From assembly GCA_020439945.1 (NCBI GenBank), contig JAGRPB010000007.1, positions 1 to 64,000 on the forward strand: DNA of 64,000 bases. Direction: 5' to 3'. Shown piece by piece: positions 1-64,000 of the stretch. This DNA comes from Verrucomicrobiia bacterium (GTDB taxonomy: Bacteria; Verrucomicrobiota; Verrucomicrobiia; Verrucomicrobiales; DEV007). The position numbers and the translations under genes were made by a program. The notes beneath the pieces are model-generated. The model was not told the origin of the DNA, searched no databases, and saw nothing but the letters and a program-made list of their open reading frames with translations. Each line of letters begins with the position of its first letter. Position 1 is the first letter of the stretch.

Positions 1-38
1 GCAATTTGCGGATCAAGGAGCTGTAAACGCTTCGGCAC

Positions 39-112
39 GTAGCCGCGTTCGCCAGAACGTGGTCCGCAGCCACGGCATGCCTCCCAGTCCGCCGTCTGGC
101 GACGGCGGCTAC
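39..112. repeat. REP palindrome pair, copy 1
   Basis: The left half starts GTAGCCGCGTTCGCCAGAAC and the right half reads GTCTGGCGACGGCGGCTAC, so the halves are imperfect inverted copies around a variable middle. The same arrangement recurs at 791-863, 968-1044, 2865-2961, 9229-9292 and 27518-27577. It abuts the RAYT transposase gene, whose TAG stop lies in the terminal GGCTAC of this repeat. Confidence 0.85.
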
Positions 113-720
113 CTGCGGGAATCGATCGGTGGCTGCAGGCCTTCGGGAATCCGGGAATAGTGCAGTCTCCAGAATCGATCCCAATAGTCACTCCGACCCC
201 ATTCCAATTCCGGATATCCCGGGATCACCGCTCCGGTGAAAGTCCACTCAGAGGGATCGGACACGAGCTTTGCCCGAACCGGATTCTCGGCAATGTAGAA
301 CGCTACCTTTTCAAACGCATTCCTGGCACGGTCCTTGTCCCGGAGAACGGAATCGTAGGCCTGCTTTTGAAGTTGGAAGGGTTTCGATTTCTCGGATGCG
401 GATGACGAAGAAATCTCGCGCAACGCAGCATTCAGATGACGCCGAAAATGACGCGTCAGCTTGAGTTGGTCGCTATCGTCCCGCCAGCCCAGCAGGAGCA
501 GGTGAAAATGGTCCGGCATCAGGCAATAGACGGGGCAGACGGCGTGGTAGCGGGCTGCTGAGTGCAGAAGCAATTCCCGGAACCGCAGATGACAAGCGTC
601 GGACAACCAGCCGCGAGCTCGGTCTCGGAGCGTCATCGTCCAATGAACGTAGGCAAACCCTCGGTAGCGGGAGGGATCCAGTCGGGGAAGGTGAGAATGC
701 TCTGGATCACTTCCGGGCAC
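109..720 (-). CDS. REP-associated tyrosine transposase (RAYT, Y1 transposase family)
   Basis: This 203-residue protein resembles the single-domain Y1 transposases (TnpA-REP/RAYT) that nick single-stranded palindromic elements. The HUH-type metal motif is seen in MPDHFHLLLL (about residues 68-77). The family block with the catalytic tyrosine is seen in FYIAENPVRAKLV near residue 142-154. Its length fits RAYTs, which are single-copy chromosomal enzymes rather than insertion sequences with their own terminal repeats. REP pairs lie directly downstream (39-112) and upstream (791-863, 968-1044), the arrangement expected if this enzyme acts on them. The stop codon is provided by the downstream REP. 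Assignment to the family is firm; activity on these repeats is inferred. Confidence 0.9.
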   Translation of the reverse strand: MPGSDPEHSHLPRLDPSRYRGFAYVHWTMTLRDRARGWLSDACHLRFRELLLHSAARYHAVCPVYCLMPDHFHLLLLGWRDDSDQLKLTRHFRRHLNAALREISSSSASEKSKPFQLQKQAYDSVLRDKDRARNAFEKVAFYIAENPVRAKLVSDPSEWTFTGAVIPGYPELEWGRSDYWDRFWRLHYSRIPEGLQPPIDSRR

Positions 721-790
721 CCTCCAGGACTAAGCCAAAACGACGAGCGACGTCAAGGTTCCGCTGCCGCGATTCGTAGCCGCACCAATC

Positions 791-863
791 GTAGCCGCGT
801 TCGCCAGAACGTGGCTCGAAGCCGCCGCCTGCGTATGGGCCACCGTCTTGCGACGGCGGCTAC
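791..863. repeat. REP palindrome pair, copy 2
   Basis: Same family as 39-112: GTAGCCGCGTTCGCCAGAAC on the left and GTCTTGCGACGGCGGCTAC on the right. The 320 bases between the RAYT start and the sulfatase stop hold this copy and the next (968-1044) and no gene that I can support. Confidence 0.85.
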
Positions 864-967
864 CTCCCGGAAGACACGACGTCAAGGATCGGTCGTGTTA
901 ACGCATTTCAATGCGTCACACCACTTCGCCGAGTAGCCACGGTTGTTCAACGCGCTTCCGCCATCCC

Positions 968-1044
968 GTAGCCGCGTTCGCCGGAACGTGGCCTGGATTC
1001 GGCGTTCGAAACCTCCCGGTCCACCGTCTGGCGACGGCGGCTAC
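968..1044. repeat. REP palindrome pair, copy 3, overlapping the sulfatase stop
   Basis: Left half GTAGCCGCGTTCGCCGGAAC, right half CCGTCTGGCGACGGCGGCTAC. Its last bases (CTA at 1041-1043) are the TAG stop of the sulfatase gene read on the minus strand, so the element has become the end of that coding region. Confidence 0.85.
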
Positions 1045-2765
1045 TTCTTCTTCGGTTTCTTCCGAGGCGGGATGTCCGTGAACGGCGCGTTCTCGAACGG
1101 GACCGGATCCGCCGTGACGCGGGGGTCGTTGACGAGCTTCAGCTCGGCCATGAGCCGTTTCTCCATGTCCGCCTGCACGTCGGCGTATTCGGTGTAGCCG
1201 GCCACGTTCTCGATCTCGTCGGCGTCTTTGGACAAGTCGTAGAGTTCGTATTTCGGTCGCTTTCCGAAACCAAGCTCGAACAGCTTCGCGACTTCGGGAT
1301 CGTTGCGGTGCTCGATCATCCAGGCTTTCGTCGGACTGGCGTCGAAATCGGCATAGGCGGCGAAGGTGTTGTTGGCGAGCGTGTCGTAGTCGGGAATGTC
1401 TTCGCCCGCCGCGTCACCCGGATCGCCCATCGGCCAACGATCGGGCTCGAAGTTCACGATGAACACGTGGTCCTTGGTGCGGAAGGCACGCTGCGGATAC
1501 GGCTTGCCGCCGGGACGGGCGTCGCCCACGTGACGCTCGCGACCGGTGATGACCCAGGTGCGCTCGGGATCGACCTGGCCGGATTTCTCCGAGGTCAGCA
1601 CCGGCATCAGGCTCCGGCCCGTCATCACCTCGGGCGGCGTCACTCCGCCGGCTTCGAGAAAGGTCGGCGCCAGGTCCATCAGGTTCACGAAGTCATCGAC
1701 CACGCGACCGGCCGGGATCTTCCCGTTCCCCCAGCGGGCCGCCAGCGACACGTTGGTGCCGAAGTCGTAGAGATTGCACTTGCCGCGCGGGAAGCCGGGC
1801 GCGCCGTGATCGCCGCTCACCACGACGAGCGTGTTGTCGAGTTGGCCCGCCTTTTCCAGCCGTTTCAGCAGCACCCCGAGCCCGGCGTCGAAGGCCATCG
1901 CCTCGCCCAGGTAATCGGCGAAATCCTCGCGCACCAGCGGCACGTCGGGCAGGAAATCCGGCAGCTTGCCCTTCAGGTTGTCCGGTTCCAGGCCCCAGAG
2001 CGCCTTGCCCGAGCCCCGCGTCCACATCCGGTGGGTGTTGGTGGGACCGAACCAGAAGCAGAAAGGCTCGTCGTCCGGCTTCGCCTCCAGGAAGGCGTCG
2101 AATTCCGCGCCCACCTTGTCGAGCAGCAGCTGCTTGGCTTCCGCCACCGTCTTGCCCTCCTCGACCAGCTTCGTCGCCGTCTGGGAGAAGCTGTTGAAAT
2201 TCGGGCCCTTCATCTCGTAGCCGTACTCCTGCTCGCCGTAGGGCGCGTCGCGCGGTTCGCCCGGGCTCCAGACCTTGTAGATCTTCCCGATATGATAACC
2301 CGCATCGCGCAGCATCAGCGGGTAGGTGGGGATCTTCGTGTCCCAGATCGCCCCCTGCAGGATGGCCCCGCGGCCGGTGCGGAAAAAATACTGGCCCGAC
2401 AGCAGCGAACTGCGGCAGGGCGTGCACGACGGCGCCGTCACGTGGGCGTTCTTGAACAGCACCCCTTCCCGGGCGATGCGATCGAAGTTCGGCGTCTTCA
2501 CCACATCGTTCGCCGTTCCCGCTCCCTCCGCCTCCGCGTAGATGCTGGCGTAGTGACCCCAGTCGTCGGCAAAGGCGAAAAGGATGTTCGGCCGATCCGC
2601 CTTTCCGGCCCCGTCCCCGTCCGCCGCGCTCAGACTACCCGGCGTCGCGATCATCGTCCCCAGCAGCAACATAGCCAGGGCCATCCGCGATAACCGGGAA
2701 AAGAGAGAACCAAAGCCAGGGAAAAACGGGCGGGAGAGAGACAAAAGGAGGAGGGGGCGCTGCAT
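1041..2765 (-). CDS. secreted arylsulfatase-family sulfatase
   Basis: This 574-residue protein belongs to the type I sulfatase/alkaline phosphatase superfamily and probably removes sulfate esters from polysaccharides or glycans outside the cytoplasm. A hydrophobic N-terminal segment (about residues 28-47) ends near ALA-like residues and acts as a signal peptide. The metal-site start [13 protein letters not shown] follows at about 58-70. The formylglycine motif C114-T-P-C-R118 is intact, so activity needs a maturation enzyme. [12 protein letters not shown] near residue 320 is the typical second metal/active-site block. Start at 2765 is chosen because it gives a full positively charged leader; an internal ATG at 2684 is possible. 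The substrate cannot be told from sequence. The stop lies within a REP element. Confidence 0.92.
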
Positions 2766-2864
2766 CCTTTCGTCATAAGGAAAAACCCGCCCCCCGGCAA
2801 GCGCGCGTTGGCGCGGGCTCGACCGAACCGGACCGCCGCCGCGCGATCAACAGCCGCGCGATCC

Positions 2865-2961
2865 GTAGCCGCGCTCGCCAGAGCGTGGAGCCGAAGCCTC
2901 CGTCCGTCCATCCGTCCCTCCCGCTCGATCGACCGGGCCACCTTCTGGCGAAGGCGGCTAC
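2865..2961. repeat. REP palindrome pair, copy 4
   Basis: Left half GTAGCCGCGCTCGCCAGAGC, right half CCACCTTCTGGCGAAGGCGG followed by CTAC. It lies in the 900-base gene-free stretch between the sulfatase and the cassette array, which otherwise contains the tandem arrays at 3015-3138 and 3274-3437. Confidence 0.8.
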
Positions 2962-3014
2962 GATTCGTCTCGGCCTGCCGTGGCGAATTTGCCCGTCCAA
3001 AGCGTCGAGAATCC

Positions 3015-3138
3015 ATTCCGGGAAATTCGGAGGAGCTTCTCATCGGTTTAGAACCCATTCCGGGAAATTCGGAAGACCTTCTCATCGGTTTAGAACCCGT
3101 TCCGAGAAATTCGGAAGACCTTCTCACCCGTTTGGACG
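3015..3138. repeat. tandem array, three copies of a 42-bp unit
   Basis: Units start at 3015, 3057 and 3099 with a period of exactly 42 bases. Each holds ATTCCGGGAAATTCGGAAGA-type sequence followed by CTTCTCATCGGTTTAGAACC. Differences between copies are single substitutions. Short open frames crossing it are repetitive by-products and are not called as genes. Confidence 0.85.
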
Positions 3139-3170
3139 CCTTTTCCGCCCGCCGAGCCCCCCCGAGACCG

Positions 3171-3230
3171 ATCCAACAGGGTCAAGTCCCCGACCCAACC
3201 CTCTTCCATCGCGCATCCAACCCTGTTCAC
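3171..3230. repeat. degenerate CAACAGGGT inverted-repeat element
   Basis: Contains CCAACAGGGTCAAGTCCCCG followed by an imperfect inverted arm ending CCAACCCTGTTC. It is related to the clearer copies at 21493-21530, 31926-31964 and 40000-40038. Confidence 0.6.
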
Positions 3231-3273
3231 CGCCCTACCCACTTCGACGCAAGTCTCGGACGTTGTCTCGAGA

Positions 3274-3437
3274 ACTGCCTTCCAAACGTTTAGAAGCCGT
3301 TTCCCGAGCTGCGTACTGTCTTCCGAACGTTCGGAAGTCCATTCCCGGGCCGCGTACTGCCTTCTGAACCATCAGAAGCCTATTCTTGCGCGGAGAATTG
3401 CCTTCTGAACGTTCGAGAATCCGTTTCCACTGCCCGA
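3274..3437. repeat. tandem array, four copies of a 41-bp palindromic unit
   Basis: Units start at 3274, 3315, 3356 and 3397 with a period of 41 bases. Each has a short palindrome; the second copy is a perfect 18-base one, CTTCCGAACGTTCGGAAG at 3321-3338. The palindrome is followed by an ATTCCCGGGCCGCGTA-like block. The layout is related to the 42-bp array at 3015-3138. The 227 bases from here to the first cassette contain no supportable gene. Confidence 0.85.
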
Positions 3438-3678
3438 ATCCTTTCTGGCTGCCAAAGACGTCCATTCCGCGGTCGGCGTTCTTCCCTTGCCTTCGGGAGG
3501 GTTGATATCAGAGTTTCCCCGGCAGCCGAAAAACCTCTCTCTCAAGAACCCGGATAGAGGCACGCATCTCGCACAAAAACCTTGCTGGATCAGGGTTTTC
3601 TGGACAACATCTTGAGCAAAGGCTCCGCGGGATATCACCCGATGCGGGGCTACGAATAAAGACTGTTGGGCTAAGAAA

Positions 3679-4602
3679 ATGGACGACGGTAACGCATCGC
3701 TGAACCTGCCGACCGCTTGGACAAAGCCCCGGAAGCACGCGCGATTGCACATCCTAGTCGCTCACGAGGCATCGAGGGCGGTAATCATCAGACGCAAGCC
3801 GAGCAAGTCATTCCACATCATCTCGTGGGATACGGAGACCGATGCATTGGAGCATGGCTCGTGGTTCAGAGGACGAATCTACTCAGAGCGCTGTGATCTC
3901 TCGTGGGATGGACGATGGATGGTTTATCTAGCGATGGGATCCCACGGAGAGACTTGGAACGGTATTTGCGCTCCCCCGATGCTGCGCACTGTTGCGGATG
4001 TCCCCCATGGCGGGACGTGGGCAGGGGGAGGCGTCTTCTCACAAAGGGACAAGCTGCAATCGAATGATGTTTGGTATTCGGATCGCTCCCTCAGCGAGTT
4101 CTCCAATTCAAGCGACTTGCCATTCTCGATCGAGAGGATGCCTTCGGGGGGAGAAGTGTTTCCTATTCTCTCACATCGGTTGGAGCGCGATGGCTGGAAG
4201 CGCGAAGGAGATTTCGTTGAGGATCAGAAGATTTCACTGAAGCATTCCACCTACTCCACGCTTTGCGTCGGCGACCCCGGATGGTCATGGCAACCCACTC
4301 CTAGTCACCCGATTCTCAGGATGTTCTACAGAGGATACTTGGTGCCCGGTTACACCTTTGAGTTCCGCCTTGAGGATTCCGATCTGCTGGACCCAGAAGT
4401 CGACTGGGCGACTTGGGACTCCAAGGGCGACCTATTGGTTGCGCGTCACGGGGCAATTCAACGCTACACCTTGGAGAGCTTGAAGAATGACGCTCCGGCA
4501 TTTTGCGCCGATTTCGAGAGCCTCACCCCTCCAACAAACAATGCCCAACAAGGCGTGGGTGGCAACCCGCTACCCCGCCGCGAGTCGGAGATTGAACCGT
4601 GA
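3679..4602 (+). CDS. cassette 1 protein of unknown function
   Basis: A 307-residue protein begins 14 bases after the GTTGGGC core at 3665 and ends inside attC 1. I do not recognise a named family. It has no signal peptide and no membrane segment. It is rich in Trp, Ser and Gly, with repeated short blades such as SWDTETDALEHGSWF, CDLSWDGRWMVYLAM and WATWDSKGDLLVAR, which suggest a beta-propeller-like or WD/PD40-like fold. The last ~20 residues are encoded by the attC arm and are probably not conserved. It is the longest spacing-free start for the cassette, with no competing ATG nearby. The calling as a real gene rests on position, length and cassette context. Confidence 0.8.
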   Translation: MDDGNASLNLPTAWTKPRKHARLHILVAHEASRAVIIRRKPSKSFHIISWDTETDALEHGSWFRGRIYSERCDLSWDGRWMVYLAMGSHGETWNGICAPPMLRTVADVPHGGTWAGGGVFSQRDKLQSNDVWYSDRSLSEFSNSSDLPFSIERMPSGGEVFPILSHRLERDGWKREGDFVEDQKISLKHSTYSTLCVGDPGWSWQPTPSHPILRMFYRGYLVPGYTFEFRLEDSDLLDPEVDWATWDSKGDLLVARHGAIQRYTLESLKNDAPAFCADFESLTPPTNNAQQGVGGNPLPRRESEIEP

Positions 4603-4670
4603 TTAGAACCCTTTACCCTGAGTCGGACTGGCCCTCCCGGTAGCGGGTGCCACCACTTCGACGTTCGTGC
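4543..4670 (+). other. attC site 1
   Basis: R'' GCCCAAC is at 4543-4549 and the R' core GTTCGTGC at 4663-4670. The left arm 4555-4574 (GTGGGTGGCAACCCGCTACC) pairs with the right arm 4639-4656, leaving one G and one A unpaired on the left arm. R'' is the exact complement of the core at 3665-3671, which sets the 5' end of cassette 1. The predicted crossover is after G4663. Confidence 0.87.
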
Positions 4671-4698
4671 TAAAAAAAGAATCTAAACTACTCATATC

Positions 4699-4899
4699 AT
4701 GGAAGTAAGAATTGAATGTGATAATGATGAAGGCATTAATGCGATGGGAATGGCCGATCTCCATTCTCTCCCTCAAAAAGATGATACCATCGTAATTGAT
4801 GGATTAACTTTCCGAGTTGTCGGACGCCGATTTCACTCGGATGTCGTCGCAACGGAGTTTGATAGCGTTGTGGTCATCCTTCATCGAGAAAATGGATAA
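4699..4899 (+). CDS. cassette 2 small protein of unknown function
   Basis: A 66-residue acidic soluble protein starts 29 bases after the cassette boundary. It has alternating beta-strand character (VRIECD, DTIVIDGLTFRVVGRRF, DSVVVILHRENG) and could be a small SH3-like or PASTA-sized beta barrel, but no family is recognised. Base composition is clearly lower in GC than the flanking chromosomal genes. This agrees with acquisition by cassette transfer. A second small open frame follows in the same cassette (4906-5016). Confidence 0.72.
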   Translation: MEVRIECDNDEGINAMGMADLHSLPQKDDTIVIDGLTFRVVGRRFHSDVVATEFDSVVVILHRENG

Positions 4900-4905
4900 T
4901 TTTAA

Positions 4906-5016
4906 ATGAGGAAACATCCCAAGAGTAAGAACGTGAAAGAATTTATTCGCGAATCTGTTGATTCGCGATTTCCGAATTTTACGGATTTGGATTTTCTGAA
5001 TAATTGGGTCTGGTGA
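4906..5016 (+). CDS. possible 36-residue second cassette 2 product
   Basis: ATG at 4906 lies six bases after the stop of the preceding gene and opens a 36-residue frame: a basic start (MRKHPKSKNVKEF), then an acidic/aromatic end (NNWVW). The spacing suggests translational coupling. The frame is short and low in GC, and no homologue is recognised, so it may be spurious. The rest of the 330 bases between 4899 and 5233 is AT-rich sequence and attC 2. Confidence 0.35.
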   Translation: MRKHPKSKNVKEFIRESVDSRFPNFTDLDFLNNWVW

Positions 5017-5099
5017 CAGTTTTGAGTTTGCGAGATATATTTTCATAGAAGTATATTTTTAAGTAAATTTTCTTCAGTTCAGCGCGCCATCGAATCCGG

Positions 5100-5227
5100 G
5101 CACGAACAAGCCGTGGGAGAACAACCACCATCCCGTTTCGTGTCGGGTTCAGTAGGGTGGTTGTCTGCGGATTCCCGTGTAGGATTCGCGCCCTCGGATT
5201 GTGGTGTCTCCACTTTGACGTTGGCCG
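5100..5227 (+). other. attC site 2
   Basis: R'' GCACGAAC is at 5100-5107 and the R' core GTTGGCCG at 5220-5227. The left arm 5113-5133 (starting GTGGGAGAACAACCAC) pairs with the right arm 5196-5213 (GGATTGTGGTGTCTCCAC), leaving unpaired G and A bases on the left arm. R'' is an exact 8-base complement of the core that opens cassette 2 at 4663. Confidence 0.88.
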
Positions 5228-5232
5228 AAAAA

Positions 5233-6312
5233 ATGAAACCCGCCTTACTCGCTTCTACGTTTTGGTTCGGGTGCAGCGTCGGAATAGGCGTCTGGGCGGA
5301 ACAAGAATATCCTGAACCGGGTTGGCCTGGACCCGAAATGGTGGGTGATTGGGACACGTTCAACGAACAATTCAAGAAGTGGGAGATCGCCGAGTTTGAA
5401 TACGGAGGCGGCGTAGCTGACGGTGGATCGCTCATTTTCGAATTCAAAGCGACCGACGGCTCGGAGTTCGAAGTATTGGTGGCTTGCTCTTCGTGGTGGA
5501 CGAAAGAAGATTGGAAGAAGAAGCAGCAACCAATTTTTCTTTTATTTGAAACAAAGGCATATCGGATTTCGAAAGGCTCTGAGTCAGAGGAGCGATTGCT
5601 CTTAATGTTGAACGAAGCAGCTTCGGAATTAGAGGGCGTGGGTCGTAAGCGTACGATTTACATTGAGCGCCTGCATGAAATCGTAAAGTCACGCGCTCTT
5701 CACGGCCCTCACTGGCCCATGGGTGATCTCGACCTAAATGGCGCACCTGGTAGCTGGAACGAAAGAACATTTACGCTCCATCAAAATGCCTGGCCTTTTG
5801 ATCGCCTAGACCTGGAGGGAGCATCCGGTGATTGGAGCAAGCTTCTGGAGCAATTCAAGAAGTGGAGAATCGAAGATTTTATACTGTGGGATACCCTCGG
5901 AGATGTGTCCACCGTATTCAAATTTGCGACTTCTGATCGCTCTGAAATCGGGATCTTGGTGCCTACCATAAGACCATACTACCCACCCAAACCGAACACA
6001 GACGACCCGTTTGACAGATCTGATCCAGTATTCTTTCCCCAGGCGATCTACCTGCATTTCAACAGGCAGCTCTACCCTATTGAGGAAGGCAGTGAGGCCG
6101 AGGAAATACTGCTCGCGATGCTGGACCGTGCTGCCAAGAAGCTGACGGGTGAAGGGGCTCTGCATCCAGGATATATAGAGTGCCTGCGAGAAATCGTGAA
6201 ATCACGCAAGATTCCCCCTTTTGATGACTGGCCGTTTGACCGCTGCAACCTCGACGGCCAACAAGGCGCGGATGATCAACTGCCTGCCCGTGACCAGTCG
6301 AAAGCTCTATGA
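5233..6312 (+). CDS. cassette 3 protein with an internal duplication, unknown function
   Basis: The frame is open from 5113, but the upstream part is attC 2, so the ATG at 5233, five bases after the core, is taken as the start (359 residues). The first ~22 residues (MKPALLASTFWFGCSVGIGVWA) are hydrophobic and could be a signal peptide. The rest is two copies of one module. Copy 1 runs from LxEQFKKWEI-like FNEQFKKWEIAEFEY to IVKSRALHGP; copy 2 runs from LLEQFKKWRIEDFIL to IVKSRKIPPF. Shared features include TDGSEFEVLV / SDRSEIGILV and GSESEERLLLMLNEA / GSEAEEILLAMLDRA. Linkers repeat the WPxDRLDLxGxxGDW pattern. No known family is recognised. The stop lies inside attC 3. Confidence 0.8.
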   Translation: MKPALLASTFWFGCSVGIGVWAEQEYPEPGWPGPEMVGDWDTFNEQFKKWEIAEFEYGGGVADGGSLIFEFKATDGSEFEVLVACSSWWTKEDWKKKQQPIFLLFETKAYRISKGSESEERLLLMLNEAASELEGVGRKRTIYIERLHEIVKSRALHGPHWPMGDLDLNGAPGSWNERTFTLHQNAWPFDRLDLEGASGDWSKLLEQFKKWRIEDFILWDTLGDVSTVFKFATSDRSEIGILVPTIRPYYPPKPNTDDPFDRSDPVFFPQAIYLHFNRQLYPIEEGSEAEEILLAMLDRAAKKLTGEGALHPGYIECLREIVKSRKIPPFDDWPFDRCNLDGQQGADDQLPARDQSKAL

Positions 6313-6382
6313 AAATTAAAACCTCAACCCAGAAGTTGGAGCGCGCCGTCGGCAGGCAGTGACATCGCTTGAACGTTAGCTC
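6255..6382 (+). other. attC site 3
   Basis: R'' CGGCCAAC is at 6255-6262 and the R' core GTTAGCTC at 6375-6382. The left arm 6268-6288 (starting GCGGATGATCAACTGCCTG) pairs with the right arm 6351-6368 (GGCAGGCAGTGACATCGC), with three unpaired bases on the left arm. R'' is the exact complement of the core opening cassette 3 at 5220-5227. Confidence 0.88.
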
Positions 6383-6390
6383 TAAAACCC

Positions 6391-6897
6391 ATGCGGCTTT
6401 GCATTCTTGCAGCTCCGACGCTATTTCTTCTCTCGTGCGATAGTCCCTCGACTAGAGAGGCCGATACCGTTCCACGAGAAGAACCCAGGAAGACAGTTGT
6501 ATTCCAAGTGCCAGGTGATTTCAGCGAGACGGTTCGGACTCTTTGGCAGAGAAGCTATCCAGAGGATTACTCAGCGTTGGTCACACGAGCTAGAGAATCT
6601 CGGAGCGGGAAAGATCCATTTGCCGTTCCAATTGAAGTCCCGGACAGTGAGCTGACGCCTGAGACCTTTGGCCCCCTCGACTGGGGAAGAGCAATCGTCC
6701 CGCGGGTGTTCGATAAATTAGGCTATCCCCTCAAGGGGGGAGCCAAGGCTTACTACGAACCTGAGTCTGGGATCTTTAGGATCACACACTCGCCGGTCGC
6801 AATTGATTCATTTCGCGCGCGTTTTCCGGAGTTCAAACAAATACGAAACGAACAAGACGCGGCTGAGCAACCCGCTACCGCTGACGAGTCAAAGTAA
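6391..6897 (+). CDS. cassette 4 putative lipoprotein, unknown function
   Basis: A 168-residue protein starts eight bases after the GTTAGCTC core. The N-terminus MRLCILAAPTLFLLSC has a lipobox-like FLLSC with the lipidation Cys at residue 16, followed by a polar linker. The mature part is short and acidic and contains a patch PLDWGRAIVPRVFDKLGYPLKGGAKAY. No family is recognised. The last residues (EQPATADESK) are encoded by the attC 4 left arm and are therefore likely variable. Surface or periplasmic location is inferred from the lipobox only. Confidence 0.75.
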   Translation: MRLCILAAPTLFLLSCDSPSTREADTVPREEPRKTVVFQVPGDFSETVRTLWQRSYPEDYSALVTRARESRSGKDPFAVPIEVPDSELTPETFGPLDWGRAIVPRVFDKLGYPLKGGAKAYYEPESGIFRITHSPVAIDSFRARFPEFKQIRNEQDAAEQPATADESK

Positions 6898-6973
6898 CCC
6901 TCTTAACTCAAACCCATAACCTGTTTCGGCGCGGCGCTCCCGGTAGCGGTTGCTAGCGCTTAAACGTTAGGAC
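6846..6973 (+). other. attC site 4
   Basis: The R'' box AACGAAC is at 6847-6853 and the R' core GTTAGGAC at 6966-6973. The left arm 6859-6880 (starting GCGGCTGAGCAACCCGCTAC) pairs with the right arm 6941-6959 (CGGTAGCGGTTGCTAGCGC). The hairpin arms closely resemble attC 1. R'' matches the opening core of cassette 4 only partly (five of eight), unlike cassettes 1-3. Confidence 0.82.
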
Positions 6974-6986
6974 ACTTCCAGCGCGC

Positions 6987-7301
6987 ATGACACTTCGATT
7001 CCTTATTTTGATTTCGCTCATGCTGGCAGGCTGCACTCACATTCCACGGTCTGAAGCACCGCCCGCTTCTGTTTCAGCACCACCGTCGCGGACAGTTGAG
7101 TCTTTTCATTTCATCGGAGCTGCCACCACACTCCAAGATGTTATCGCCAGACTTGGCGCACCGGATCGGGATGTTGGTAGCGGGATATACATCTATGCCT
7201 ATCGCTTGACTGATGGCAGCGATGTTTTGGTTGGTTCAGCCGACGGTTCGCATATTCTTTACGTCAGACACGGCCAGGATATTTTGTTTGAGAAACCATG
7301 A
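6987..7301 (+). CDS. cassette 5 small lipoprotein, BamE/SmpA-like shape
   Basis: A 104-residue protein starts 13 bases after the GTTAGGAC core. MTLRFLILISLMLAGC is a clear lipoprotein signal with lipobox LAGC (Cys at residue 16), followed by a Ser/Pro linker. The mature domain (TLQDVIARLGAPDRDVGSGIYIYAYRLTDGS) has the "xxLxxxLGxPxxxxGxGxxxYxYxLxDG" pattern seen in small lipoproteins distantly like SmpA/OmlA (BamE). That family link is tentative. Outer-membrane anchoring is inferred from the lipobox. Confidence 0.8.
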   Translation: MTLRFLILISLMLAGCTHIPRSEAPPASVSAPPSRTVESFHFIGAATTLQDVIARLGAPDRDVGSGIYIYAYRLTDGSDVLVGSADGSHILYVRHGQDILFEKP

Positions 7302-7308
7302 AGACGTG

Positions 7309-7401
7309 GTCTAAGCATGCGGTGCAGCGAACCCGGTTTGAGCGTCGCGTTTGCAATCGTGGCGTCCCGTGGGCCGGGTTGCTGAGTTTGGGTCGTTGAG
7401 T
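7309..7401 (+). other. attC site 5, shorter, last of the array
   Basis: The R' core GTTGAGT (7395-7401) fits GTTRRRY exactly. The right arm 7374-7384 pairs with CAGC(G)AACCCGG at 7325-7336, with G7329 unpaired. The R'' box GTCTAAGC (7309-7316) is a one-gap match to the complement of the core opening cassette 5. At about 93 bases it is shorter than the other four sites. Beyond it the chromosomal terminator at 7435 begins, so the array ends here. Confidence 0.68.
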
Positions 7402-7434
7402 TTGAAGCGGCCATCCGTGCAGTTCGTTCCCAAA

Positions 7435-7465
7435 CAAAAAGCCCCGCCGCAGTTCGCGGCGAGGC
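7435..7465 (-). terminator. rho-independent terminator of the cytochrome gene
   Basis: GCCCCGCCGC (7441-7450) and GCGGCGAGGC (7456-7465) form a GC-rich stem. On the minus strand it is followed by a run of T residues (7436-7440 read in reverse). It lies 50 bases past the stop of the minus-strand cytochrome gene. Confidence 0.8.
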
Positions 7466-7516
7466 TTTGTCGGTAAAGTTTGAATTTGCAAATAGTGCCG
7501 AAGCAGCGACTGCCGA

Positions 7517-7906
7517 TTACTTCTTCGGCTTGTGCTCGCTGTGGCAGGCCTTGCAGTTGGCGGCTTCGTCGAGGCGCTTGCGGGCGGCGTCGCTGGTGTC
7601 TCCCTTGGCGACGGCTTCCATGGCGGCGATGAGCTCGGCGACCTTGGTGTCGTAGTCGGCTTGGTCACCCTTGGGGGCGTGGGTGCCTTTCATGGTCTTG
7701 ATGAGCTTGTCGAGATTGGCGGTGTCTTCTGCCGTGGCCTGGCCGTCGAGCACCAGCGCGAGGGGACTGTCGTCGCCCTTGAGGCCTTCCTTCATGACTT
7801 TCTCAATGATTTCGTGATTCTCGTGGTCATCGGCGGCGATCACGCCGGAAGAAAGCGAGATGGCACCGAAGGCGAGCAGGGTGGGGAGGAGGTGGGTGAA
7901 TTTCAT
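7517..7906 (-). CDS. cytochrome c'-like periplasmic haem protein
   Basis: A 129-residue protein with a signal peptide (MKFTHLLPTLLAFGAISLSSGVIA, cleavage about residue 24-25). A single haem-binding motif CKACH lies at the extreme C-terminus. The all-helical, four-helix-bundle spacing and C-terminal CxxCH are characteristic of class II cytochromes (c'/c556), which bind haem in the periplasm; the exact electron partner or gas ligand is unknown. The family's axial His is within the motif. It stands alone, ends at its own terminator and is followed on the other side by GTAGGCGCGGTC repeats. Confidence 0.82.
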   Translation of the reverse strand: MKFTHLLPTLLAFGAISLSSGVIAADDHENHEIIEKVMKEGLKGDDSPLALVLDGQATAEDTANLDKLIKTMKGTHAPKGDQADYDTKVAELIAAMEAVAKGDTSDAARKRLDEAANCKACHSEHKPKK

Positions 7907-7986
7907 CGCGGGGACGTTAAATCTCGGCCGATCTCGCTGTCGAGAAGTTTCGGAGGTGATCGACGTTGAAAAACACTCGGGGAGCG

Positions 7987-8097
7987 CGATCAGCGACCGC
8001 GCCTACAAGGGGGCGGGATCAGCGACCGCGCCTACGGGAGATGGTGTGCGTCTGAGGATCTGGCCGGGCTGTAGGCGCGGTCGTCGACCGCGCTGAT
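7987..8097. repeat. cluster of three GTAGGCGCGGTCG palindromic elements
   Basis: Two direct copies of GATCAGCGACCGCGCCTAC (7988-8006 and 8018-8035) are followed by one inverted copy, GTAGGCGCGGTCGTCGACCG (8071-8090) with CGCTGATC. Each is itself palindromic. A single copy recurs at 21422-21446. The 300 bases between the cytochrome and transaldolase genes hold only this cluster and presumably both promoters. Confidence 0.8.
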
Positions 8098-8207
8098 CCA
8101 GTCGATGGCTGAACCCGCTTTCGAGATGGTTTCCTGACATTTTTGTGACGTGGGAGATTGGCTCCCGTAATGGACTTCGGGCGTTCTCGTCTGAAGTTGC
8201 AGAGACC

Positions 8208-9179
8208 ATGAGCGATCTGAACCAACTTGATCAACTGAAGCAGTTCACCACGGTGGTGGCGGACACCGGCGATTTCGAATCGATGCGCGAGTATCAGCCG
8301 CAGGACGCGACGACGAATCCGTCGCTGATCCTGAAGGCCTCGCAGCAGGAGGCCTACGGGCCGATCGTGGACCAGGTGATCGCGGATCAGAAGGCGGGTT
8401 CTTCGCTGGGCGGGAAACAACTGACGGAGGCGATCATCGACCGGGTGCTGATCGCGTTCGGCACGAAGATTCTCGACATCGTGCCGGGCCGGGTATCGAC
8501 GGAGGTGGACGCGCGGCTGTCGTTCGACACGGCGGGCACGATCGAGAAGGCGCGTCACCTGATCGGTCTCTACGAGTCGGCGGGGATCGGCCGCGAACGC
8601 ATCCTGATCAAGGTGGCGTCGACCTGGGAGGGCATCAAGGCGGCGGAACAGCTGCAGAAGGAATCGATCAACTGCAACCTGACGCTGATGTTTTCCCTGA
8701 TCCAGGCGGTGGCCTGCGCCGAGGCGGGAGTGAAGCTGATTTCGCCGTTCGTCGGTCGCATTTACGACTGGTACAAGAAGGAGACGGGCGAGGATTACCA
8801 GGGCGCCGACGATCCGGGCGTGCAGTCGGTGCAGGGGATCTACGCGTATTACCGGAAATTCGGTTACGAGACGGAGGTGATGGGCGCGAGTTTCCGCAAT
8901 GTCGGCCAGATCCTGGAGCTGGCGGGCTGCGACCTGCTGACGATCAGTCCGGATCTGCTGGAGGAATTGCAGAACGCCGACGGCCAGTTGACGCGAAAGC
9001 TGTCCCCGGACAACGACGCCTCCGACGCGGACATCAACCGGATCGAGCTGGACGAGAAAACGTTTCGCTATCGTCTCAACGACGACGCCATGGCGACGGA
9101 GAAAACGGCGGAAGGCATCCGCAAGTTCGCCGCGGACATGGAGAAGATGGAGACGCTCGTCGAGTCGAGGCTGGGGTAG
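8208..9179 (+). CDS. tal: transaldolase
   Basis: This 323-residue class I transaldolase (TalA/TalB length) moves a dihydroxyacetone unit between sugar phosphates in the cytoplasmic pentose phosphate pathway. The Schiff-base lysine is K135 in [16 protein letters not shown]. Other family marks are DATTNPSL at the N-terminus and [21 protein letters not shown]. The open frame extends upstream to 8145, but [17 protein letters not shown] at 8208 matches the conserved N-terminus of the family and is used. It appears monocistronic. Confidence 0.96.
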
Positions 9180-9228
9180 GGGAGGGGCGAGGGTCGAGGA
9201 GTGGGGATCGAGGGGGCGGCGGCTGGGC

Positions 9229-9292
9229 GTAGCCGCCTTCGCCAGAAGGTGGACGATCGGCTCTGGGGCCACGCTCTGGCCAGCGCGGCTAC
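9229..9292. repeat. REP palindrome pair, copy 5
   Basis: Left half GTAGCCGCCTTCGCCAGAAG, right half CGCTCTGGCCAGCGCGGCTAC. It lies between the convergent transaldolase and dioxygenase genes and ends seven bases before the dioxygenase stop. Confidence 0.8.
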
Positions 9293-9298
9293 GACGCG

Positions 9299-10102
9299 TC
9301 AGTTGCTTGGGCGAGGCGGTGGGCCGCCGGGTCGACGGCCTTCGCCGCCGCCGCTACCACCACCTCCTCCCGGAGGCGGTCCGGGGCGGCGTTCCTCGGG
9401 ATCTTCGGGGGTGAGGCCGACGACGAGATCGTGCTGGGCGACAAGTTCGCCGGTGGTGGAATTCGGGAGCGGTTTGAAGTCGGCGACCAGCAGGGCGAGC
9501 GCCTCGGGGCTGTTGCCGATCGATCGCTTGAGGACGCCGTCGCGCTCGTTCTGGGCCTCGCCTTTGACGTAACACTGCGTGGTCAGCACGCGACCGGTGC
9601 CGTGATAGACGGCCATGTGAATGTGCGGGGTGCGGCCGGGGTAGGCGATGGGCTTGATGGTGCGGAAGTAGTATTCGCCTTTCCGATTGGTCATGAATCG
9701 GCCGAAGCCCTGGAAGTTGGTGTCGCGCTCGGGACCGTCGAGTCCGCCGTCGCGGCTGTGGATGTATTTGGCGTGGCTGTCGACCTGCCAGATCTCGACG
9801 ACGGCATTGGGCACCGGGTTGCCTTTCACGTCGCGCACGATGCCATGCAGGTGAGTGATCTCGCCGGTGGCGGGGGTGATGGCGTCGTTGATGAGGATCA
9901 GGTCGTTGTCGGTATCGAGCGGCAGGTGATCGGGATAAAACGGTCCCTCGGTCTGGCGCGGCGTGAGCGTGAGGGCTTCGGCGAAGGCGCCCTTGGTGGT
10001 GAAAAACGCGGCGGAACCGGCCATGGCTTGCCAGAGAAATCGACGCCGATGGCAGAGGCGGCAGGAGGGATCGAAGGCGGAGAAGTCGGGGGAGGAATTC
10101 AT
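9299..10102 (-). CDS. exported intradiol ring-cleavage dioxygenase-like protein
   Basis: This 267-residue protein resembles the iron(III) intradiol dioxygenases (protocatechuate 3,4-dioxygenase type). The beta-sandwich core runs from TPRQTEGPFYPDH to about residue 215. Likely iron ligands are Tyr in AKYIHSRDGG, Tyr in RTIKPIAYPGRTPHIHMAV, and the two His of HIH. A twin-arginine-like segment RRRFLWQAMAGSAAFF precedes the core, so export of a folded metalloprotein is inferred. The C-terminal ~35 residues are an unusual Gly/Pro-rich tail (RRPGPPPGGGGGSGGG...), absent from classic enzymes. The substrate is unknown; no aromatic degradation operon is nearby. Confidence 0.85.
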   Translation of the reverse strand: MNSSPDFSAFDPSCRLCHRRRFLWQAMAGSAAFFTTKGAFAEALTLTPRQTEGPFYPDHLPLDTDNDLILINDAITPATGEITHLHGIVRDVKGNPVPNAVVEIWQVDSHAKYIHSRDGGLDGPERDTNFQGFGRFMTNRKGEYYFRTIKPIAYPGRTPHIHMAVYHGTGRVLTTQCYVKGEAQNERDGVLKRSIGNSPEALALLVADFKPLPNSTTGELVAQHDLVVGLTPEDPEERRPGPPPGGGGGSGGGEGRRPGGPPPRPSN

Positions 10103-10177
10103 GAGCGGGAGGAGGAATGCAGTGACGAGGGATGAAACTCCCGCGTCGCCGGATCGACTCGGAATTTCCCAAAAGTC

Positions 10178-11467
10178 TCAGGCTTTCCCCGCGGTCTGCG
10201 GCACGAAAAGCGTGACCGGTTCCTTGCGTCCTCGCACTTCGGCGGAGCCCACCGGCGAGAGGGTGAGGCCCGGCAGATCGGGCTCGGCTTCGCGCATTCG
10301 CTGGACCACGGCTTCGCTGAGGAGGATGTCGCAGTGATGCTCCTTGGTGAGGGTCTGCAGGCGGCTGGCGACGTTGACGGTGTCGCCGATGGCGGTGAAT
10401 TCGCGCCGGTGGGCCGCCCCAATGTTGCCAACGACGGCGGCGCCGGCGTGGAGGCCGATCCCGATTTTCAGCGGCGGTTTGCCGTCGGTCTCACGCTCGG
10501 CATTGAGCACTTCGAGTCGCTCGACCATCGCGAGGGCGCATCGCACCGCGCGGAGGGCGTGATCGGTCTGGGGAACGGGCGCATTGAACCAGGCGAGCAG
10601 GCCGTCGCCGAGATACTTGTCGAGCGTGCCGCCGAAGCGAAAGATCTCGTCGACCATGTGGCCGTGGAAATCGTTGAGCAGCTGCACGACCTCGGACGCG
10701 TCGAGATTCTCGCTGAGACTGGTGAAGCCGCGGATGTCGCAGAACAGCACGGAGATTTCGCAGCTCTCGCCTTCACCGGGATCGTCGCGATCCTCGATCA
10801 GCTCGGCCACGCCCGGGGAGAAGTAGCGGGCGAGGCGATTGCGGCGCGATTCGCGGATGGCGGCTTCGCGAATGAGCGCGTTCTGTCGGCGCGGGAGCCA
10901 GCTCATCATCAGGGCGGTCATTAGGAGCAGCAGCGGCCCGGTGATGAGCGAGACGGTGGAAAGCTGGGCCGCGCGATAGACCATGACCAGCGCGGCCATT
11001 CCCACCACGGTCGTGGGAATGAGGTGGCGCGCCCGCAGACTGAACGAGGACATCGCGGTCAGGAAAACGAAGAGCGCCAGGGTATAGACGGCGGAGGCAT
11101 CGGGTGAGTCGTTGCCGGCGATGTTCGTCATCTGGATGAGCGTGACCACCGGGATATCGATCAGGGGCACCGCGAACCGGCTTGTGCCGAGAATGACTTT
11201 TGATCGTTTGCCAAAGACCCAGAGCAGGAGTGCCAGTCCCCAATAGATGAGCAGGTGCGGCGCGGTTTCCACGAAGCCGGGATCGCGCAGGCCGAAGTAG
11301 CCGTAGAGATAAACGAGCGCGAAACCACTGGTGACGAACAGCCGAACGGCGTTCATGAAGTCCGCCGCGGTCTGGCGACCACCGATGAGCGAAGCCGTAA
11401 TCAAATCGGCGGGATCGTCGATTTTTTCCTCCTCCGCAGTGCTGTCGCTGGGCTCCGTCGCACTCAT
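10178..11467 (-). CDS. membrane-bound class III adenylate/guanylate cyclase
   Basis: This 429-residue protein carries about five to six transmembrane helices in residues 40-200, with no obvious ligand-binding domain. It ends in a class III cyclase catalytic domain (about 230-415). Metal-binding and substrate motifs are present: ISVLFCDIRGFTSLSE, GGTLDKYLGDGLLAWF and EFTAIGDTVNVASRLQ. The Lys and Asp in the last two fit ATP specificity, so it probably makes cAMP at the inner face of the membrane. It is divergent from the RND efflux genes. A stand-alone cNMP-binding protein at 35429-35905 is a possible, untested receiver of the signal. Confidence 0.9.
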   Translation of the reverse strand: MSATEPSDSTAEEEKIDDPADLITASLIGGRQTAADFMNAVRLFVTSGFALVYLYGYFGLRDPGFVETAPHLLIYWGLALLLWVFGKRSKVILGTSRFAVPLIDIPVVTLIQMTNIAGNDSPDASAVYTLALFVFLTAMSSFSLRARHLIPTTVVGMAALVMVYRAAQLSTVSLITGPLLLLMTALMMSWLPRRQNALIREAAIRESRRNRLARYFSPGVAELIEDRDDPGEGESCEISVLFCDIRGFTSLSENLDASEVVQLLNDFHGHMVDEIFRFGGTLDKYLGDGLLAWFNAPVPQTDHALRAVRCALAMVERLEVLNAERETDGKPPLKIGIGLHAGAAVVGNIGAAHRREFTAIGDTVNVASRLQTLTKEHHCDILLSEAVVQRMREAEPDLPGLTLSPVGSAEVRGRKEPVTLFVPQTAGKA

Positions 11468-11599
11468 TTGGCGCTCAGTGTCGTATCAAAAAAGCGGGAT
11501 GACGACACTTTCCTGAAACGCTTTTTGGAACCGAATATTTGCCGTGTAAGGAAAAAAAGGGTTGGCGTCAAACAAGTGTTTAAACGACAGGTTCGCACC

Positions 11600-12841
11600 G
11601 TGACACCGACAGACAAGAACACGAAAAAAGAGAACCCGAGCAGCGGCGGAGCCCTCCGCTGGGTGGTGCTGGCCGTCATCGTGGCGGGGGCACTCTGGTT
11701 CGGGTTGAAGGCCATCAGGGAAGCGCCCGTGGCCGGCGAAGGCGAGGAGGGCGCGGCGCCTCCGTCGGGTCCGGCTCCCGCCTCGGTCATCGTGGCGGGC
11801 GTGGAGAAAAAGACGGCCGCGGAACGTCGTCGCGTGGTCGGTTCGCTGCGGGCGAAGTCCCGCGCCGAAGTCGCCGCCCAGGAAGGTGGCGCGGTGGAAT
11901 CGGTGGCGGTCGACGAGGGTGACCTGGTCAAGAAGGGCGACATCATCGCCACGATCGATGCCCGTCGACTGGACGCCGAACTGGCCCAGGCCATCGCCCA
12001 GGCCACGGCGGCGGAAGCGATGGTGACCCAGCGCGAGGCCGAGGCCAAGCGCGCCACGGAGGATTTGAAAATGAAAAAGGAACTGGGCGACCAGCGGGCC
12101 GTTTCCAAGCGCGAGGTGCTCGATGCCGAGCGGGAAGCGGCCGTGGCCCAGGCCCAGGTGCGGGCGGCCAGCGATCAGTCCGAGGCGGCCAAGAGCGCCC
12201 GGGAATTGCTCGATGTTCGCCGCGGCGACCTGGAGATCAAGGCGCCCTTCGATGGTCGGGTGGTCAGTCGTCACGTGGAGCCGGGCGAATGGGTCAGCGC
12301 CGGAACGGCGGTGGTCACGCTGGTGTCGACGGGTGAAATCGAGGCCTGGCTGGACGTGCCCGAGCGTTTCGTCTCGTCCATCGAAGCGGCCGGCACGGAC
12401 TTGAAAGTCGTTTCCGACGGCAGCGGCGAGGCGGCCGAGGCGAAATCGGTTCGCCGGGTCCCGGATGTGGATCAGCGCACCCGGTTGTTTTCGGTGGTGG
12501 TAACGATCGATGACGGCAAGGGCGCCCTCGTGCCCGGGATGTCGGTGCACGCCGACCTGCCGGTGGGCGAATCCGTCGAACGACTCGCGGTGCCGGTCGA
12601 TGCCATCATGGTGACCCGCGAAGGCACCTTCGTCTTTCGGGCCGGGAAACCGGCGCAGGAAGGCGGCATGCCGGTTTCCGAGAAGATTCCGGTCGAGGAA
12701 CTGTTTCGCCGCGACGGCATCGCCTACCTGAATTCCGCCACCCTCAACGCCGGCGACAGTGTCGTCGTCGAGGGCAACGAACGCCTTTTCCCCGGCACGC
12801 CGCTGATGGTTTCCCAACCCGGAGCGATCGTTGCCGAGTAG
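11600..12841 (+). CDS. RND efflux periplasmic adaptor (membrane fusion protein)
   Basis: This is the adaptor of a tripartite efflux pump. From the GTG at 11600 the protein has 413 residues: a single N-terminal membrane anchor (ALRWVVLAVIVAGALWFGL), a lipoyl half-motif (AEVAAQEGGAVESVAVDEGDLVKKGD), a long alpha-helical hairpin (about 115-185), the second lipoyl half (LEIKAPFDGRVVSRHVEPGEWV) and a beta-barrel domain. The frame is open to 11255 over the cyclase gene. GTG at 11600 has an AGGT-type Shine-Dalgarno eight bases upstream; GTG at 11576 is an alternative. It is followed by permease and outer-membrane genes in the same direction, so an operon is likely. Confidence 0.9.
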   Translation: MTPTDKNTKKENPSSGGALRWVVLAVIVAGALWFGLKAIREAPVAGEGEEGAAPPSGPAPASVIVAGVEKKTAAERRRVVGSLRAKSRAEVAAQEGGAVESVAVDEGDLVKKGDIIATIDARRLDAELAQAIAQATAAEAMVTQREAEAKRATEDLKMKKELGDQRAVSKREVLDAEREAAVAQAQVRAASDQSEAAKSARELLDVRRGDLEIKAPFDGRVVSRHVEPGEWVSAGTAVVTLVSTGEIEAWLDVPERFVSSIEAAGTDLKVVSDGSGEAAEAKSVRRVPDVDQRTRLFSVVVTIDDGKGALVPGMSVHADLPVGESVERLAVPVDAIMVTREGTFVFRAGKPAQEGGMPVSEKIPVEELFRRDGIAYLNSATLNAGDSVVVEGNERLFPGTPLMVSQPGAIVAE

Positions 12842-12916
12842 TGAGGTCTCGTCAGCCCTTTTTTTTGAACCGCCATCGGAGCACCTGCTTCTTCGCGGTT
12901 CGTCTCCCGCCCAGCC

Positions 12917-15900
12917 ATGATTCGAGCTTCCGTCAACCAACCCATCTCCGTCGCCGTCGGCGTGCTGCTGAGCATCTTCGCCGGGCTGCTGGCGGTGTCG
13001 CGGGTGCCGATCCGGATGACACCCGAGATCGAATCGGTCGTCGTCTCGGTGATCACCAACTGGGAGAGCGCCTCGGCCGAGGAAATCGAGAGCGATATCG
13101 TCGAGGAACAGGAGAAGGTCCTCGGCGAAGTCACCGGGCTTCGCTCGATGATCAGCACGAGTTCCGCGGGGCAGGGGACCATCCGGCTCGAATTCGAAAC
13201 CGGCACCGACATCGAGGAAGCCAAGGCCGACGTTCTCCAGAAACTCGACGAGGTGCCCGGTTATCCGACCGGCGTGCTGCAACCGGTGGTCGACGCGGTC
13301 GATCCCGAGTCGGTCGATTACATTTCCTGGATCGGGCTGGCCTCGACGGATCCGGATTTCGACGCCGCCACCTTGGCCGATTTCATGGAGCGCCGGATGA
13401 AACCGCGCTTCGAGCGTCTCCCGGGCATCTCCCAGGTCGGCATTCGCGGGGCGCGCCAGTCGGAACTGCACATCATCGTCGATCCGCGGGCCATGGCGGT
13501 GCGGGGAATCACTTTCTCGCAGCTCCGCCAGGCCATCGAGAGCGCCAACGTCGACATCTCGGCGGGCCGTCTCGAGGAGGGCAAACGCGACATCCGGGTG
13601 CGGACCATCGGCCGATTCCAGGCGCCGGAAGACATTTCCCAGATGGTGATTTTCCGGGACGAATCGGGACCGGTCTACCTCGGCGACATCGCCACCATCG
13701 AGGAATCATTCAAGGAACCGACCGACTGGGCCCGAGCGCGCGGATTCCAGATGCCGTTCTTCAATTTCCAGCTCGCCCGCGGCGCCAACCTGCTGGAGAC
13801 CATGGGCTTCCTGATGGATGAGGTGGAGGCGATGAACGCGCCAGGCGGGATCCTCGAGCAGAAGGCGAAGGAGCTGGGCATCAACGGGCGGCTCGAACTG
13901 GTAAACACCTACGACTCGACCACCTACGTGCGCGACGCCATCGACCTGGTGCAGTCGAACATCATTGTAGGGGGTATCCTCGCGACCCTGACCCTGTTGT
14001 TTTTCCTCCGCTCCTTTCGCTCGGTCGGCATCATCGCGGTGGCGATTCCGGTGTCGGTGATCGCGTCCTTCGTGGTGTTGGTCGGTCTCGGTCGGTCGAT
14101 CAACATCATTTCGCTGGCCGGCCTCGCGTTCGCCGTCGGCATGGTCGTCGACAACGCCATCGTGGTCATCGAGAACATCTATCGCCACCTGGAGATGGGA
14201 AAACCCGCACCCCAGGCGGCGCTGGACGGTTCGCAGGAAGTTGCCGGCGCCGTGGTGGCCTCGACCATGACGACCCTGGTGGTGTTCTTCCCGATTCTCC
14301 TGATCCAGGAAACGGCCGGGCAACTCTTTCGCGACATCTCGCTGGCGATCATGTCGGCGGTGGGGCTGAGCATGGTCGTTTCCCTGACCCTGATTCCGGC
14401 CGCGGCGGCGAGGTTTCTCCACCGCAGCGACGCCGATTCCGAGATCGGCGAGGAAGAAAATCTCGGCGAGGTGATGGAGCAGAACCAGGGTGCGAAGAAA
14501 TGGCTGATGGTGCTGGTCCACCCCTTCGCGAAATTCCTCCATCGGCTTCCCAACGACATCAGCCGCGTGGTCTCCGTCGTCACCGAATCTTGGCCGCGGC
14601 GGATTGCGGTGATCTTTTTGGGCCTGATGACTGTCGTGGGTAGTGCGATTCTGAAGCCGGAACGAGACTATCTGCCGAGCGGGAACCGCGACGTGGTCTT
14701 CGGCATGCTTTTCCCGCCGCCGGGGTACAACCTCGACCAGCTCTCAGCGATGGGCCGGCGAATCGAGGACCGGGTGAAGCCTGCCTGGGAAGCCACCCCG
14801 AACAAGTTCGGGATCGAGGACGTGGTCGAGAAGGCGGAGGGCAAGAGCACCGAGCCTCACGACGATCGTAAGCCGGTGCCCCTCGGCTACGGGCAGGAAG
14901 GCACCGTGATGCCGCCGCCGCTGAAGCACTACTTCCTGGTGAGCTTCGAGGGGCGGATGTTCCACGGCGCCATTTCCGCCGACAAGAAACGCGTCGTCGA
15001 CGCGGTGCCGCTCCTGAACATGGCGACATCCGGCGCCGCGGCTCCCGACACGATCGCCTTCGCCTTCCAGGCCCCGCTTTTCCGCGTGGGTGGTCTGACC
15101 GGTTCCGCCATTCAGATCGATCTCACTGGCGATGATCTCGACGAGGTCGGCGGCGCGGCCGGAGCGCTCTTCGGATCGTTGATGAAGGAGTTTGGTCCCG
15201 GCGCGGCGCGTCCCGAGCCGCCGAACTTCGCCCTGCCCCTGCACGAACTCCAGGTGGTGCCCAGGGACGAGCGGCTCCGCGAACTCGGCATGACCCGCGC
15301 CGACCTCGGGCTGGCGGTCCAGGCCAACGGCGATGGCATCCTGCTCTTCCGCCAGTTCGAGCAGAACGGTGAGCTGAAGGACATGAAGATCCTCAGCGAG
15401 TATTCCCGGACCGATGACGCCATGGAGGCCCTGCTCGAGGCGCCCATCGCAACCCCGCTCGGCAGCGTGGTCGACTTCAAGAGCGTGGCGGATCTCAAGC
15501 GGGTCAGGGGACCGGACATGATCCGCCACGTCGACCGGCTCCGGGCCGTCACGGTGGAACTGACGCCGCCTCGCGGCCAGCCGCTGGAGGTGGCCATCGA
15601 CCGGGTCCAGGAACAGGTGGACCAACTCCGCAAGGCCGGCGCCATTCCGCATTCGGTCGGTGTCGAGCTTTCCGGTTCGGCCGGGAAACTGGCGGAGATC
15701 ACCGAGGCGCTGCTTGGTGACGGCACCCTGTTCGGCACGCTTTCCAGCTCGCTGGTGATGGCTTTCCTCGTCGTCTACCTGCTGATGGTCGTGCTGTTCC
15801 AGAGCTGGACCTACCCGCTGGTCATCATGTTGAGCGTGCCGCTGGCGACCTTCGGCGGATTTCTCGGGCTCGCGCTGGTCCACTGGTGGAGCGTGACCGA

Positions 15901-16342
15901 CCGCTACTCGCCGGTGCAGAATCTCGACATGCTGACCATCCTCGGATTCGTCATCCTGGCCGGGGTGGTGGTGAACAACGCCATCCTCATCGTCCACCAG
16001 ACGCTCAACTTCCTGCGCGACGATCCCGATCTCGATCCGCAAGAAGCGATTCGCGAGTCGGTCAAAAGCCGAGTTCGCCCGATCCTGATGAGTACCCTGA
16101 CGAGCGTCGGCGGCATGCTCCCACTGGTCCTGCTGCCGGGTGCCGGATCGGAGCTCTATCGCGGCCTCGGAGCGGTCGTCGTCGGCGGCCTCATGGTCTC
16201 CACCGTTTTCACGCTTTTCCTTGTGCCGACCGTGCTCAGTGCCATGTTCGCGGTTCGCGGCGAAGAAAAAGTGCGTGAGCAAGTCTCGCAGGATGAGGGA
16301 GAAAGCTCCGGCGAACCGAATGCCGATCCCATTACCGCGTGA
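12917..16342 (+). CDS. RND-family efflux permease
   Basis: This 1141-residue inner-membrane transporter has the duplicated RND layout: TM1 (SVAVGVLLSIFAGLLAV), a large periplasmic domain, TM2-6 (about 355-500), TM7, a second periplasmic domain, and TM8-12 (about 945-1115). The proton-relay segment in TM4 reads GMVVDNAIVVIENIYRH, with Asp then Asn where AcrB has two Asp residues; this form is common outside the AcrB group. It presumably exports hydrophobic compounds using proton flow together with the adaptor before it and the outer-membrane channel after it. The substrate is not predictable. The stop codon overlaps a possible GTG start of the next frame. Confidence 0.94.
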   Translation: MIRASVNQPISVAVGVLLSIFAGLLAVSRVPIRMTPEIESVVVSVITNWESASAEEIESDIVEEQEKVLGEVTGLRSMISTSSAGQGTIRLEFETGTDIEEAKADVLQKLDEVPGYPTGVLQPVVDAVDPESVDYISWIGLASTDPDFDAATLADFMERRMKPRFERLPGISQVGIRGARQSELHIIVDPRAMAVRGITFSQLRQAIESANVDISAGRLEEGKRDIRVRTIGRFQAPEDISQMVIFRDESGPVYLGDIATIEESFKEPTDWARARGFQMPFFNFQLARGANLLETMGFLMDEVEAMNAPGGILEQKAKELGINGRLELVNTYDSTTYVRDAIDLVQSNIIVGGILATLTLLFFLRSFRSVGIIAVAIPVSVIASFVVLVGLGRSINIISLAGLAFAVGMVVDNAIVVIENIYRHLEMGKPAPQAALDGSQEVAGAVVASTMTTLVVFFPILLIQETAGQLFRDISLAIMSAVGLSMVVSLTLIPAAAARFLHRSDADSEIGEEENLGEVMEQNQGAKKWLMVLVHPFAKFLHRLPNDISRVVSVVTESWPRRIAVIFLGLMTVVGSAILKPERDYLPSGNRDVVFGMLFPPPGYNLDQLSAMGRRIEDRVKPAWEATPNKFGIEDVVEKAEGKSTEPHDDRKPVPLGYGQEGTVMPPPLKHYFLVSFEGRMFHGAISADKKRVVDAVPLLNMATSGAAAPDTIAFAFQAPLFRVGGLTGSAIQIDLTGDDLDEVGGAAGALFGSLMKEFGPGAARPEPPNFALPLHELQVVPRDERLRELGMTRADLGLAVQANGDGILLFRQFEQNGELKDMKILSEYSRTDDAMEALLEAPIATPLGSVVDFKSVADLKRVRGPDMIRHVDRLRAVTVELTPPRGQPLEVAIDRVQEQVDQLRKAGAIPHSVGVELSGSAGKLAEITEALLGDGTLFGTLSSSLVMAFLVVYLLMVVLFQSWTYPLVIMLSVPLATFGGFLGLALVHWWSVTDRYSPVQNLDMLTILGFVILAGVVVNNAILIVHQTLNFLRDDPDLDPQEAIRESVKSRVRPILMSTLTSVGGMLPLVLLPGAGSELYRGLGAVVVGGLMVSTVFTLFLVPTVLSAMFAVRGEEKVREQVSQDEGESSGEPNADPITA

Positions 16343-16431
16343 GCGGGAAAACGTGGCCATCGCCTCCCCGGCGATGGTGCGATTCCCGCTCTCCGAAACC
16401 GAAACCTTTTCAGCCAAACAGCCAGTTCATC

Positions 16432-17871
16432 GTGAGTCCCAACCCGATACCGGGCGGTCGCCGCGCCGTCGTCCTTGTCGCCTTTGTGTCCCTCTTGGGG
16501 ACGCTCCTGATGAGCGGTTGCCTGCCGGAAAGCGATCTCGCCGCGATGGTAGAAAGCGGGGCCGCCTACGGGGAATCGGGCGGAGCGAAGGGCTCGCTGC
16601 CCGATCCGGGGGACTGGTGGAAAAACTTCGACGATGCGGGGCTCGAGACTCTGCTGAAGGACCTGCGGAGTGAGAACCCGGGCCTGAAGGCGGCGCTGGC
16701 GCGATTCGACCAGTCGCGAGCCGCCTTCGGGGTCGCCGAGTCGGATTTCTTTCCCGCCTTCTACGGCGATGGCCACGCCAAGCGTCTCCGCGACACCGGG
16801 AACTCGCGCTTCGTGCTCCCGCAACTCACTTACAGCCAGTATCGCGCCGCGCTGAACCTGAACTGGGAACTCGATCTCTGGGGACGGGTAAGAAAGAGCG
16901 TCGACGCGGCCCGCGCCGAGATGGAGGCGTCGGCAGCGGACCTGGACGCGGCGCAGCTTTCGCTGGAGGCCGAACTGGCGCGCAATTACTACCAGTGGCG
17001 TTTCACCAACGAGGAACTGCGAGTGCTCGATCGGACTGTGGATTTACGCCAGGAAAATGTCGATCTCGTCGATGCCCGGGTGCGTGGCGGTGAAACGAAC
17101 CAGCTCGATCTCGATCGCGCCCGCACCGAACTCGAGGCGACCCGCGCGCAGAAGCTCCAGGTCGAGCGCGCCAGGGCGGAACTGGAGCACGCCATCGCCG
17201 TCCTCGTGGGCGAGGCGCCCGCCACTTTCGAGTTTCCCGGCGCCGCGAAGCATTCGGGCGTGGGCAAGGTCGCCGTGGTTCCGGCGGGCGTGCCCTCGGA
17301 CCTGCTGTCCCGCCGTCCCGACGTGGCCGCGGCCGAAAGCCGCCTCGCCGCCGCGGCCTCGCGTCTCGGCGCGACGAAACGCTCCTACCTCCCCACGGTC
17401 ACGCTGACCGGACTGGGCGGGCTCCAGGGGGTCGACACCGCCAAGTTCTTCGATCCGGTCAGCCTCTTCGGTGAAATCGGTCCCCAGGTGCAGGTGCCGC
17501 TGTTCCAGGGCGGCCGCATTGTCGGCGATGTCGAGCGCGCCGATGCCGAGGCTCGCGAAGCGCTGGCGTCCTACGAGGAAGTCGTGCTCGGCGCGTTCCA
17601 GGATGTGGAGGATGCCCTCTCCGGGATCCGATTCCTCGATCGGGAAATCGCCGCCCACGACAAGGCCGCCGAAGCCGCCAAATCGGCCGCCGCGCTTTCC
17701 CGGAAGCGTTACGAGGGCGGTCTCGTCAGCTATCTCGAGGTCGTCGATGCCGAGCGCACCGCGCTCAATGAGGAACGCGAACTGATCCGGGCCCGCTCGA
17801 CGCGGCATCTCGCCAGCGTGCAGTTGATCCAGGCTCTCGGCGGCGGTTGGGCAAAAGCCAAGGCGGATTGA
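16432..17871 (+). CDS. RND outer-membrane efflux lipoprotein, NodT/TolC family
   Basis: This outer-membrane channel of the tripartite pump has two TolC-type repeats rich in long helices (about 130-270 and 330-465) and the conserved DWWKNFDDAGLETLL opening. From the GTG at 16432 the N-terminus is a lipoprotein signal (RRAVVLVAFVSLLGTLLMSGC) with lipobox MSGC. The frame is open from GTG 16339, which overlaps the permease stop, but that adds 31 non-signal residues, so 16432 is preferred. It closes an adaptor-permease-channel operon. Confidence 0.9.
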   Translation: MSPNPIPGGRRAVVLVAFVSLLGTLLMSGCLPESDLAAMVESGAAYGESGGAKGSLPDPGDWWKNFDDAGLETLLKDLRSENPGLKAALARFDQSRAAFGVAESDFFPAFYGDGHAKRLRDTGNSRFVLPQLTYSQYRAALNLNWELDLWGRVRKSVDAARAEMEASAADLDAAQLSLEAELARNYYQWRFTNEELRVLDRTVDLRQENVDLVDARVRGGETNQLDLDRARTELEATRAQKLQVERARAELEHAIAVLVGEAPATFEFPGAAKHSGVGKVAVVPAGVPSDLLSRRPDVAAAESRLAAAASRLGATKRSYLPTVTLTGLGGLQGVDTAKFFDPVSLFGEIGPQVQVPLFQGGRIVGDVERADAEAREALASYEEVVLGAFQDVEDALSGIRFLDREIAAHDKAAEAAKSAAALSRKRYEGGLVSYLEVVDAERTALNEERELIRARSTRHLASVQLIQALGGGWAKAKAD

Positions 17872-17887
17872 GCGATTTCGCCTGCCC

Positions 17888-18937
17888 TCACTTCCAGCGG
17901 TAGTCGGCTTCGTCGCCGAGTCGTTCCTTCAGACCTCCGCTTTCCGCCGTCAACCAGGCGCGTGATTCGGCGGAGTCTTTCAGCCAGGCATCCCAGAATG
18001 CGGTGGTGGCCTGAAGGATCAGGCTCTGGAAAGCCGCGTCCTTCGACGGATCGCCGAGGATGTCGCGCAGGCCTCGCGGCCGGCCGGAGAAAATCATGTG
18101 ATCACCTCCCTGGAAATTGATCAGGTAGTGATGCTCGCCGGGCGTCTTTTCGTAGGGGACGAGTCGTTCCGCCGCCGTTCGTCCCTTTTCGATCGGCGAG
18201 GTGTCCAGCGTGCCCGTCAGGTGCATGGTGGGAATGGTGATCCGCTGGTAGGCGATCTCCTGCTGCGCCACGATCTGCGACGGCATCGGGCTCATCGCGA
18301 TGGCGGCCTTCACTCGTGCGTCGCCGAAAGAGATCTCCCGGCCTCCCGGCAACGCATAGATTTCCCCGGCAATGGCCATGGTGGTTCGGGCGCCGAACGA
18401 GTGTCCCGCCATGCCGACGCGTTTCAGGTCGAGATTTCCCGCCAGCGGATCGTCCTCGGCGGCGTTGAGTTTTTCCAGCTGATCGATCACGAAACTCACG
18501 TCCTTGGGGCGGGCGATGAAATTCTCGACGTTGGCGGCCTTCTGCATCGTGGCCATCACGTCCCGCAGTGCCACCCCGCGCCAGGCGGTATCGTCGCTGC
18601 CGAGGTGTTGCGGGTGGACAGACACGTAGCCCTGACTCGCCCAGTGCCGGCCGAGGTATCCGTAGCCTTCCCGCGAGCCGCCCAACCCGTGGGAAAACAC
18701 GATCACCGGGAACGGACCTTCGCCCGATTCCGGGTAGTAGATCTTGGCCGGCACCTTCCGGTCGCGACTTTCGTCAAACCAATCCACCAATCGCGTGGCC
18801 ACCGCGTACGGGCCAGGTTTTGCGCTCGTCTCCGCGGTCGGTGGAGCTGCGGATTCATCACCGACGACGATTTCCGGACGACCGAAGAGAATCGTCACCG
18901 GAAGGACAAGGGTCAGGGCGTAGTTTCGAAACGTCAT
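17888..18937 (-). CDS. secreted alpha/beta hydrolase (dienelactone hydrolase/PAF-acetylhydrolase-like)
   Basis: This 349-residue protein has an N-terminal hydrophobic leader (YALTLVLPVTILFG) and an alpha/beta-hydrolase fold. The nucleophile elbow GHSFGA lies at about residue 178-183, the oxyanion-hole segment FSHGLGGSREGYGYLGRHWAS at 82-102, and a candidate catalytic His in GGDHMIFSG. Such proteins are usually esterases acting on short acyl esters in the periplasm; the natural substrate is unknown. It is convergent with the efflux operon, 16 bases from its end, and stands alone. Confidence 0.86.
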   Translation of the reverse strand: MTFRNYALTLVLPVTILFGRPEIVVGDESAAPPTAETSAKPGPYAVATRLVDWFDESRDRKVPAKIYYPESGEGPFPVIVFSHGLGGSREGYGYLGRHWASQGYVSVHPQHLGSDDTAWRGVALRDVMATMQKAANVENFIARPKDVSFVIDQLEKLNAAEDDPLAGNLDLKRVGMAGHSFGARTTMAIAGEIYALPGGREISFGDARVKAAIAMSPMPSQIVAQQEIAYQRITIPTMHLTGTLDTSPIEKGRTAAERLVPYEKTPGEHHYLINFQGGDHMIFSGRPRGLRDILGDPSKDAAFQSLILQATTAFWDAWLKDSAESRAWLTAESGGLKERLGDEADYRWK

Positions 18938-19123
18938 GTCATTTCCACAGACGAGCGAGGCGCCGAAATCGTTACACCGGAACCAACGAAGCCCGCGCTT
19001 TGTGCATATTCTGCCCCGCTTTGCTCGCCGCTTGTCACAACCTGCGTGTGATCCCGTAAAACCGCTTTCACCGATTCAGGAAGGTCGTAAGAGTCGGCTC
19101 GAAATCAATCGCAACGACCTGTT

Positions 19124-19639
19124 ATGGAAGCACTCTTCGGATTTCTGACCATCCTCAGCTTCGCCGCCCTCATCGGCTTTAGGCACTCGTTCTTCATGGT
19201 GCCGCTCATCGTCTTCCTCTCCATCTGGGTGGAGGATTTCTTCCCGCTGTCGCATTTCCCGATGTATAGCGATCCCAACGAAAGTGAGAACTATTTCTAC
19301 GTCGCCACCATGGACGACAAGGGCGAGCCCGAGGCGCTTCCGGTTCGCAAGATGACCAGCATCACCGCTCCCAAGGTGAAGAAAATGTACAAGAGCTGGG
19401 CTCGCGAATACGCCGACGAACGCGACAAATCGGATCGCGACCTCACCAAGGAAGAACGCGCCGAAGTGGGTCGCAATCTCCTCGCCTTTCTCCGGAGCCA
19501 GGCCGAACAGCGCCACGAAGTCCTGCCCGACAACCTGGCTCTCGTCGAGGTCTGGATCGTCTACGATGACGACGAGGGATTCAGTGAAACGCCCGAAGTC
19601 GTGGCCGTGCTCCCCGCCGGCGACAAAGTTTCCTCCTGA
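19124..19639 (+). CDS. membrane-anchored protein of unknown function paired with HTTM gene
   Basis: A 171-residue protein with two closely spaced hydrophobic helices near the N-terminus (ALFGFLTILSFAALIGF and FMVPLIVFLSIWV) and a charged soluble domain (about 50-165). The short motif HFPMYSDP directly follows the membrane part. No named family is recognised. The motif and its position 64 bases before an HTTM gene suggest a dedicated partner of that protein. The pair is co-oriented and probably co-transcribed. Confidence 0.78.
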   Translation: MEALFGFLTILSFAALIGFRHSFFMVPLIVFLSIWVEDFFPLSHFPMYSDPNESENYFYVATMDDKGEPEALPVRKMTSITAPKVKKMYKSWAREYADERDKSDRDLTKEERAEVGRNLLAFLRSQAEQRHEVLPDNLALVEVWIVYDDDEGFSETPEVVAVLPAGDKVSS

Positions 19640-19703
19640 AGGCTGCCGCATTGCTTAGCCTGATTTGTTTGATCGAAACCGAAAAAATAGCCCTTCACGA
19701 GCC

Positions 19704-20870
19704 ATGTCCGCCCTAGTTGCCAAGATCCGGTCCCGCTTCCAGACGCCGTTTTGGAAACACCTTTCCCAGTGCTTTGCGATTCCGCGTTTCCATCGCTTCG
19801 AGATCGTGTTCATGCGCGTGCTCTACGCCTACGTGCTCTTCCAGTGCATGCCGCTCGACGCGCCTTTTTCCACCAACGGACTTCGTCTCGCCGAGGCCGT
19901 CGTCCCGGGCGATGCCTTGACGCAGATCGTCAACGACAAGGACAAGGATCGGATGCTGCGTCCGCCGCTGCCGCCGATTTCCTCGCTCCTGCCGAACTCC
20001 GAACCCAAGATTCCCTACTCGACCCAGGAAAAACCCAACGGCATCGCCCGCTTCATCGATCTCACCTTTTTCAACAACGACAAATTCGTCGACGTCCTGC
20101 CGTGGATCGTCATTCCCAGCCTGTTGCTCTACATTTCCGGCTACGGATTGCCGGTGGCGCTGCCGATTCTTTGCTTCGTTCTTCTCGGTAGTCGGACCCT
20201 TTACAATTCGCAGGGCTACATCCACCACGGCTTCCAGATGGTGTCGCTGATCCTGCTCGCCCAGACCGTGGTCTGTCTCTGGGCGCTGGTGAAAAATCCC
20301 CGCGAGGCCATGGGCTTCAAGCGGGCCACCGCCGTGACCCGGCACGGGCGCACCTGGTGGGACGTGATGATCCGTTACTCTCAGCTCATGATCATCGCCA
20401 GCTACATGATTCCCGGCGTCATCAAGCAGTTCAAGTCCGGTGGCCAATGGTTTCTCCACAGCCACTACATCGGCGTGCAGGTGGTGAAGACCCATCGCCA
20501 GAATTACTACAACGATCTCGATCCCGAGTGGGAACCCGAGAAGCTGCCGCCCCTGTCGAAATTCATGCTCGAGCATCGCAACTGGACGCGGCTCCTGCTC
20601 GGCTGCGGCGTCGGACTGCAGTGCATCGCCTTCCTCGGACTCTACAACCGCGCGACCTGGGCCATCTTCGGATTGCTCTTTATCACCTTCCACTTCCTCA
20701 ACGACATCATGTTCGGGCTCTACTTTTTCCACGTGGAGAAGCTCGATTGGATCTTCCTCGTGAACCTGCCCTTCTGGGCCTGGTGGGCGTGGAAGCGATG
20801 GGCGAAGAAGTCGCCTGTGGCCCTCGATTCCCCGCGACCGCTCTCAGCCGGCGCCACGAGTGCCGCGTGA
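19704..20870 (+). CDS. HTTM-domain multipass membrane protein
   Basis: This 388-residue membrane protein resembles the HTTM family (bacterial relatives of vitamin K-dependent gamma-carboxylase). It has several transmembrane helices (about residues 30-45, 130-160, 175-200, 225-245, 300-330, 335-355). A conserved-looking aqueous segment reads GVIKQFKSGGQWFLHSHYIG. The bacterial members' reaction is mostly unknown. ATG at 19704 is used; a TTG in frame at 19665 is less likely. It follows the 171-residue membrane protein and overlaps the convergent HAD gene by 27 bases. Confidence 0.8.
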   Translation: MSALVAKIRSRFQTPFWKHLSQCFAIPRFHRFEIVFMRVLYAYVLFQCMPLDAPFSTNGLRLAEAVVPGDALTQIVNDKDKDRMLRPPLPPISSLLPNSEPKIPYSTQEKPNGIARFIDLTFFNNDKFVDVLPWIVIPSLLLYISGYGLPVALPILCFVLLGSRTLYNSQGYIHHGFQMVSLILLAQTVVCLWALVKNPREAMGFKRATAVTRHGRTWWDVMIRYSQLMIIASYMIPGVIKQFKSGGQWFLHSHYIGVQVVKTHRQNYYNDLDPEWEPEKLPPLSKFMLEHRNWTRLLLGCGVGLQCIAFLGLYNRATWAIFGLLFITFHFLNDIMFGLYFFHVEKLDWIFLVNLPFWAWWAWKRWAKKSPVALDSPRPLSAGATSAA

Positions 20871-21365
20871 CGGAGGACGCGTGCAGCCGCGATCCAGCAG
20901 CCGACGGTTCATCCCGTTGCGCACATGGATCGCGGTGACGCCCAGCGCCCCGACCTCGACGATGTTCCGATCCTCGTCGTCGAAGAAAACCATCTCGTCG
21001 TAGGCCAGTCCGCTCGCTCGCTGGATCGCGCCGAAGTGCCGCACCTTGCTGCCCGGGTAGATTTCCTCGAACTGAAACCGCTGGCGAATTCCCATCAGGT
21101 CGAGCACCTCGCGAGCCCAGGAAGGTTGCTCGGTCCGCGACGCCAGTCCGAGCAGGCATCCCACCGATTCCAGCCGATCGAGGATCCCGGGAACCTCGGG
21201 ATAAAGCCGGAAAACCCGTTCCCTGCGATCGCGGATGCGCCCGTCGCCATCGAGCCGGAAAGGCGGCGTCGTGCAATCAATCCAGAGCCCGCCGCAATCC
21301 CACAGCGTGAAATCCAGATCGAAGACAACGAGTTTCGGGATTGCGGTATCCGAGTCGGGTTTCAT
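20844..21365 (-). CDS. HAD-family phosphatase, magnesium-dependent phosphatase-1 (MDP-1) type
   Basis: From the ATG at 21365 the protein has 173 residues. The HAD nucleophile motif is KLVVFDLDFTLWDCGG (DxDxT), motif II is LASRTEQPSWAREVL, and motif III/IV is DEMVFFDDEDRNI. These match MDP-1/FkbH-like small HAD enzymes, which act on protein phosphotyrosine or small glycated substrates in other organisms; the target here is unknown. The frame is open to 21446, but that part is encoded by a repeat element (RDRRSR), so the extension is rejected. The 3' end overlaps the convergent HTTM gene. Confidence 0.86.
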   Translation of the reverse strand: MKPDSDTAIPKLVVFDLDFTLWDCGGLWIDCTTPPFRLDGDGRIRDRRERVFRLYPEVPGILDRLESVGCLLGLASRTEQPSWAREVLDLMGIRQRFQFEEIYPGSKVRHFGAIQRASGLAYDEMVFFDDEDRNIVEVGALGVTAIHVRNGMNRRLLDRGCTRPPSRGTRGAG

Positions 21366-21421
21366 CAAGACAACTGAATCGTCGAGTGGCGAGCCATCGC
21401 CGTACCAGGACCAAGCAACCT

Positions 21422-21446
21422 GTAGGCGCGATCGCCGATCGCGCAA
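21422..21446. repeat. single GTAGGCGCGATCG palindromic element
   Basis: GTAGGCGCGATCGCCGATCG followed by CGC is the same family as the cluster at 7987-8097. It precedes the HAD phosphatase gene on the minus strand. Confidence 0.7.
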
Positions 21447-21492
21447 ACTCGGAGGAAAGGCACCTGGTCACTCTGCCATCGACGCGCCACCC

Positions 21493-21530
21493 ATCCAACA
21501 GGGTTGAATCCGCCACCATACCCTGTTCAG
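21493..21530. repeat. CAACAGGGT inverted-repeat element
   Basis: CCAACAGGGTTGAATCCGCC is followed by the inverted arm ACCCTGTTC. It lies just upstream of the YkgJ-type gene and is related to 31926-31964 and 40000-40038. Confidence 0.7.
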
Positions 21531-21540
21531 TCTTCGTGAA

Positions 21541-22032
21541 ATGAGCCGCTCTCGAAAGCCCGCCCGACCCTCCGCCGATCCGGGCGATCTCGACCGGGCC
21601 ATGCGCGAGGTTCGGGCCGTTTATGCCGACCTCGCCGAGCGTCCGATCGAGCGCGATTGCCGGGGCCGCACCGAGTGCTGCCGATTCCGGCTCACTGGGC
21701 GCACCCCGCAACTGACCCGGGGCGAAGCGCTCGTCGCCGCCTCGGGTTGGCGGGCCGCGGGCCGCAAGTCGGTGCCGACGGCCGAAGCCGCTGATGGCGC
21801 CTGCCCCTTTCTCGGCGAAACCGGCCTCTGCCAGATCTATCGCGATCGTCCCTTCGGCTGTCGCACCCATTTTTGTGCCGCCGCCGGAGGGATGATGGAC
21901 AGGACCGGGATCATCGATCTGATCCGCCGACTCGAGGCCGTCGATGAAACGCTCGACGGCGACGGCCCCAAGCCGCTGCGGAATGCGATCGGCGAAGTGT
22001 GGGAGGCCGTCTCACGCCGTCGGAGACGCTGA
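21541..22032 (+). CDS. YkgJ-family cysteine-cluster protein
   Basis: This 163-residue cytoplasmic protein belongs to the YkgJ/CxxCxxxxCC family of putative metal-binding proteins. The cysteines are arranged as C-RGRTE-CC near residue 40, then CPFLGETGLCQIYRDRPFGCRTHFC at about 88-112, which resembles a zinc or iron-sulfur site. The function of the family is not established. Flanking ends are rich in Arg (SRRRRR at the C-terminus). It is monocistronic. Confidence 0.85.
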   Translation: MSRSRKPARPSADPGDLDRAMREVRAVYADLAERPIERDCRGRTECCRFRLTGRTPQLTRGEALVAASGWRAAGRKSVPTAEAADGACPFLGETGLCQIYRDRPFGCRTHFCAAAGGMMDRTGIIDLIRRLEAVDETLDGDGPKPLRNAIGEVWEAVSRRRRR

Positions 22033-22176
22033 GCAATCGGTCTCGGACGAGCCCGAGTCGACCCGTTCACCGGGCAACCCGGCTTGGCGGGAAAACTTTT
22101 TTCAAAAAAACGCTTGGCGGAGCTGTGTTTTTGTATACTGTTTTTCCGAACAGTAAAAACGAAACTTCAGACTACC

Positions 22177-22611
22177 ATGAAACACCTCATCCTGACCCCG
22201 CTCGCCATCGCAGCCGTGCTCGCCCTGCCGACCTTTGCCGCCACGACCAAGATGTCGTCCGCCAAAAGTGGCAATCCCCGATCGACATCGACCACGCAGT
22301 CGAAGTCGATGGAAGTCCAGAAAGTCCCGGCCAAACAGGAAGCCGCGCAGAAACTCGCGAAAGACCTCACCTCCACGCAGGAAACCAAGCTGCTCACCTT
22401 TCTCAACGAGGCGAGCGTGAAAGAACTCACCGTCGTCCGCGGCATTTCGACACGCCGGGGCGACGCCATCGAGAAAGCCCGTCCTTTCAAGACCGTGGAC
22501 GAGGTCATTCTGGTCGCCGGCATCGGCGAAAGCACTTTCGCCCAACTGGTGAAACACGGAAAAACGCTGACTCGCAGTCGTTCGACCTCCAAGACTTCGA
22601 AACCATCCTGA
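22177..22611 (+). CDS. exported helix-hairpin-helix protein, ComEA-like
   Basis: This 144-residue protein has a signal peptide (MKHLILTPLAIAAVLALPTFA, cleavage about 21), a Ser/Lys-rich linker, and a C-terminal pair of helix-hairpin-helix motifs (LNEASVKELTVVRGISTRRGDAIEKARPF and DEVILVAGIGESTFAQLVKHG). That architecture is like ComEA, the periplasmic DNA receptor for natural transformation, but there are no other competence genes beside it. DNA binding is inferred. The frame extends to 22084 without a plausible leader; ATG 22177 is chosen. An ACTGTT-TTTCCG-AACAGT inverted repeat lies just upstream (22137-22154). Confidence 0.82.
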   Translation: MKHLILTPLAIAAVLALPTFAATTKMSSAKSGNPRSTSTTQSKSMEVQKVPAKQEAAQKLAKDLTSTQETKLLTFLNEASVKELTVVRGISTRRGDAIEKARPFKTVDEVILVAGIGESTFAQLVKHGKTLTRSRSTSKTSKPS

Positions 22612-22882
22612 GTGGTTTCGAGTCCGAGATGGTCTCGGCCGATTTCGAAAGCGGTACTTCCATGGCGTTGGCCAATTGACTCCGGTATTCGGCGCCCTCG
22701 CCGGACCCGAGGCATTGCCCGATTCAGCGAGGGGAACGAGGCTTCCCCTCGCTGGAAGGTTCGGGAAACCCCGATTCGAACTTCGTGATGATCGATGGGA
22801 ATAGTCTCGATTTAAGCCCTCCGATCTGTTAGCAACCCGATTGAGATTCAACCTGTTTTCACCCTTTGTCCCCTTTCCAGCC

Positions 22883-23341
22883 ATGAGTGATTCGTCTCCC
22901 ACCGTCCACGAAGTCTTTCCCTACCTCCGGGTCAAGGGAGCCGACGAGGCCATCCGGTTCTACACGAACGTCTTCGGTGCCAAAGAGCGATTCCGACTCG
23001 CCGAGCCGAGTGGACGAATCGGGCACGCGGAGTTGGAACTCGGGAATGTCGTTCTCATGGTGTCCGAGGAATATCCCGAATACGGCATCCTCGGACCGCA
23101 GGAGTCCGGCTCCACCGGAGCGGCGATTCATCTCCACTGCGAAAACGCCGACGCCTTGACCGAGCGGGCCGTGGCGGCGGGTGCGACCCTGATTCGCGAG
23201 CCGGCTGACCAGTTCTACGGCGAACGCTCCGCCACCATCCGCGATCCCTTCGGTCACGAGTGGCTCCTCGGGCACGAAATTGAAAAGGTGTCTCCCGAAG
23301 AAATGCAGCGTCGCTTCAACGAGATGTGCGCGTCCATGTGA
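22883..23341 (+). CDS. VOC-family protein (PhnB/glyoxalase-like)
   Basis: This 152-residue protein has the vicinal-oxygen-chelate fold: paired beta-alpha-beta-beta-beta modules with VFPYLRVKGADEAIRFYTNVFGAKE at the start and DPFGHEWLLGHEIEKVSPEE at the end, as in PhnB-like proteins. The catalytic role is unknown; relatives include metal-dependent isomerases, dioxygenases and resistance proteins. ATG 22883 begins the conserved domain. A second VOC gene follows 64 bases later. Confidence 0.88.
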   Translation: MSDSSPTVHEVFPYLRVKGADEAIRFYTNVFGAKERFRLAEPSGRIGHAELELGNVVLMVSEEYPEYGILGPQESGSTGAAIHLHCENADALTERAVAAGATLIREPADQFYGERSATIRDPFGHEWLLGHEIEKVSPEEMQRRFNEMCASM

Positions 23342-23405
23342 TCTCGCGGGATCTATCGCTGGGCGCAAATCGCGACAAGACGGACGTTCTCCCTTTCAAA
23401 AAGGC

Positions 23406-23825
23406 ATGAAACCGCGGGTCAGCATGATCACTCTCGGCGTTCGAGACCTCGCGATCGCCATCGAATTCTACGAAAAGGGCCTCGGTTTTCCGCGAATGGA
23501 TTCACCGCCTGAGGTGGCTTTTTTCACGCTCAATGGGACCTGGCTGAGTCTCTACGGCAGGGACGCGCTTGCGGAAGACGCTCAGGTTTCGGCCGAGGGG
23601 GCGGGATTCGCGGGTGTTACGCTGGCGCACAATGTGAAATCCGAAGAGGAAGTCGATCAGGTGATCGAAGAAGCTCGCGCCGCCGGAGCCACGGTGGTCA
23701 AGAAACCGCAAAAGGTATTCTGGGGTGGTTACAGCGGCTATTTCCAGGATCCTGACGGTCATCTCTGGGAGGTTGCCTGCAATCCCTTCTTCTGGATTGG
23801 TCCATCGGATGAGGAAGAAGCCTGA
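23406..23825 (+). CDS. VOC-family protein (glyoxalase superfamily)
   Basis: This 139-residue VOC protein begins PRVSMITLGVRDLAIAIEFYEKGLGFPRM and ends DPDGHLWEVACNPFFWI. It belongs to a different subgroup from the gene before it, since the sequences share only the fold pattern. ATG 23406 is used because the upstream frame overlaps the preceding VOC gene. The pair probably share a transcript; their substrates are unknown. Confidence 0.88.
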   Translation: MKPRVSMITLGVRDLAIAIEFYEKGLGFPRMDSPPEVAFFTLNGTWLSLYGRDALAEDAQVSAEGAGFAGVTLAHNVKSEEEVDQVIEEARAAGATVVKKPQKVFWGGYSGYFQDPDGHLWEVACNPFFWIGPSDEEEA

Positions 23826-23913
23826 CGCACTGGTTCAACGTTTAATGACTGCAGATTCTCGGTTCGAAACTGCTGTCGGCTTGGATTGAAGTGACTTGGA
23901 TGCTGGCAGACAC

Positions 23914-24444
23914 ATGCAAATTCGCGTAGCCACCAAGGAGGATGTTGATGCAATCAGAAGCGTCCACATTTCTGCCTTTTCCGAGGCGGAAAGCGCCCTC
24001 ATTGCGAAGCTGGCGGTGGAACTGCTGTCGGAAGAAACGAACCCGCCGGTTCTTTCCCTGGTTGCTGAAACGGACGGTGAGGTGGTGGGCCATGTGGCCC
24101 TCAGCCCGGTGATGCTCGACGGCACCGAGACGTGCATTGGCCAAATTCTGGCGCCTCTTGCCGTGGCGCCGAATCATCAGGGATGCGGAATCGGGACCCG
24201 CCTGATCAAGAGCGGGATCGAACAGGTCTCGAAGTTTGGGGGCGAAGTCCTCCTGGTGTACGGAGATCCAGAATATTACGGACGGTTTGGATTCCGTGTG
24301 GAAACCGCCACGGACTATCTCCCGCCATATCCGTTGCAGTATCCATTCGGCTGGCAAGGCATCGATTTCCGACAGGGTGAGCAGGATCGTCAGACTGTCA
24401 GGATCGCTTGCGTGGCTTCGCTGTCCCTTCCGGTGCTCTGGTAG
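23914..24444 (+). CDS. GNAT-family N-acetyltransferase
   Basis: A 176-residue GCN5-related acetyltransferase. The acetyl-CoA-binding motif A is LAPLAVAPNHQGCGIGTRLIKSGIE (Q/RxxGxG/A form), and motif B is KFGGEVLLVYGDPEYYGRFGFR, typical of the subgroup that resembles Streptomyces YhbS-like enzymes. The acceptor is unknown. ATG 23914 is preferred to the TTG 18 bases upstream because the fold starts at MQIRVATKEDVDAI. Confidence 0.88.
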   Translation: MQIRVATKEDVDAIRSVHISAFSEAESALIAKLAVELLSEETNPPVLSLVAETDGEVVGHVALSPVMLDGTETCIGQILAPLAVAPNHQGCGIGTRLIKSGIEQVSKFGGEVLLVYGDPEYYGRFGFRVETATDYLPPYPLQYPFGWQGIDFRQGEQDRQTVRIACVASLSLPVLW

Positions 24445-24548
24445 CAGGGCATTCCGCCAATCGTCCCCACGAGAAGTGTTCACCAACCGCGGTCGACAAA
24501 AGGATTATTTCAGTCAGAAGTCTTTGTGCTTCATTTGGGAATCGTTGC

Positions 24549-24890
24549 ATGAACATTTTGGTCGCCTGGTCTTTCGTGGTTCTTTCCTATTTCTGCCTGT
24601 TTCTCCTGCCCTGCGGGGCGGTTTTGATGGGCAAGTCCAAGGGGCGCGCCGTGGTTGTGAGAGTGGTGGTTGTGCTCATCGTGGCGGTGGTTCTGGCCTT
24701 TATGCTCAATGGCTTGGCGGCCGGATTCTTCGCAGCCGCGGAATGGGATGCGTCGAGCGACGGCACGCTCACCGAAGAAGCGATGCAACCCGACATGCCG
24801 AACCTGGTAGTCTCCCTGGTCCTGTTCGGGTGGATTTTTCTGGTGGCGGGAAACGTAGTGGGGCAGGCGCTTTTGAGACGCCGAACCTGA
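24549..24890 (+). CDS. small three-helix membrane protein, unknown function
   Basis: From the ATG at 24549 the protein has 113 residues: three hydrophobic helices (AWSFVVLSYFCLFLLPCG, VVVRVVVVLIVAVVLAFML and LVVSLVLFGWIFLVAGNVVG) separated by a basic loop and an acidic loop (EWDASSDGTLTEEAMQPDMP). No family is recognised. It is convergent with the FMN reductase gene. The real start could differ, as no clear ribosome-binding site was seen. Confidence 0.65.
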   Translation: MNILVAWSFVVLSYFCLFLLPCGAVLMGKSKGRAVVVRVVVVLIVAVVLAFMLNGLAAGFFAAAEWDASSDGTLTEEAMQPDMPNLVVSLVLFGWIFLVAGNVVGQALLRRRT

Positions 24891-24937
24891 GCATCCGGCT
24901 CTCACGGGCGCCAATCCATGATTGAAGACCGTCGAGA

Positions 24938-25522
24938 TCAGCCCTTCAGTTTTCCGGCGAAGTCCACATATTCCTTCGCGAGCGACGCAAGGCGTTGTCT
25001 CCACTTTTCATCGGTGAGGACGCCGTTGTCGTCGACCAACTGGTAGGCTGAACCGATGGCGAGCATGGAAGGGTAGACAGTGACGCCGATGTTCTGAAAG
25101 ACGGAACGAAGCGCGTAGAGACCGCGAATGCCTCCGAGCCCGCCGGGAGAGGCAGCGACGAGTAGGGTCGACTTGCCTCGATAAGCGGAAAGGGGCGGTT
25201 CGTCGTCGGTTTCGGCTCGGCTGACCCAATCGATGGTGTTTTTCATCAGCGGGGAAAAGGCGCTGTTGTATTCGGGACTGGCGATAAGCAATCCGTCGGC
25301 GGCAGTCATGCGCTTCTTGAGTTCGATGGTCGTGGGCGGCAGTCCGTCACGGGATTCGAGATCCTGATCGAACAGGGGCATGGGGAAATCGGCCAGGCTG
25401 ACGCGATCGACGATGGCCCCAGCGGCTTCGGCGGCGTCACTGACAACGTTGAGAACGGCCTGGTTGTAGGAGTCTTTCCGGGTGCTGCCGGCGAAGGCGA
25501 GAAGTTTGAGTGGTTCGCTCAT
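24938..25522 (-). CDS. NADPH-dependent FMN reductase-family flavoprotein
   Basis: This 194-residue flavodoxin-fold protein belongs to the NADPH-dependent FMN reductase/azoreductase family. The phosphate-binding loop is FAGSTRKDSYNQAV near the N-terminus and the FMN-isoalloxazine contact is ASPEYNSAFSPLMKNTIDWVSR. It would reduce FMN or quinones in the cytoplasm. Its co-directional neighbour upstream is a pirin gene, 54 bases away, and both are commonly linked with oxidative or quinone stress. Confidence 0.92.
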   Translation of the reverse strand: MSEPLKLLAFAGSTRKDSYNQAVLNVVSDAAEAAGAIVDRVSLADFPMPLFDQDLESRDGLPPTTIELKKRMTAADGLLIASPEYNSAFSPLMKNTIDWVSRAETDDEPPLSAYRGKSTLLVAASPGGLGGIRGLYALRSVFQNIGVTVYPSMLAIGSAYQLVDDNGVLTDEKWRQRLASLAKEYVDFAGKLKG

Positions 25523-25576
25523 GATGGGCGGGTGGTGAATGTGATGGGTAGGCGTGAGATCGTTTGAGGAATGGAA

Positions 25577-26320
25577 TCAGTGGAGTTCGAAGAGGAGAAA
25601 CTCGCTGGCTTCGTTGGCAGTGATCGAGAAATTCCCGCCTTCGATGACGCCGCCGTCTCCGGCGACGAAGGTTTCTTCGCCGATGGTCAGTTCGCCCTGA
25701 ATCATCTGAATCCAGAAATGCCCCTCGGGGCTGACAGTCGCGGAAACTTCCAGCGATTTGCCGGCTCCGAGATCACCAAAGGCGATCATCGCCTGCTGGC
25801 GCATGGCCATGGATTCGTCCCGCCCGTCGGGACTGGCGAGCAGCGTCAGGCCATCGGTCACGCGTCGCGAACTGGGATCGGCATCGGCGTAGCGAGGTTC
25901 ACCGCCCGGCTTTTCAGGAAAAATCCAGATCTGGAGCAGGTGAGTCTGTTCGTCGCTGGAGGGATTGAATTCGCTGTGCATCACGCCGCTCCCGGCGCTC
26001 ATGTATTGGAACTCGCCCGCCTTGATGACCCGGCCGTTGCCCATGCTGTCCTGATGTTCGAGGGAACCTTCGATGACGTAGGTGAAGATCTCCATCGACT
26101 GATGGGGGTGCATGCCGAAGCCTTTGCCCGGCTCGATGAAGTCGTCGTTGATGACGCGCAGGCTACGGTAGCCCATGTGCGCGGGATCGTGATATTCGGC
26201 GAAGGAAAAGGAGAAACGACTATGGAGCCAGCCGTGTTCGGCACGGCCGCGTTCGTCTGACGGGCGTTTCACGATCCGAAGATTTGCGGTGGAGGCAGTG
26301 GGTGGAGACGTGGTTTTCAT
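25577..26320 (-). CDS. pirin-family protein
   Basis: This 247-residue bicupin belongs to the pirin family. The N-terminal cupin carries the metal ligands in GKGFGMHPHQSMEIFTYVIEG and SGVMHSEFN. Bacterial pirins often act as quercetinases or redox regulators; the role here is not known. The frame opens at 26356, but ATG 26320 (MKTTSPPTASTANLRIVKR) starts the conserved region. It is read together with the FMN reductase gene and is divergent from the CDF transporter; the 217 bases between them should hold both promoters. Confidence 0.92.
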   Translation of the reverse strand: MKTTSPPTASTANLRIVKRPSDERGRAEHGWLHSRFSFSFAEYHDPAHMGYRSLRVINDDFIEPGKGFGMHPHQSMEIFTYVIEGSLEHQDSMGNGRVIKAGEFQYMSAGSGVMHSEFNPSSDEQTHLLQIWIFPEKPGGEPRYADADPSSRRVTDGLTLLASPDGRDESMAMRQQAMIAFGDLGAGKSLEVSATVSPEGHFWIQMIQGELTIGEETFVAGDGGVIEGGNFSITANEASEFLLFELH

Positions 26321-26537
26321 GGCTGTCTGAGGTGGAAAAATAAACTCGAAGAGCAAGATCCGCTCTAGTTACGCCGATTTCGTAATTCCTGGCGCAATAA
26401 GTCGCCAATACCGAGTTGCTCCGAACTTCATAACACAAAGTTATCAACCCTCGAGGCTCGCTTCGATCAAAACAGCAGACGGCGAAGGGTGACGGAGGGT
26501 GATATCAGATGGTATACTGGCGGCAGTCTGCGTCTCC

Positions 26538-27509
26538 ATGCCGCTCTCCGCCATTCCCGACAAACAACGACCTCTCCTGCGGCGTGCCAGTTGGCTGTCC
26601 TTCTGGATCGGCGTGCTCATGCTCGCGATCAAGGTGGGAGCGTGGTGGTTGACGCGTTCGTCGGCCATTCTCTCCGATGCGGCGGAATCGGTGGTGCATG
26701 TGGCTGCCGTTGCGTTTGTGGTTTACAGCCTGCGACTCGCGCTGAAACCGCCCGATGACGATCATCCCTACGGCCATGCGAAGATCTCGTTTTTCTCGGC
26801 CGGATTCGAGGGCGGCCTCATTTCGATTGCCGGCGTTTTCATTCTCTACCAGGCCATCCGCCAGTGGGTCATCGGTCTGGAACCTCAGCATCTCGGCCCC
26901 GGTGTGGTGCTGACGACCGTGGCATTGGTGATCAATGGTCTGCTCGGCTGGCACCTGCTGCGGCTCGGGCGACGGAGCCAATCGCTGATCCTGGTGGCGA
27001 ACGGCAAGCATGTGCTCACCGACGCCTGGACCAGCATCGGCGTGCTGGTGGGACTGGGGTTGACCTGGGGCACCGGGTGGATGGGATTTGATCCAATTTG
27101 CGCGATCCTGGTCGGCTTGAATATCCTCTGGTCGGGTGCCCGCCTGATGTGGCAAAGCGCCAATGGGCTGATGGACCGTGCCGATCCGGAAATTCAGGAA
27201 GCGCTGGTGAAGCGGCTCGACTCCGCGACGGAGAAACGAGGCGTGACCTGGCACCAGATGCGGCATCGTCATCTCGGCGACGGGCACTGGGTCGATTTTC
27301 ATCTCGTGTTCGATGACAACACCACGGTCCGGGACGCCCACGCGATCGCCTCAAAAATCGAGGCCGAAATCCGGGATGAAATTGGCGCCGCGACGACGGT
27401 AACGACGCATCTCGAGCCAGCCGAGGACCACGAGCGAATTCACGGTCATCCCCCGGGAGAACCGCTCGCCGCCGCCGAAACGGGGAACGGCAAACATCAC
27501 CCCGACTAG
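26538..27509 (+). CDS. cation diffusion facilitator (CDF) metal transporter
   Basis: This 323-residue protein is a CDF antiporter that exports divalent metal ions using proton flow. Six transmembrane helices lie in residues about 20-220. Metal-site motifs are SSAILSDAAESVVHV in TM2, HPYGHAKISFFSAGFEG after it, and HVLTDAWTSIGVLVGLGL in TM5. The C-terminal cytoplasmic domain (about 225-300) is ferredoxin-like, with TTVTTHLEP. The metal cannot be told; the His-rich end (HHPD) is suggestive of zinc or iron. ATG 26538 is used. Confidence 0.92.
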   Translation: MPLSAIPDKQRPLLRRASWLSFWIGVLMLAIKVGAWWLTRSSAILSDAAESVVHVAAVAFVVYSLRLALKPPDDDHPYGHAKISFFSAGFEGGLISIAGVFILYQAIRQWVIGLEPQHLGPGVVLTTVALVINGLLGWHLLRLGRRSQSLILVANGKHVLTDAWTSIGVLVGLGLTWGTGWMGFDPICAILVGLNILWSGARLMWQSANGLMDRADPEIQEALVKRLDSATEKRGVTWHQMRHRHLGDGHWVDFHLVFDDNTTVRDAHAIASKIEAEIRDEIGAATTVTTHLEPAEDHERIHGHPPGEPLAAAETGNGKHHPD

Positions 27510-27517
27510 GGAAATCG

Positions 27518-27577
27518 GTAGCTGTGCTCGCAAGTGCTTCGGCCTTGGAGCGGCCACCTTCTGGCGAAGGCGGCTAC
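27518..27577. repeat. REP palindrome pair, copy 6, left half eroded
   Basis: The right half is well preserved (GCCACCTTCTGGCGAAGGCG then GCTAC, 27553-27577). The left half GTAGCTGTGCTCGCAAGTGC at 27518 is degraded. It lies between the convergent CDF and fabD genes, ten bases from the fabD stop. Confidence 0.7.
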
Positions 27578-27586
27578 AACGAGGGA

Positions 27587-28522
27587 TCAAGCCAGCGCTT
27601 CGACCGCCGCGTTCAGCGAGTCAACATTGTCGATGGAAAGGACCGAAACGCTGCGGTCGATGCGTTTCATCAAACCGGCGAGCACGCCGCCGGGGCCGAG
27701 TTCGATGAAGCTTGTTTCCCCATCCGCGATGAAGGCGGCCATCGATTCGGCCCATCGCACCGAGCCAGTCACCTGCGCCTCGAGCGTGCGACGGATGTCG
27801 GCGGGATCGGAAACGGAACGCGCTTCGAAATTGCAGTAAACCGGCACGCTGAGCGTCGCCAGAGCGACGTTTTCCAATTCCGCCGCCAGTTTGTCCTGAG
27901 CCGATTGCATCAGGCGAGAGTGATAGGCGCCGGCAACGTCGAGTTCCTTGGCGATGCGAATGCCGTGATCCTTGGAAATTTCCAACGCCTTGGCGATGCC
28001 TTCCTTCTTGCCGGAAATCACGATCTGACCCGGCGCGTTGAAGTTGGCCACATCGACGTCGCACGCTTCCGCCAGACCGCGCACCGCTTCCTCCTCGCCG
28101 CCGATCATCGCGGCCATCGAGCCCTCCGTCGCGTCGGTGGCTTCTTCCATGAACTGACCGCGTTTCGCCACCAGTCGAAGACCGGTTTCAAAATCGAAGG
28201 TGCCCGCTGCGGCATGAGCGGTGAACTCACCGAGGGAAAGTCCGGCGGCTCCCGCGACCTCGAGCCCGGGAACTTTTTCCTTCAACAGCTCCAGGCAAAC
28301 CAAGCCATGCACGTAGAGAGCCGGTTGGCAGCGCGAAGTGCGGGTCAGTTCTTCCTGCGGCCCTTCCCACATGGCGTCGGTCAGTGAAAATCCGAGAATC
28401 TCGTCCGCCTTCCGGAAACGCTCCGCGGCCTGAGGAAAAGTCTCCGCCAAGTCCTTGCCCATGCCCACGGCTTGGGCGCCCTGGCCGGCGAAAAGGAGAA
28501 CGACGCGTTTGCTGCTACTCAT
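27587..28522 (-). CDS. fabD: malonyl-CoA:ACP transacylase
   Basis: This 311-residue enzyme moves malonyl from CoA to acyl carrier protein for fatty-acid chain extension. The N-terminal LLFAGQGAQAVGMG is the FabD signature. The nucleophile Ser is in AAGLSLGEFTAHA, where the usual GHSxGE His is replaced by Leu, and the general-base His is in DVAGAYHSRLM. An Arg in KRGQFMEEA fits the carboxylate-binding position. ATG 28522 replaces the upstream in-frame start at 28594. It sits apart from other fab genes in this window. Confidence 0.93.
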   Translation of the reverse strand: MSSSKRVVLLFAGQGAQAVGMGKDLAETFPQAAERFRKADEILGFSLTDAMWEGPQEELTRTSRCQPALYVHGLVCLELLKEKVPGLEVAGAAGLSLGEFTAHAAAGTFDFETGLRLVAKRGQFMEEATDATEGSMAAMIGGEEEAVRGLAEACDVDVANFNAPGQIVISGKKEGIAKALEISKDHGIRIAKELDVAGAYHSRLMQSAQDKLAAELENVALATLSVPVYCNFEARSVSDPADIRRTLEAQVTGSVRWAESMAAFIADGETSFIELGPGGVLAGLMKRIDRSVSVLSIDNVDSLNAAVEALA

Positions 28523-28646
28523 GATGTCTCTGGATACGAATTCGTTGCGGTGGTGAGGTCTTGGAACGGGCCACCGGAGCGAGGCGCCATTCAATCACGC
28601 CTCCCCGGCCTTGCAACGACTTTTCCGACCCAGGCAGGTGGGCCAA

Positions 28647-29543
28647 TTACTCCACCGAAACCCCGAGACCCGGCAGCACTTCGTTTTTGAGCCGCTCGAT
28701 CCGACTCTCGGGCAGCGGATGCGTGCTGAGCATTTCGATCTGCCCACCGCTCCCGCCGGCCTGCTTGAGAATCTCCATGACACCGAGGATCTCGCGCGGG
28801 TCGTAACCGGCGTGAAGCATGAGGCGGGCGCCGATCTCGTCCGACTCGAGTTCGTCGGTGCGCCCGTATTTCGTGGTCAACACGTGGGAAACCAATCCCG
28901 AAACCTGCTGCGAAGAAAAGAGATCGTCGCCACCCGCCAGCACTCCGGCGGCGGTGCCGATTCCTTGGAGAAATCCGTTCTTCGTCATCTGCTCGTTGGA
29001 GTGTCGGGCGATGACGTGTCCGATCTCATGCCCGAGCACCCCGGCGAGCTGGTCATCATTCTGCACTTTCCCATAGAGAGCCTCGGTGATGAAAACCTGA
29101 CCGCCCGGGAGGGCGAAGGCATTGATCAGTTGATCGTCGGCAAGCAGGTGAAAGGCGAACTCGTATTTGATCGATTTCGCGCCCGGCTGGAGCAGTTTGT
29201 CGATGTGCTGGACGAGTTTCAGTCCGACCGCGTTGACGCGCGCCGTGGCTCTTTCGTCGCGCGAAGGACCGCCGTGTTGAGCTTCCATCTGTCCGGCTGC
29301 CTGCAGGCCGAGGGCGTGTTCCTGGTCCGGCGAAAGCGAGATGCGCTGTGGATCCCCGGTGTAGGGATTCACTTCCTCCCGCGAACCCATGCGCATCTTC
29401 ACGTAGGCGAAACCGATGATCACCAACGCGATGATGATGCGGGTCGTACAACCCATCCGGCTCCGGCCACGCACCATGCGGCCGACCGAGCGACGTCGTC
29501 CGCCGCTGCTGCCACCGAGTTGGTTGGAGTACGAATCGCTCAT
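28647..29543 (-). CDS. membrane-anchored M48-family metallopeptidase
   Basis: This 298-residue zinc protease has a single transmembrane anchor (TRIIIALVIIGFAYVKM, about 34-50) and an M48 domain with the HExxH motif LAGVLGHEIGHVIARHSNEQ. The third zinc ligand Glu lies in DELESDEIGARLMLHAGYDPREI. Such proteins (HtpX/BepA-like) perform quality control of membrane or outer-membrane proteins. A Gly/Arg-rich N-terminus precedes the anchor. It is divergent from nothing immediately; the ThuA gene follows downstream on the same strand after a repeat-containing gap. Confidence 0.92.
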   Translation of the reverse strand: MSDSYSNQLGGSSGGRRRSVGRMVRGRSRMGCTTRIIIALVIIGFAYVKMRMGSREEVNPYTGDPQRISLSPDQEHALGLQAAGQMEAQHGGPSRDERATARVNAVGLKLVQHIDKLLQPGAKSIKYEFAFHLLADDQLINAFALPGGQVFITEALYGKVQNDDQLAGVLGHEIGHVIARHSNEQMTKNGFLQGIGTAAGVLAGGDDLFSSQQVSGLVSHVLTTKYGRTDELESDEIGARLMLHAGYDPREILGVMEILKQAGGSGGQIEMLSTHPLPESRIERLKNEVLPGLGVSVE

Positions 29544-29639
29544 GGCATATCAGTGAAGCGACGAAACGTATCGCGCTGCACCAGATCAGGGGTAGTCGAA
29601 GAATGGCCGAAGCGCCAATTCGAACCCGGCCCACCTTCG

Positions 29640-29720
29640 TGAATTTCGATACCTTCGTGAAAATTCGTGTTGGAAAACCGGGTGAACACGAATGGCCACG
29701 AATTGAACGAATTTCATCCA
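29640..29720. repeat. TTCGTG/CACGAA-type dispersed repeat remnant
   Basis: Contains CCTTCGTGAAAATTCGTG and, after a short middle, GAACACGAATGGCCACGAAT, giving inverted CACGAAT/ATTCGTG units. Such CACGAATGG arrays are familiar in related phyla. It fills most of the 192-base gap between the M48 and ThuA genes. No gene is supported here. Confidence 0.5.
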
Positions 29721-29735
29721 ACTCACGAGAAGCAG

Positions 29736-30755
29736 TCAGTTTGCGGCAGTGGTGACCTCCCGAACGCCAACCGTTTCCGCTGGCATTTCCTCCGCCGATA
29801 TCGCCGGAAACGTCACTTTTCCCGTAGCGGCCCATTCGGTGCCGCGCTTCAGCGTTTCCTGGAAACCGACATCGCTCATCGCGGTGACATCGTGGCCGAG
29901 CGTGGTGTGAAAGACGCGGCCCTTGCCGTAGTCGATCACCATCAGCATCGGTTCGTCTTCGCCGGAACCGCGGGTGCTTTCGTCGGAAAAGGCGGACGCC
30001 AGAACGGTGACGTTTTTCGCGGGACCACGGAGGCGGTCGTAGAGTTCGTCCTGGGCGTGCCGCCACTTCGTTGGCAGGCCCTTCATGATCGGGTGCTCCG
30101 GTGCGCGCGTTTCGACCAGGAATTCGTGTTTCTCACCGTGTGAACCGCCACGACCGGGCGTCATGTCCCTGGTCCAGTCGCCATCGCGCAGTCGGAGGTA
30201 GGGACCGGAAAGCTCCGAGCGACCGCCCCAGCCGCCCACGGCGATCATCTCGTTGTAGCCCTTCCATTCGGGGTGGGAGTTGTTCGCCGCGTGAACGGCG
30301 ACAAACCCGCCGCCGCCGCTGACATAGTCTTCGAGCGCTTTCTGAACCGGCTCCGGCCAAATTTCGCCGTTGTAGTTCGACATCACCACGTCGTAGGCAG
30401 AAAAGTCGGGCCGCCAGGCATCCCATTTCGCGGCGGTTTCCTTCTCGAACGCCGCGACTTCGGATTCCCATTTCTGGTAAGATTTCTTCCAGGCTTCCAC
30501 CTTGGCGGGATCCTTGTCATTCGGTTGACGCGGTGGTTTCGGTGCGGCTGGTGGCGAAGTGGACACGGTGACGTCGAAGCGTCCCGACTGTTGGAGGATC
30601 GCGGTCAGGACCGGCGTCGTTTCCTGCCAGGCGTGGTTGTTTTGCCCGTCGATGAGGAGAACGGAGAGTTTTTCCTCGGCGGCAAGTTTTGGAGAAACGA
30701 GACCGAAGCCAAGGCCCAAGATGGCCGCCAGAGTGAAGGGGAGGGGGTTCTTCAT
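29736..30755 (-). CDS. ThuA-domain secreted protein
   Basis: This 339-residue protein has a signal peptide ([22 protein letters not shown]) and a ThuA-like type 1 glutamine-amidotransferase-like fold: [23 protein letters not shown] at the start, [43 protein letters not shown] in the middle and [17 protein letters not shown] near the end. ThuA proteins occur with sugar-oxidoreductase genes, where they are thought to act in carbohydrate handling outside the cytoplasm. The much longer open frame through to 31742 runs antisense to the PIG-L gene; ATG 30755 gives the signal peptide. Confidence 0.9.
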
Positions 30756-30878
30756 GACGGGGATACTAGCCGAGCCACGATTCCGGGCCAGTTTTTTCGG
30801 CTCGTCACAATCCAAGCCGCCATCACGTGACCCGAACCCGGTCGAATTTGCTTCCGATTCGCCGGCGGGAACGAAAGC

Positions 30879-31823
30879 ATGGCGACCATGAAACACCGCA
30901 TCCTTTCTCGACGTCTCTGGCTGTTTGCCGGTCTTGGAATCCTGTTCGCCCAAACGAGTCCATCCTCGCACGCGCAGGACGCCAAGAAGGCCGAGGCCGA
31001 ACGACCGCTTCGGATCATCGCATTCGGCGCGCATCCCGATGATCCCGAATTCCAGATCGGTGGTTGCGCCATCAAGTGGACGAAGCTCGGGCACAAGGTG
31101 AAACTGGTTGCCTGCACCAACGGTGACATCGGTCATTGGGAGATGTCGGGCGGCGAACTCGCCAAGCGTCGCACCGCCGAAGTGAAGGAAGCCGCGCGCC
31201 GCATGGGCACCGAGGTCGAGGTGCTCGACAACCACGATGGCGAATTGCTGCCGACCCTGGAGAATCGGAAGAAGATCGTGCGACTGATCCGGGAATGGGA
31301 TGCCGATCTTGTCTTCTCCCACCGGCCCTACGACTACCATCCCGATCATCGGAATGTCGGACTGCTGGTACAGGATGCGGCCTTCATGGTGATGGTCCCA
31401 AATTTCTGTCCCGACACGCCGCACCTGAAAAAGAACCCGGCGTTCTTCTTTTTCCCCGACAACTTCACCAAGCCCTATCCTTTCACCCCGACCCTCGCGG
31501 TTTCCATCGATGACGTTTTGGATGAAAAGGTGAAAGCGATCGATGCGCTGGAATCGCAGGTCTACGAAGGCGGTGCGCTGGGAAATCCCGAGACACGCGC
31601 CAAGCGATACGGTGACGATCCGGTTCGCCGATTGATTGGACTGAAAAACAGCTGGTCGAATCGGCAAAGTCGCATCGCGGACAAACATCGTGATTCCCTG
31701 ATCGAATGGTACGGTCCGGAAAAGGGGGCCGCGATCAAACACGCCGAAGCCTTCGAGCTGTGCGAATACGGTTCCAAGCCCTCCAACGCCGAACTAAAGC
31801 GGTTGTTCCCGTTTTTCGATTGA
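30879..31823 (+). CDS. secreted PIG-L-family deacetylase
   Basis: This 314-residue protein has a signal peptide ([21 protein letters not shown]) and a PIG-L (LmbE-like) zinc deacetylase domain. The zinc motif [12 protein letters not shown] is at about 50-61, and the third ligand motif [14 protein letters not shown] at about 148-161. These enzymes remove acetyl groups from N-acetylglucosamine-type sugars. It is divergent from the ThuA gene, with 123 bases between, and is followed by a perfect inverted repeat. Confidence 0.92.
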
Positions 31824-31836
31824 GCATCGTTTGAAA

Positions 31837-31908
31837 GTAGAACGGGTCTCCCGGCCCGTTCCTGCACCGTGCCATCGCCGCCTGAACGGGCCGGGAGACC
31901 CGTTCTAC
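31837..31908. repeat. perfect 24-bp inverted repeat with 24-base loop
   Basis: The left arm 31837-31860 (GTAGAACGGGTCTCCCGGCC then CGTT) is exactly complementary to the right arm 31885-31908, with a 24-base loop. GTTTTGCTTTT follows, so it could act as a terminator for the PIG-L gene as well as being a dispersed element. The two adjacent palindromes, this and 31926-31964, fill the gap to the next gene. Confidence 0.85.
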
Positions 31909-31925
31909 GTTTTGCTTTTCTCCCC

Positions 31926-31964
31926 ATTCAACAGGGTCAGATCCCGCACCTGACCCTGTTGAAT
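31926..31964. repeat. CAACAGGGT inverted-repeat element, best-preserved copy
   Basis: ATTCAACAGGGTCAG (31926-31940) and CTGACCCTGTTGAAT (31950-31964) are perfect 15-base inverted arms around ATCCCGCAC. It lies just upstream of the first Gfo/Idh/MocA gene and produces the misleading LPIQQGQIPHLTLLNR translation in that frame. Confidence 0.88.
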
Positions 31965-32040
31965 CGCGCGGAAGCCTGTCGACCGATTTCCGCGAACGCG
32001 TTCTGGTGTCGTGAAGGAAAGCTCCCTAGCATCGCGCCCA

Positions 32041-33389
32041 TGAATCGAACCTCCCGTCGTCATTTCCTGAAAACCGCCGCCGGTGCTGCCGTGGCCCCGG
32101 CGATCGTTTCGTCTTCCGTCCTCGGCACCAAGGCTCGCGCGGCCGCCAGTGAACGAATCACCTTTGGCGTGATCGGTGTCGGCGGACGCGGGTTCGCGGA
32201 CATGGAAGCATTCCTGAAGATGCCGGATACCCAGGTCGTTGCGGTATGCGATGTCGACTCGATCCACTACGGCAAGAACGCCGGTCGCCAAGGGCGCGCC
32301 TGGGGACGTGACGCCGCGAAGCTGACGGTGGACATGCATTACGAAAAGGCGGGTGATCAATCCTACAAGGGCTGCGATACCTACAGCGACTTCCGGGAAC
32401 TCTGCGCCCGGGACGACATCGATGCCATCGTGGTGGCGACCCCCGATCACTGGCACGCGCTGGCCACGCTGGAGGCGCTGAAGAGCGGGAAGGATGTTTA
32501 CTGCGAGAAGCCGGTGACGCATTTCTTCGCCGAAGGTCAGGCGGTGTATCGCGAGGTGGCCAAACAGAACGCGATCTTCCAGGTCGGTTCGCAACAGCGT
32601 TCCACCGCGAATTTCCACCAGGGTGTGGAGCTGATACTGAACGGGGTGATCGGCAAGGTGAAGGAAGTAAAGGTCGGTCTGCCCCAAGGGCACAACGAAC
32701 CCGACGGCGACCCGGCCTTCACCGATCCACCGGAGCATCTCGATTATGAATTCTGGACCGGTCCCTCCCAGATGCTGCCCTACACCCGCGCCCGCAATCA
32801 CTGGAGCTGGCGCTGGCACCGCAACTATGGCGGCGGCCAATTGATGGACTGGATCGGTCACCACAACGACATCAGTCATTGGGGGCTCGGCATGGACAAG
32901 AGTGGTCCCGTCTCGGTTTCGACCGTGGGTTGGACCTGGCCGGAGACGGACATCTACAATTCACCGGTCGACTACGAAGTTCGCTGCGAATATCCCGGTG
33001 GCATCCAGGTGTCGATTGGTTCGGTGAATCCAATGGGCACGAAATGGATCGGCGAAGACGGTTGGGTTTACGTGAATCGCGGCAAGATCGAAGCCTCGAA
33101 TCCCGCATGGCTGGAGAAGGGCTTCAAAGCGGGCGACAAGACGGCGTATCGCTCGGAAAACCATCACGGCAATTTCCTCGAAGGGGTGAAGACCCGGAAG
33201 GAATGCATCTGCCCGGCCGAGACCGGTCACCGCTCCATCACGCCGGGGCACCTCGCCTACGTGGCCAATGATCTGAAGCGCGAAGTGCTGAAATGGGATG
33301 CCGCGAAGGAACAGATCGTCGGCGATGACGAAGCCCAGGCCAGGCTGATGGCGCTGCCCTACCGGGCGCCGTGGGAATTTCCCGCCTGA
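32041..33389 (+). CDS. exported Gfo/Idh/MocA oxidoreductase, copy 1
   Basis: This 449-residue NAD(P)-dependent sugar oxidoreductase starts with a twin-arginine signal, MNRTSRRHFLKTAAGAAVAPAIV. The Rossmann domain begins ERITFGVIGVGGRGFADMEAF. The dinucleotide/catalytic block is DAIVVATPDHWHALATLEALKSGKDVYCEKPVTH, with the EKP Lys conserved in the family. The C-terminal substrate domain contains YGGGQLMDWIGHHNDISHWGLGMD. Because it carries its cofactor when exported, it would act outside the cytoplasm. The open frame before ATG 32041 is repeat DNA. Confidence 0.95.
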
Positions 33390-33469
33390 GTTTTGGCAAT
33401 CTGCATCACGCGGACACGGGCGGGGAAGGGCTTTCATCCTTGTCCGATTTCCGGCATCTTGAGGGCATC

Positions 33470-34822
33470 ATGAAACCCCAGATTTCTCGTCGTCACTTTC
33501 TTCGAGGTTCGGCCGCTGCCATCGCGGCGCCAGCCATGGTTCCCGCGTCCGTCCTTGCAGGCGTCGATCGTCCCACGGCCAGTGAGCGCATCACCGTCGG
33601 AGTGGTCGGCTGTGGGGCGCGGGGTTTCGCAAATCTGGAGGAGTTGCTCAAGTTGCCCGACTGCCAGGTGGTCGGAGTTTGCGACGTCGACACCTTTCAC
33701 TATCGCGAGAACACGACGCGAAAGGGGCGTCCCTACGGGCTCGATCCGGCGAAGCTGGCGGTGGAGCAGCATTACGCCAAGCAGAAGGAGAGCGGAGAGT
33801 TCAAGGGGGTCGAGGCGGTCAAAGACTACCGCGAACTCTGTGCGCGCGACGACATCGACGCGATTCTCGTGGCGACGCCGGATCACTGGCACGCGATGGT
33901 GGTGCTGGCGGCCCTGAAATCGGGCAAGGACGTTTACTGTGAGAAACCGGTGACCCATCGCTTCGCCGAAGGCCAGCGCATCTACCGCGAGGTCGCCGAT
34001 CAGAATGCGATTTTTCAGGTCGGATCCCAGCAGCGTTCGGAAGCCAATTTCCGTCGGGCGGTGGAGATCGTGCAGAACGGTTTGCTCGGAAAAATCACGC
34101 GAGTCGAGGTGGGGCTGCCGGCAGGTTATCCCGGACCGATGGGCTCGACGGAAAAGGAAACGCCGCCGGATCACCTGGACTACGATCTCTGGACCGGGCC
34201 GACGCAGATGATGCCCTACATGCGGGCGCGTCATCATCGCTGGTGGCGTGGACACAGCGCCTACGGCGGCGGCAACATCATGGACTGGATCGGTCATCAT
34301 AACGATATTGCTCACTGGGGCATGGGCTTCGACGGCAGCGGTCCATTGTCAGTCGAAGCGGTGGGTTGGACGTGGCCGGAAGGCGGCGACATCTACGATT
34401 GCCCGGTCGATTTCGAAATGCGTTGCGAGTACCCCGGCGGGATCGAGTGGTCCATCGCATCGAAGAACAAAGCGGGCACCAAGTGGATCGGCGAGAATGG
34501 CTGGGTATGGGTCAATCGCGGAGCACAGGAAACTTCGGATCCTGCCTGGAAAGCGGAGGGATTCGTTGCCGGTCCGAAAAAAGCGTACGATTCACCCGGC
34601 CATCACCGCAATTTCATCGATGGGATCAAGTCGCGGACGGCGTGCATCTGTCCGGCAGAAACCGGTCACCGGTCGATCACCCCGGGCCATCTCGGCTTTG
34701 TGGCCAACAAGGTGGGGCGGAAACTGAAATGGGACGCCGCGAAAGAAGCGATCGTCGGCGACGAGGCCGCGCAGGAAATGCTGATGGCAGTGCCCTATCG
34801 CGAAGGCTGGAGCCTTGGGTAA
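33470..34822 (+). CDS. exported Gfo/Idh/MocA oxidoreductase, copy 2
   Basis: This 450-residue paralogue of the gene before it has the same design: TAT signal MKPQISRRHFLRGSAAAIAAPAMV, Rossmann start ERITVGVVGCGARGFANLEEL, catalytic segment DAILVATPDHWHAMVVLAALKSGKDVYCEKPVTHR, and C-terminal YGGGNIMDWIGHHNDIAHWGMGFD. It follows 80 bases downstream and is probably transcribed with copy 1. Tandem exported Gfo/Idh pairs beside ThuA and PIG-L genes suggest stepwise oxidation and deacetylation of a sugar or glycan. Confidence 0.95.
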   Translation: MKPQISRRHFLRGSAAAIAAPAMVPASVLAGVDRPTASERITVGVVGCGARGFANLEELLKLPDCQVVGVCDVDTFHYRENTTRKGRPYGLDPAKLAVEQHYAKQKESGEFKGVEAVKDYRELCARDDIDAILVATPDHWHAMVVLAALKSGKDVYCEKPVTHRFAEGQRIYREVADQNAIFQVGSQQRSEANFRRAVEIVQNGLLGKITRVEVGLPAGYPGPMGSTEKETPPDHLDYDLWTGPTQMMPYMRARHHRWWRGHSAYGGGNIMDWIGHHNDIAHWGMGFDGSGPLSVEAVGWTWPEGGDIYDCPVDFEMRCEYPGGIEWSIASKNKAGTKWIGENGWVWVNRGAQETSDPAWKAEGFVAGPKKAYDSPGHHRNFIDGIKSRTACICPAETGHRSITPGHLGFVANKVGRKLKWDAAKEAIVGDEAAQEMLMAVPYREGWSLG

Positions 34823-34889
34823 CGGAGAGGCGACGTGTAGTCGCCTGCACTGGCATTGCGGGATTGAAAAATCGCCCCTCCGAAAAGCT

Positions 34890-35285
34890 TCAGAGCAGTC
34901 CCGCCCAGATGATCCCCACGTAGACAGCCTTGGTCGCGATGTGGAGCCACTGATCGGTTTCGAAGCCGGTCAGTTTTTCGCATTTCATGCTGTCGATCGC
35001 GAAGTGGATGACGAATTCGGCGAAGCCAAGCAGCGGGCTGCCGGTAATGATCCAGACAAAGCCAGCGTGAGTCAGCGCATGAGCTGACATCAGGTAAACC
35101 CAGAGATGCTTCGGCGAGGAGTCACCATCCGCGAGCGGGGGTGGCGGCAAGTGCCGGTTTTTGCCACGGGAGAGGAATTCGCCCTGGAGCGGAAAGTCAG
35201 CGAGCGCGTGACCGATACACAACGCGAAAAAAAGGACCAGCGCCCCGACGAAGTCGAGGTTTTCCACTGGCAGGCTTTCAATCAT
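34890..35285 (-). CDS. DUF3307-type membrane protein
   Basis: From the ATG at 35285 the protein has 131 residues. The N-terminal helix FVGALVLFFALCIGHALADFPLQGEFLSRGKN carries the HxxADFxLQ pattern of DUF3307 proteins. Two or three further helices follow (HLWVYLMSAHALTHAGFVWIITG, LGFAEFVIHFAIDSMKC, and the C-terminal AVYVGIIWAGLL). Function is unknown. The upstream in-frame extension to 35360 is not conserved-looking. Confidence 0.82.
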   Translation of the reverse strand: MIESLPVENLDFVGALVLFFALCIGHALADFPLQGEFLSRGKNRHLPPPPLADGDSSPKHLWVYLMSAHALTHAGFVWIITGSPLLGFAEFVIHFAIDSMKCEKLTGFETDQWLHIATKAVYVGIIWAGLL

Positions 35286-35428
35286 TGGGGGGATTTTGAA
35301 AAGAAAAACCGACGGTTGATTCTGGCGGATGAGGTCAGATCGACTTGCGCCTGACCTCAAGCATTGCGGTAAGTGAGCGGGTGGTCAACTCGCAAGTCGC
35401 CACCCAGCGATCACCGGCAATGGCGCCC

Positions 35429-35905
35429 TCAGAACGAATCCATGACCGCTTCACGGGCCATGGCCGCCTTTTCGTTGGCCCGGCGGAGACGCTTGCTCAA
35501 CTGCGTGGCAATGCTGACGAGCACGCGAGTGGCGGCTTCGGGGTTGGCTTCAAGGAAAGCCTCGAGACGGGCACGGTCGATTTTCCAGACCTGGGAAAGC
35601 GAGTGAGCCATGACGCTGGCACTGGCGTGACCGGAGTCGAAGATGTTCACTTCGCCGATAGTGTCGCCCGATTTGAGCTGACCCAGCAGGATGGGGCGGC
35701 CGGTCGATTCTGTCTGCACGTGAAAGGTGCCGAAAACGATGAGAAAGAGGGCATCCTGTTCCTGGCCTTCGGCAATGATCACGTCGCCGTCGTTGGCGGT
35801 GATGAATTCTCCGAAAGAACCGAGAGAGTTGCGTTCGTCTTCAGTCAGATCCTCGGCAAATCCGAGGGCCGGAAGGGAGGGTTGATTTCCTGCGGCTTCG
35901 CTCAT
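35429..35905 (-). CDS. stand-alone cyclic nucleotide-binding domain protein
   Basis: This 158-residue cytoplasmic protein is a single Crp-type cNMP-binding domain (about 15-135) without the usual HTH domain. The beta-roll and phosphate-binding cassette are seen in ADNGDVIIAEGQEQDALFLIVFGTFHV and LKSGDTIGEVNIFDSGHASASVMA. The usual cassette form GE(x)xLxxxxxRxA is here GEVNIFDSGHASA, with no Arg, so cyclic-nucleotide binding may be weak or lost. A helical C-terminus (LEAFLEANPEAATRVLVSIATQLSKRL) could be an adaptor surface. Its partner is unknown. Confidence 0.85.
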   Translation of the reverse strand: MSEAAGNQPSLPALGFAEDLTEDERNSLGSFGEFITANDGDVIIAEGQEQDALFLIVFGTFHVQTESTGRPILLGQLKSGDTIGEVNIFDSGHASASVMAHSLSQVWKIDRARLEAFLEANPEAATRVLVSIATQLSKRLRRANEKAAMAREAVMDSF

Positions 35906-35949
35906 AGTCCCGCGACTCTAGACCATGAGTCGGAAGTTGCCAGAACGAA

Positions 35950-36036
35950 ATGAGAGGAGCGGTTTTACGGTTCAAAGTTGATGGTTCCCGGTTGATGGTG
36001 AAACCGGAAAACCCTGAACCGTGAACCGAAAACCGG
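35950..36036. repeat. imperfect inverted repeat downstream of clpX
   Basis: CGGTTTTACGGTTCA at the left and TGAACCGAAAACCGG at the right form an imperfect inverted pair around GTTGATGGTTCCCGGTTGAT-like direct repeats. It lies directly past the clpX stop on the minus strand and fills much of the gap to the cNMP-binding gene. There is no T tract, so it is called a repeat rather than a terminator. Confidence 0.6.
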
Positions 36037-36037
36037 C

Positions 36038-37345
<1,308 letters not shown>

Positions 37346-37528
37346 AAGCGAAAGAAATCGAGAGAGATAGGGTGTCCTGGAGGTGGTGGCCTCCCGAGCG
37401 AAAACCACCGGGAGTGTAGCCGACCTTTGGGAGCGGTTCCAGAGCTTTGTCAGGTCGATGCGCCGAATCCTGACAGGACCTTTGCGTCGATTGCGACAAA
37501 ACACGATTCCGGCGGGCGCCGGGACCGC

Positions 37529-38203
37529 TCACTTCTTGTCCTCGCCGTTGCTGGCGTCGCGAGTGCTTTCCAGCACCTTGTCGATCAGGCCGTATTCCTG
37601 GGCCACTTCGGCCGGCATGTAGTTATCGCGATCGGCGTCGATCTCGATTTTTTCGATCGGCTGACCGGTGTGGTGCGAGAGGATCGTGTTCAGGCGCTTT
37701 TTCAGGCTGTACATGAACTCCACCGTCCGCTCCACATCGCTGGCCGTGCCCTGGGCGCCGCCGGAAACCTGGTGAATCATCACGTGCGAATTCGGGAGGG
37801 CGTAGCGCTTGCCTTTCGTGCCCGCACAGAGCAGCACCGCGCCCATGGAGGCGGCCATGCCCATGCAGTAGGTATTCACGTCGCAGGTGACGAACTGCAT
37901 CGTGTCATAGATCGCCAAGCCGGCCGTCACGGAACCGCCGGGGCTGTTGATGTAGACGTTGATGTCCTTGTTCGGATCCTGCATTTGCAGGTAAAGCATC
38001 TGGGCGATCACGTAGTTCGCCAGGGGGTCGCTGACCTGTTCGCCGATGAAGACGATGCGGTCCTTCATCAGGCGCGACAGCAGGTCGAACTGGATGAGAG
38101 AGCCGCCTTCCTTCTCGATCACGCTGACGTTCGTGAACGGTTGAACGCGATTCTGAAGGTGCGCGGGCAGGAGCGGGGAGATTTCGGAAATTTCTTCGTG
38201 CAT
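37529..38203 (-). CDS. clpP: ATP-dependent Clp protease proteolytic subunit
   Basis: This 224-residue serine protease subunit forms the barrel partnering ClpX. The catalytic Ser is in YCMGMAASMGAVLL, the His in NSHVMIHQVSGGAQG, and the Asp in DADRDNYMPAEVAQEYGLIDKV. INSPGGSVTAGLAIYDTM is the typical oxyanion loop region. The N-terminal ~30 residues are longer than in E. coli and may be a propeptide. It is downstream of tig by 141 bases and upstream of clpX by 183 bases. Confidence 0.97.
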   Translation of the reverse strand: MHEEISEISPLLPAHLQNRVQPFTNVSVIEKEGGSLIQFDLLSRLMKDRIVFIGEQVSDPLANYVIAQMLYLQMQDPNKDINVYINSPGGSVTAGLAIYDTMQFVTCDVNTYCMGMAASMGAVLLCAGTKGKRYALPNSHVMIHQVSGGAQGTASDVERTVEFMYSLKKRLNTILSHHTGQPIEKIEIDADRDNYMPAEVAQEYGLIDKVLESTRDASNGEDKK

Positions 38204-38344
38204 GAGCTTATTGGCGGTTAATTCGGAGAGTCGAGGGTTCGAATCAGGAGAAATTCTCGCGTGACGCGGCGGAACATCGCACCGGTTGGCCGCTCGCGCT
38301 ACCCCCTCCGATAACGATTCCGTGCTGAGACGCGAATCCGCGTT

Positions 38345-39733
38345 TCAGCTTTCGGTTTCGTCGGTGCTTTCTTCGCCGGCCGCCGCGGCTGCGGTCGCCG
38401 CCGCCGTGTCGGGATCGACCTCGGTCAGCTCGACTTTCGAGCGCAGGAATTCCAGCACTTTACCAATCATGATGTCGTGCCGGACATTGCCGAACGCGTT
38501 GCGATCACGCAGCTCGCGCATCACCTTTTTCACCGGACGCTGACTCTGAGCGGCCATCATCGCGATCTGGCGCGACAGCTCCTGGTCGTTCACGGTGATG
38601 TTTTCCGCTTCCGCGATTTTCTCGAGGATGAAGGTGGTCTTCAGGTTCACCTTGGCCCGGGCCTGGGCATTTTCGAGAATCTCTCCCTGATGCTCCTCGA
38701 TCAGGCTCTGGTCGGCACCGCGCTGGTAGCTCTCGTAAACCATGTCGTTTACCTGTCGCTGCGTTTCGTTGAAAACCAGGTGCTGCGGCAGTTCGAATTC
38801 CAGTTTCTGACCCAGATGAGCCAGGATCTGGTTGGTGATCAGGTTCTGGCGCATGCGTTCGCCCTCGCCCTTGAGACCTTCGCGGATGTCTTCCTTGAGT
38901 TCATCGAGCGTCTTGCCTTCGGAAATCTTTGCGGCCAGCTCATCGTCGATCGGTGGCATCTGCTGTTCTTTCACGCCTTTCACCGTGGTGGCGAAAACGA
39001 CCTCCTTGCCGCGAAGTTCCTCGGGCTGAAATTCGTCCGAAAGCGTCACCGCGATGTCCTTGCTTTCATCGATGGAAAGCCCCAGCAATTGCTCGGCGAA
39101 ACCGGGCAGGAAATTGTCTTCCTCGCCTTCGGCCGGGAGTTTCACCCAGTATTCCTCGCTCTCGGCCAGTTGCGGCACGTCGGCTTCGGTGGCGTCGTTG
39201 AGCGGCTGACCGTCGAGAGTCGCCGTCCAGCCGATCACCGCGATGTCGCCCGCTTGGAGGGCGCGATCCGTCACGTCGTTGAATTCTGAGTGATTCTGCT
39301 GCATGCGCTCCAGCACGCCGTTGATCTGTTCGTCGGCGATCTCGTTTTTAGGCACTTCCACCGGGATCGTGGCGTAGTCGGGCAGGACGAATTCCGGTGC
39401 CGTCACCACTTCGGCCGCCCACGCGAAGCTGCCGTCGGGGCCGAAAAGTTCGCTCTCCACCTTGGAGATGCCGAGAATCTCGACCTTCTCATCCGTGTTC
39501 GCCTTCTGGCAGGCCTGGGAGACGAGGCGTTCGCTGACCTCCTCGTTGATCTGTTTGCCGTAGCGTTTTTCCACCGCCGACTTGGGTGCCTTGCCGGGAC
39601 GGAAACCCGGGATTTTCGCCTGGGCAGCGTAGGCGGCGACAATGCGGTCGCGCTCGATGGATACTTCGCTGGAAGGAATCTCTACGCTCAGGAGCGCTTT
39701 GCATTCCGGGAGTCTTTCGACGGAAATGGTCAT
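38345..39733 (-). CDS. tig: trigger factor, ribosome-associated chaperone
   Basis: This 462-residue protein is trigger factor, which meets nascent chains at the ribosome exit. The ribosome-binding signature reads FRPGKAPKSAVEKRYG (G-F-R-x-G-K-x-P), the middle PPIase-like FKBP domain is about 155-240, and the C-terminal arms (about 250-430) follow. The C-terminus is rich in Ala/Thr/Glu. ATG 39733 (MTISVERLPECKALLSVE) is used; the open frame continues to 40039 through repeat DNA and is rejected. It heads the tig-clpP-clpX operon. Confidence 0.95.
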   Translation of the reverse strand: MTISVERLPECKALLSVEIPSSEVSIERDRIVAAYAAQAKIPGFRPGKAPKSAVEKRYGKQINEEVSERLVSQACQKANTDEKVEILGISKVESELFGPDGSFAWAAEVVTAPEFVLPDYATIPVEVPKNEIADEQINGVLERMQQNHSEFNDVTDRALQAGDIAVIGWTATLDGQPLNDATEADVPQLAESEEYWVKLPAEGEEDNFLPGFAEQLLGLSIDESKDIAVTLSDEFQPEELRGKEVVFATTVKGVKEQQMPPIDDELAAKISEGKTLDELKEDIREGLKGEGERMRQNLITNQILAHLGQKLEFELPQHLVFNETQRQVNDMVYESYQRGADQSLIEEHQGEILENAQARAKVNLKTTFILEKIAEAENITVNDQELSRQIAMMAAQSQRPVKKVMRELRDRNAFGNVRHDIMIGKVLEFLRSKVELTEVDPDTAAATAAAAAGEESTDETES

Positions 39734-39899
39734 GGGAAATCCAGTGACGGTGAGGTTGGAAAAACAGGTAGGTTTTCCCCGCCGGAAATCGCTCCGGGGG
39801 GCGAGGGGCCGGGAAGCTAGCGCAGCGTCCCCCGAAATGCATCCGATAAATTCGGAGCGCATTTTCACGCCCAAAAAGGCCCGGCCGCCTCCCGCCAGA

Positions 39900-39991
39900 T
39901 TCCTCCTATTCCTATTCTTCGTCTTCTTCTTATTCCCTCGCCAGTAGTGCGTAGTGGAGAATAGGAATAGGACGAGGAATAGGAATAAGAG
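39900..39991. repeat. TATTCCTATTC inverted-repeat element
   Basis: TTCCTCCTATTCCTATTC with CTTCTTATTCCC and, inverted, GAATAGGAATAGGACGAGG and AATAGGAATAAGAGG form a ~90-base imperfect inverted repeat in the gap before tig. The 300 bases between tig and the M16 peptidase hold this and the element at 40000-40038 and no gene. Confidence 0.7.
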
Positions 39992-39999
39992 GTTGTGAC

Positions 40000-40038
40000 C
40001 CAACAGGGTTTGATCGCGGACCTGGCCCTGTTGCGTCA
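40000..40038. repeat. CAACAGGGT inverted-repeat element overlapping a stop codon
   Basis: CCAACAGGGTTTGATCGCGG is followed by the inverted arm CTGGCCCTGTTGCGTC. The last three bases (TCA, 40036-40038) are the stop of the M16 peptidase on the minus strand. Confidence 0.8.
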
Positions 40039-41313
40039 ATCGAAAGCGCCGCCATGCCAGTCGCAGAGGATCGGCTCAACGCGTCCCGGCCCGACGGCGG
40101 CGGTCACGAGCAGCTCAGCGCGGAAAAGGCGCTCGGCAAGGGCCTGGATTTCGTCCGGCACGACGGCGGAGAGGCGGCGGTGAACCGTTTCCGGATCGAT
40201 CACGGTGTCGAAACTCAGCAGGCATTCGCCGGCCCACGACATCTGCGCGGCGGTGTTTTCCAGGGCGATGCGGCTTTGGCCGATGACGTAGGATTTTGCC
40301 TCATCGAGCTCCTGAACGCTCGGCGCTTTCTCCACGAATCCGCGCAGCACACGATGCAACTGGTCGAGCGCTCGCGGCAATTGATCGGGATCGAGCGCGA
40401 CGTAAATGTGAAGCAGGCCCGTTTCCTCGAAACTCATCAGGTCACTCTGGATCTCGTAACAGAGACCTTCCCTTTCCCGGAGTTCCTGGAAAAGCCGGCT
40501 GCTCATGTTTTCGCCGAGCATCACGTTGAGCAATTTCTGTGCGTAGCGCGTTTCGTCGTGTCGCCCGCAGGCGTGGAATCCCACGGCGAGATGAGCCTGC
40601 TCCAGGTCGTCGCGACTGGCGAATTCGAATCCTCGTCCGGCGGCGGTGCCCGTTTCGGTTGGCAGAGATGGGGCGGCTTTGAGGTCGCCGAGGAAGCGCT
40701 GCAACTGATCGATTACCTGGGCGTGTTCGACGCGACCGGCCACGGTGATGACGGTCTGGCTGGCGCTGTAGGCCGAGTGGTAGAAATCGAGGACCGCCTG
40801 CCGATCGATGCGGTCGAGGCTCTCCGACGTTCCCGTGATGGGTCGGCCAAGCGGGTGATCGGGCCACGCAGCGGCGCTGGTGAGGTCTTCCAGCCACTGC
40901 GACGGCTGATCGCGAACCATGGCGATTTCCTCGTGGATCACGTTGCGCTCGTTCTCGAGATCATCCGGTTCAAATCGCGGATGCTGAAACATGTCCACCA
41001 TCACATCGAGCAGCGGCTCCAGCTGTTCTGCGGGCCCTTTCACCTGGTAGGCGGTGTGGTCCTCGGTGGTGAACGCATCGATGGAGGCGCCGAGCCGTTC
41101 GATCTGTCGGGAAATGTCCTCGCCGCTCCGGTTCTCGGTGCCCTTGAAGAGCAGGTGCTCGATGAAATGAGCGACGCCGTTGTTTTCCGCCGTCTCCTGC
41201 CGACTGCCGGTCCCCGTCCAGAAACCGATCGACGCACTCTGCATGTGCGGCATCTCGATCGTCGCGACGCGAACGCCCGATGGCAGCGTGGTGAGATGGG
41301 TGCGATCGCTCAT
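40036..41313 (-). CDS. M16-family zinc peptidase (processing protease-like)
   Basis: This 425-residue protein resembles the one-chain M16B peptidases (bacterial mitochondrial-processing-peptidase relatives). The inverted zinc motif HxxEH is HFIEHLLFKGTENRS at about 48-62, and the third ligand Glu lies in ENERNVIHEEIAM. The second domain carries the R/Y pair typical of the family (RLFQELREREGLCYEI). It cleaves peptides or helps in pqqL/insulinase-like roles; the substrate is unknown. ATG 41313 is used. A copied gene end lies upstream at 41412-41512. Confidence 0.93.
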   Translation of the reverse strand: MSDRTHLTTLPSGVRVATIEMPHMQSASIGFWTGTGSRQETAENNGVAHFIEHLLFKGTENRSGEDISRQIERLGASIDAFTTEDHTAYQVKGPAEQLEPLLDVMVDMFQHPRFEPDDLENERNVIHEEIAMVRDQPSQWLEDLTSAAAWPDHPLGRPITGTSESLDRIDRQAVLDFYHSAYSASQTVITVAGRVEHAQVIDQLQRFLGDLKAAPSLPTETGTAAGRGFEFASRDDLEQAHLAVGFHACGRHDETRYAQKLLNVMLGENMSSRLFQELREREGLCYEIQSDLMSFEETGLLHIYVALDPDQLPRALDQLHRVLRGFVEKAPSVQELDEAKSYVIGQSRIALENTAAQMSWAGECLLSFDTVIDPETVHRRLSAVVPDEIQALAERLFRAELLVTAAVGPGRVEPILCDWHGGAFD

Positions 41314-41411
41314 GGAGGGGTTCACACCGGAGCGCAGATTCGCCGAAAAGCGAGAGAATCCGGCGGAGAAGGGGCGAGGATCGGGGAGCGAGCGACTTTT
41401 CGCTTCGGAAC

Positions 41412-41512
41412 TCACTCCACTCCCAGCTTCGCTTTCACATCATCGACCTTCAGACCTCCAACGGGGAGGTCGAAGCCAAGGTTGTCTCCGTTGAGTTGGA
41501 AAACGCCTCCGT
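41412..41512 (-). pseudogene. duplicated 3' end of the CehA-like gene (gene remnant)
   Basis: Read on the minus strand this encodes NGGVFQLNGDNLGFDLPVGG followed by LKVDDVKAKLGVE and a TGA stop. It matches the last ~30 codons of the CehA-like gene ending at 45858 (GGGFQPNGDNLGFDLPVGGL, then KVDDVKVKLGVE), with both silent and replacement changes. No start or upstream part is present, so it is a non-coding remnant. Together the two copies flank the 41513-45857 segment as direct repeats. Confidence 0.88.
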
Positions 41513-41637
41513 TTTACTTCTAGGGTTACTCTCATTTTTCCACGTGCGTTACCAGTCGTCTCTCGTTGATGGGCGAGCAAATCGCGTTTCATGAATGACT
41601 CAGGCTAGGGTTTTGATGTATCTTGACGATCGTATCT

Positions 41638-42921
41638 ATGAGAAGATCATCCCGAGTCACTCGCCTGCATCGGAGCGAAGCAGTTACCATCCGAAAGATT
41701 CTGATCCTTTCCGGTTTGTTCGGGCTCTTGAACGTCTCCGCGGATCCCAATATTTCAAACGTTCGGGCGGCGCAGCGGGAGGGGACAAACCTGGTGGATA
41801 TCTACTACGACTTGAGCGGCGGCACTCTGCCCTTGTCGGTATCGGTGGAGATTTCCTCGGACAACGGAGTCACCTACAACGTGCCAGCGAGCAGCCTGAG
41901 CGGGCACGTGGGCTCGAATGTGGTACCCGGGAGCAACCGCAAGATCACTTGGAATGCGGGGGCAGACTGGGGTGACCAGTTTTCCGTGGGGATGAGGGTG
42001 AAGGTGACCGCTAGCGACATTCCGCCGGTGCCGGAAGGCATGGTGTTGATCCCTGCGGGGAGTTTCCAGATGGGAGACGCGTTGGACGGAGTCGGAAATG
42101 CACCAGTCCACACTGTAAATGTAAGCGCCTTTTACATGCAACGGACAGAGGTAACGAATGACCAGATGATGGAAACCCTAAATTGGGCTCATGAACAAGG
42201 CAAACTACTGGTAACGAGCGGAAGCGTAAAAAATGCGCATGGCGACCAGCAAGAGTTGGTTGACTTGGATGATCCAGATTGCCGACTTCTGTTGTACGGG
42301 TCGGAATTCCAAATAAAAGCCACTAAGGGTAGTGGTTATCCATGTGTCGAAGTGACGTGGTATGGGGCGTGTGCGTATTGTAATTACCGGAGCGAGAAGG
42401 AAGGGCTCACAGCGTGTTATGACTTGTCAGACTGGAGTTGCAACTTTTCGGCCAACGGCTATCGCCTACCGACGGAAGCAGAGTGGGAAAAGGCGGCGCG
42501 CGGTGGTTTGGGTGGAAGACGGTTTCCGTGGGGCGACACCGTTTCCCACAATCATGCAAACTATTATTCTAGTTCTGATTACTTCTATGATGTAAGTGCG
42601 ACGCGAGGTTTCCATCCCGATTGGAACGTAGGGGGACAACCTTACACCTCGCCGGTAGGATCCTTTGCGGCGTTTGGGTACGAAGAAGGGCTTCATGATA
42701 TGGCAGGAAACGCGCGGGAATGGTGCTGGGATCGGGTTGGGTGGTCGTATTATTCTGTGTCGCCGGTGGACGACCCCACGGGTCCTGACACCGGAACCCA
42801 GCGCGTGATAAGAGGCGGAGATTATGGCTTTTTCGCTGATCGTTGCCGCGTCTCGCATCGAGGCGTTGATTTCCCGAACATCAGTCAAGGTAGCTACGGG
42901 GTCCGCCCCGTTCGAAGGTAG
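41638..42921 (+). CDS. secreted SUMF1/FGE-fold protein (formylglycine-generating enzyme-like)
   Basis: This 427-residue protein starts with a basic leader (MRRSSRVTRLHRSEAVTIRK) and a short hydrophobic part (ILILSGLFGLLNVSA). An N-terminal beta-rich domain (about 40-125) leads to an FGE-sulfatase fold starting at PEGMVLIPAGSFQMGDALDG. Typical fold motifs are YRLPTEAEWEKAARGG, GLHDMAGNAREWCWD and RVIRGGDYG. The last block is RCRVSHRGVDFPNISQGSYGVRPVRR: only the first of the two active-site Cys positions of real FGE appears present, so maturation of sulfatases is doubtful. It lies within a segment flanked by a gene-end duplication. Confidence 0.85.
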   Translation: MRRSSRVTRLHRSEAVTIRKILILSGLFGLLNVSADPNISNVRAAQREGTNLVDIYYDLSGGTLPLSVSVEISSDNGVTYNVPASSLSGHVGSNVVPGSNRKITWNAGADWGDQFSVGMRVKVTASDIPPVPEGMVLIPAGSFQMGDALDGVGNAPVHTVNVSAFYMQRTEVTNDQMMETLNWAHEQGKLLVTSGSVKNAHGDQQELVDLDDPDCRLLLYGSEFQIKATKGSGYPCVEVTWYGACAYCNYRSEKEGLTACYDLSDWSCNFSANGYRLPTEAEWEKAARGGLGGRRFPWGDTVSHNHANYYSSSDYFYDVSATRGFHPDWNVGGQPYTSPVGSFAAFGYEEGLHDMAGNAREWCWDRVGWSYYSVSPVDDPTGPDTGTQRVIRGGDYGFFADRCRVSHRGVDFPNISQGSYGVRPVRR

Positions 42922-43135
42922 GATTTCCTCGATTTTAACTCCCGATCTTGAAGTTCATGTCTTTTCCCTGTTCCCTAAGAAAGGTTCTATGAATATGAAA
43001 TTGAGGTGGTTCATATCATTGACTATCAGTGTGGTGCAAGAAGCCTCAGAGATGTGGAATCGAAAATTGTGGGCGGGCCGAACGGCTTCGCCGCGGAAGA
43101 ACCTCCCCAGTTTTCCGCCTTCAACCTATGGTTTC

Positions 43136-45601
43136 ATGAAACCGATTCTCCGCACACTAATTGCTGCCCTCGTCGCCGCAGTGCCTTTTTTGTGCCATGC
43201 TGCTACTACGGCCTATTCGCCCACCTTTACCGTGGACACGCGCAACCTCACAATGACCGAGCTTATCATTTCCGGTTCACCCACCGTGCCGTGGGGTTCT
43301 GAATCTGCTTACACGGCGACGCTATACTTTTCCGGTGCCGCACCCCAAGATGTTACGACAAAGTGCCAGTGGGCGGTGGCTGGCGGTCCTTTGGTTCAGA
43401 ACTTTTGGGAGATGGCGGTGATGAACGGAAACATTCTCCAACCCGGGGTTCCGTCAACGACGCCGCTAAAGATTACCGCCACGATCGAGCGAAATAGCGG
43501 GCGAATCACCTCCAGCCCTTTTTCCGTTACCGTCTCCGAATCCAACGGGATGAATATTGGCGTGGGATTCCTGTATCCAACCCTTTCCAGCCCCCTTTAC
43601 CTACGCACCGAGGGAAGCAACTATGTTTGGCGGATCGTCGCGGAAGCGAGTGGCATCGCAGCGAACAAGGCGGGAGTGACTTTCGAGTGGAAATTGGACG
43701 GGGCACCCATAGCGACGGGGAAGCAGCTCGACTACGAGATTACCGGGAAATCGAAAAGCCGTCAGCTTTCATTGACTGCAACTGACACTGAGGGGCGGGT
43801 TGGTCAAGCGTATCGCTGGCTGGTCTGCGATCCGCCTTTGGCCCTCGATGAACCGTCGAGACTCATTCCTGCGGTCGATCCTTTTTTTGGCGAGGTGAAA
43901 GATGAAAACGGGAACAACTTTCAGTTCGACCCACAGAAGACGCCGAACGGTCTGATCATTCTGACTCACGGACTCCGTGGGGACGCAAGTGATCCCTGGC
44001 TACTCAGTATGGCCAGCTCGATCCGTGCGCGGCTGATGAATCTTGGCAAACCGTTACCAAATATCGTCGTGTTTGGATGGGGTAGTTTATCGGACCCAAC
44101 TGAGTACTATGTAGGGGAGGCGCGCGACCGAGCCATCCTTGATGCGAAAAGTGCGCTTGTTGGGGCATCGGTCATCGCGACTGATTTGCTGGTGGGAGAA
44201 GTTGCCGACTATATCCTAGTGCGGCCGCACGGTCAGTCTGAGGGACAAGAATTGGCTGACTGGATTCGAACTGAAATCAACAACGAGAACATTGTGAGTT
44301 CTGCACCGATTCACCTAATCGGCCATAGTGCAGGCGGGTTTGTGATGGGTGAGTGCGGATGGAAGGTCCGAAATATTTGCAGCAATCTCCGGGTGACGAT
44401 GCTCGACACGCCTTTTGTGATCTTCAATCACGTCTGGCGATTCCCAAACCCAGGCTACCTCGATCGATATGTTTCGTCTGTACTGGGCCATCGCCTCCAA
44501 TATCCCTGGACCTGGAGATCGGAGTTGGACGGAACTCACGACATTTACCGGCTGATTGAGGGCGGTCCAAACTACTACTTGCACCCCATTTTGGGCCATC
44601 GCTACTCCCACGAATGGTATCAAACCACCGTCAACACAGTCGCGGCAGGCTCGGACGGCTTCGGCCTCTCTCCCTTTTTGACGTCTTCTGGAGGAGCGGT
44701 ATTAGCGTTGAAGAGCGCGGACTCCTTTACCTCAACTGGCGAACCGGCGGTGGAGGAGTCCCCCTCGCCGCCAACTGAAACCACGATTTCAATCGCCGGC
44801 TTCACAACTTTCGGAACTGTGATGTCGGACTTGAGAGGTTTCGTCGTCTCTGAGGGCGCGGGGATGAACTCGGGCATTTCGCTGGAGGGCTACTCTTTCC
44901 CTGCGGGGGCTTTTGCTCTACGATTCACCCTTCAGTTCACGACTCCGGGCGACGGTGATTTCCTAAGTGTATCCTTTGGTGACAACGTTCCACTATACAC
45001 CGGGAAGGACATGCCACTTACTCGAGACGAAGCCATCACAGTGGACGTGCCCGTGGAGCGGCTTGCCGGCGAGACGGGTGATCTGGTCTTCCGCCTTGCC
45101 AGCCGCGGGGCGCAGAATGCCGTGCTTGTCATTCAAGATGTTGTCGCCGTCATCATTGAGGACCCCGATCAGGACGGGCTCTCCAACGACGAAGAATTCA
45201 CGCTCGGAACTAATGCCTCAAAGGTGGACACGGATGACGATGGCCTATCCGATGCGGCAGAGGTGAATGTCTATGCGACGGACCCGCTCAAATGGGATAC
45301 GGACGGTGATGGGGCGAGCGATGGAGTCGAACTCGAAACCGACACAAACCCGTTGGACCCAACTTCCAAATTCGCAATCAAGTCCTTCACTGTGGAATCG
45401 GGTGTGCCGAACCTGCAGTGGCATGCACGCGATACCAGGAGCTATCGTGTCTTGCGGTCCATTGAGCCCGGCTTTGAGAGCTTTGACGTGATAGCCTCCG
45501 ATTTGCCGGGAGCTGATCCTTTCTCTAGCTATTCGGATTCCGCGTTGCCAGCGGGGCTTTCCAGAATGTTTTACAAGATACAGCTGGAGCCACAACCATG
45601 A
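43136..45601 (+). CDS. secreted lipase-like alpha/beta hydrolase with thrombospondin type 3 repeats
   Basis: From ATG 43136 the protein has 821 residues with a signal peptide (LRTLIAALVAAVPFLCHA). The N-terminal part is beta-rich (Ig-like, about 25-235). An alpha/beta-hydrolase core follows, with LIILTHGLRGDASDPWLLSM and the nucleophile elbow IHLIGHSAGGFVMGECGW, typical of lipases. The C-terminal third contains Ca-binding type 3 repeats (DPDQDGLSNDEEFTLGTNAS, VDTDDDGLSDAAEV, WDTDGDGASDGVELETDTNP) and a beta-rich end domain. It is probably an extracellular or surface esterase or lipase. The open frame reaches 42824, but it would lack a signal and overlaps the previous gene. Confidence 0.86.
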   Translation: MKPILRTLIAALVAAVPFLCHAATTAYSPTFTVDTRNLTMTELIISGSPTVPWGSESAYTATLYFSGAAPQDVTTKCQWAVAGGPLVQNFWEMAVMNGNILQPGVPSTTPLKITATIERNSGRITSSPFSVTVSESNGMNIGVGFLYPTLSSPLYLRTEGSNYVWRIVAEASGIAANKAGVTFEWKLDGAPIATGKQLDYEITGKSKSRQLSLTATDTEGRVGQAYRWLVCDPPLALDEPSRLIPAVDPFFGEVKDENGNNFQFDPQKTPNGLIILTHGLRGDASDPWLLSMASSIRARLMNLGKPLPNIVVFGWGSLSDPTEYYVGEARDRAILDAKSALVGASVIATDLLVGEVADYILVRPHGQSEGQELADWIRTEINNENIVSSAPIHLIGHSAGGFVMGECGWKVRNICSNLRVTMLDTPFVIFNHVWRFPNPGYLDRYVSSVLGHRLQYPWTWRSELDGTHDIYRLIEGGPNYYLHPILGHRYSHEWYQTTVNTVAAGSDGFGLSPFLTSSGGAVLALKSADSFTSTGEPAVEESPSPPTETTISIAGFTTFGTVMSDLRGFVVSEGAGMNSGISLEGYSFPAGAFALRFTLQFTTPGDGDFLSVSFGDNVPLYTGKDMPLTRDEAITVDVPVERLAGETGDLVFRLASRGAQNAVLVIQDVVAVIIEDPDQDGLSNDEEFTLGTNASKVDTDDDGLSDAAEVNVYATDPLKWDTDGDGASDGVELETDTNPLDPTSKFAIKSFTVESGVPNLQWHARDTRSYRVLRSIEPGFESFDVIASDLPGADPFSSYSDSALPAGLSRMFYKIQLEPQP

Positions 45602-45857
45602 GGTTTAAATCCTCCGCCGTATCATCACGAATGAGGAATGTTTGCCACTGGCGTGTTCTGCATGCAACTCTTGGCCGTTTTCGGAACGACGAAGGTCATC
45701 TCCGTGGCTCGTAAGAATGACGGTATGAAACGCGAAAGTCCCGCTCACCGGCTTATTTATGGATGTAATCAGAAGCAGTCCGTTGATCTTCGGTATTGTC
45801 AGCTTCCTGTTTCTCAACGCTGCATTGACCGATAAACGGGGGAGCTGACGGTTTCCA

Positions 45858-48380
45858 CTATTCCACCCCCAGCTTCACTTTCACGTCGTCGACCTTCAGA
45901 CCTCCAACGGGGAGGTCGAAGCCAAGGTTGTCGCCGTTGGGCTGGAAACCACCGCCGTCGACATCGACGAAGATGGGGTTGTTGTAGGCGATGGGCTGGA
46001 TCGCCGATTGGCTGCTGGTGCCGAAGCCGGTTTCGAGGGTATGGTTTTCGCCGACGGCGACAACGATCAGGTGGGCGTCCTCACTGAGATTGAGCTTCAG
46101 CGTCTGGTCGAATTTCACCACGTCGTCACCGAACATCTCGGGGTTTTTCTCGCGAGTGTAGTTGTAGTCCGGAACCTGGCGGCCGTTCACCAGCACCTGG
46201 ACGCGGTCGATGTCGATCCAGTCGGTGCATTGCACTTTCACTTTCAACTCGAGTTCGCCGCTGGTCCGGTCGTGGCCCCCGGCGATGATCCCGGCGCCGG
46301 TTTCGACCTCGAGGAAAGGGCCGGTGGAAAGGATCATGCGACCGGCTTTCGAATTCCGGCTCAGTTCGCGCCAATCGATCAGCGCGGGATCGTCGGTCGA
46401 GCTTTTCACATAGGTTCGCCAACCGCCGACGCCGTTGCCGTAAACGTGGTGGGCGTCGTTCACCGCGATGCCCCACGGCATGTGGCCCTGGTTGAGGAGT
46501 TGCAGCCAGATGAACTCGCGAAAAACGGAAACCTGGTGGCCCACGCCGGTGCGGGCGGGGACGATCTCGTAGGGAGCGCCGGCAAGGATGTGGCTGGGGC
46601 TGTAGTTCTGCGATTCGAGTGCGTCGATCAGGCCACCGAAAAAGGCGAAGCCGCCATCGGCGTGACCGTCGCCATTGCGGTCGATGAAATCCTCGACCAT
46701 GTCGGGGTGATTGACGTGGACCCAGCGATCGGGTTCCGCTTTCTGCCAGTCGCGCAGCGTGATGGCGTTGAGTCTCGGATCCTTCTTCCAGACGGGCGCG
46801 CCGCCGTCCTGGAGCTTGGGATTCGGCTCGAAGGGGAAGCTGTTGAAGTGGGCGCCGCGACCGGTCAGTTCCATGCCGGGGATGGTGTTCAGGAAAGCGG
46901 AGAGCCCGAGCCGGTCGATGTGCGGACGCCAGTCATAGAGACGGTTGTGCTCGGTGGTGGGGGCGAATTCGATCTGCTCGGCGGCGAGGTTGATGAGCCG
47001 GTCGTCGGTACCGCAGGTGTTGTCGCCGCTCGGGGTGGAGTGATCGTGGTAATCGGCCGAGATCCAACCATTGCTGTCGATGAGGCGTTCCAGCTTCGCG
47101 GTGATTTCATGGGTCTGACCGGGCTGAAGGTCGACCGTTTCCCGGTGATGACTGTGCTCGGGACCATGAGTCACGACGACATCGTATTTTCCCGGTGGGA
47201 GCGGCACCGTAAAGTTGCCCTTCTCCGAGTGATACTGGTCGACACAGCCATGCGCGCGATCGGTGGGGCCGAGATTGAGTTTCGGCGTATCGCCAACGGC
47301 GAGAAACTGGGCCTTGCAGGGAATGCTGGTGCCATTTTCGTCCGTGACATTGAAGGCAATGCCCGCCGCTTTCGACAGCGCGTAGGAACGCCCCACGGTG
47401 ACGCCTTCGCCGGCCTCGATTTCGTCTTCGATCCAATCTCGACCGATGTCTTCGATCGAGATCAGCGTCTTTCCGGGAGGCAGCGGCATGCTGGCCACGC
47501 CCGCTTCGTCGGGGTAGGCGGCGATAGCGTCCTTTTCCGTGAAATGAACGACGACGCGGCCCGTGGTGACCGGGTTGCCGCTCTCATCCGTCAAGGTGGC
47601 GGAAAGCATGGAGATCTTGTCGCCTCGCCGCTCGGCCACGACCCCGAGTGCCTCGGCCGGTGAAGTTCCGACCGCGAGAAAGCGCGCCACCGTGATCGAA
47701 TCACCGGGTTCCAGCTTTGCTTCGGCTGACTCGGGAAGCGTGGCATCGGCTTCTTCCAGCCAGGCAAAGGCGTATCCGCATTTGTCGGCCGGATCGATCG
47801 CGTCTGCCCAGTTGATCTTTTCGATCTGGCCCTTGCTGCGCATTTGGGTCCAACCGTCGCCGAGAGGAATGCTGGCCGCTCCTTCGCCGCGATTGGTGAA
47901 AGTGCTGACGATGAGAACGCCCTGCCAGCCGTCCTCGAGCCGATACTGATGCCGTTTCTCAATGCCACCGGATTTCGCCGCCGACACGAAGGTTTCCACC
48001 ATTGCGGCACCATCGTCCGAACCGTCCGAGACGATACGAACGAAGTTCACCGGCCCCCGCTGATTACTGGGCGTGAAAATGGTGATCTGGTCGTTCTCCG
48101 CACCTTTCAGGGTCAGGTCGTAGAGACAACCCGGTGTCTCGTTCCCCTCCCCGTAGAAGGCGCTCATGTTGGGTCGACGGAGTGGCAGGGCGCCCGAAAT
48201 GACCGCTTCGACGAGATCGTTTTTCAGCACGAAATCGCCGACGATGGAGTCCGCTTCCTTGCCTCCGGGACGTTGGGAGAAGTTGCTGTCTCCGAGTTCG
48301 AAGGCTTCCGCGCCCTGGCTTTGGGCGGAGAAAGTGAACGGGAGAAGCGCGGACAGGAAGGCGGCGAGGAGCGTTTTCAT
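45858..48380 (-). CDS. CehA/McbA-family secreted metallohydrolase (PHP fold)
   Basis: This 840-residue protein has a signal peptide (MKTLLAAFLSALLPFTFSAQSQGA). The C-terminal half carries a PHP-type polymerase-and-histidinol-phosphatase domain (about 485-750), with metal motifs SADYHDHSTPSGDNTCGTDD, TTEHNRLYDW and WVHVNHPDM. The N-terminal half has Ig-like repeats with GRVVVHF- and PLPPGKTLISIED-type blades. CehA-like enzymes act as phosphodiesterases or carbamate hydrolases; this substrate is unknown. ATG 48380 is used; the frame before it (to 48548) is not a plausible N-terminus. Its 3' end is duplicated at 41412-41512. Confidence 0.85.
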   Translation of the reverse strand: MKTLLAAFLSALLPFTFSAQSQGAEAFELGDSNFSQRPGGKEADSIVGDFVLKNDLVEAVISGALPLRRPNMSAFYGEGNETPGCLYDLTLKGAENDQITIFTPSNQRGPVNFVRIVSDGSDDGAAMVETFVSAAKSGGIEKRHQYRLEDGWQGVLIVSTFTNRGEGAASIPLGDGWTQMRSKGQIEKINWADAIDPADKCGYAFAWLEEADATLPESAEAKLEPGDSITVARFLAVGTSPAEALGVVAERRGDKISMLSATLTDESGNPVTTGRVVVHFTEKDAIAAYPDEAGVASMPLPPGKTLISIEDIGRDWIEDEIEAGEGVTVGRSYALSKAAGIAFNVTDENGTSIPCKAQFLAVGDTPKLNLGPTDRAHGCVDQYHSEKGNFTVPLPPGKYDVVVTHGPEHSHHRETVDLQPGQTHEITAKLERLIDSNGWISADYHDHSTPSGDNTCGTDDRLINLAAEQIEFAPTTEHNRLYDWRPHIDRLGLSAFLNTIPGMELTGRGAHFNSFPFEPNPKLQDGGAPVWKKDPRLNAITLRDWQKAEPDRWVHVNHPDMVEDFIDRNGDGHADGGFAFFGGLIDALESQNYSPSHILAGAPYEIVPARTGVGHQVSVFREFIWLQLLNQGHMPWGIAVNDAHHVYGNGVGGWRTYVKSSTDDPALIDWRELSRNSKAGRMILSTGPFLEVETGAGIIAGGHDRTSGELELKVKVQCTDWIDIDRVQVLVNGRQVPDYNYTREKNPEMFGDDVVKFDQTLKLNLSEDAHLIVVAVGENHTLETGFGTSSQSAIQPIAYNNPIFVDVDGGGFQPNGDNLGFDLPVGGLKVDDVKVKLGVE

Positions 48381-48519
48381 GGCAGAGGTGGTCAGGATCA
48401 TCACCGTAGGGGCCGTGCTCGGACAAGCACGCGATCCCGGAGCGGGGTGACGAAATATTTTCGAAAAGATCAACTTGGGGCTTGGCGGGCCATTTGCTAC
48501 CCGGCATACTCGCCGCGTT

Positions 48520-49452
48520 ATGATTCCGTCCAATTTCTCTTCCCGCATCGCTCCGCTGTTTCTGTCAGCCTTCGCATGGTTGGCCTTCTCGTCGACTCAG
48601 GTGAGTCACGCCCAGGATGCGCCACCCGCGGGCGAGGAGCAGATGACGCCCGAGCAGTTGCAGAAGGCGTTCATGGATCATGTGGAGGCATTCGGCTGGC
48701 AGCGGGAGGGGGTCGGAGATCTGAAAGGAGAGGCTGAGATCGAGGTGCCGACCGGTTTTCGTTTCACCGGGCCCGATGGCGCCCGGCAGTTGATGGAATT
48801 CTACGGCAATCCGCCCTCCGATCGCGAGTTCGGTCTCATCGCTCCCGAGAATCTCGAGTGGTGCGTGCTCTTCGAGTTCGACAAGAGCGGTTATGTGAAA
48901 GATGACGAAAAGGATTCCATCGATGCCGACAAGTTGCTCCAAGGCATGCGGGACAATCAGAACGCAGCGAACGAATACCGTCGCCAGCAGGGACTCGACG
49001 AGTTGACGATCACCGGATGGGCGCGCGAGCCCTATTACAACGAGGAGACCAACAACCTGGAATGGGCGTTGAATCTCCAGAGCAGCGAGGGCGGTCAGAC
49101 CGTCAACTACAACACCCGCCTGCTGGGTCGTTATGGCGTGATGGAATCTGTCCTCATCTGCGATCCGAGCGCCTTGGCGACCGTGCTGCCGACCTACCAG
49201 GATCTCATCGCTGGCTACCACTACAAGGACGGGCACCTCTACTCGGAGTATAAGAAAGGCGACAAGATTGCGAAATACGGGCTCACCGCGCTGATCGTCG
49301 GCGGGGGTGCGGCGGTGGCCGCAAAAACCGGACTCTTCGCCGCCCTCTTCAAGATCATCGCGAAAGGCGGTAAGGCGGTGATCGTCGGCATTGTCGCGCT
49401 TTTCGGGGGCATCGTTTCCGCCTTCAAACGGCTCTTCGGCCGCAGCGAGTGA
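48520..49452 (+). CDS. DUF2167-domain protein
   Basis: This 310-residue protein has a signal peptide (ALFLSAFAWLAFSSTQVSHA-type, about 9-31) and a DUF2167 domain with GLIAPENLEWCVLFEFDKSGYVKDDEKDSIDADKLLQGM and LDELTITGWAREPYYNEETNNLEWALNL. A C-terminal pair of Gly/Ala-rich helices (ALIVGGGAAVAAKTGLFAALF and AVIVGIVALFGGIVSAF) may be a membrane anchor. Related proteins are widespread in Proteobacteria, function unknown. It is divergent from the CehA-like gene, with 139 bases between them. Confidence 0.88.
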   Translation: MIPSNFSSRIAPLFLSAFAWLAFSSTQVSHAQDAPPAGEEQMTPEQLQKAFMDHVEAFGWQREGVGDLKGEAEIEVPTGFRFTGPDGARQLMEFYGNPPSDREFGLIAPENLEWCVLFEFDKSGYVKDDEKDSIDADKLLQGMRDNQNAANEYRRQQGLDELTITGWAREPYYNEETNNLEWALNLQSSEGGQTVNYNTRLLGRYGVMESVLICDPSALATVLPTYQDLIAGYHYKDGHLYSEYKKGDKIAKYGLTALIVGGGAAVAAKTGLFAALFKIIAKGGKAVIVGIVALFGGIVSAFKRLFGRSE

Positions 49453-49498
49453 AGGTGCTGGCGCCCTTGCTCCGCTCTCTGGATCTCACTGTACGGCC

Positions 49499-50635
49499 AT
49501 GACTGACGGCGAAGCGTTTTTGCTCGTCTTCGTTCTCATCTACCTGAGCGACTGCCTCGTCTGGCTGACGCCATCCGGTTATGGGTTGATCCGATTCTGG
49601 AAGCGAGGCTATTTCGTCAGGAGAGCCCGGGTCAGCTTTGAGGCGTTGGGCAAAGGCTTCGCGGTGATCAATCCGTTGCCACCGTTTGGCACCGTCTTCA
49701 TCGGGGAAGCCTGGCCGATTTCCCTGTCCGGCGAGGGGATTGCGCCGTTTTCCCGGGAGAATCCGAATCCCGGCCCGCTGCTGGGAGGAATTCGCGGAGC
49801 CGGTTTTGTCGCTTGGAATGAGGTGGAGAAAGTGGTTTCGCAGGACGGCTATCTGCTCGTCAACGGAAAGCGATTCGCGAGATGTGCCAGCCGGGCCGGA
49901 GCCGTCGTCATGGCCGCCCGTCTCAGGAAGATCCGGCAACTCGAATCGTTCGAAGATCGGGAAGCGGCGATCGAGCGATGGCTGCGCGAACGTTTCAGCG
50001 AGAACCATGTTCGGCGTCGCGTTGCCTTGTTTCGGCGGATCGTTTCTCCGATGCGTCTCAGCGTCAGTCTTCTGTTCGGTATCGTCTTCCTTTTGGTGCC
50101 CTATGCCTATTGGCGGTATCACGATGAACTCCGCTTCTACCTTGTGCTGCTGGCCAGTTGGGTGTTGATGCTTCAGATCGCGATTGAGTACTTCCGCCTG
50201 CATCGGCGTTTCTATCCGAGACTTTCCGGGGAACGCTGGCAACACCTCATCCTGGCGATCGTGTTTCCGCATTATGCGATCCGCAGCATCGACGCGCTCT
50301 CGAAAGGATTTCTCGCCGATTCGCATCCGCTGGCCATGGCTCGGGCGATCGCCTTGCCCGAGGAAAAAGCACGACTCGAAAGCGCGGTCCGGCGCGATGC
50401 CCGGCAACCGATTCCGCTTTCGAAAGAGCACGAAAAATCGGCGACGGTGGCCGAGGAGTTTCGGCTCAGATTTTTTCTGCCGGCGCTCGAAACGGGCGGG
50501 GAATCGAATCCCGAAGTGGATGGGGATGAGGCGGAAACGCACGGAGTCGCAATTTGTCCGCGGTGCCGGGTCAGTTACGATTCGATCGGGATCCCTTGCG
50601 AGGATTGTGGAGGCCTCCTGACGATCGAGGCCTGA
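49499..50635 (+). CDS. membrane protein with C-terminal zinc ribbon, unknown function
   Basis: From ATG 49499 the protein has 378 residues. It has one N-terminal helix (AFLLVFVLIYLSDCLVWL), a soluble domain (about 40-180), two adjacent central helices (LLFGIVFLLVPYAYW and LVLLASWVLMLQIAIEYF), and a C-terminal tail ending in a CxxC-x(11)-CxxC ribbon (ICPRCRVSYDSIGIPCEDCGG). It follows the DUF2167 gene 46 bases away in the same direction and is probably part of its operon. No family name is recognised. Confidence 0.78.
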   Translation: MTDGEAFLLVFVLIYLSDCLVWLTPSGYGLIRFWKRGYFVRRARVSFEALGKGFAVINPLPPFGTVFIGEAWPISLSGEGIAPFSRENPNPGPLLGGIRGAGFVAWNEVEKVVSQDGYLLVNGKRFARCASRAGAVVMAARLRKIRQLESFEDREAAIERWLRERFSENHVRRRVALFRRIVSPMRLSVSLLFGIVFLLVPYAYWRYHDELRFYLVLLASWVLMLQIAIEYFRLHRRFYPRLSGERWQHLILAIVFPHYAIRSIDALSKGFLADSHPLAMARAIALPEEKARLESAVRRDARQPIPLSKEHEKSATVAEEFRLRFFLPALETGGESNPEVDGDEAETHGVAICPRCRVSYDSIGIPCEDCGGLLTIEA

Positions 50636-50755
50636 CCAAGTCGAAAGGCCAGGCCGGCCGCGAAGAAAGGTGAGGGAAATGCGAAGGTCGTTCGCACGTT
50701 TAGGCGCCCTCCCGTATCGATGGCATCTTTAAGAAGTATAAAAGTTTTGTATTTC

Positions 50756-50761
50756 TATAAT
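50756..50761 (+). promoter_or_regulatory. possible -10 box (TATAAT) upstream of the outer-membrane protein gene
   Basis: A perfect TATAAT lies 78 bases before the ATG at 50839 in an unusually AT-rich patch (50720-50790) of an otherwise GC-rich region. The corresponding -35 is not convincing, so this is only a candidate promoter for the small barrel protein. Confidence 0.4.
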
Positions 50762-50838
50762 TTCTTGATATTCTGAATGTGGATCGTGGGTTCGAGAAGG
50801 GATCTCCACCATCCCTCAACTCAAAGAAAGACAAGGAA

Positions 50839-51471
50839 ATGAAACAAGCACGCACGCTGAACCTGTTCGCCGCTGGCCTGCTCGCGGTTGGTATCACGCC
50901 CGCCTTTGCCGGCTCGGGCGCCAAGGAAGTTGTCACCGTCACTCCCCCTGTTGAGGAGGAATGCCTCAGTTACGATTTCGTCGATCTGCAGTACGTCTAC
51001 ACCAGCTTCGACAGTCTCGACGACGGTCATGGCGCCGCCATGAATCTGTCAAAAAGTCTCGGCGGAAATGTGTATTTCACCGCATCAGGGGATTGGAGTT
51101 CGTCTTCGCTCGATCGCGCCGACGTGGATCTCTATGGCGCCACCGCCGGTCTCGGCTACGCCATTCCCGTCAGCAAACGGTTCCATTTCAATCTCGAAGC
51201 CGGAGGCATCTACAGCTACCTCGATGGTCCCAGAGGATACGATGACGAGGAATGGGGCGGCTACGTTGGTCCCGGTTTCCGCTGCTGCCTGACCCATGGC
51301 GTCGAGCTGTTCGCCAACGTCTACTACGTCATTTTCGAAGGCGGTGAAGATCTATTCGAAACCAACGTCGGCGTCGTCGCGAACATCACCGACACCATCG
51401 GCGTCAAGGTCGCGGGGCTTCTCAATGAGGACGATCAGTCCGTCATGGCCGGCTTCCGGTTCTACTACTGA
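50839..51471 (+). CDS. small outer-membrane beta-barrel protein
   Basis: This 210-residue protein has a signal peptide (MKQARTLNLFAAGLLAVGITPAFA). Alternating amphipathic strands ending in F/Y (YDFVDLQYVYTSF, GLGYAIPVSKRFHFNLEAGGIYSYL, GVVANITDTIGVKVAGLL) and the C-terminal FRFYY form an eight-strand OmpW/OmpX-like barrel with a C-terminal aromatic sorting signal. There is no other domain. It has its own AT-rich upstream region and ends at a strong terminator. The role may be stress-linked or in membrane packing, but this is not proven. Confidence 0.82.
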   Translation: MKQARTLNLFAAGLLAVGITPAFAGSGAKEVVTVTPPVEEECLSYDFVDLQYVYTSFDSLDDGHGAAMNLSKSLGGNVYFTASGDWSSSSLDRADVDLYGATAGLGYAIPVSKRFHFNLEAGGIYSYLDGPRGYDDEEWGGYVGPGFRCCLTHGVELFANVYYVIFEGGEDLFETNVGVVANITDTIGVKVAGLLNEDDQSVMAGFRFYY

Positions 51472-51489
51472 AATCCTTTCCGTTCCGCG

Positions 51490-51527
51490 AAAAGGCGAAC
51501 GCGGCTTCGGCGGCGTTCGCCTTTTTC
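51490..51527. terminator. bidirectional rho-independent terminator
   Basis: AAAAGGCGAACGC (51490-51502) and GCGTTCGCCTTTTT (51513-51526) form an 11-bp GC-rich stem with A/T tracts on both sides. It terminates the outer-membrane protein gene on the plus strand and the giant ATPase gene on the minus strand. Confidence 0.92.
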
Positions 51528-51531
51528 GTGT

Positions 51532-54500
51532 TCAGGTCTCCGCATTCGTGTCGCCCTGTTCCACCGACGATTCGACGTCCACCGGGAGATTCTCGGTCTT
51601 GCCGCTGATGCGTTTCGTTTTCGCCGATTTCTTCTTCGCGGGCGGCGCTGTCGTTTCCTCTTCTTCGCCCTCGTGCACCGGCACGACCTTGATCTCGACG
51701 TTCACCGGCACGGCGCGGAGTTCGCCGATGATGCGCTCGAGTTTTTCCACGGTGATGTCGGCCAAAGTCGCGGGCTTCATTTGATGCTCGGTGGCTTTGG
51801 AGAGAACGCCCTCGATGCGACCGAGTCCTTCGGAAAAACCAGCCAGCGTGCCGACCACGCGTGACACCGGATCGTTGTCGCCGCGACCGCCCATGAGGAG
51901 GTTGCGGTTGAACTTGCGTTTGATGTCTTCCCAGCGCTCGGTCTCGGCTTCGGTCTGCACGTCTTCGAGCTCGCGGAACTTGAGCAGGTTGGCCTCGGCG
52001 CCCGTGGTCAGAGTCTGGGCCTCGTTTTCATAGTGATCGAAGATGGCTCCCTCGACCTCGTCGTCCGTCATGATCGGTAACACCTTTTCGGCGATGCGAT
52101 TCATGTTCCGATACGAACCCTGGAGCCGGAAGGCGGGCTCGGTCCGGTAATCGTCCTCCATCGCGGCAGAGCGAATGTATTCGAGGTTCACGCGGAGAAT
52201 CGTGTCGCGGACCCGCATCAGCTTCTTCATCACCGAGACGAGTTCCTCGATCTCTTCCATGGCGTAATTGCCCTCGAAATCGACGCCTTCGCGGCTGCCG
52301 GTTTCGGCAATCTTCATGATGGCATAGACGTCCGCCTGGCTGCGGCTGGCGAGCTTGCTGAGAATCGAATTCGAGGTCAGCGAATTCTCGATGTAGCTGG
52401 CCTCGAAGTCGGAGGAGTTGCTGCCGATGATGTCGCCGAGATTGTAGGTGTCGGCGCGGTTGGCGAGCATGTCGGGAATCTGGAATTTGCCACCGCTCTC
52501 GGTGTAGGGGTTCCCGGCCATGACGACGCAGACCTTTTTCCCGCGCAGGTCGTAGGTCTTCGGGCGTCCGTTCCAGACGCCTTCTATCTTTCGCTGGGCG
52601 TCGCAGAGGGAGATGAACTTCTGCAGGAACTCGGGATGCGTGTGCTGGATGTCGTCGACGTAGAGCATCAGGTTGTCGCCCATCTCCAGCGCGAAGTTCA
52701 GCTTCTGGATTTCCTCGCGAGCGCTGGCGTTGGGCGCGTCCTCGGGATCGAGCGATTTCACGTCGTGCCCGATGGCCGGGCCGTTGATCTTCATGAAGGT
52801 CAGCCCGAGCCGATTCGAGACATACTCCATCAGCGTCGTCTTTCCGTAGCCGGGCGGGGAAATCAGGAGCAGAAGGCCCATGCGATCCGTCCGCGTGTCG
52901 GCGCCGGCGGTGCCCATCTGCTTGGCGAGATTGTCTCCGATGAGCGGCAGGTAAACGCGATCGAGCAGCCGGTTGCGGACGAAGGCCGACATCACCTTCG
53001 GCTTGAATTCATTCAGTCGCATGTCTTCGCGCCGCGACTCGATCAGGGAAACCTTCTTTGCTTCGTAGGTTTCGAACCGAGGCAGGGAATCGGTGACGAA
53101 TCGACGGAGACGCTGCGTGAAGTCGAGATAGTCGAGCGCGTAGGCGCCTTTCTCGATCCGCGAGTGGTCACCGAGCAGTCCGGTGAGCGTGGCCGTCGTC
53201 TCGACGTGTTTCACCGCCATCAGCTCGAACTCGTCCCGGACAAGGTGAACGGCCGCTTCGGCCACCGTTTGGAGCGCGACGATCCCTCGTCGCTTCTCTA
53301 GTTGGGGCGACGAAGGATTGCCTCCGGCTGACTCCGCTTCGTTCCGGCTGTCGCGCTCCAAAGAGGGTTCGGTCTCCGATTCAACCCTGTCTGGTGCCTC
53401 CGGCGGGCGAGAGGCCCGCGCTCCCAGTGAGCCTTCGATCCAGTCGCAGGCCACTTCGAACTGCGCCACGGGATCGCCTTCCAGTTCCAGGAGCGTGCCC
53501 ATGAATTTCTTGTCGAGCCGCTTCGAGGTCAGGGTGTGCTGGAACGATTTCAGCAGCTCCGCCGCCGGCGGTGAGATCACCATGTCGGTCTCGTCGATCA
53601 GTTCGAGAAACAGGTATTCGGCAGCGAGTGTCGCGTTGGCCTCGGCGAAGGCCGCCAGAGCCGCGTCGGTTTGGAAAGTCGCGATGCCGCATCGCAGTTC
53701 GTTCACGTATGCCGACTGCATCTCGTCTCCGGCTTCGGGGAAACTCGACCTCATCAAACCGAAGGCGCGGAGTTTTCTCCCCAGGCGAACCAGTTCCGGC
53801 GACTCGCGATCCCAACTCGCGTGGTAGAGCAAGGCGAGCGCGCGCTCGGCGGGCGGGTATTTCAGCAATCCGGCCTCGTGATGCACGGCGGCGAGTTTCG
53901 ACAGGATCGTCGTCGCGTCCTTGTCGTGAACGCCCTTGGTGTAGCCCTCGCGATAGCGCGGGGCCATGAACTGTTGCACGTCCGCGAGCCGCGCCGCATC
54001 GTCCAGCGCCAGCCAATCGGAGAGCGCGCCGTTGCCGCGCGATTCGAGATCACGCAGCCGTTGCCAGGCGAGAAACTCGGCCCGGTAAACGCCGGCGTTT
54101 TCGGAGACGACCTCCTGATCCCACACGTCGCGGGTCTCGAGGAAAGCCTCGTCGCGAATCGGCTCGAAGTAGTTCGTTCCCGCGAGATGCAGGCACATCC
54201 CGTCGTCGCGCGGCACGATCGACAGCTCCAGTTCCTGCTGATTAACGGAAAAGCGGTGATTGCCGAGCTGGATGACGTTTTTGCCATCGACGAAAAGTTC
54301 CTGCCTATCCTTGAGCTGGCGAACCGCGTCCTCGCGCAGGGTCTTGAGCTTCGTCTGGATGTCGTCCGCCTTGACGGTGTCGCCGAGCTCGGTGAGCTGG
54401 GCGATGACGTCGCGGACTTTCTCGACCATGAGATCGCCGGCGAGGTAGCCGTTGATCTCGCTGATGGACTCGAAGGCATCGAGCCGATGCCCGATCGTTG

Positions 54501-56853
54501 TCAGCACGCGCTCCGCTGATTTCGCGAGCGATCCGGCGCGCTTGTTGCGCTTCTCGACGAGGCTGAGCTTTTTCGATTCGAAGGCGTTGTAAACCTCGTC
54601 GCGCTTCTCGATCAGTTGTTCGATGTATTCGTCAAAATCGGCGAAGCGACCTTCCAGCTCCTCGAGCTGGACCATGATCTTCGACAGGTATTCGTCGCAG
54701 CGATCCGGCGTGTCGCAGAGGTCGAGATAGTTGACCACCGCCTGGTTGACCAGTTTCAGCTGGGCACCGAACTGGGCGACGCCCTCGGCCCGGGCGAGTT
54801 CCTTGCGGCGATTCTTCAGGGCCGACCGCACCCGATTCAGCGTCGCGTAGATCGCTGAAATGTTTTCGATGATCTGAGTCGTTTGGGTAGAGTCGGCGAT
54901 CTTGAGGTTGCCGACGATGTCGATCAGCATTTCCAGTTCGCCGGCGGAGGCGTTGATCTCTGCCTCGACCTCTTCGGCTTCGGTGACCTTGGCGACAGTC
55001 TCGATCCGCTTTTCCTGGGCCTCGACCTGGTCGCGATAGGGATCGAGCGCTTCGGGTTTCAGCAGAAACTGGACACAGTTTTCTGAAACGAGCCCGGTGG
55101 CCTCGGCGACGTTTTTCTCGAGTGCGTCGACCTTTTCGAGATCGACGTATCGCAGGTCGCGCAACGAGATGATCTCACCCCGGACCTCGCGCAGCGCGGC
55201 GAGGCTGTGGACGAAACCCATGATGTCGTCGGGCCGGGTGTTGCGTCCGGCGGTGGCGAGCTTGGTGGCTTTCTCGGCGACGCGCTTTGTCTCGGCGGCA
55301 GTCGATTGACGCAGTCGCTGCACCTTGTCGAACTCCGCGATGGCCGCGTCGGCGGCGCCTTTGATCTCGCGCAGCACGGACTTGAGATCGAAGGCGGCCT
55401 TGTCTCCCACCCAGAAATAGGCGTCGGAAATGGCGCCGGTTTTCTTGGTGAGATCGAGGTAGAGGTTGGCGTAGGTGTCGTCCTTGCCGAGCAGGTTGAG
55501 CACTTCGTGACATTCGGCCATGCAGCGCACGACTTCGGCGTTTCCGATCTTGTAGAGGTAGTTGTCGGTCTGTTCGCTCGCGCGGAACTCGCCCTCCATG
55601 AACGGCGTCCGCCACACCTGGAGAGCATGATGTTTCTGCGGTTCCCCATCGGCACGGAAATAGACCAATTCGCCGTCGGGAAAGACGGTGTATCCGTTGC
55701 AGACGATGGGCGTCTCGACTGTCTGGCTGATGAGGTTGTAGGACATCAGCACATAGGTGCCGGTGAGCCGATTGTAGAACGCGAAGAGGAAGTCCTCACC
55801 ATTCGGCGAGGCGGTCCGGCGCTCGAACAACATGTCAGTCAGGCCACTGTCGAACCGTTTCGTTTCTCCGGTCTGGAGATGGTAGCCGTCGGAAAAAATG
55901 ATGCCGTGATCCTCGGGCAGCAGAACGCAGGAGTTCGCGATCGAATCGATCCGCGTCACCGATTTCACCTTCTCGTTGTAGACGAGGTAGCGATAGAGCT
56001 TTTCCTGATAGGGGAGGATCTTCAGCAGGATCAGGCTGCCGACGCAGGCATAGAAAATCTCGGCGTCGTCGAGCGTCTGATCGACGTTGGTGACGTCCTC
56101 CTCGTAGATGCCTTCGCCGCTCTCGGTGTTGTCCTCGACCTTGATGGTGAGGTCGCCGCCGACGGTTTCCACGAAGAGCCGGTCCTCGATGGAAACGTGC
56201 GGGTGCATGCCTTCGCGATACATGCCGCGGTGGGCGCGTTTCCATTCGAACTCCTGCTGCGGGGGGAACAGGTATTCGTGGTCGAAACGATTGCCGATGT
56301 ATTCCAGCGCGCCGTCGCGGATCAGCCACTTGAAGCACTTCACGTCCTCCACCGTCTTGCCGACGCGAAAGGCCATGTAGAGATGAGCTCCGATCTTGCG
56401 GAACTTCACGAAGACCGTTTCGCGGTAGTACTTGTAGAGGTAGGCGAAGTCCTCGGCGAAGCTGCCCTGGTTCAGCATCTCCAGCCCGGTCTCGGTGAAA
56501 GTGTGGGTCTCGGGATCGTATTGATAGGCCGAAAAGACATCCTCCAGGGAGGTAGTCGATTTGAGTCCAAACTGGACGTTGTAGCCGAAGAGAAAGCGAT
56601 TTTCGCCGATGGCGAAAATGTCGCGTGGCGTGCAGTTGTGCGCGGTGCTGACCCGCTCGGTGGCAATCAGCGACGGCTCGACCGCGCCGAAAACCTGCTG
56701 CCGTTCCTCGTTGAGTTGGCCGAGACGCTTCCGCAGTTCCGCGCCATGTTTGGCGAGTCGGTTTCGGATGATCTCGTACGCGCCGCCCTCAAGTTGGTCG
56801 GGGGCCGTGGCGCCTTGGGAGGCTTCCTCGGGAGCTGTGGGTTGTTGTGCCAT
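51532..56853 (-). CDS. giant AAA ATPase of the 'DNA repair ATPase' (DUF3686-like) family
   Basis: This 1773-residue protein has a beta-rich N-terminal half (about 60-520), long coiled coils (about 520-900), and a C-terminal AAA+ module. Walker A is LLLLISPPGYGKTTLMEYVS (about 1326-1345), Walker B is LMLYVDDIQHTHPEFL (about 1393-1408), followed by VCVVMAGNPYTESGGKF and sensor-2-like residues. The family is annotated as a DNA repair ATPase, but direct evidence for that role is thin. It is the last gene of a YqiJ-flotillin-ATPase set. An in-frame Pro/Ala/Glu-rich insert of about 50 residues near 1137-1188 is repeat DNA (53290-53440). ATG 56853 is used; upstream codons are from a repeat. Confidence 0.88.
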   Translation of the reverse strand: MAQQPTAPEEASQGATAPDQLEGGAYEIIRNRLAKHGAELRKRLGQLNEERQQVFGAVEPSLIATERVSTAHNCTPRDIFAIGENRFLFGYNVQFGLKSTTSLEDVFSAYQYDPETHTFTETGLEMLNQGSFAEDFAYLYKYYRETVFVKFRKIGAHLYMAFRVGKTVEDVKCFKWLIRDGALEYIGNRFDHEYLFPPQQEFEWKRAHRGMYREGMHPHVSIEDRLFVETVGGDLTIKVEDNTESGEGIYEEDVTNVDQTLDDAEIFYACVGSLILLKILPYQEKLYRYLVYNEKVKSVTRIDSIANSCVLLPEDHGIIFSDGYHLQTGETKRFDSGLTDMLFERRTASPNGEDFLFAFYNRLTGTYVLMSYNLISQTVETPIVCNGYTVFPDGELVYFRADGEPQKHHALQVWRTPFMEGEFRASEQTDNYLYKIGNAEVVRCMAECHEVLNLLGKDDTYANLYLDLTKKTGAISDAYFWVGDKAAFDLKSVLREIKGAADAAIAEFDKVQRLRQSTAAETKRVAEKATKLATAGRNTRPDDIMGFVHSLAALREVRGEIISLRDLRYVDLEKVDALEKNVAEATGLVSENCVQFLLKPEALDPYRDQVEAQEKRIETVAKVTEAEEVEAEINASAGELEMLIDIVGNLKIADSTQTTQIIENISAIYATLNRVRSALKNRRKELARAEGVAQFGAQLKLVNQAVVNYLDLCDTPDRCDEYLSKIMVQLEELEGRFADFDEYIEQLIEKRDEVYNAFESKKLSLVEKRNKRAGSLAKSAERVLTTIGHRLDAFESISEINGYLAGDLMVEKVRDVIAQLTELGDTVKADDIQTKLKTLREDAVRQLKDRQELFVDGKNVIQLGNHRFSVNQQELELSIVPRDDGMCLHLAGTNYFEPIRDEAFLETRDVWDQEVVSENAGVYRAEFLAWQRLRDLESRGNGALSDWLALDDAARLADVQQFMAPRYREGYTKGVHDKDATTILSKLAAVHHEAGLLKYPPAERALALLYHASWDRESPELVRLGRKLRAFGLMRSSFPEAGDEMQSAYVNELRCGIATFQTDAALAAFAEANATLAAEYLFLELIDETDMVISPPAAELLKSFQHTLTSKRLDKKFMGTLLELEGDPVAQFEVACDWIEGSLGARASRPPEAPDRVESETEPSLERDSRNEAESAGGNPSSPQLEKRRGIVALQTVAEAAVHLVRDEFELMAVKHVETTATLTGLLGDHSRIEKGAYALDYLDFTQRLRRFVTDSLPRFETYEAKKVSLIESRREDMRLNEFKPKVMSAFVRNRLLDRVYLPLIGDNLAKQMGTAGADTRTDRMGLLLLISPPGYGKTTLMEYVSNRLGLTFMKINGPAIGHDVKSLDPEDAPNASAREEIQKLNFALEMGDNLMLYVDDIQHTHPEFLQKFISLCDAQRKIEGVWNGRPKTYDLRGKKVCVVMAGNPYTESGGKFQIPDMLANRADTYNLGDIIGSNSSDFEASYIENSLTSNSILSKLASRSQADVYAIMKIAETGSREGVDFEGNYAMEEIEELVSVMKKLMRVRDTILRVNLEYIRSAAMEDDYRTEPAFRLQGSYRNMNRIAEKVLPIMTDDEVEGAIFDHYENEAQTLTTGAEANLLKFRELEDVQTEAETERWEDIKRKFNRNLLMGGRGDNDPVSRVVGTLAGFSEGLGRIEGVLSKATEHQMKPATLADITVEKLERIIGELRAVPVNVEIKVVPVHEGEEEETTAPPAKKKSAKTKRISGKTENLPVDVESSVEQGDTNAET
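53290..53440 (-). repeat. dispersed repeat element inserted in frame within the giant ATPase gene
   Basis: This 150-base stretch encodes ARASRPPEAPDRVESETEPS and LERDSRNEAESAGGNPSSPQ. It holds GCGGGCGAGAGGCCCGC and CGTCGCTTCTCTAGTTGGGG-GCGACG hairpins plus GATTCAACCCTGTCTGG, which matches the CAACAGGGTTGAATC element at 21493. These features are those of an intergenic repeat, not of the coiled-coil or AAA parts around it. Confidence 0.75.
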
Positions 56854-56873
56854 CGGATTGGTTCCGTTCCAAG

Positions 56874-56964
56874 GTGACACCGGCATCCCTGCCGGTGCCT
56901 TCTGGAATTTGGCCGGCAACGCCGGCGAAGTGTCTTCAAATCACCGGCAGGATGCCGGTGTCAC
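56874..56964. repeat. long inverted repeat between flotillin and ATPase genes
   Basis: GTGACACCGGCATCCCTGCC then GGTG (56874-56897) and CACCGGCAGGATGCCGGTGT then CAC (56942-56964) are inverted copies differing by one base, around a smaller GCCGGCAACGCCGGC palindrome. It occupies the 119-base space between the two genes and could form a stem in the shared transcript. Confidence 0.85.
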
Positions 56965-56972
56965 ACTGCGCT

Positions 56973-58982
56973 TTACGCCCCGAGCTTCTTCAGCACGCTG
57001 CCGGCCTTGTCGTTCTCGAGACCGAAACGCTTTGCCGCGCTGAGGAGTCCGCCGAGCTTGGTCCGGGTCGCGTCGTCTTCGGCGTCGCCCATCATGCGGG
57101 TCAGCAGAGCCGAGATGGTGAGGTTCTTGAGATCCTCACTCGATACGCCGAACTGGTCGATCCAGCTCGCGATCTGGCTTTTGAAATACTCCGGGTCACC
57201 GTTGAAGAAGGTGTCGCGCACATCGCTGAGCGTGGTGCTGTTGTCCACCATCCGATCGATCGCCTTGCCCTTGGTGATGGCGTTGGTGATCTGGTCGAAG
57301 AAGGTGGTTTCGCCTCCGACGATGTCGATCTTGGCGCTCTTGAGGGCCTCGGCGAGGATCTCGGAGTGCTTGGCCGCGATGGCACGGCGGACGTCGATCT
57401 CGGCGAGTTCGACGGCTTTCTCCTTCTCGAGCTCGAGCTTGAATTCCTCGTGCTCCTTGCCGGCTTCGTTGAATTTCTTCATCGCGTCGGCCTTGGAAGT
57501 GATGCCACGCGCTTCGGCGTCGGCCTTGGCGCCGATGACTTCGGCTTCGCCCAATCCGGTAGCCGCGGTTTCGGCGGCGACGCCCTCGGCGAGGGTCTTC
57601 TTGGCGATGGCGAGCTTCTCCGAAGCGGTCTGCTCGGCCTCGGCCTTGATGACCACTTCCTGCGCGTGCAATTCCGCGGCCTGCTTCTCGGCCTCGGCGA
57701 GACGCACCATTTCGTAGAGCTCCTGGTCTGCCTTGAGCTGGGCCGCTTCCTTGGCCGCCTCGGCTTCCTTTATCTTCTTGACCAGGGATTCCTGCGCTTC
57801 CTTCTCGGCCAGGGTAACGGCTACCTGCTTCTCGCGATCCGCGCCGGCGAAGGCTTCGGTGTCGAGAATCTTCTGCTGCTCTTCGACCACAGTCTTCTCG
57901 ACCGCGACGCGCTCCTTGATGACATCCTGAATGGCCTTGCGCTCGACCTCGACCGCCTTCTCCTTCTCGATGTCCTTGAGCGTGGTGACTCGCTCGCGCT
58001 CGATGGATTCGAGTTCGCGATCGCGCTTCACACGTTCCTGCTCGACGGCGTCGGTCCGTTCCTTGTTGCGCTGGGCGACGAGGACTTCGCGTTCCTTGTT
58101 CTGGGTCGCGATTTCGACTTCCTCTTCCGTCGCGATGCGAGCGCGTTCCGACTTCAGCTTTTCCTCGGCCTGGATCTTGGCCGTTTCCGCTTCTTCGCGG
58201 GCCTGCACCGACTCGACTTCGCGTTTCTGCTTGGCTTCGGCCTCGGCCTGCTGGCGTTCGAGTTCGAGAATCGCTTCGCGAGTTTCGACGTCCTGCTGCT
58301 TGATGACCTTTTCCTTGTCGCGCTGGATGTTGTTGGCCAGCTTGGCCTGCGCGGCGGTCAATTCGGTGATCTTCTTGATGCCCTCGGAATCGAGAATGTT
58401 GTCCGGATCGAGCGCCTCGAGCGGGGTCTGCTCGAGATAGTCGATGGCGGCATCTTCCAAGGAGAAGCCGTTCAGGTCGGTGCCAATCAGCTTGAGGATC
58501 TCGTCGCGGAACGTTTCCCGCTCCTCATAGAGTTCGATGAAATCGAAGCGCTTCCCGACCGTTTTCAGCGCTTCGGAAAACTTGGCGTCGAAGAGTTGTT
58601 CGATCGCGGGCTGGCTGGAGGCGCGCTCGCAGCCGATGGCCTGGGCGACGTTCTTGACGTCCTTGTCGGTGGGGTTCACCCGGACGAAGAAGGCCACCTT
58701 GATGTCGGCGCGCATGTTGTCCTTGCAGATCAACCCGCCGGAACCGGTTCGGTCGATCTCGATCCGCTTCACGGAAATGTCCATGAACTCGGCGCGATGC
58801 AGGACCGGAATCACCAGCATGCCGGTGAAGCTGATCCGGGTGCCGCCCTGCCCGGTACGGACCAGGGCGAGACCCTGCGGGACCTTGCGATAGCATTTGA
58901 CGATCAGGGCGAGGATCCCGACAACAAATATCAGGCCGCCGACGACCACGATCCAACTAAGGCTTGAGAAGAATTCAGGCAT
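56973..58982 (-). CDS. flotillin (SPFH-domain membrane scaffold), YqiK-like
   Basis: This 669-residue protein has one N-terminal membrane helix (WIVVVGGLIFVVGILALIVKCY), an SPFH/band-7 domain (about 30-220), and a very long Glu/Ala-rich coiled coil (about 220-540) with the tandem EAxxxAE repeats typical of flotillins. A C-terminal domain (about 580-669) follows. Flotillins form scaffolds in ordered membrane patches and often pair with an NfeD/YqiJ-type OB-fold protein, here the gene directly before it (15-base gap). It is longer than YqiK, mainly in the coiled coil. Confidence 0.95.
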   Translation of the reverse strand: MPEFFSSLSWIVVVGGLIFVVGILALIVKCYRKVPQGLALVRTGQGGTRISFTGMLVIPVLHRAEFMDISVKRIEIDRTGSGGLICKDNMRADIKVAFFVRVNPTDKDVKNVAQAIGCERASSQPAIEQLFDAKFSEALKTVGKRFDFIELYEERETFRDEILKLIGTDLNGFSLEDAAIDYLEQTPLEALDPDNILDSEGIKKITELTAAQAKLANNIQRDKEKVIKQQDVETREAILELERQQAEAEAKQKREVESVQAREEAETAKIQAEEKLKSERARIATEEEVEIATQNKEREVLVAQRNKERTDAVEQERVKRDRELESIERERVTTLKDIEKEKAVEVERKAIQDVIKERVAVEKTVVEEQQKILDTEAFAGADREKQVAVTLAEKEAQESLVKKIKEAEAAKEAAQLKADQELYEMVRLAEAEKQAAELHAQEVVIKAEAEQTASEKLAIAKKTLAEGVAAETAATGLGEAEVIGAKADAEARGITSKADAMKKFNEAGKEHEEFKLELEKEKAVELAEIDVRRAIAAKHSEILAEALKSAKIDIVGGETTFFDQITNAITKGKAIDRMVDNSTTLSDVRDTFFNGDPEYFKSQIASWIDQFGVSSEDLKNLTISALLTRMMGDAEDDATRTKLGGLLSAAKRFGLENDKAGSVLKKLGA

Positions 58983-58997
58983 GGCTTTGGGTTTTGG

Positions 58998-59696
58998 TTA
59001 ATCTGTTTTGAGTGATTTGATGAGAAAAAACTGGTTCGCTTCGTCGTGATCGACCACCAGGGCGAGATCGCCCTTGGCGAGAGGCTCCCGACCGGGAGCA
59101 ACGCGGACGTTGATCAGAAACGACGCGCCTTCGCGGTCCACTTCAGCCTGGCCGCCCTCGTCGGTCACGCGCCCGGACCTTACCCGGCATTCCCGACCGA
59201 CGATGGACTCGTGAGTGTCTCCTTCCTGATTCAGGGATCGGAAAAGCGGCACCAAAGGAAGGGTGAAAACCTTGGTGAGAATCGCTCCGACAAACAGAAC
59301 GGCGACGAAGATGAGGATCGCCACCAGCGCCGCGCCGGCGGCATTGAAAAGGAAGTTCCCGATCATCGATCCCAGCCACATGGTGAAAATCAGCACGCTG
59401 ATGACGACCATGCCGGGAACCTGACCAAAATTGAGAAACTTCAGGGCGGCGAGACCGAGTCCGCCGCTGTCGTGATCGGCATCGAAAGAATGACCGGAGT
59501 CCAGATCTCCGTCGACATCCGCATCGACCCCCGCGTCGAGGTCCAAATCGGGGCCTCCGGCATCGACATCGAAATCCAGGGCATCCGAGCTGATGACTCC
59601 AAAAATTGCCAGCAGCCAGTAGAAAGCGAGCAACCCGACCAGTACGGTGAGGGGCAGGGTGTACCAGGTAGTGGCTTGTTGTATGACTTCGTGCAT
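58998..59696 (-). CDS. YqiJ/NfeD-like membrane protein with OB-fold
   Basis: This 232-residue protein has an N-terminal transmembrane helix (LPLTVLVGLLAFYWLLAIFGVI), an Asp-rich luminal loop (41-79, DFDVDAGGPDLDLDAGVDAD...), two further helices (VPGMVVISVLIFTMWLGSM and ALVAILIFVAVLFVGAILT), and a C-terminal OB-fold (about 160-232). This is the YqiJ-type layout that accompanies flotillins and may insert or stabilise them. The acidic repeat resembles Ca-binding loops but does not fit EF-hand spacing. It is first in the three-gene set and opposite the HTH gene. Confidence 0.9.
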   Translation of the reverse strand: MHEVIQQATTWYTLPLTVLVGLLAFYWLLAIFGVISSDALDFDVDAGGPDLDLDAGVDADVDGDLDSGHSFDADHDSGGLGLAALKFLNFGQVPGMVVISVLIFTMWLGSMIGNFLFNAAGAALVAILIFVAVLFVGAILTKVFTLPLVPLFRSLNQEGDTHESIVGRECRVRSGRVTDEGGQAEVDREGASFLINVRVAPGREPLAKGDLALVVDHDEANQFFLIKSLKTD

Positions 59697-59753
59697 CGTT
59701 CTTTCCCCCTTTCGATTGCCGCTCAGGATGAGCAGTAACCTGATCCGGAGTCA

Positions 59754-59782
59754 AGACCGGCGGCCTTGCGGCCGACCGGTCT
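59754..59782. repeat. near-perfect palindrome in the divergent promoter region
   Basis: AGACCGGCGGCC and GGCCGACCGGTCT are inverted around TTGC. It lies 58 bases upstream of the YqiJ-like start and could be an operator or a small REP-type element. Confidence 0.6.
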
Positions 59783-59837
59783 CTTTACCCCCCTGGATTG
59801 GGTGACTCAAGGCTATCGATTTCGCGAAGCCGTGCGA

Positions 59838-59862
59838 TTACAATAGGGAAAATCGATTGTAA
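59838..59862. promoter_or_regulatory. possible operator TTACAAT-N11-ATTGTAA
   Basis: Exact seven-base inverted half-sites TTACAAT (59838-59844) and ATTGTAA (59856-59862) are centred 18 bases apart, a spacing that would suit an HTH dimer. It lies 90 bases before the HTH gene and 142 bases before the YqiJ-like gene on the other strand, in the intergenic region between them. Binding is inferred only. Confidence 0.45.
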
Positions 59863-59952
59863 CGGTGGGGCGATGGGCGGCCTTGATAGCATCAGCCTGT
59901 CACCGCGCTATCGCGCTTGTTTTTCCAAAATCAATTCGCCAAACTCATCGCC

Positions 59953-60435
59953 ATGGAATCCCACGAAGTCCTGAAACACGCCTTTGAAAACTCGCAGGTC
60001 GGTCCCAAGCAGATCGCCTCCGAAATGGGCGTGTCCCTTTCGCTCGTTTACAAATGGGCACAGCCGAATACCGATTCGGGATCCGGCAGCCGCAATCCGC
60101 TGGATCGGGTGGCCCAACTGCTGGAGTTAACCAGGGAGCCGGCCATCGCCGAGTGGCTCTGTCGCGAGGCTGGTGGCTACTATGTGCGAAATCCGAAAAG
60201 CTCCTGCGAAAAGGGCTACGAAGTCGTGCCCGCGACGCACGAGATCGTTCAGCAATTTGCCAGCCTGCTCGCCGTGATCAGCCAGGCCGCGCTGGACAAC
60301 ACCATCACTCCCGACGAATCGGCCCAGATCCGCCACGTCTGGGATCGCCTCAAAGCCTACTGCGAGGGATTCGTTCGTTGCTGCGAGGAAGGCGATTTCG
60401 AGCAGATCAAGGAAGACCTGGTGAAAGCGGGCTGA
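59953..60435 (+). CDS. HTH protein of unknown function opposite the flotillin locus
   Basis: This 160-residue protein has an N-terminal lambda-repressor-like helix-turn-helix (EVLKHAFENSQVGPKQIASEMGVSLSLVYKWAQP, about 4-38), as in phage-type regulators. A C-terminal helical domain holds two Cys pairs (WLCREAGG, SCEKG, YCEGFVRCCEEG). Proteins of this shape occur in Planctomycetes and Verrucomicrobia without a known role. Being divergent from the YqiJ-flotillin-ATPase set with palindromes between them, it is a candidate regulator of it. ATG 59953 is preferred to upstream starts. Confidence 0.83.
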   Translation: MESHEVLKHAFENSQVGPKQIASEMGVSLSLVYKWAQPNTDSGSGSRNPLDRVAQLLELTREPAIAEWLCREAGGYYVRNPKSSCEKGYEVVPATHEIVQQFASLLAVISQAALDNTITPDESAQIRHVWDRLKAYCEGFVRCCEEGDFEQIKEDLVKAG

Positions 60436-60629
60436 GACTTCCGCGGCGCCCCTGATCGCGGGGATGCCAATCGTGGTCCTCGATCCGCCTGGCTGTCGCC
60501 ACGCGTCTATCCTGTCCGCCGCTCCGCGGGAAGTGTGTCGAGAAATGGGGCGGTTCGCGGCGCTACGGGTTCTGAGCTTTTCGCACTGGCGTTGATCTGC
60601 GTAACCTTGTAAACAATGTCACCCAGAGG

Positions 60630-60660
60630 GAGAAGCAGCCGGTTGGCTGGCTTCTCATTT
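60630..60660 (+). terminator. hairpin with T-rich tail before the MFS gene
   Basis: GAGAAGCAGCC (60630-60640) and GGCTGGCTTCTC (60645-60656) form a stem followed by ATTTTC. It lies 27 bases before the MFS start, so it may be an attenuator in the leader rather than a terminator of the HTH gene 200 bases upstream. Confidence 0.55.
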
Positions 60661-60682
60661 TCATCGCGCACCTGATCGATTC

Positions 60683-61939
60683 ATGACCAACACCAATTCC
60701 CCCAATTCCATCGCAATGAAAAATCGCGGCCCGACCGTTACCCTGGCAGGATTAGGCATCAATCTCGCCCTCGGCGTCCTCTACACCTGGAGCGTCATCA
60801 GCAAGGGCGTGCCCGCGGAGTGGAACTGGACGGAGACCGACAAGTCGCTGCCTTACGCCGTCGCGTGCCTGGTTTTCTGCCTGATCATGGTCCCCGCCGG
60901 ACTCATGCAGGACAGGATCGGTCCCCGGATCGTGGCCTCTATCGGCGGTCTGCTGGTCGGTGCGGGACTCATTCTCGCGAGTCGCACGACATCGCCAATC
61001 GGCTACGTCATCGGATTCGGCGTGCTGGCCGGAGCCGGCTTCGGTTTCGGCTATGCTTCGGCCACGCCGCCGGCGGTCAAGTGGTTCCCCGCGGCAAAAA
61101 CCGGACTCATCGCCGGCCTGGTGGTTTCCGGTTTCGGACTGGCGAGCGTTTACACGGCGCCGCTGGCCAACTGGCTGACCAAGACCTACGGGATGCCCAC
61201 GATGGTGATGGCTTTCGGGATCGGGTTCCTGATCATCGTGATCGGGTTGGCCCAATTGCTGATCCCACCGCCCCCGGATTACGTTCCCGCCGGCACCCCT
61301 CCGGCATCGGCCAAGGCCGGACCGGCCAAGAAGGACAATTTCTCTCCCGGCGAGATGCTCAGGACCCCGCAGTTCTACGTTCTGTGGTTCACCTACGCTT
61401 GCGGCGCCGGCGCCGGACTCATGATCATCGGCAAATTGGCGAAGATCGCCCAGGACCAGGCTGGCTTGAGCCTGGGTTTCGTGCTCGTCGCCGTCCTGGC
61501 GGTGGGGAATGGCGCCGGGCGAATCATCGCGGGTACGCTTTCGGACAAGATTGGCCGCAAGGCGGCGCTGTTGCTCTTCTTCTGCCTCCAGGCCGTTTGC
61601 ATCCTTCTGCTTTCCGTCACCAGGGAAGGTGGATTTCTGGCACAAACCCCCGTGCTCGCGCTGCTGTCCGCACTCGTGGGTGCCAACTATGGGGCAAATC
61701 TGGCGTTGTTCCCTTCCATCACCAAGGACTTCTTCGGGCTGAAGAACTTCGGGGTAAACTACGGCCTCGTATTCACGGCGTGGGGGCTGGGTGGCTTCAT
61801 GCTGGCGTTGCTGGCGGGCAAGGTCTACGACGCGACCAAGGCGTTCACCTTTGCCTACTACTGTTCCGCGGGCCTCCTCATCGCCGCCGCTGTGGTGACG
61901 CTGTTTGTGAAGCCACCTCATCATCAGGAGACTGCTTGA
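60683..61939 (+). CDS. OFA-type MFS transporter
   Basis: This 418-residue inner-membrane protein has twelve helices in two six-helix halves, with the OFA (oxalate-formate antiporter) signature PTVTLAGLGINLALGVLYTWSVISKGV and VGLQDRIGPR-like GLMQDRIGPRIVASIGG. Members exchange organic acids, but the actual substrate is not predictable. ATG 60683 gives a short polar N-terminus; ATG 60716 (MKNRG) is an alternative. The acyl-CoA synthetase gene follows 48 bases later in the same direction. Confidence 0.9.
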   Translation: MTNTNSPNSIAMKNRGPTVTLAGLGINLALGVLYTWSVISKGVPAEWNWTETDKSLPYAVACLVFCLIMVPAGLMQDRIGPRIVASIGGLLVGAGLILASRTTSPIGYVIGFGVLAGAGFGFGYASATPPAVKWFPAAKTGLIAGLVVSGFGLASVYTAPLANWLTKTYGMPTMVMAFGIGFLIIVIGLAQLLIPPPPDYVPAGTPPASAKAGPAKKDNFSPGEMLRTPQFYVLWFTYACGAGAGLMIIGKLAKIAQDQAGLSLGFVLVAVLAVGNGAGRIIAGTLSDKIGRKAALLLFFCLQAVCILLLSVTREGGFLAQTPVLALLSALVGANYGANLALFPSITKDFFGLKNFGVNYGLVFTAWGLGGFMLALLAGKVYDATKAFTFAYYCSAGLLIAAAVVTLFVKPPHHQETA

Positions 61940-61987
61940 CCCCCGTCCTGTGGCGCCCGATCTCGCGAAGGCCTCTACCCGCTCCCC

Positions 61988-64000
61988 ATGTCAGCCTCGA
62001 CCGCATCTCATCTCGAACTGATCGGCGACGAACACATCCCCGCGAAAGACGGCGTGATGGTGATCCCGAACCGGCTTCAGTTTCAGGATCTGCTGCACCT
62101 GGAAAAGAGCTTTGAAAGTCGCCGTGTGGTGTTCCTGATCGAGCGCGGCTTTGGCTACGATCCACTGCTGCAGGCGCATCTGGAGAAAGACGACGTGGAG
62201 GCGATCGAATTCGCCAGCGAAGAGAGTTTGCGGGAGACGTTCAAAAAGCAGATCCATGAGTTGATCGCGGACGATGTCGTTCTCATTTTCGTGCCCGGCG
62301 AAAGTTGCACCCGTGTCGGCCAGATTCAGACAGTGCCGACGAAGGTGCTGACTTTTCTGATCGAAGTCGGAGCGCCGGTCCTGCCGCTTTTCGTGGAGCA
62401 TCCCGCCGATGGTTGTCTCTCCATCGAGAACATCCGCGACCTGGACCGTATCGTCCTTTCTTTCGGGAAAGTACTGGAGCGCGAGGCCGTGACGCTGGCG
62501 AACTACCAGGAGGAAATACTCGGTGCCGGAGAAGCGGCCTTTTCACGACGCCCGATCCTGAAAATGCACCTCGCCTGGGCCCTGTTGCGTGGACTCAAGA
62601 AACACGGGGCCACGGACAAGATCATCGATGGCAACGACGGGTCCGAATTGCGCTTCGACAAGCTGCTCGCCGCCGCGATTGTGTTGGCACAACACATCCA
62701 ACAGGAAACGGAGCAACCCCGGGTGGGGATCATCCTGCCTCCCGGAAAGGGGGGCGTGCTCGCCAACCTGGCGGTGCTCTTCGCCGGCAAGGTGCCCGTG
62801 AATCTGAATTTTACCGCGGGCGAAAAAGCGATTGCTTCCTGCATCGAACAGAGCGGGATCGACAAGTTTATCACCGCGGACCCGTTCGTCCGAAAGATGA
62901 GCCGCTTTCCGTGGCCGCCGAACAAGCAGCTCATTTTCATCGAGCGGGTGCTGCCGCAGTTGAAGTCGAAGATCGCGCTCTGGTACCTGCTGGCAAAAAT
63001 TCTGCCGGCCGGGCTGATTGCTTCGCTCATCAAGCTGCCGAAAAAGGGAGACCACGAGGAGGCGGTGCTCCTTTTCACCAGCGGAAGTTCCGGCGATCCC
63101 AAGGGAGTGGTACTCTCGCACCGGAACCTGCTCGCCAACGTCAATCAGTTCGGTTCCCGCATTGACCTCAAGTCCGAGGACAAGGTGTTGGGATGTCTGC
63201 CGCTCTTTCACAGTTTCGGCTGTACCGTCACGTTGTGGTACCCCATCATCGAGGGGCTCACGCTGGTGACTTATCCGAGTCCGCTGGACACCGGAAAGCT
63301 GGCGGAACTGATTGAGTCACATCGCATCAGCCTGATCCTGGCGACGCCGACCTTTCTCCGAGGCTACCTGCGCAAAGCCAAGCCTGAGCAACTCGCCTCG
63401 GCCAAGCTAGTCGTCACCGGCGCGGAAAAACTGCCGACCAAACTGGCGGAGGCCTTTCACAAACGCTTCGGCAAACCCGTGCTGGAGGGTTACGGCCTCA
63501 CCGAGACATCACCCGTGACCAACGTCAATTTGCCCGATCCGGAACCCGAGGGCTCCGGCGATCGGCGCCCCTTGCTGCCGAGTCATCGTCCCGGTTCCGT
63601 CGGCGCCCCGATTCCGGGTGTGGCGGTTCGCATCACCGATCCGAATACCGACGAGCCTCTTCCCCTGCACCAGAGCGGCATGATCTGGCTGAAAGGCGCC
63701 AATATTTTCGAGGGCTACCTGGGTCAGCCGGAGAAGACCGCCGAGGTCATCAGGCATGACTGGTTCAAGACCGGGGACATCGGCCGGGTCGACGAAGATG
63801 GGTTTCTCTACATCGAAGGCAGGCTATCGCGCTTTTCCAAGATTGGTGGCGAAATGGTGCCTCACGAGACGGTGGAAGCGCTCATCAACGAAGCACTGGG
63901 CTTCGACAATGAGTCGGAGCGAAAGGTCGCCATTGTCGGGGTGCCCGATGAAGCGAAAGGCGAGGCTCTGGTTCTCCTGAGCGCCGAGCCGGGGCTCGAC
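61988..64000 (+). CDS. acyl-CoA/ACP synthetase fused to a degenerate acyltransferase domain (partial at window end)
   Basis: The frame is open from ATG 61988 to the last base, so at least 671 residues are encoded and the C-terminus is missing. The architecture resembles Aas: an N-terminal LPLAT-like part (1-200) and an AMP-binding adenylating domain. In the LPLAT part the H-x4-D block reads PNR29LQFQD34 and the FPEG block reads FVPGESCTRVGQIQ, so both catalytic motifs look lost. The adenylating domain has LLFTSGSSGDPKGVVLSHRN (about 360-379), EGYGLTETSPVTNV and TGDIGRVDEDGFLYIEGRLSRF. It probably activates fatty acids for lipid acylation or storage. Confidence 0.9.
   Translation, partial: MSASTASHLELIGDEHIPAKDGVMVIPNRLQFQDLLHLEKSFESRRVVFLIERGFGYDPLLQAHLEKDDVEAIEFASEESLRETFKKQIHELIADDVVLIFVPGESCTRVGQIQTVPTKVLTFLIEVGAPVLPLFVEHPADGCLSIENIRDLDRIVLSFGKVLEREAVTLANYQEEILGAGEAAFSRRPILKMHLAWALLRGLKKHGATDKIIDGNDGSELRFDKLLAAAIVLAQHIQQETEQPRVGIILPPGKGGVLANLAVLFAGKVPVNLNFTAGEKAIASCIEQSGIDKFITADPFVRKMSRFPWPPNKQLIFIERVLPQLKSKIALWYLLAKILPAGLIASLIKLPKKGDHEEAVLLFTSGSSGDPKGVVLSHRNLLANVNQFGSRIDLKSEDKVLGCLPLFHSFGCTVTLWYPIIEGLTLVTYPSPLDTGKLAELIESHRISLILATPTFLRGYLRKAKPEQLASAKLVVTGAEKLPTKLAEAFHKRFGKPVLEGYGLTETSPVTNVNLPDPEPEGSGDRRPLLPSHRPGSVGAPIPGVAVRITDPNTDEPLPLHQSGMIWLKGANIFEGYLGQPEKTAEVIRHDWFKTGDIGRVDEDGFLYIEGRLSRFSKIGGEMVPHETVEALINEALGFDNESERKVAIVGVPDEAKGEALVLLSAEPGLD

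Follow-up and report, generated by a model that had tools for sequence, protein, structure and literature searches.

Results

The window, meaning the whole 64-kb stretch of DNA analysed here, belongs to a draft genome from the Verrucomicrobiota (G000, 90% complete and 5% contaminated, 5.9 Mb in 474 contigs), in which it is contig C464; on its plus strand it carries a genuine integron cassette array of five cassettes. Cassette 1 (3665–4662) holds an ORF of 307 aa (3679–4602), cassette 2 (4663–5219) an ORF of 66 aa with no recognised product (4699–4899), cassette 3 (5220–6374) an ORF of 359 aa with an internal repeat and, again, no recognised product (5233–6312), cassette 4 (6375–6965) an ORF of 168 aa for a likely lipoprotein (6391–6897), and the terminal cassette 5 (6966–7401) an ORF of 104 aa, also a likely lipoprotein (6987–7301). 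Searches of Pfam and NCBIfam matched none of the cassette products to a family, in agreement with the initial annotation, in which all five had been left unrecognised or tentative. An Rfam scan of the window at gathering thresholds returned zero matches.

The attC sites were identified using a covariance model (R2) trained on 24 sites, all from loci other than that of the window, with compensatory changes in 16 of 16 stem pairs of the underlying alignment. Scanning the 64-kb window produced exactly four attC sites (E 4e-22 to 2e-16), all on the plus strand: 4543–4669 (95.4 bits, E 3.6e-22), 5101–5226 (72.2 bits, E 2.2e-16), 6256–6381 (95.3 bits, E 3.8e-22) and 6847–6972 (91.3 bits, E 3.7e-21). 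Apart from these, no match fell below E = 0.08. The weak match at that value, a near-perfect long inverted repeat followed by ACGTT (31837–31915), is probably a different palindromic element and not an attC. The distance from R''-AAC to R'-GTT is near-constant in the four sites (115–116 nt), and attC sites whose R and L boxes pair delimit the cassettes. The plus-strand, regularly spaced cassette array proposed from the letters alone is borne out by an independent model. Single-sequence folding of the attC bottom strands gave weak z-scores only (−0.9 to −2.0), and the covariance model together with covariation was therefore relied upon instead. Of the five attC sites originally proposed, four were recovered, but the fifth, at the end of cassette 5 (about 7320–7401), showed just a weak hairpin and no match to the model.

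Each of the first three cassettes opens with a core that is the exact reverse complement of its own R'' box: GTTGGGC and GCCCAAC in cassette 1, GTTCGTGC and GCACGAAC in cassette 2, and GTTGGCCG and CGGCCAAC in cassette 3. All three pairs had been pointed out in the initial annotation and taken to mark a cassette that has been circular, which we judge to be the right reading. In cassette 4 core and R'' are not exactly complementary (GTTAGCT versus GTTCGTT).

Directly in front of cassette 1 lies an attI (3549–3667, plus strand; match to attI sequence profile R1 with E 9.5e-24) that ends at the GTT crossover at 3665–3667, the junction reading GACTGTT|GGGC. It contains a putative cassette promoter Pc (3580–3608, TTGCTG-N17-CAACAT). 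The array had been described as lacking both attI and intI; the former part of that description does not hold, while the latter does locally, as the 3.5 kb between the contig start and the attI yielded no IntI. Elsewhere in the genome a single protein, encoded on contig C166, scored above the cut-off of the integron integrase family TIGR02249 (322 bits versus 265); its ORF is 456 aa long, with the SAM-like and catalytic domains starting at residue 119. The genome thus has an integron integrase, but its gene is not beside the window array. Further upstream in the window, two families of 41–42-bp tandem repeats with palindromic CTTCCGAACGTTCGGAAG units (3008–3143 and 3269–3428) directly precede the flank of the attI, and a minus-strand ORF (109–720) resembles a REP-associated transposase by eye, with no match in Pfam.

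At least four attI are present in G000 (on C166, C464, C461 and C375), three of them without intI. All four possess the GTT crossover and the conserved promoter-like element and are followed by cassettes. The window attI is 82% identical over 132 bp to the attI divergent from the IntI gene on C166, and 96% and 93% identical to the copies on C461 and C375, respectively. Homology between the copies stops exactly at the GTT crossover. On the other side it continues into an intI-free upstream flank common to the three orphan copies (3434–3548, plus strand; to −233, and to −346 with C461), with 88–90% identity of the window to C375 and C461 across 234–347 bp including attI, and therefore an already-orphan unit was copied. 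In the window and on C461 and C375, the core following attI has its match in the R'' of the first cassette. On C166 the match (GTTAGGGC/GCCCTAAC) was seen by inspection, being absent from the automated results because R' there reads GAT instead of GTT. In locus L016 (5647–5656), the attC behind the intI-linked attI has GATAGGGC in place of an R' starting with GTT, which could mean that the core is mutated or atypical or that the sequence was misread. Over ~135 bp the second attC of the window shares 89% identity with the attC (C166:5525–5659) that comes first after the intI-linked attI. On C461, a minus-strand element that is probably a group II intron and includes a reverse transcriptase (L023, 6990–7830) splits the second of the cassettes that follow the orphan attI. 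Fifteen further attC sites are scattered over contigs C180, C446, C430, C287, C221, C126, C421, C447, C83, C75 and C12, and no attI was found near any of them, even at E up to 10, with some of these contigs ending close by.

Searching 142 relatives with profile R1 revealed 120 attI-like sites in 32 of them, the highest counts being 13 in G057, 11 in G081 and 10 each in G001 and G003; all of these figures are minima, since scoring was restricted to the best candidates in each genome. An IntI or a remnant of one lay within 3 kb upstream of only 15 of the 120 sites, with at most two such sites per genome. We define an orphan attI head as an attI homologous to the IntI-linked attI, with no IntI within 3 kb upstream and with same-strand attC downstream, a description that fits the window attI. 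Among the additions from a further draw of 400 genomes of the phylum was G431, whose 5.7-Mb genome is one single contig and has four attI, two of which are beside an IntI and two orphan. The orphans (at 1,281,093 and 1,951,978) are hundreds of kb from any IntI, identical to each other at 93 of 95 positions and to one IntI-linked attI at about 80 of 95; one of them is followed by an array with eight or more attC.

When the attI core pattern was scanned against 84,980 species genomes, 92 stretches were obtained, and the 80 listed came from Verrucomicrobiota MAGs with the exception of one Burkholderiales MAG; among the stretches listed, single assemblies held 10–11 copies. The closest relative of an attI copy was in the same genome for 54 of 60 copies (maximum of 23 in shuffles), which points to dispersal or homogenisation inside lineages. 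Judged from these surveys, the multi-attI arrangement is a lineage trait that recurs across the family. Viral contigs and plasmids yielded no attI, and a mobile vehicle was rejected on this ground. Upstream genes common to orphan sites of different genomes amounted to little besides IntI itself, and the copied unit was not found to start at any fixed point on its left, common flanks measuring roughly 90–350 bp and in occasional cases more than 1 kb. Tandem attI units, about 0.7–1.6 kb apart and each with its own cassettes, occur in G001 (L123 and L124, on C210 and C240) and G057 (L092 and L098, on C77 and C57), and the G001 unit starts with a sequence (TCGGGTAGGAnCGGGGATTGAACCCGCTCCCCCCACACC) that resembles the terminus of a group IIC intron.

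Among 59 attI with downstream sequence, attC sites were detected by R2 on the same strand within 3 kb downstream in 49, upstream in four, all of these being tandem heads, and on the opposite strand in none. Some of these attC had been used in training R2, but not those of the window, G431, G428, G380 and G131. In a test independent of the covariance model, the R'' of the first cassette exactly complemented the core after attI, and folded, in 24 of 41 cases as against 4.5% with permuted cores. The closure was replicated in 50 unused loci of the pattern scan (31/50 versus 6.7% permuted, maximum 19%). By these position and closure tests, orphan attI head genuine cassette arrays. A promoter-like element, TTGNNN-N17-NANNNT, about 87 bp before the crossover, was present in 45 of 61 attI copies (shuffled mean 2.6, maximum 7) and is plausibly the cassette promoter Pc. 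A similar motif (TTGANN-N17-NANNNT) was seen in the central loop of 10 of 30 attC sites of ~115 nt, for example at L024:12056–12180 on the minus strand, against a shuffled expectation of about 0.4 (spacings 15–18); a cassette might thus provide the promoter for the cassette that follows. In G057 one cassette occurs, at 93% identity, in two orphan arrays with homology confined to the cassette and bounded by its ends, as would be expected if cassettes move between heads. The same first cassette (76.5% identity over ~655 bp, crossover to attC) is also found in G001:C407 and G067:C30, behind attI heads of two genera.

Discussion

Integrons have been described with a single attI beside intI, the cassettes nearest attI being the likeliest to be expressed (PMC9024848). 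The genome studied here shares with a sedentary chromosomal integron a TIGR02249-family IntI, a divergent attI with GTT crossover, attC cassettes and a Pc-like promoter, but differs in that its attI heads are numerous and dispersed, the majority with no intI next to them. With four attC and no IntI nearby, the window array has the at least two attC and the missing neighbouring integrase by which a CALIN is recognised, and the initial annotation had called it one. That label fits the attC array, but not the conserved attI and promoter in front of it, which make it one of the genome's attI-headed loci, of which there are at least four; the window array is not a plain CALIN because its own attI is homologous to the IntI-linked one.

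We consider it likely that the window array belongs, as one of several attI/promoter heads, to a distributed integron in which a single IntI serves all of them in trans. The architecture itself, with four attI, one IntI, attC sites, crossover-precise junctions and a family-wide pattern, is directly observed. We infer that the present IntI acts on the orphan attI and that Pc is active, and the precision of the junctions at the crossover lends indirect support to IntI-catalysed attC × attI recombination. IntI would be made from C166 and would probably insert circular cassettes into the orphan attI in trans, recombining the folded bottom strand of attC with double-stranded attI, and the local Pc at each orphan attI would then express the newest cassette. 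The orphan heads would arise partly by copying, as the intI-free upstream DNA shared by three of them in G000 suggests, and in other genomes partly through decay of a neighbouring intI. The wider proposition, that one IntI acts in trans on many attI/Pc heads (up to 13 per genome), with the newest cassettes captured and expressed in parallel and the heads multiplying within lineages, we hold to be slightly favoured. The basis for reading the array in this way is all comparative. The IntI-linked attI is just 82% identical to the G000 orphans, and G000 is a draft MAG in which other arrays are without any attI. Furthermore, G003, G002, G058 and G428 have attI heads and no IntI above the cut-off, so some heads are evidently stranded.

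Alternatively, several complete integrons may each have lost intI, leaving dead attI-headed arrays on which nothing acts now. Loss of intI is one of the routes proposed for CALINs, together with off-target insertion and rearrangement (PMC8618304), and IntI remnants or pseudogenes lie beside a few attI (G428:C23, G131:C31, L160, L164, L180, L231 and G057:C48), so intI loss also creates orphans; G003, moreover, has 10 rather worn attI. Most orphans, however, have no IntI trace within 4 kb upstream, the core, promoter and crossover are still conserved where IntI is present, and first-cassette closure remains exact. Decay explains some sites but not the three G000 orphans, which are copies of one intI-free unit (233–346 bp flank), and as a general account we regard it as unlikely, although copying and intI loss probably both operate.

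An assembly or binning artefact, with attI copies from different organisms or strains mixed in one bin, might be suspected in a draft MAG of 474 contigs with 5% contamination, yet dozens of independent assemblies show the same arrangement, copies of attI group with others from their own genome, and binning artefacts are ruled out by the two orphan attI on the single contig of G431; we give this explanation very little credence. The suggestion of a plain CALIN formed by off-target cassette insertion, which would agree with the lack of intI in the window and the attI-free attC clusters elsewhere in G000, is refuted by the 119-bp attI before cassette 1, 82–96% identical to those on three other contigs, including the IntI-linked one, and its probability is practically nil.

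The distributed integron that we favour has one reported likeness. The Shewanella prophage M16-3 contains a complete integron and one CALIN with its own attI (PMC9892861), and this second array, which lacks intI, likewise stands behind an attI of the same type. It is a single case in an inactive prophage, whereas here 2–13 copies per genome are found across a family. Our literature search, which did not extend to subscription papers and preprints, found no multi-copy or orphan attI beyond it. Off-target cassette insertion at attG sites, cited in PMC12444791, similarly places cassettes away from the integrase, but attG are degenerate genomic sites and not true attI copies of about 120 bp. Outside class 1, IntegronFinder searches no attI (PMC9024848).

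The present observations change how CALINs should be read, as many CALIN-like arrays here have real, promoter-bearing attI heads. A further question that they raise, and one that can be tested, is how attI comes to copy itself to new sites. A single enzyme may fill and express cassettes at many chromosomal places at once. The scattered attI/Pc heads suggest a way round the one-promoter bottleneck, and if this is true, the newest cassettes would be expressed side by side and would not have to wait in line behind a single promoter.
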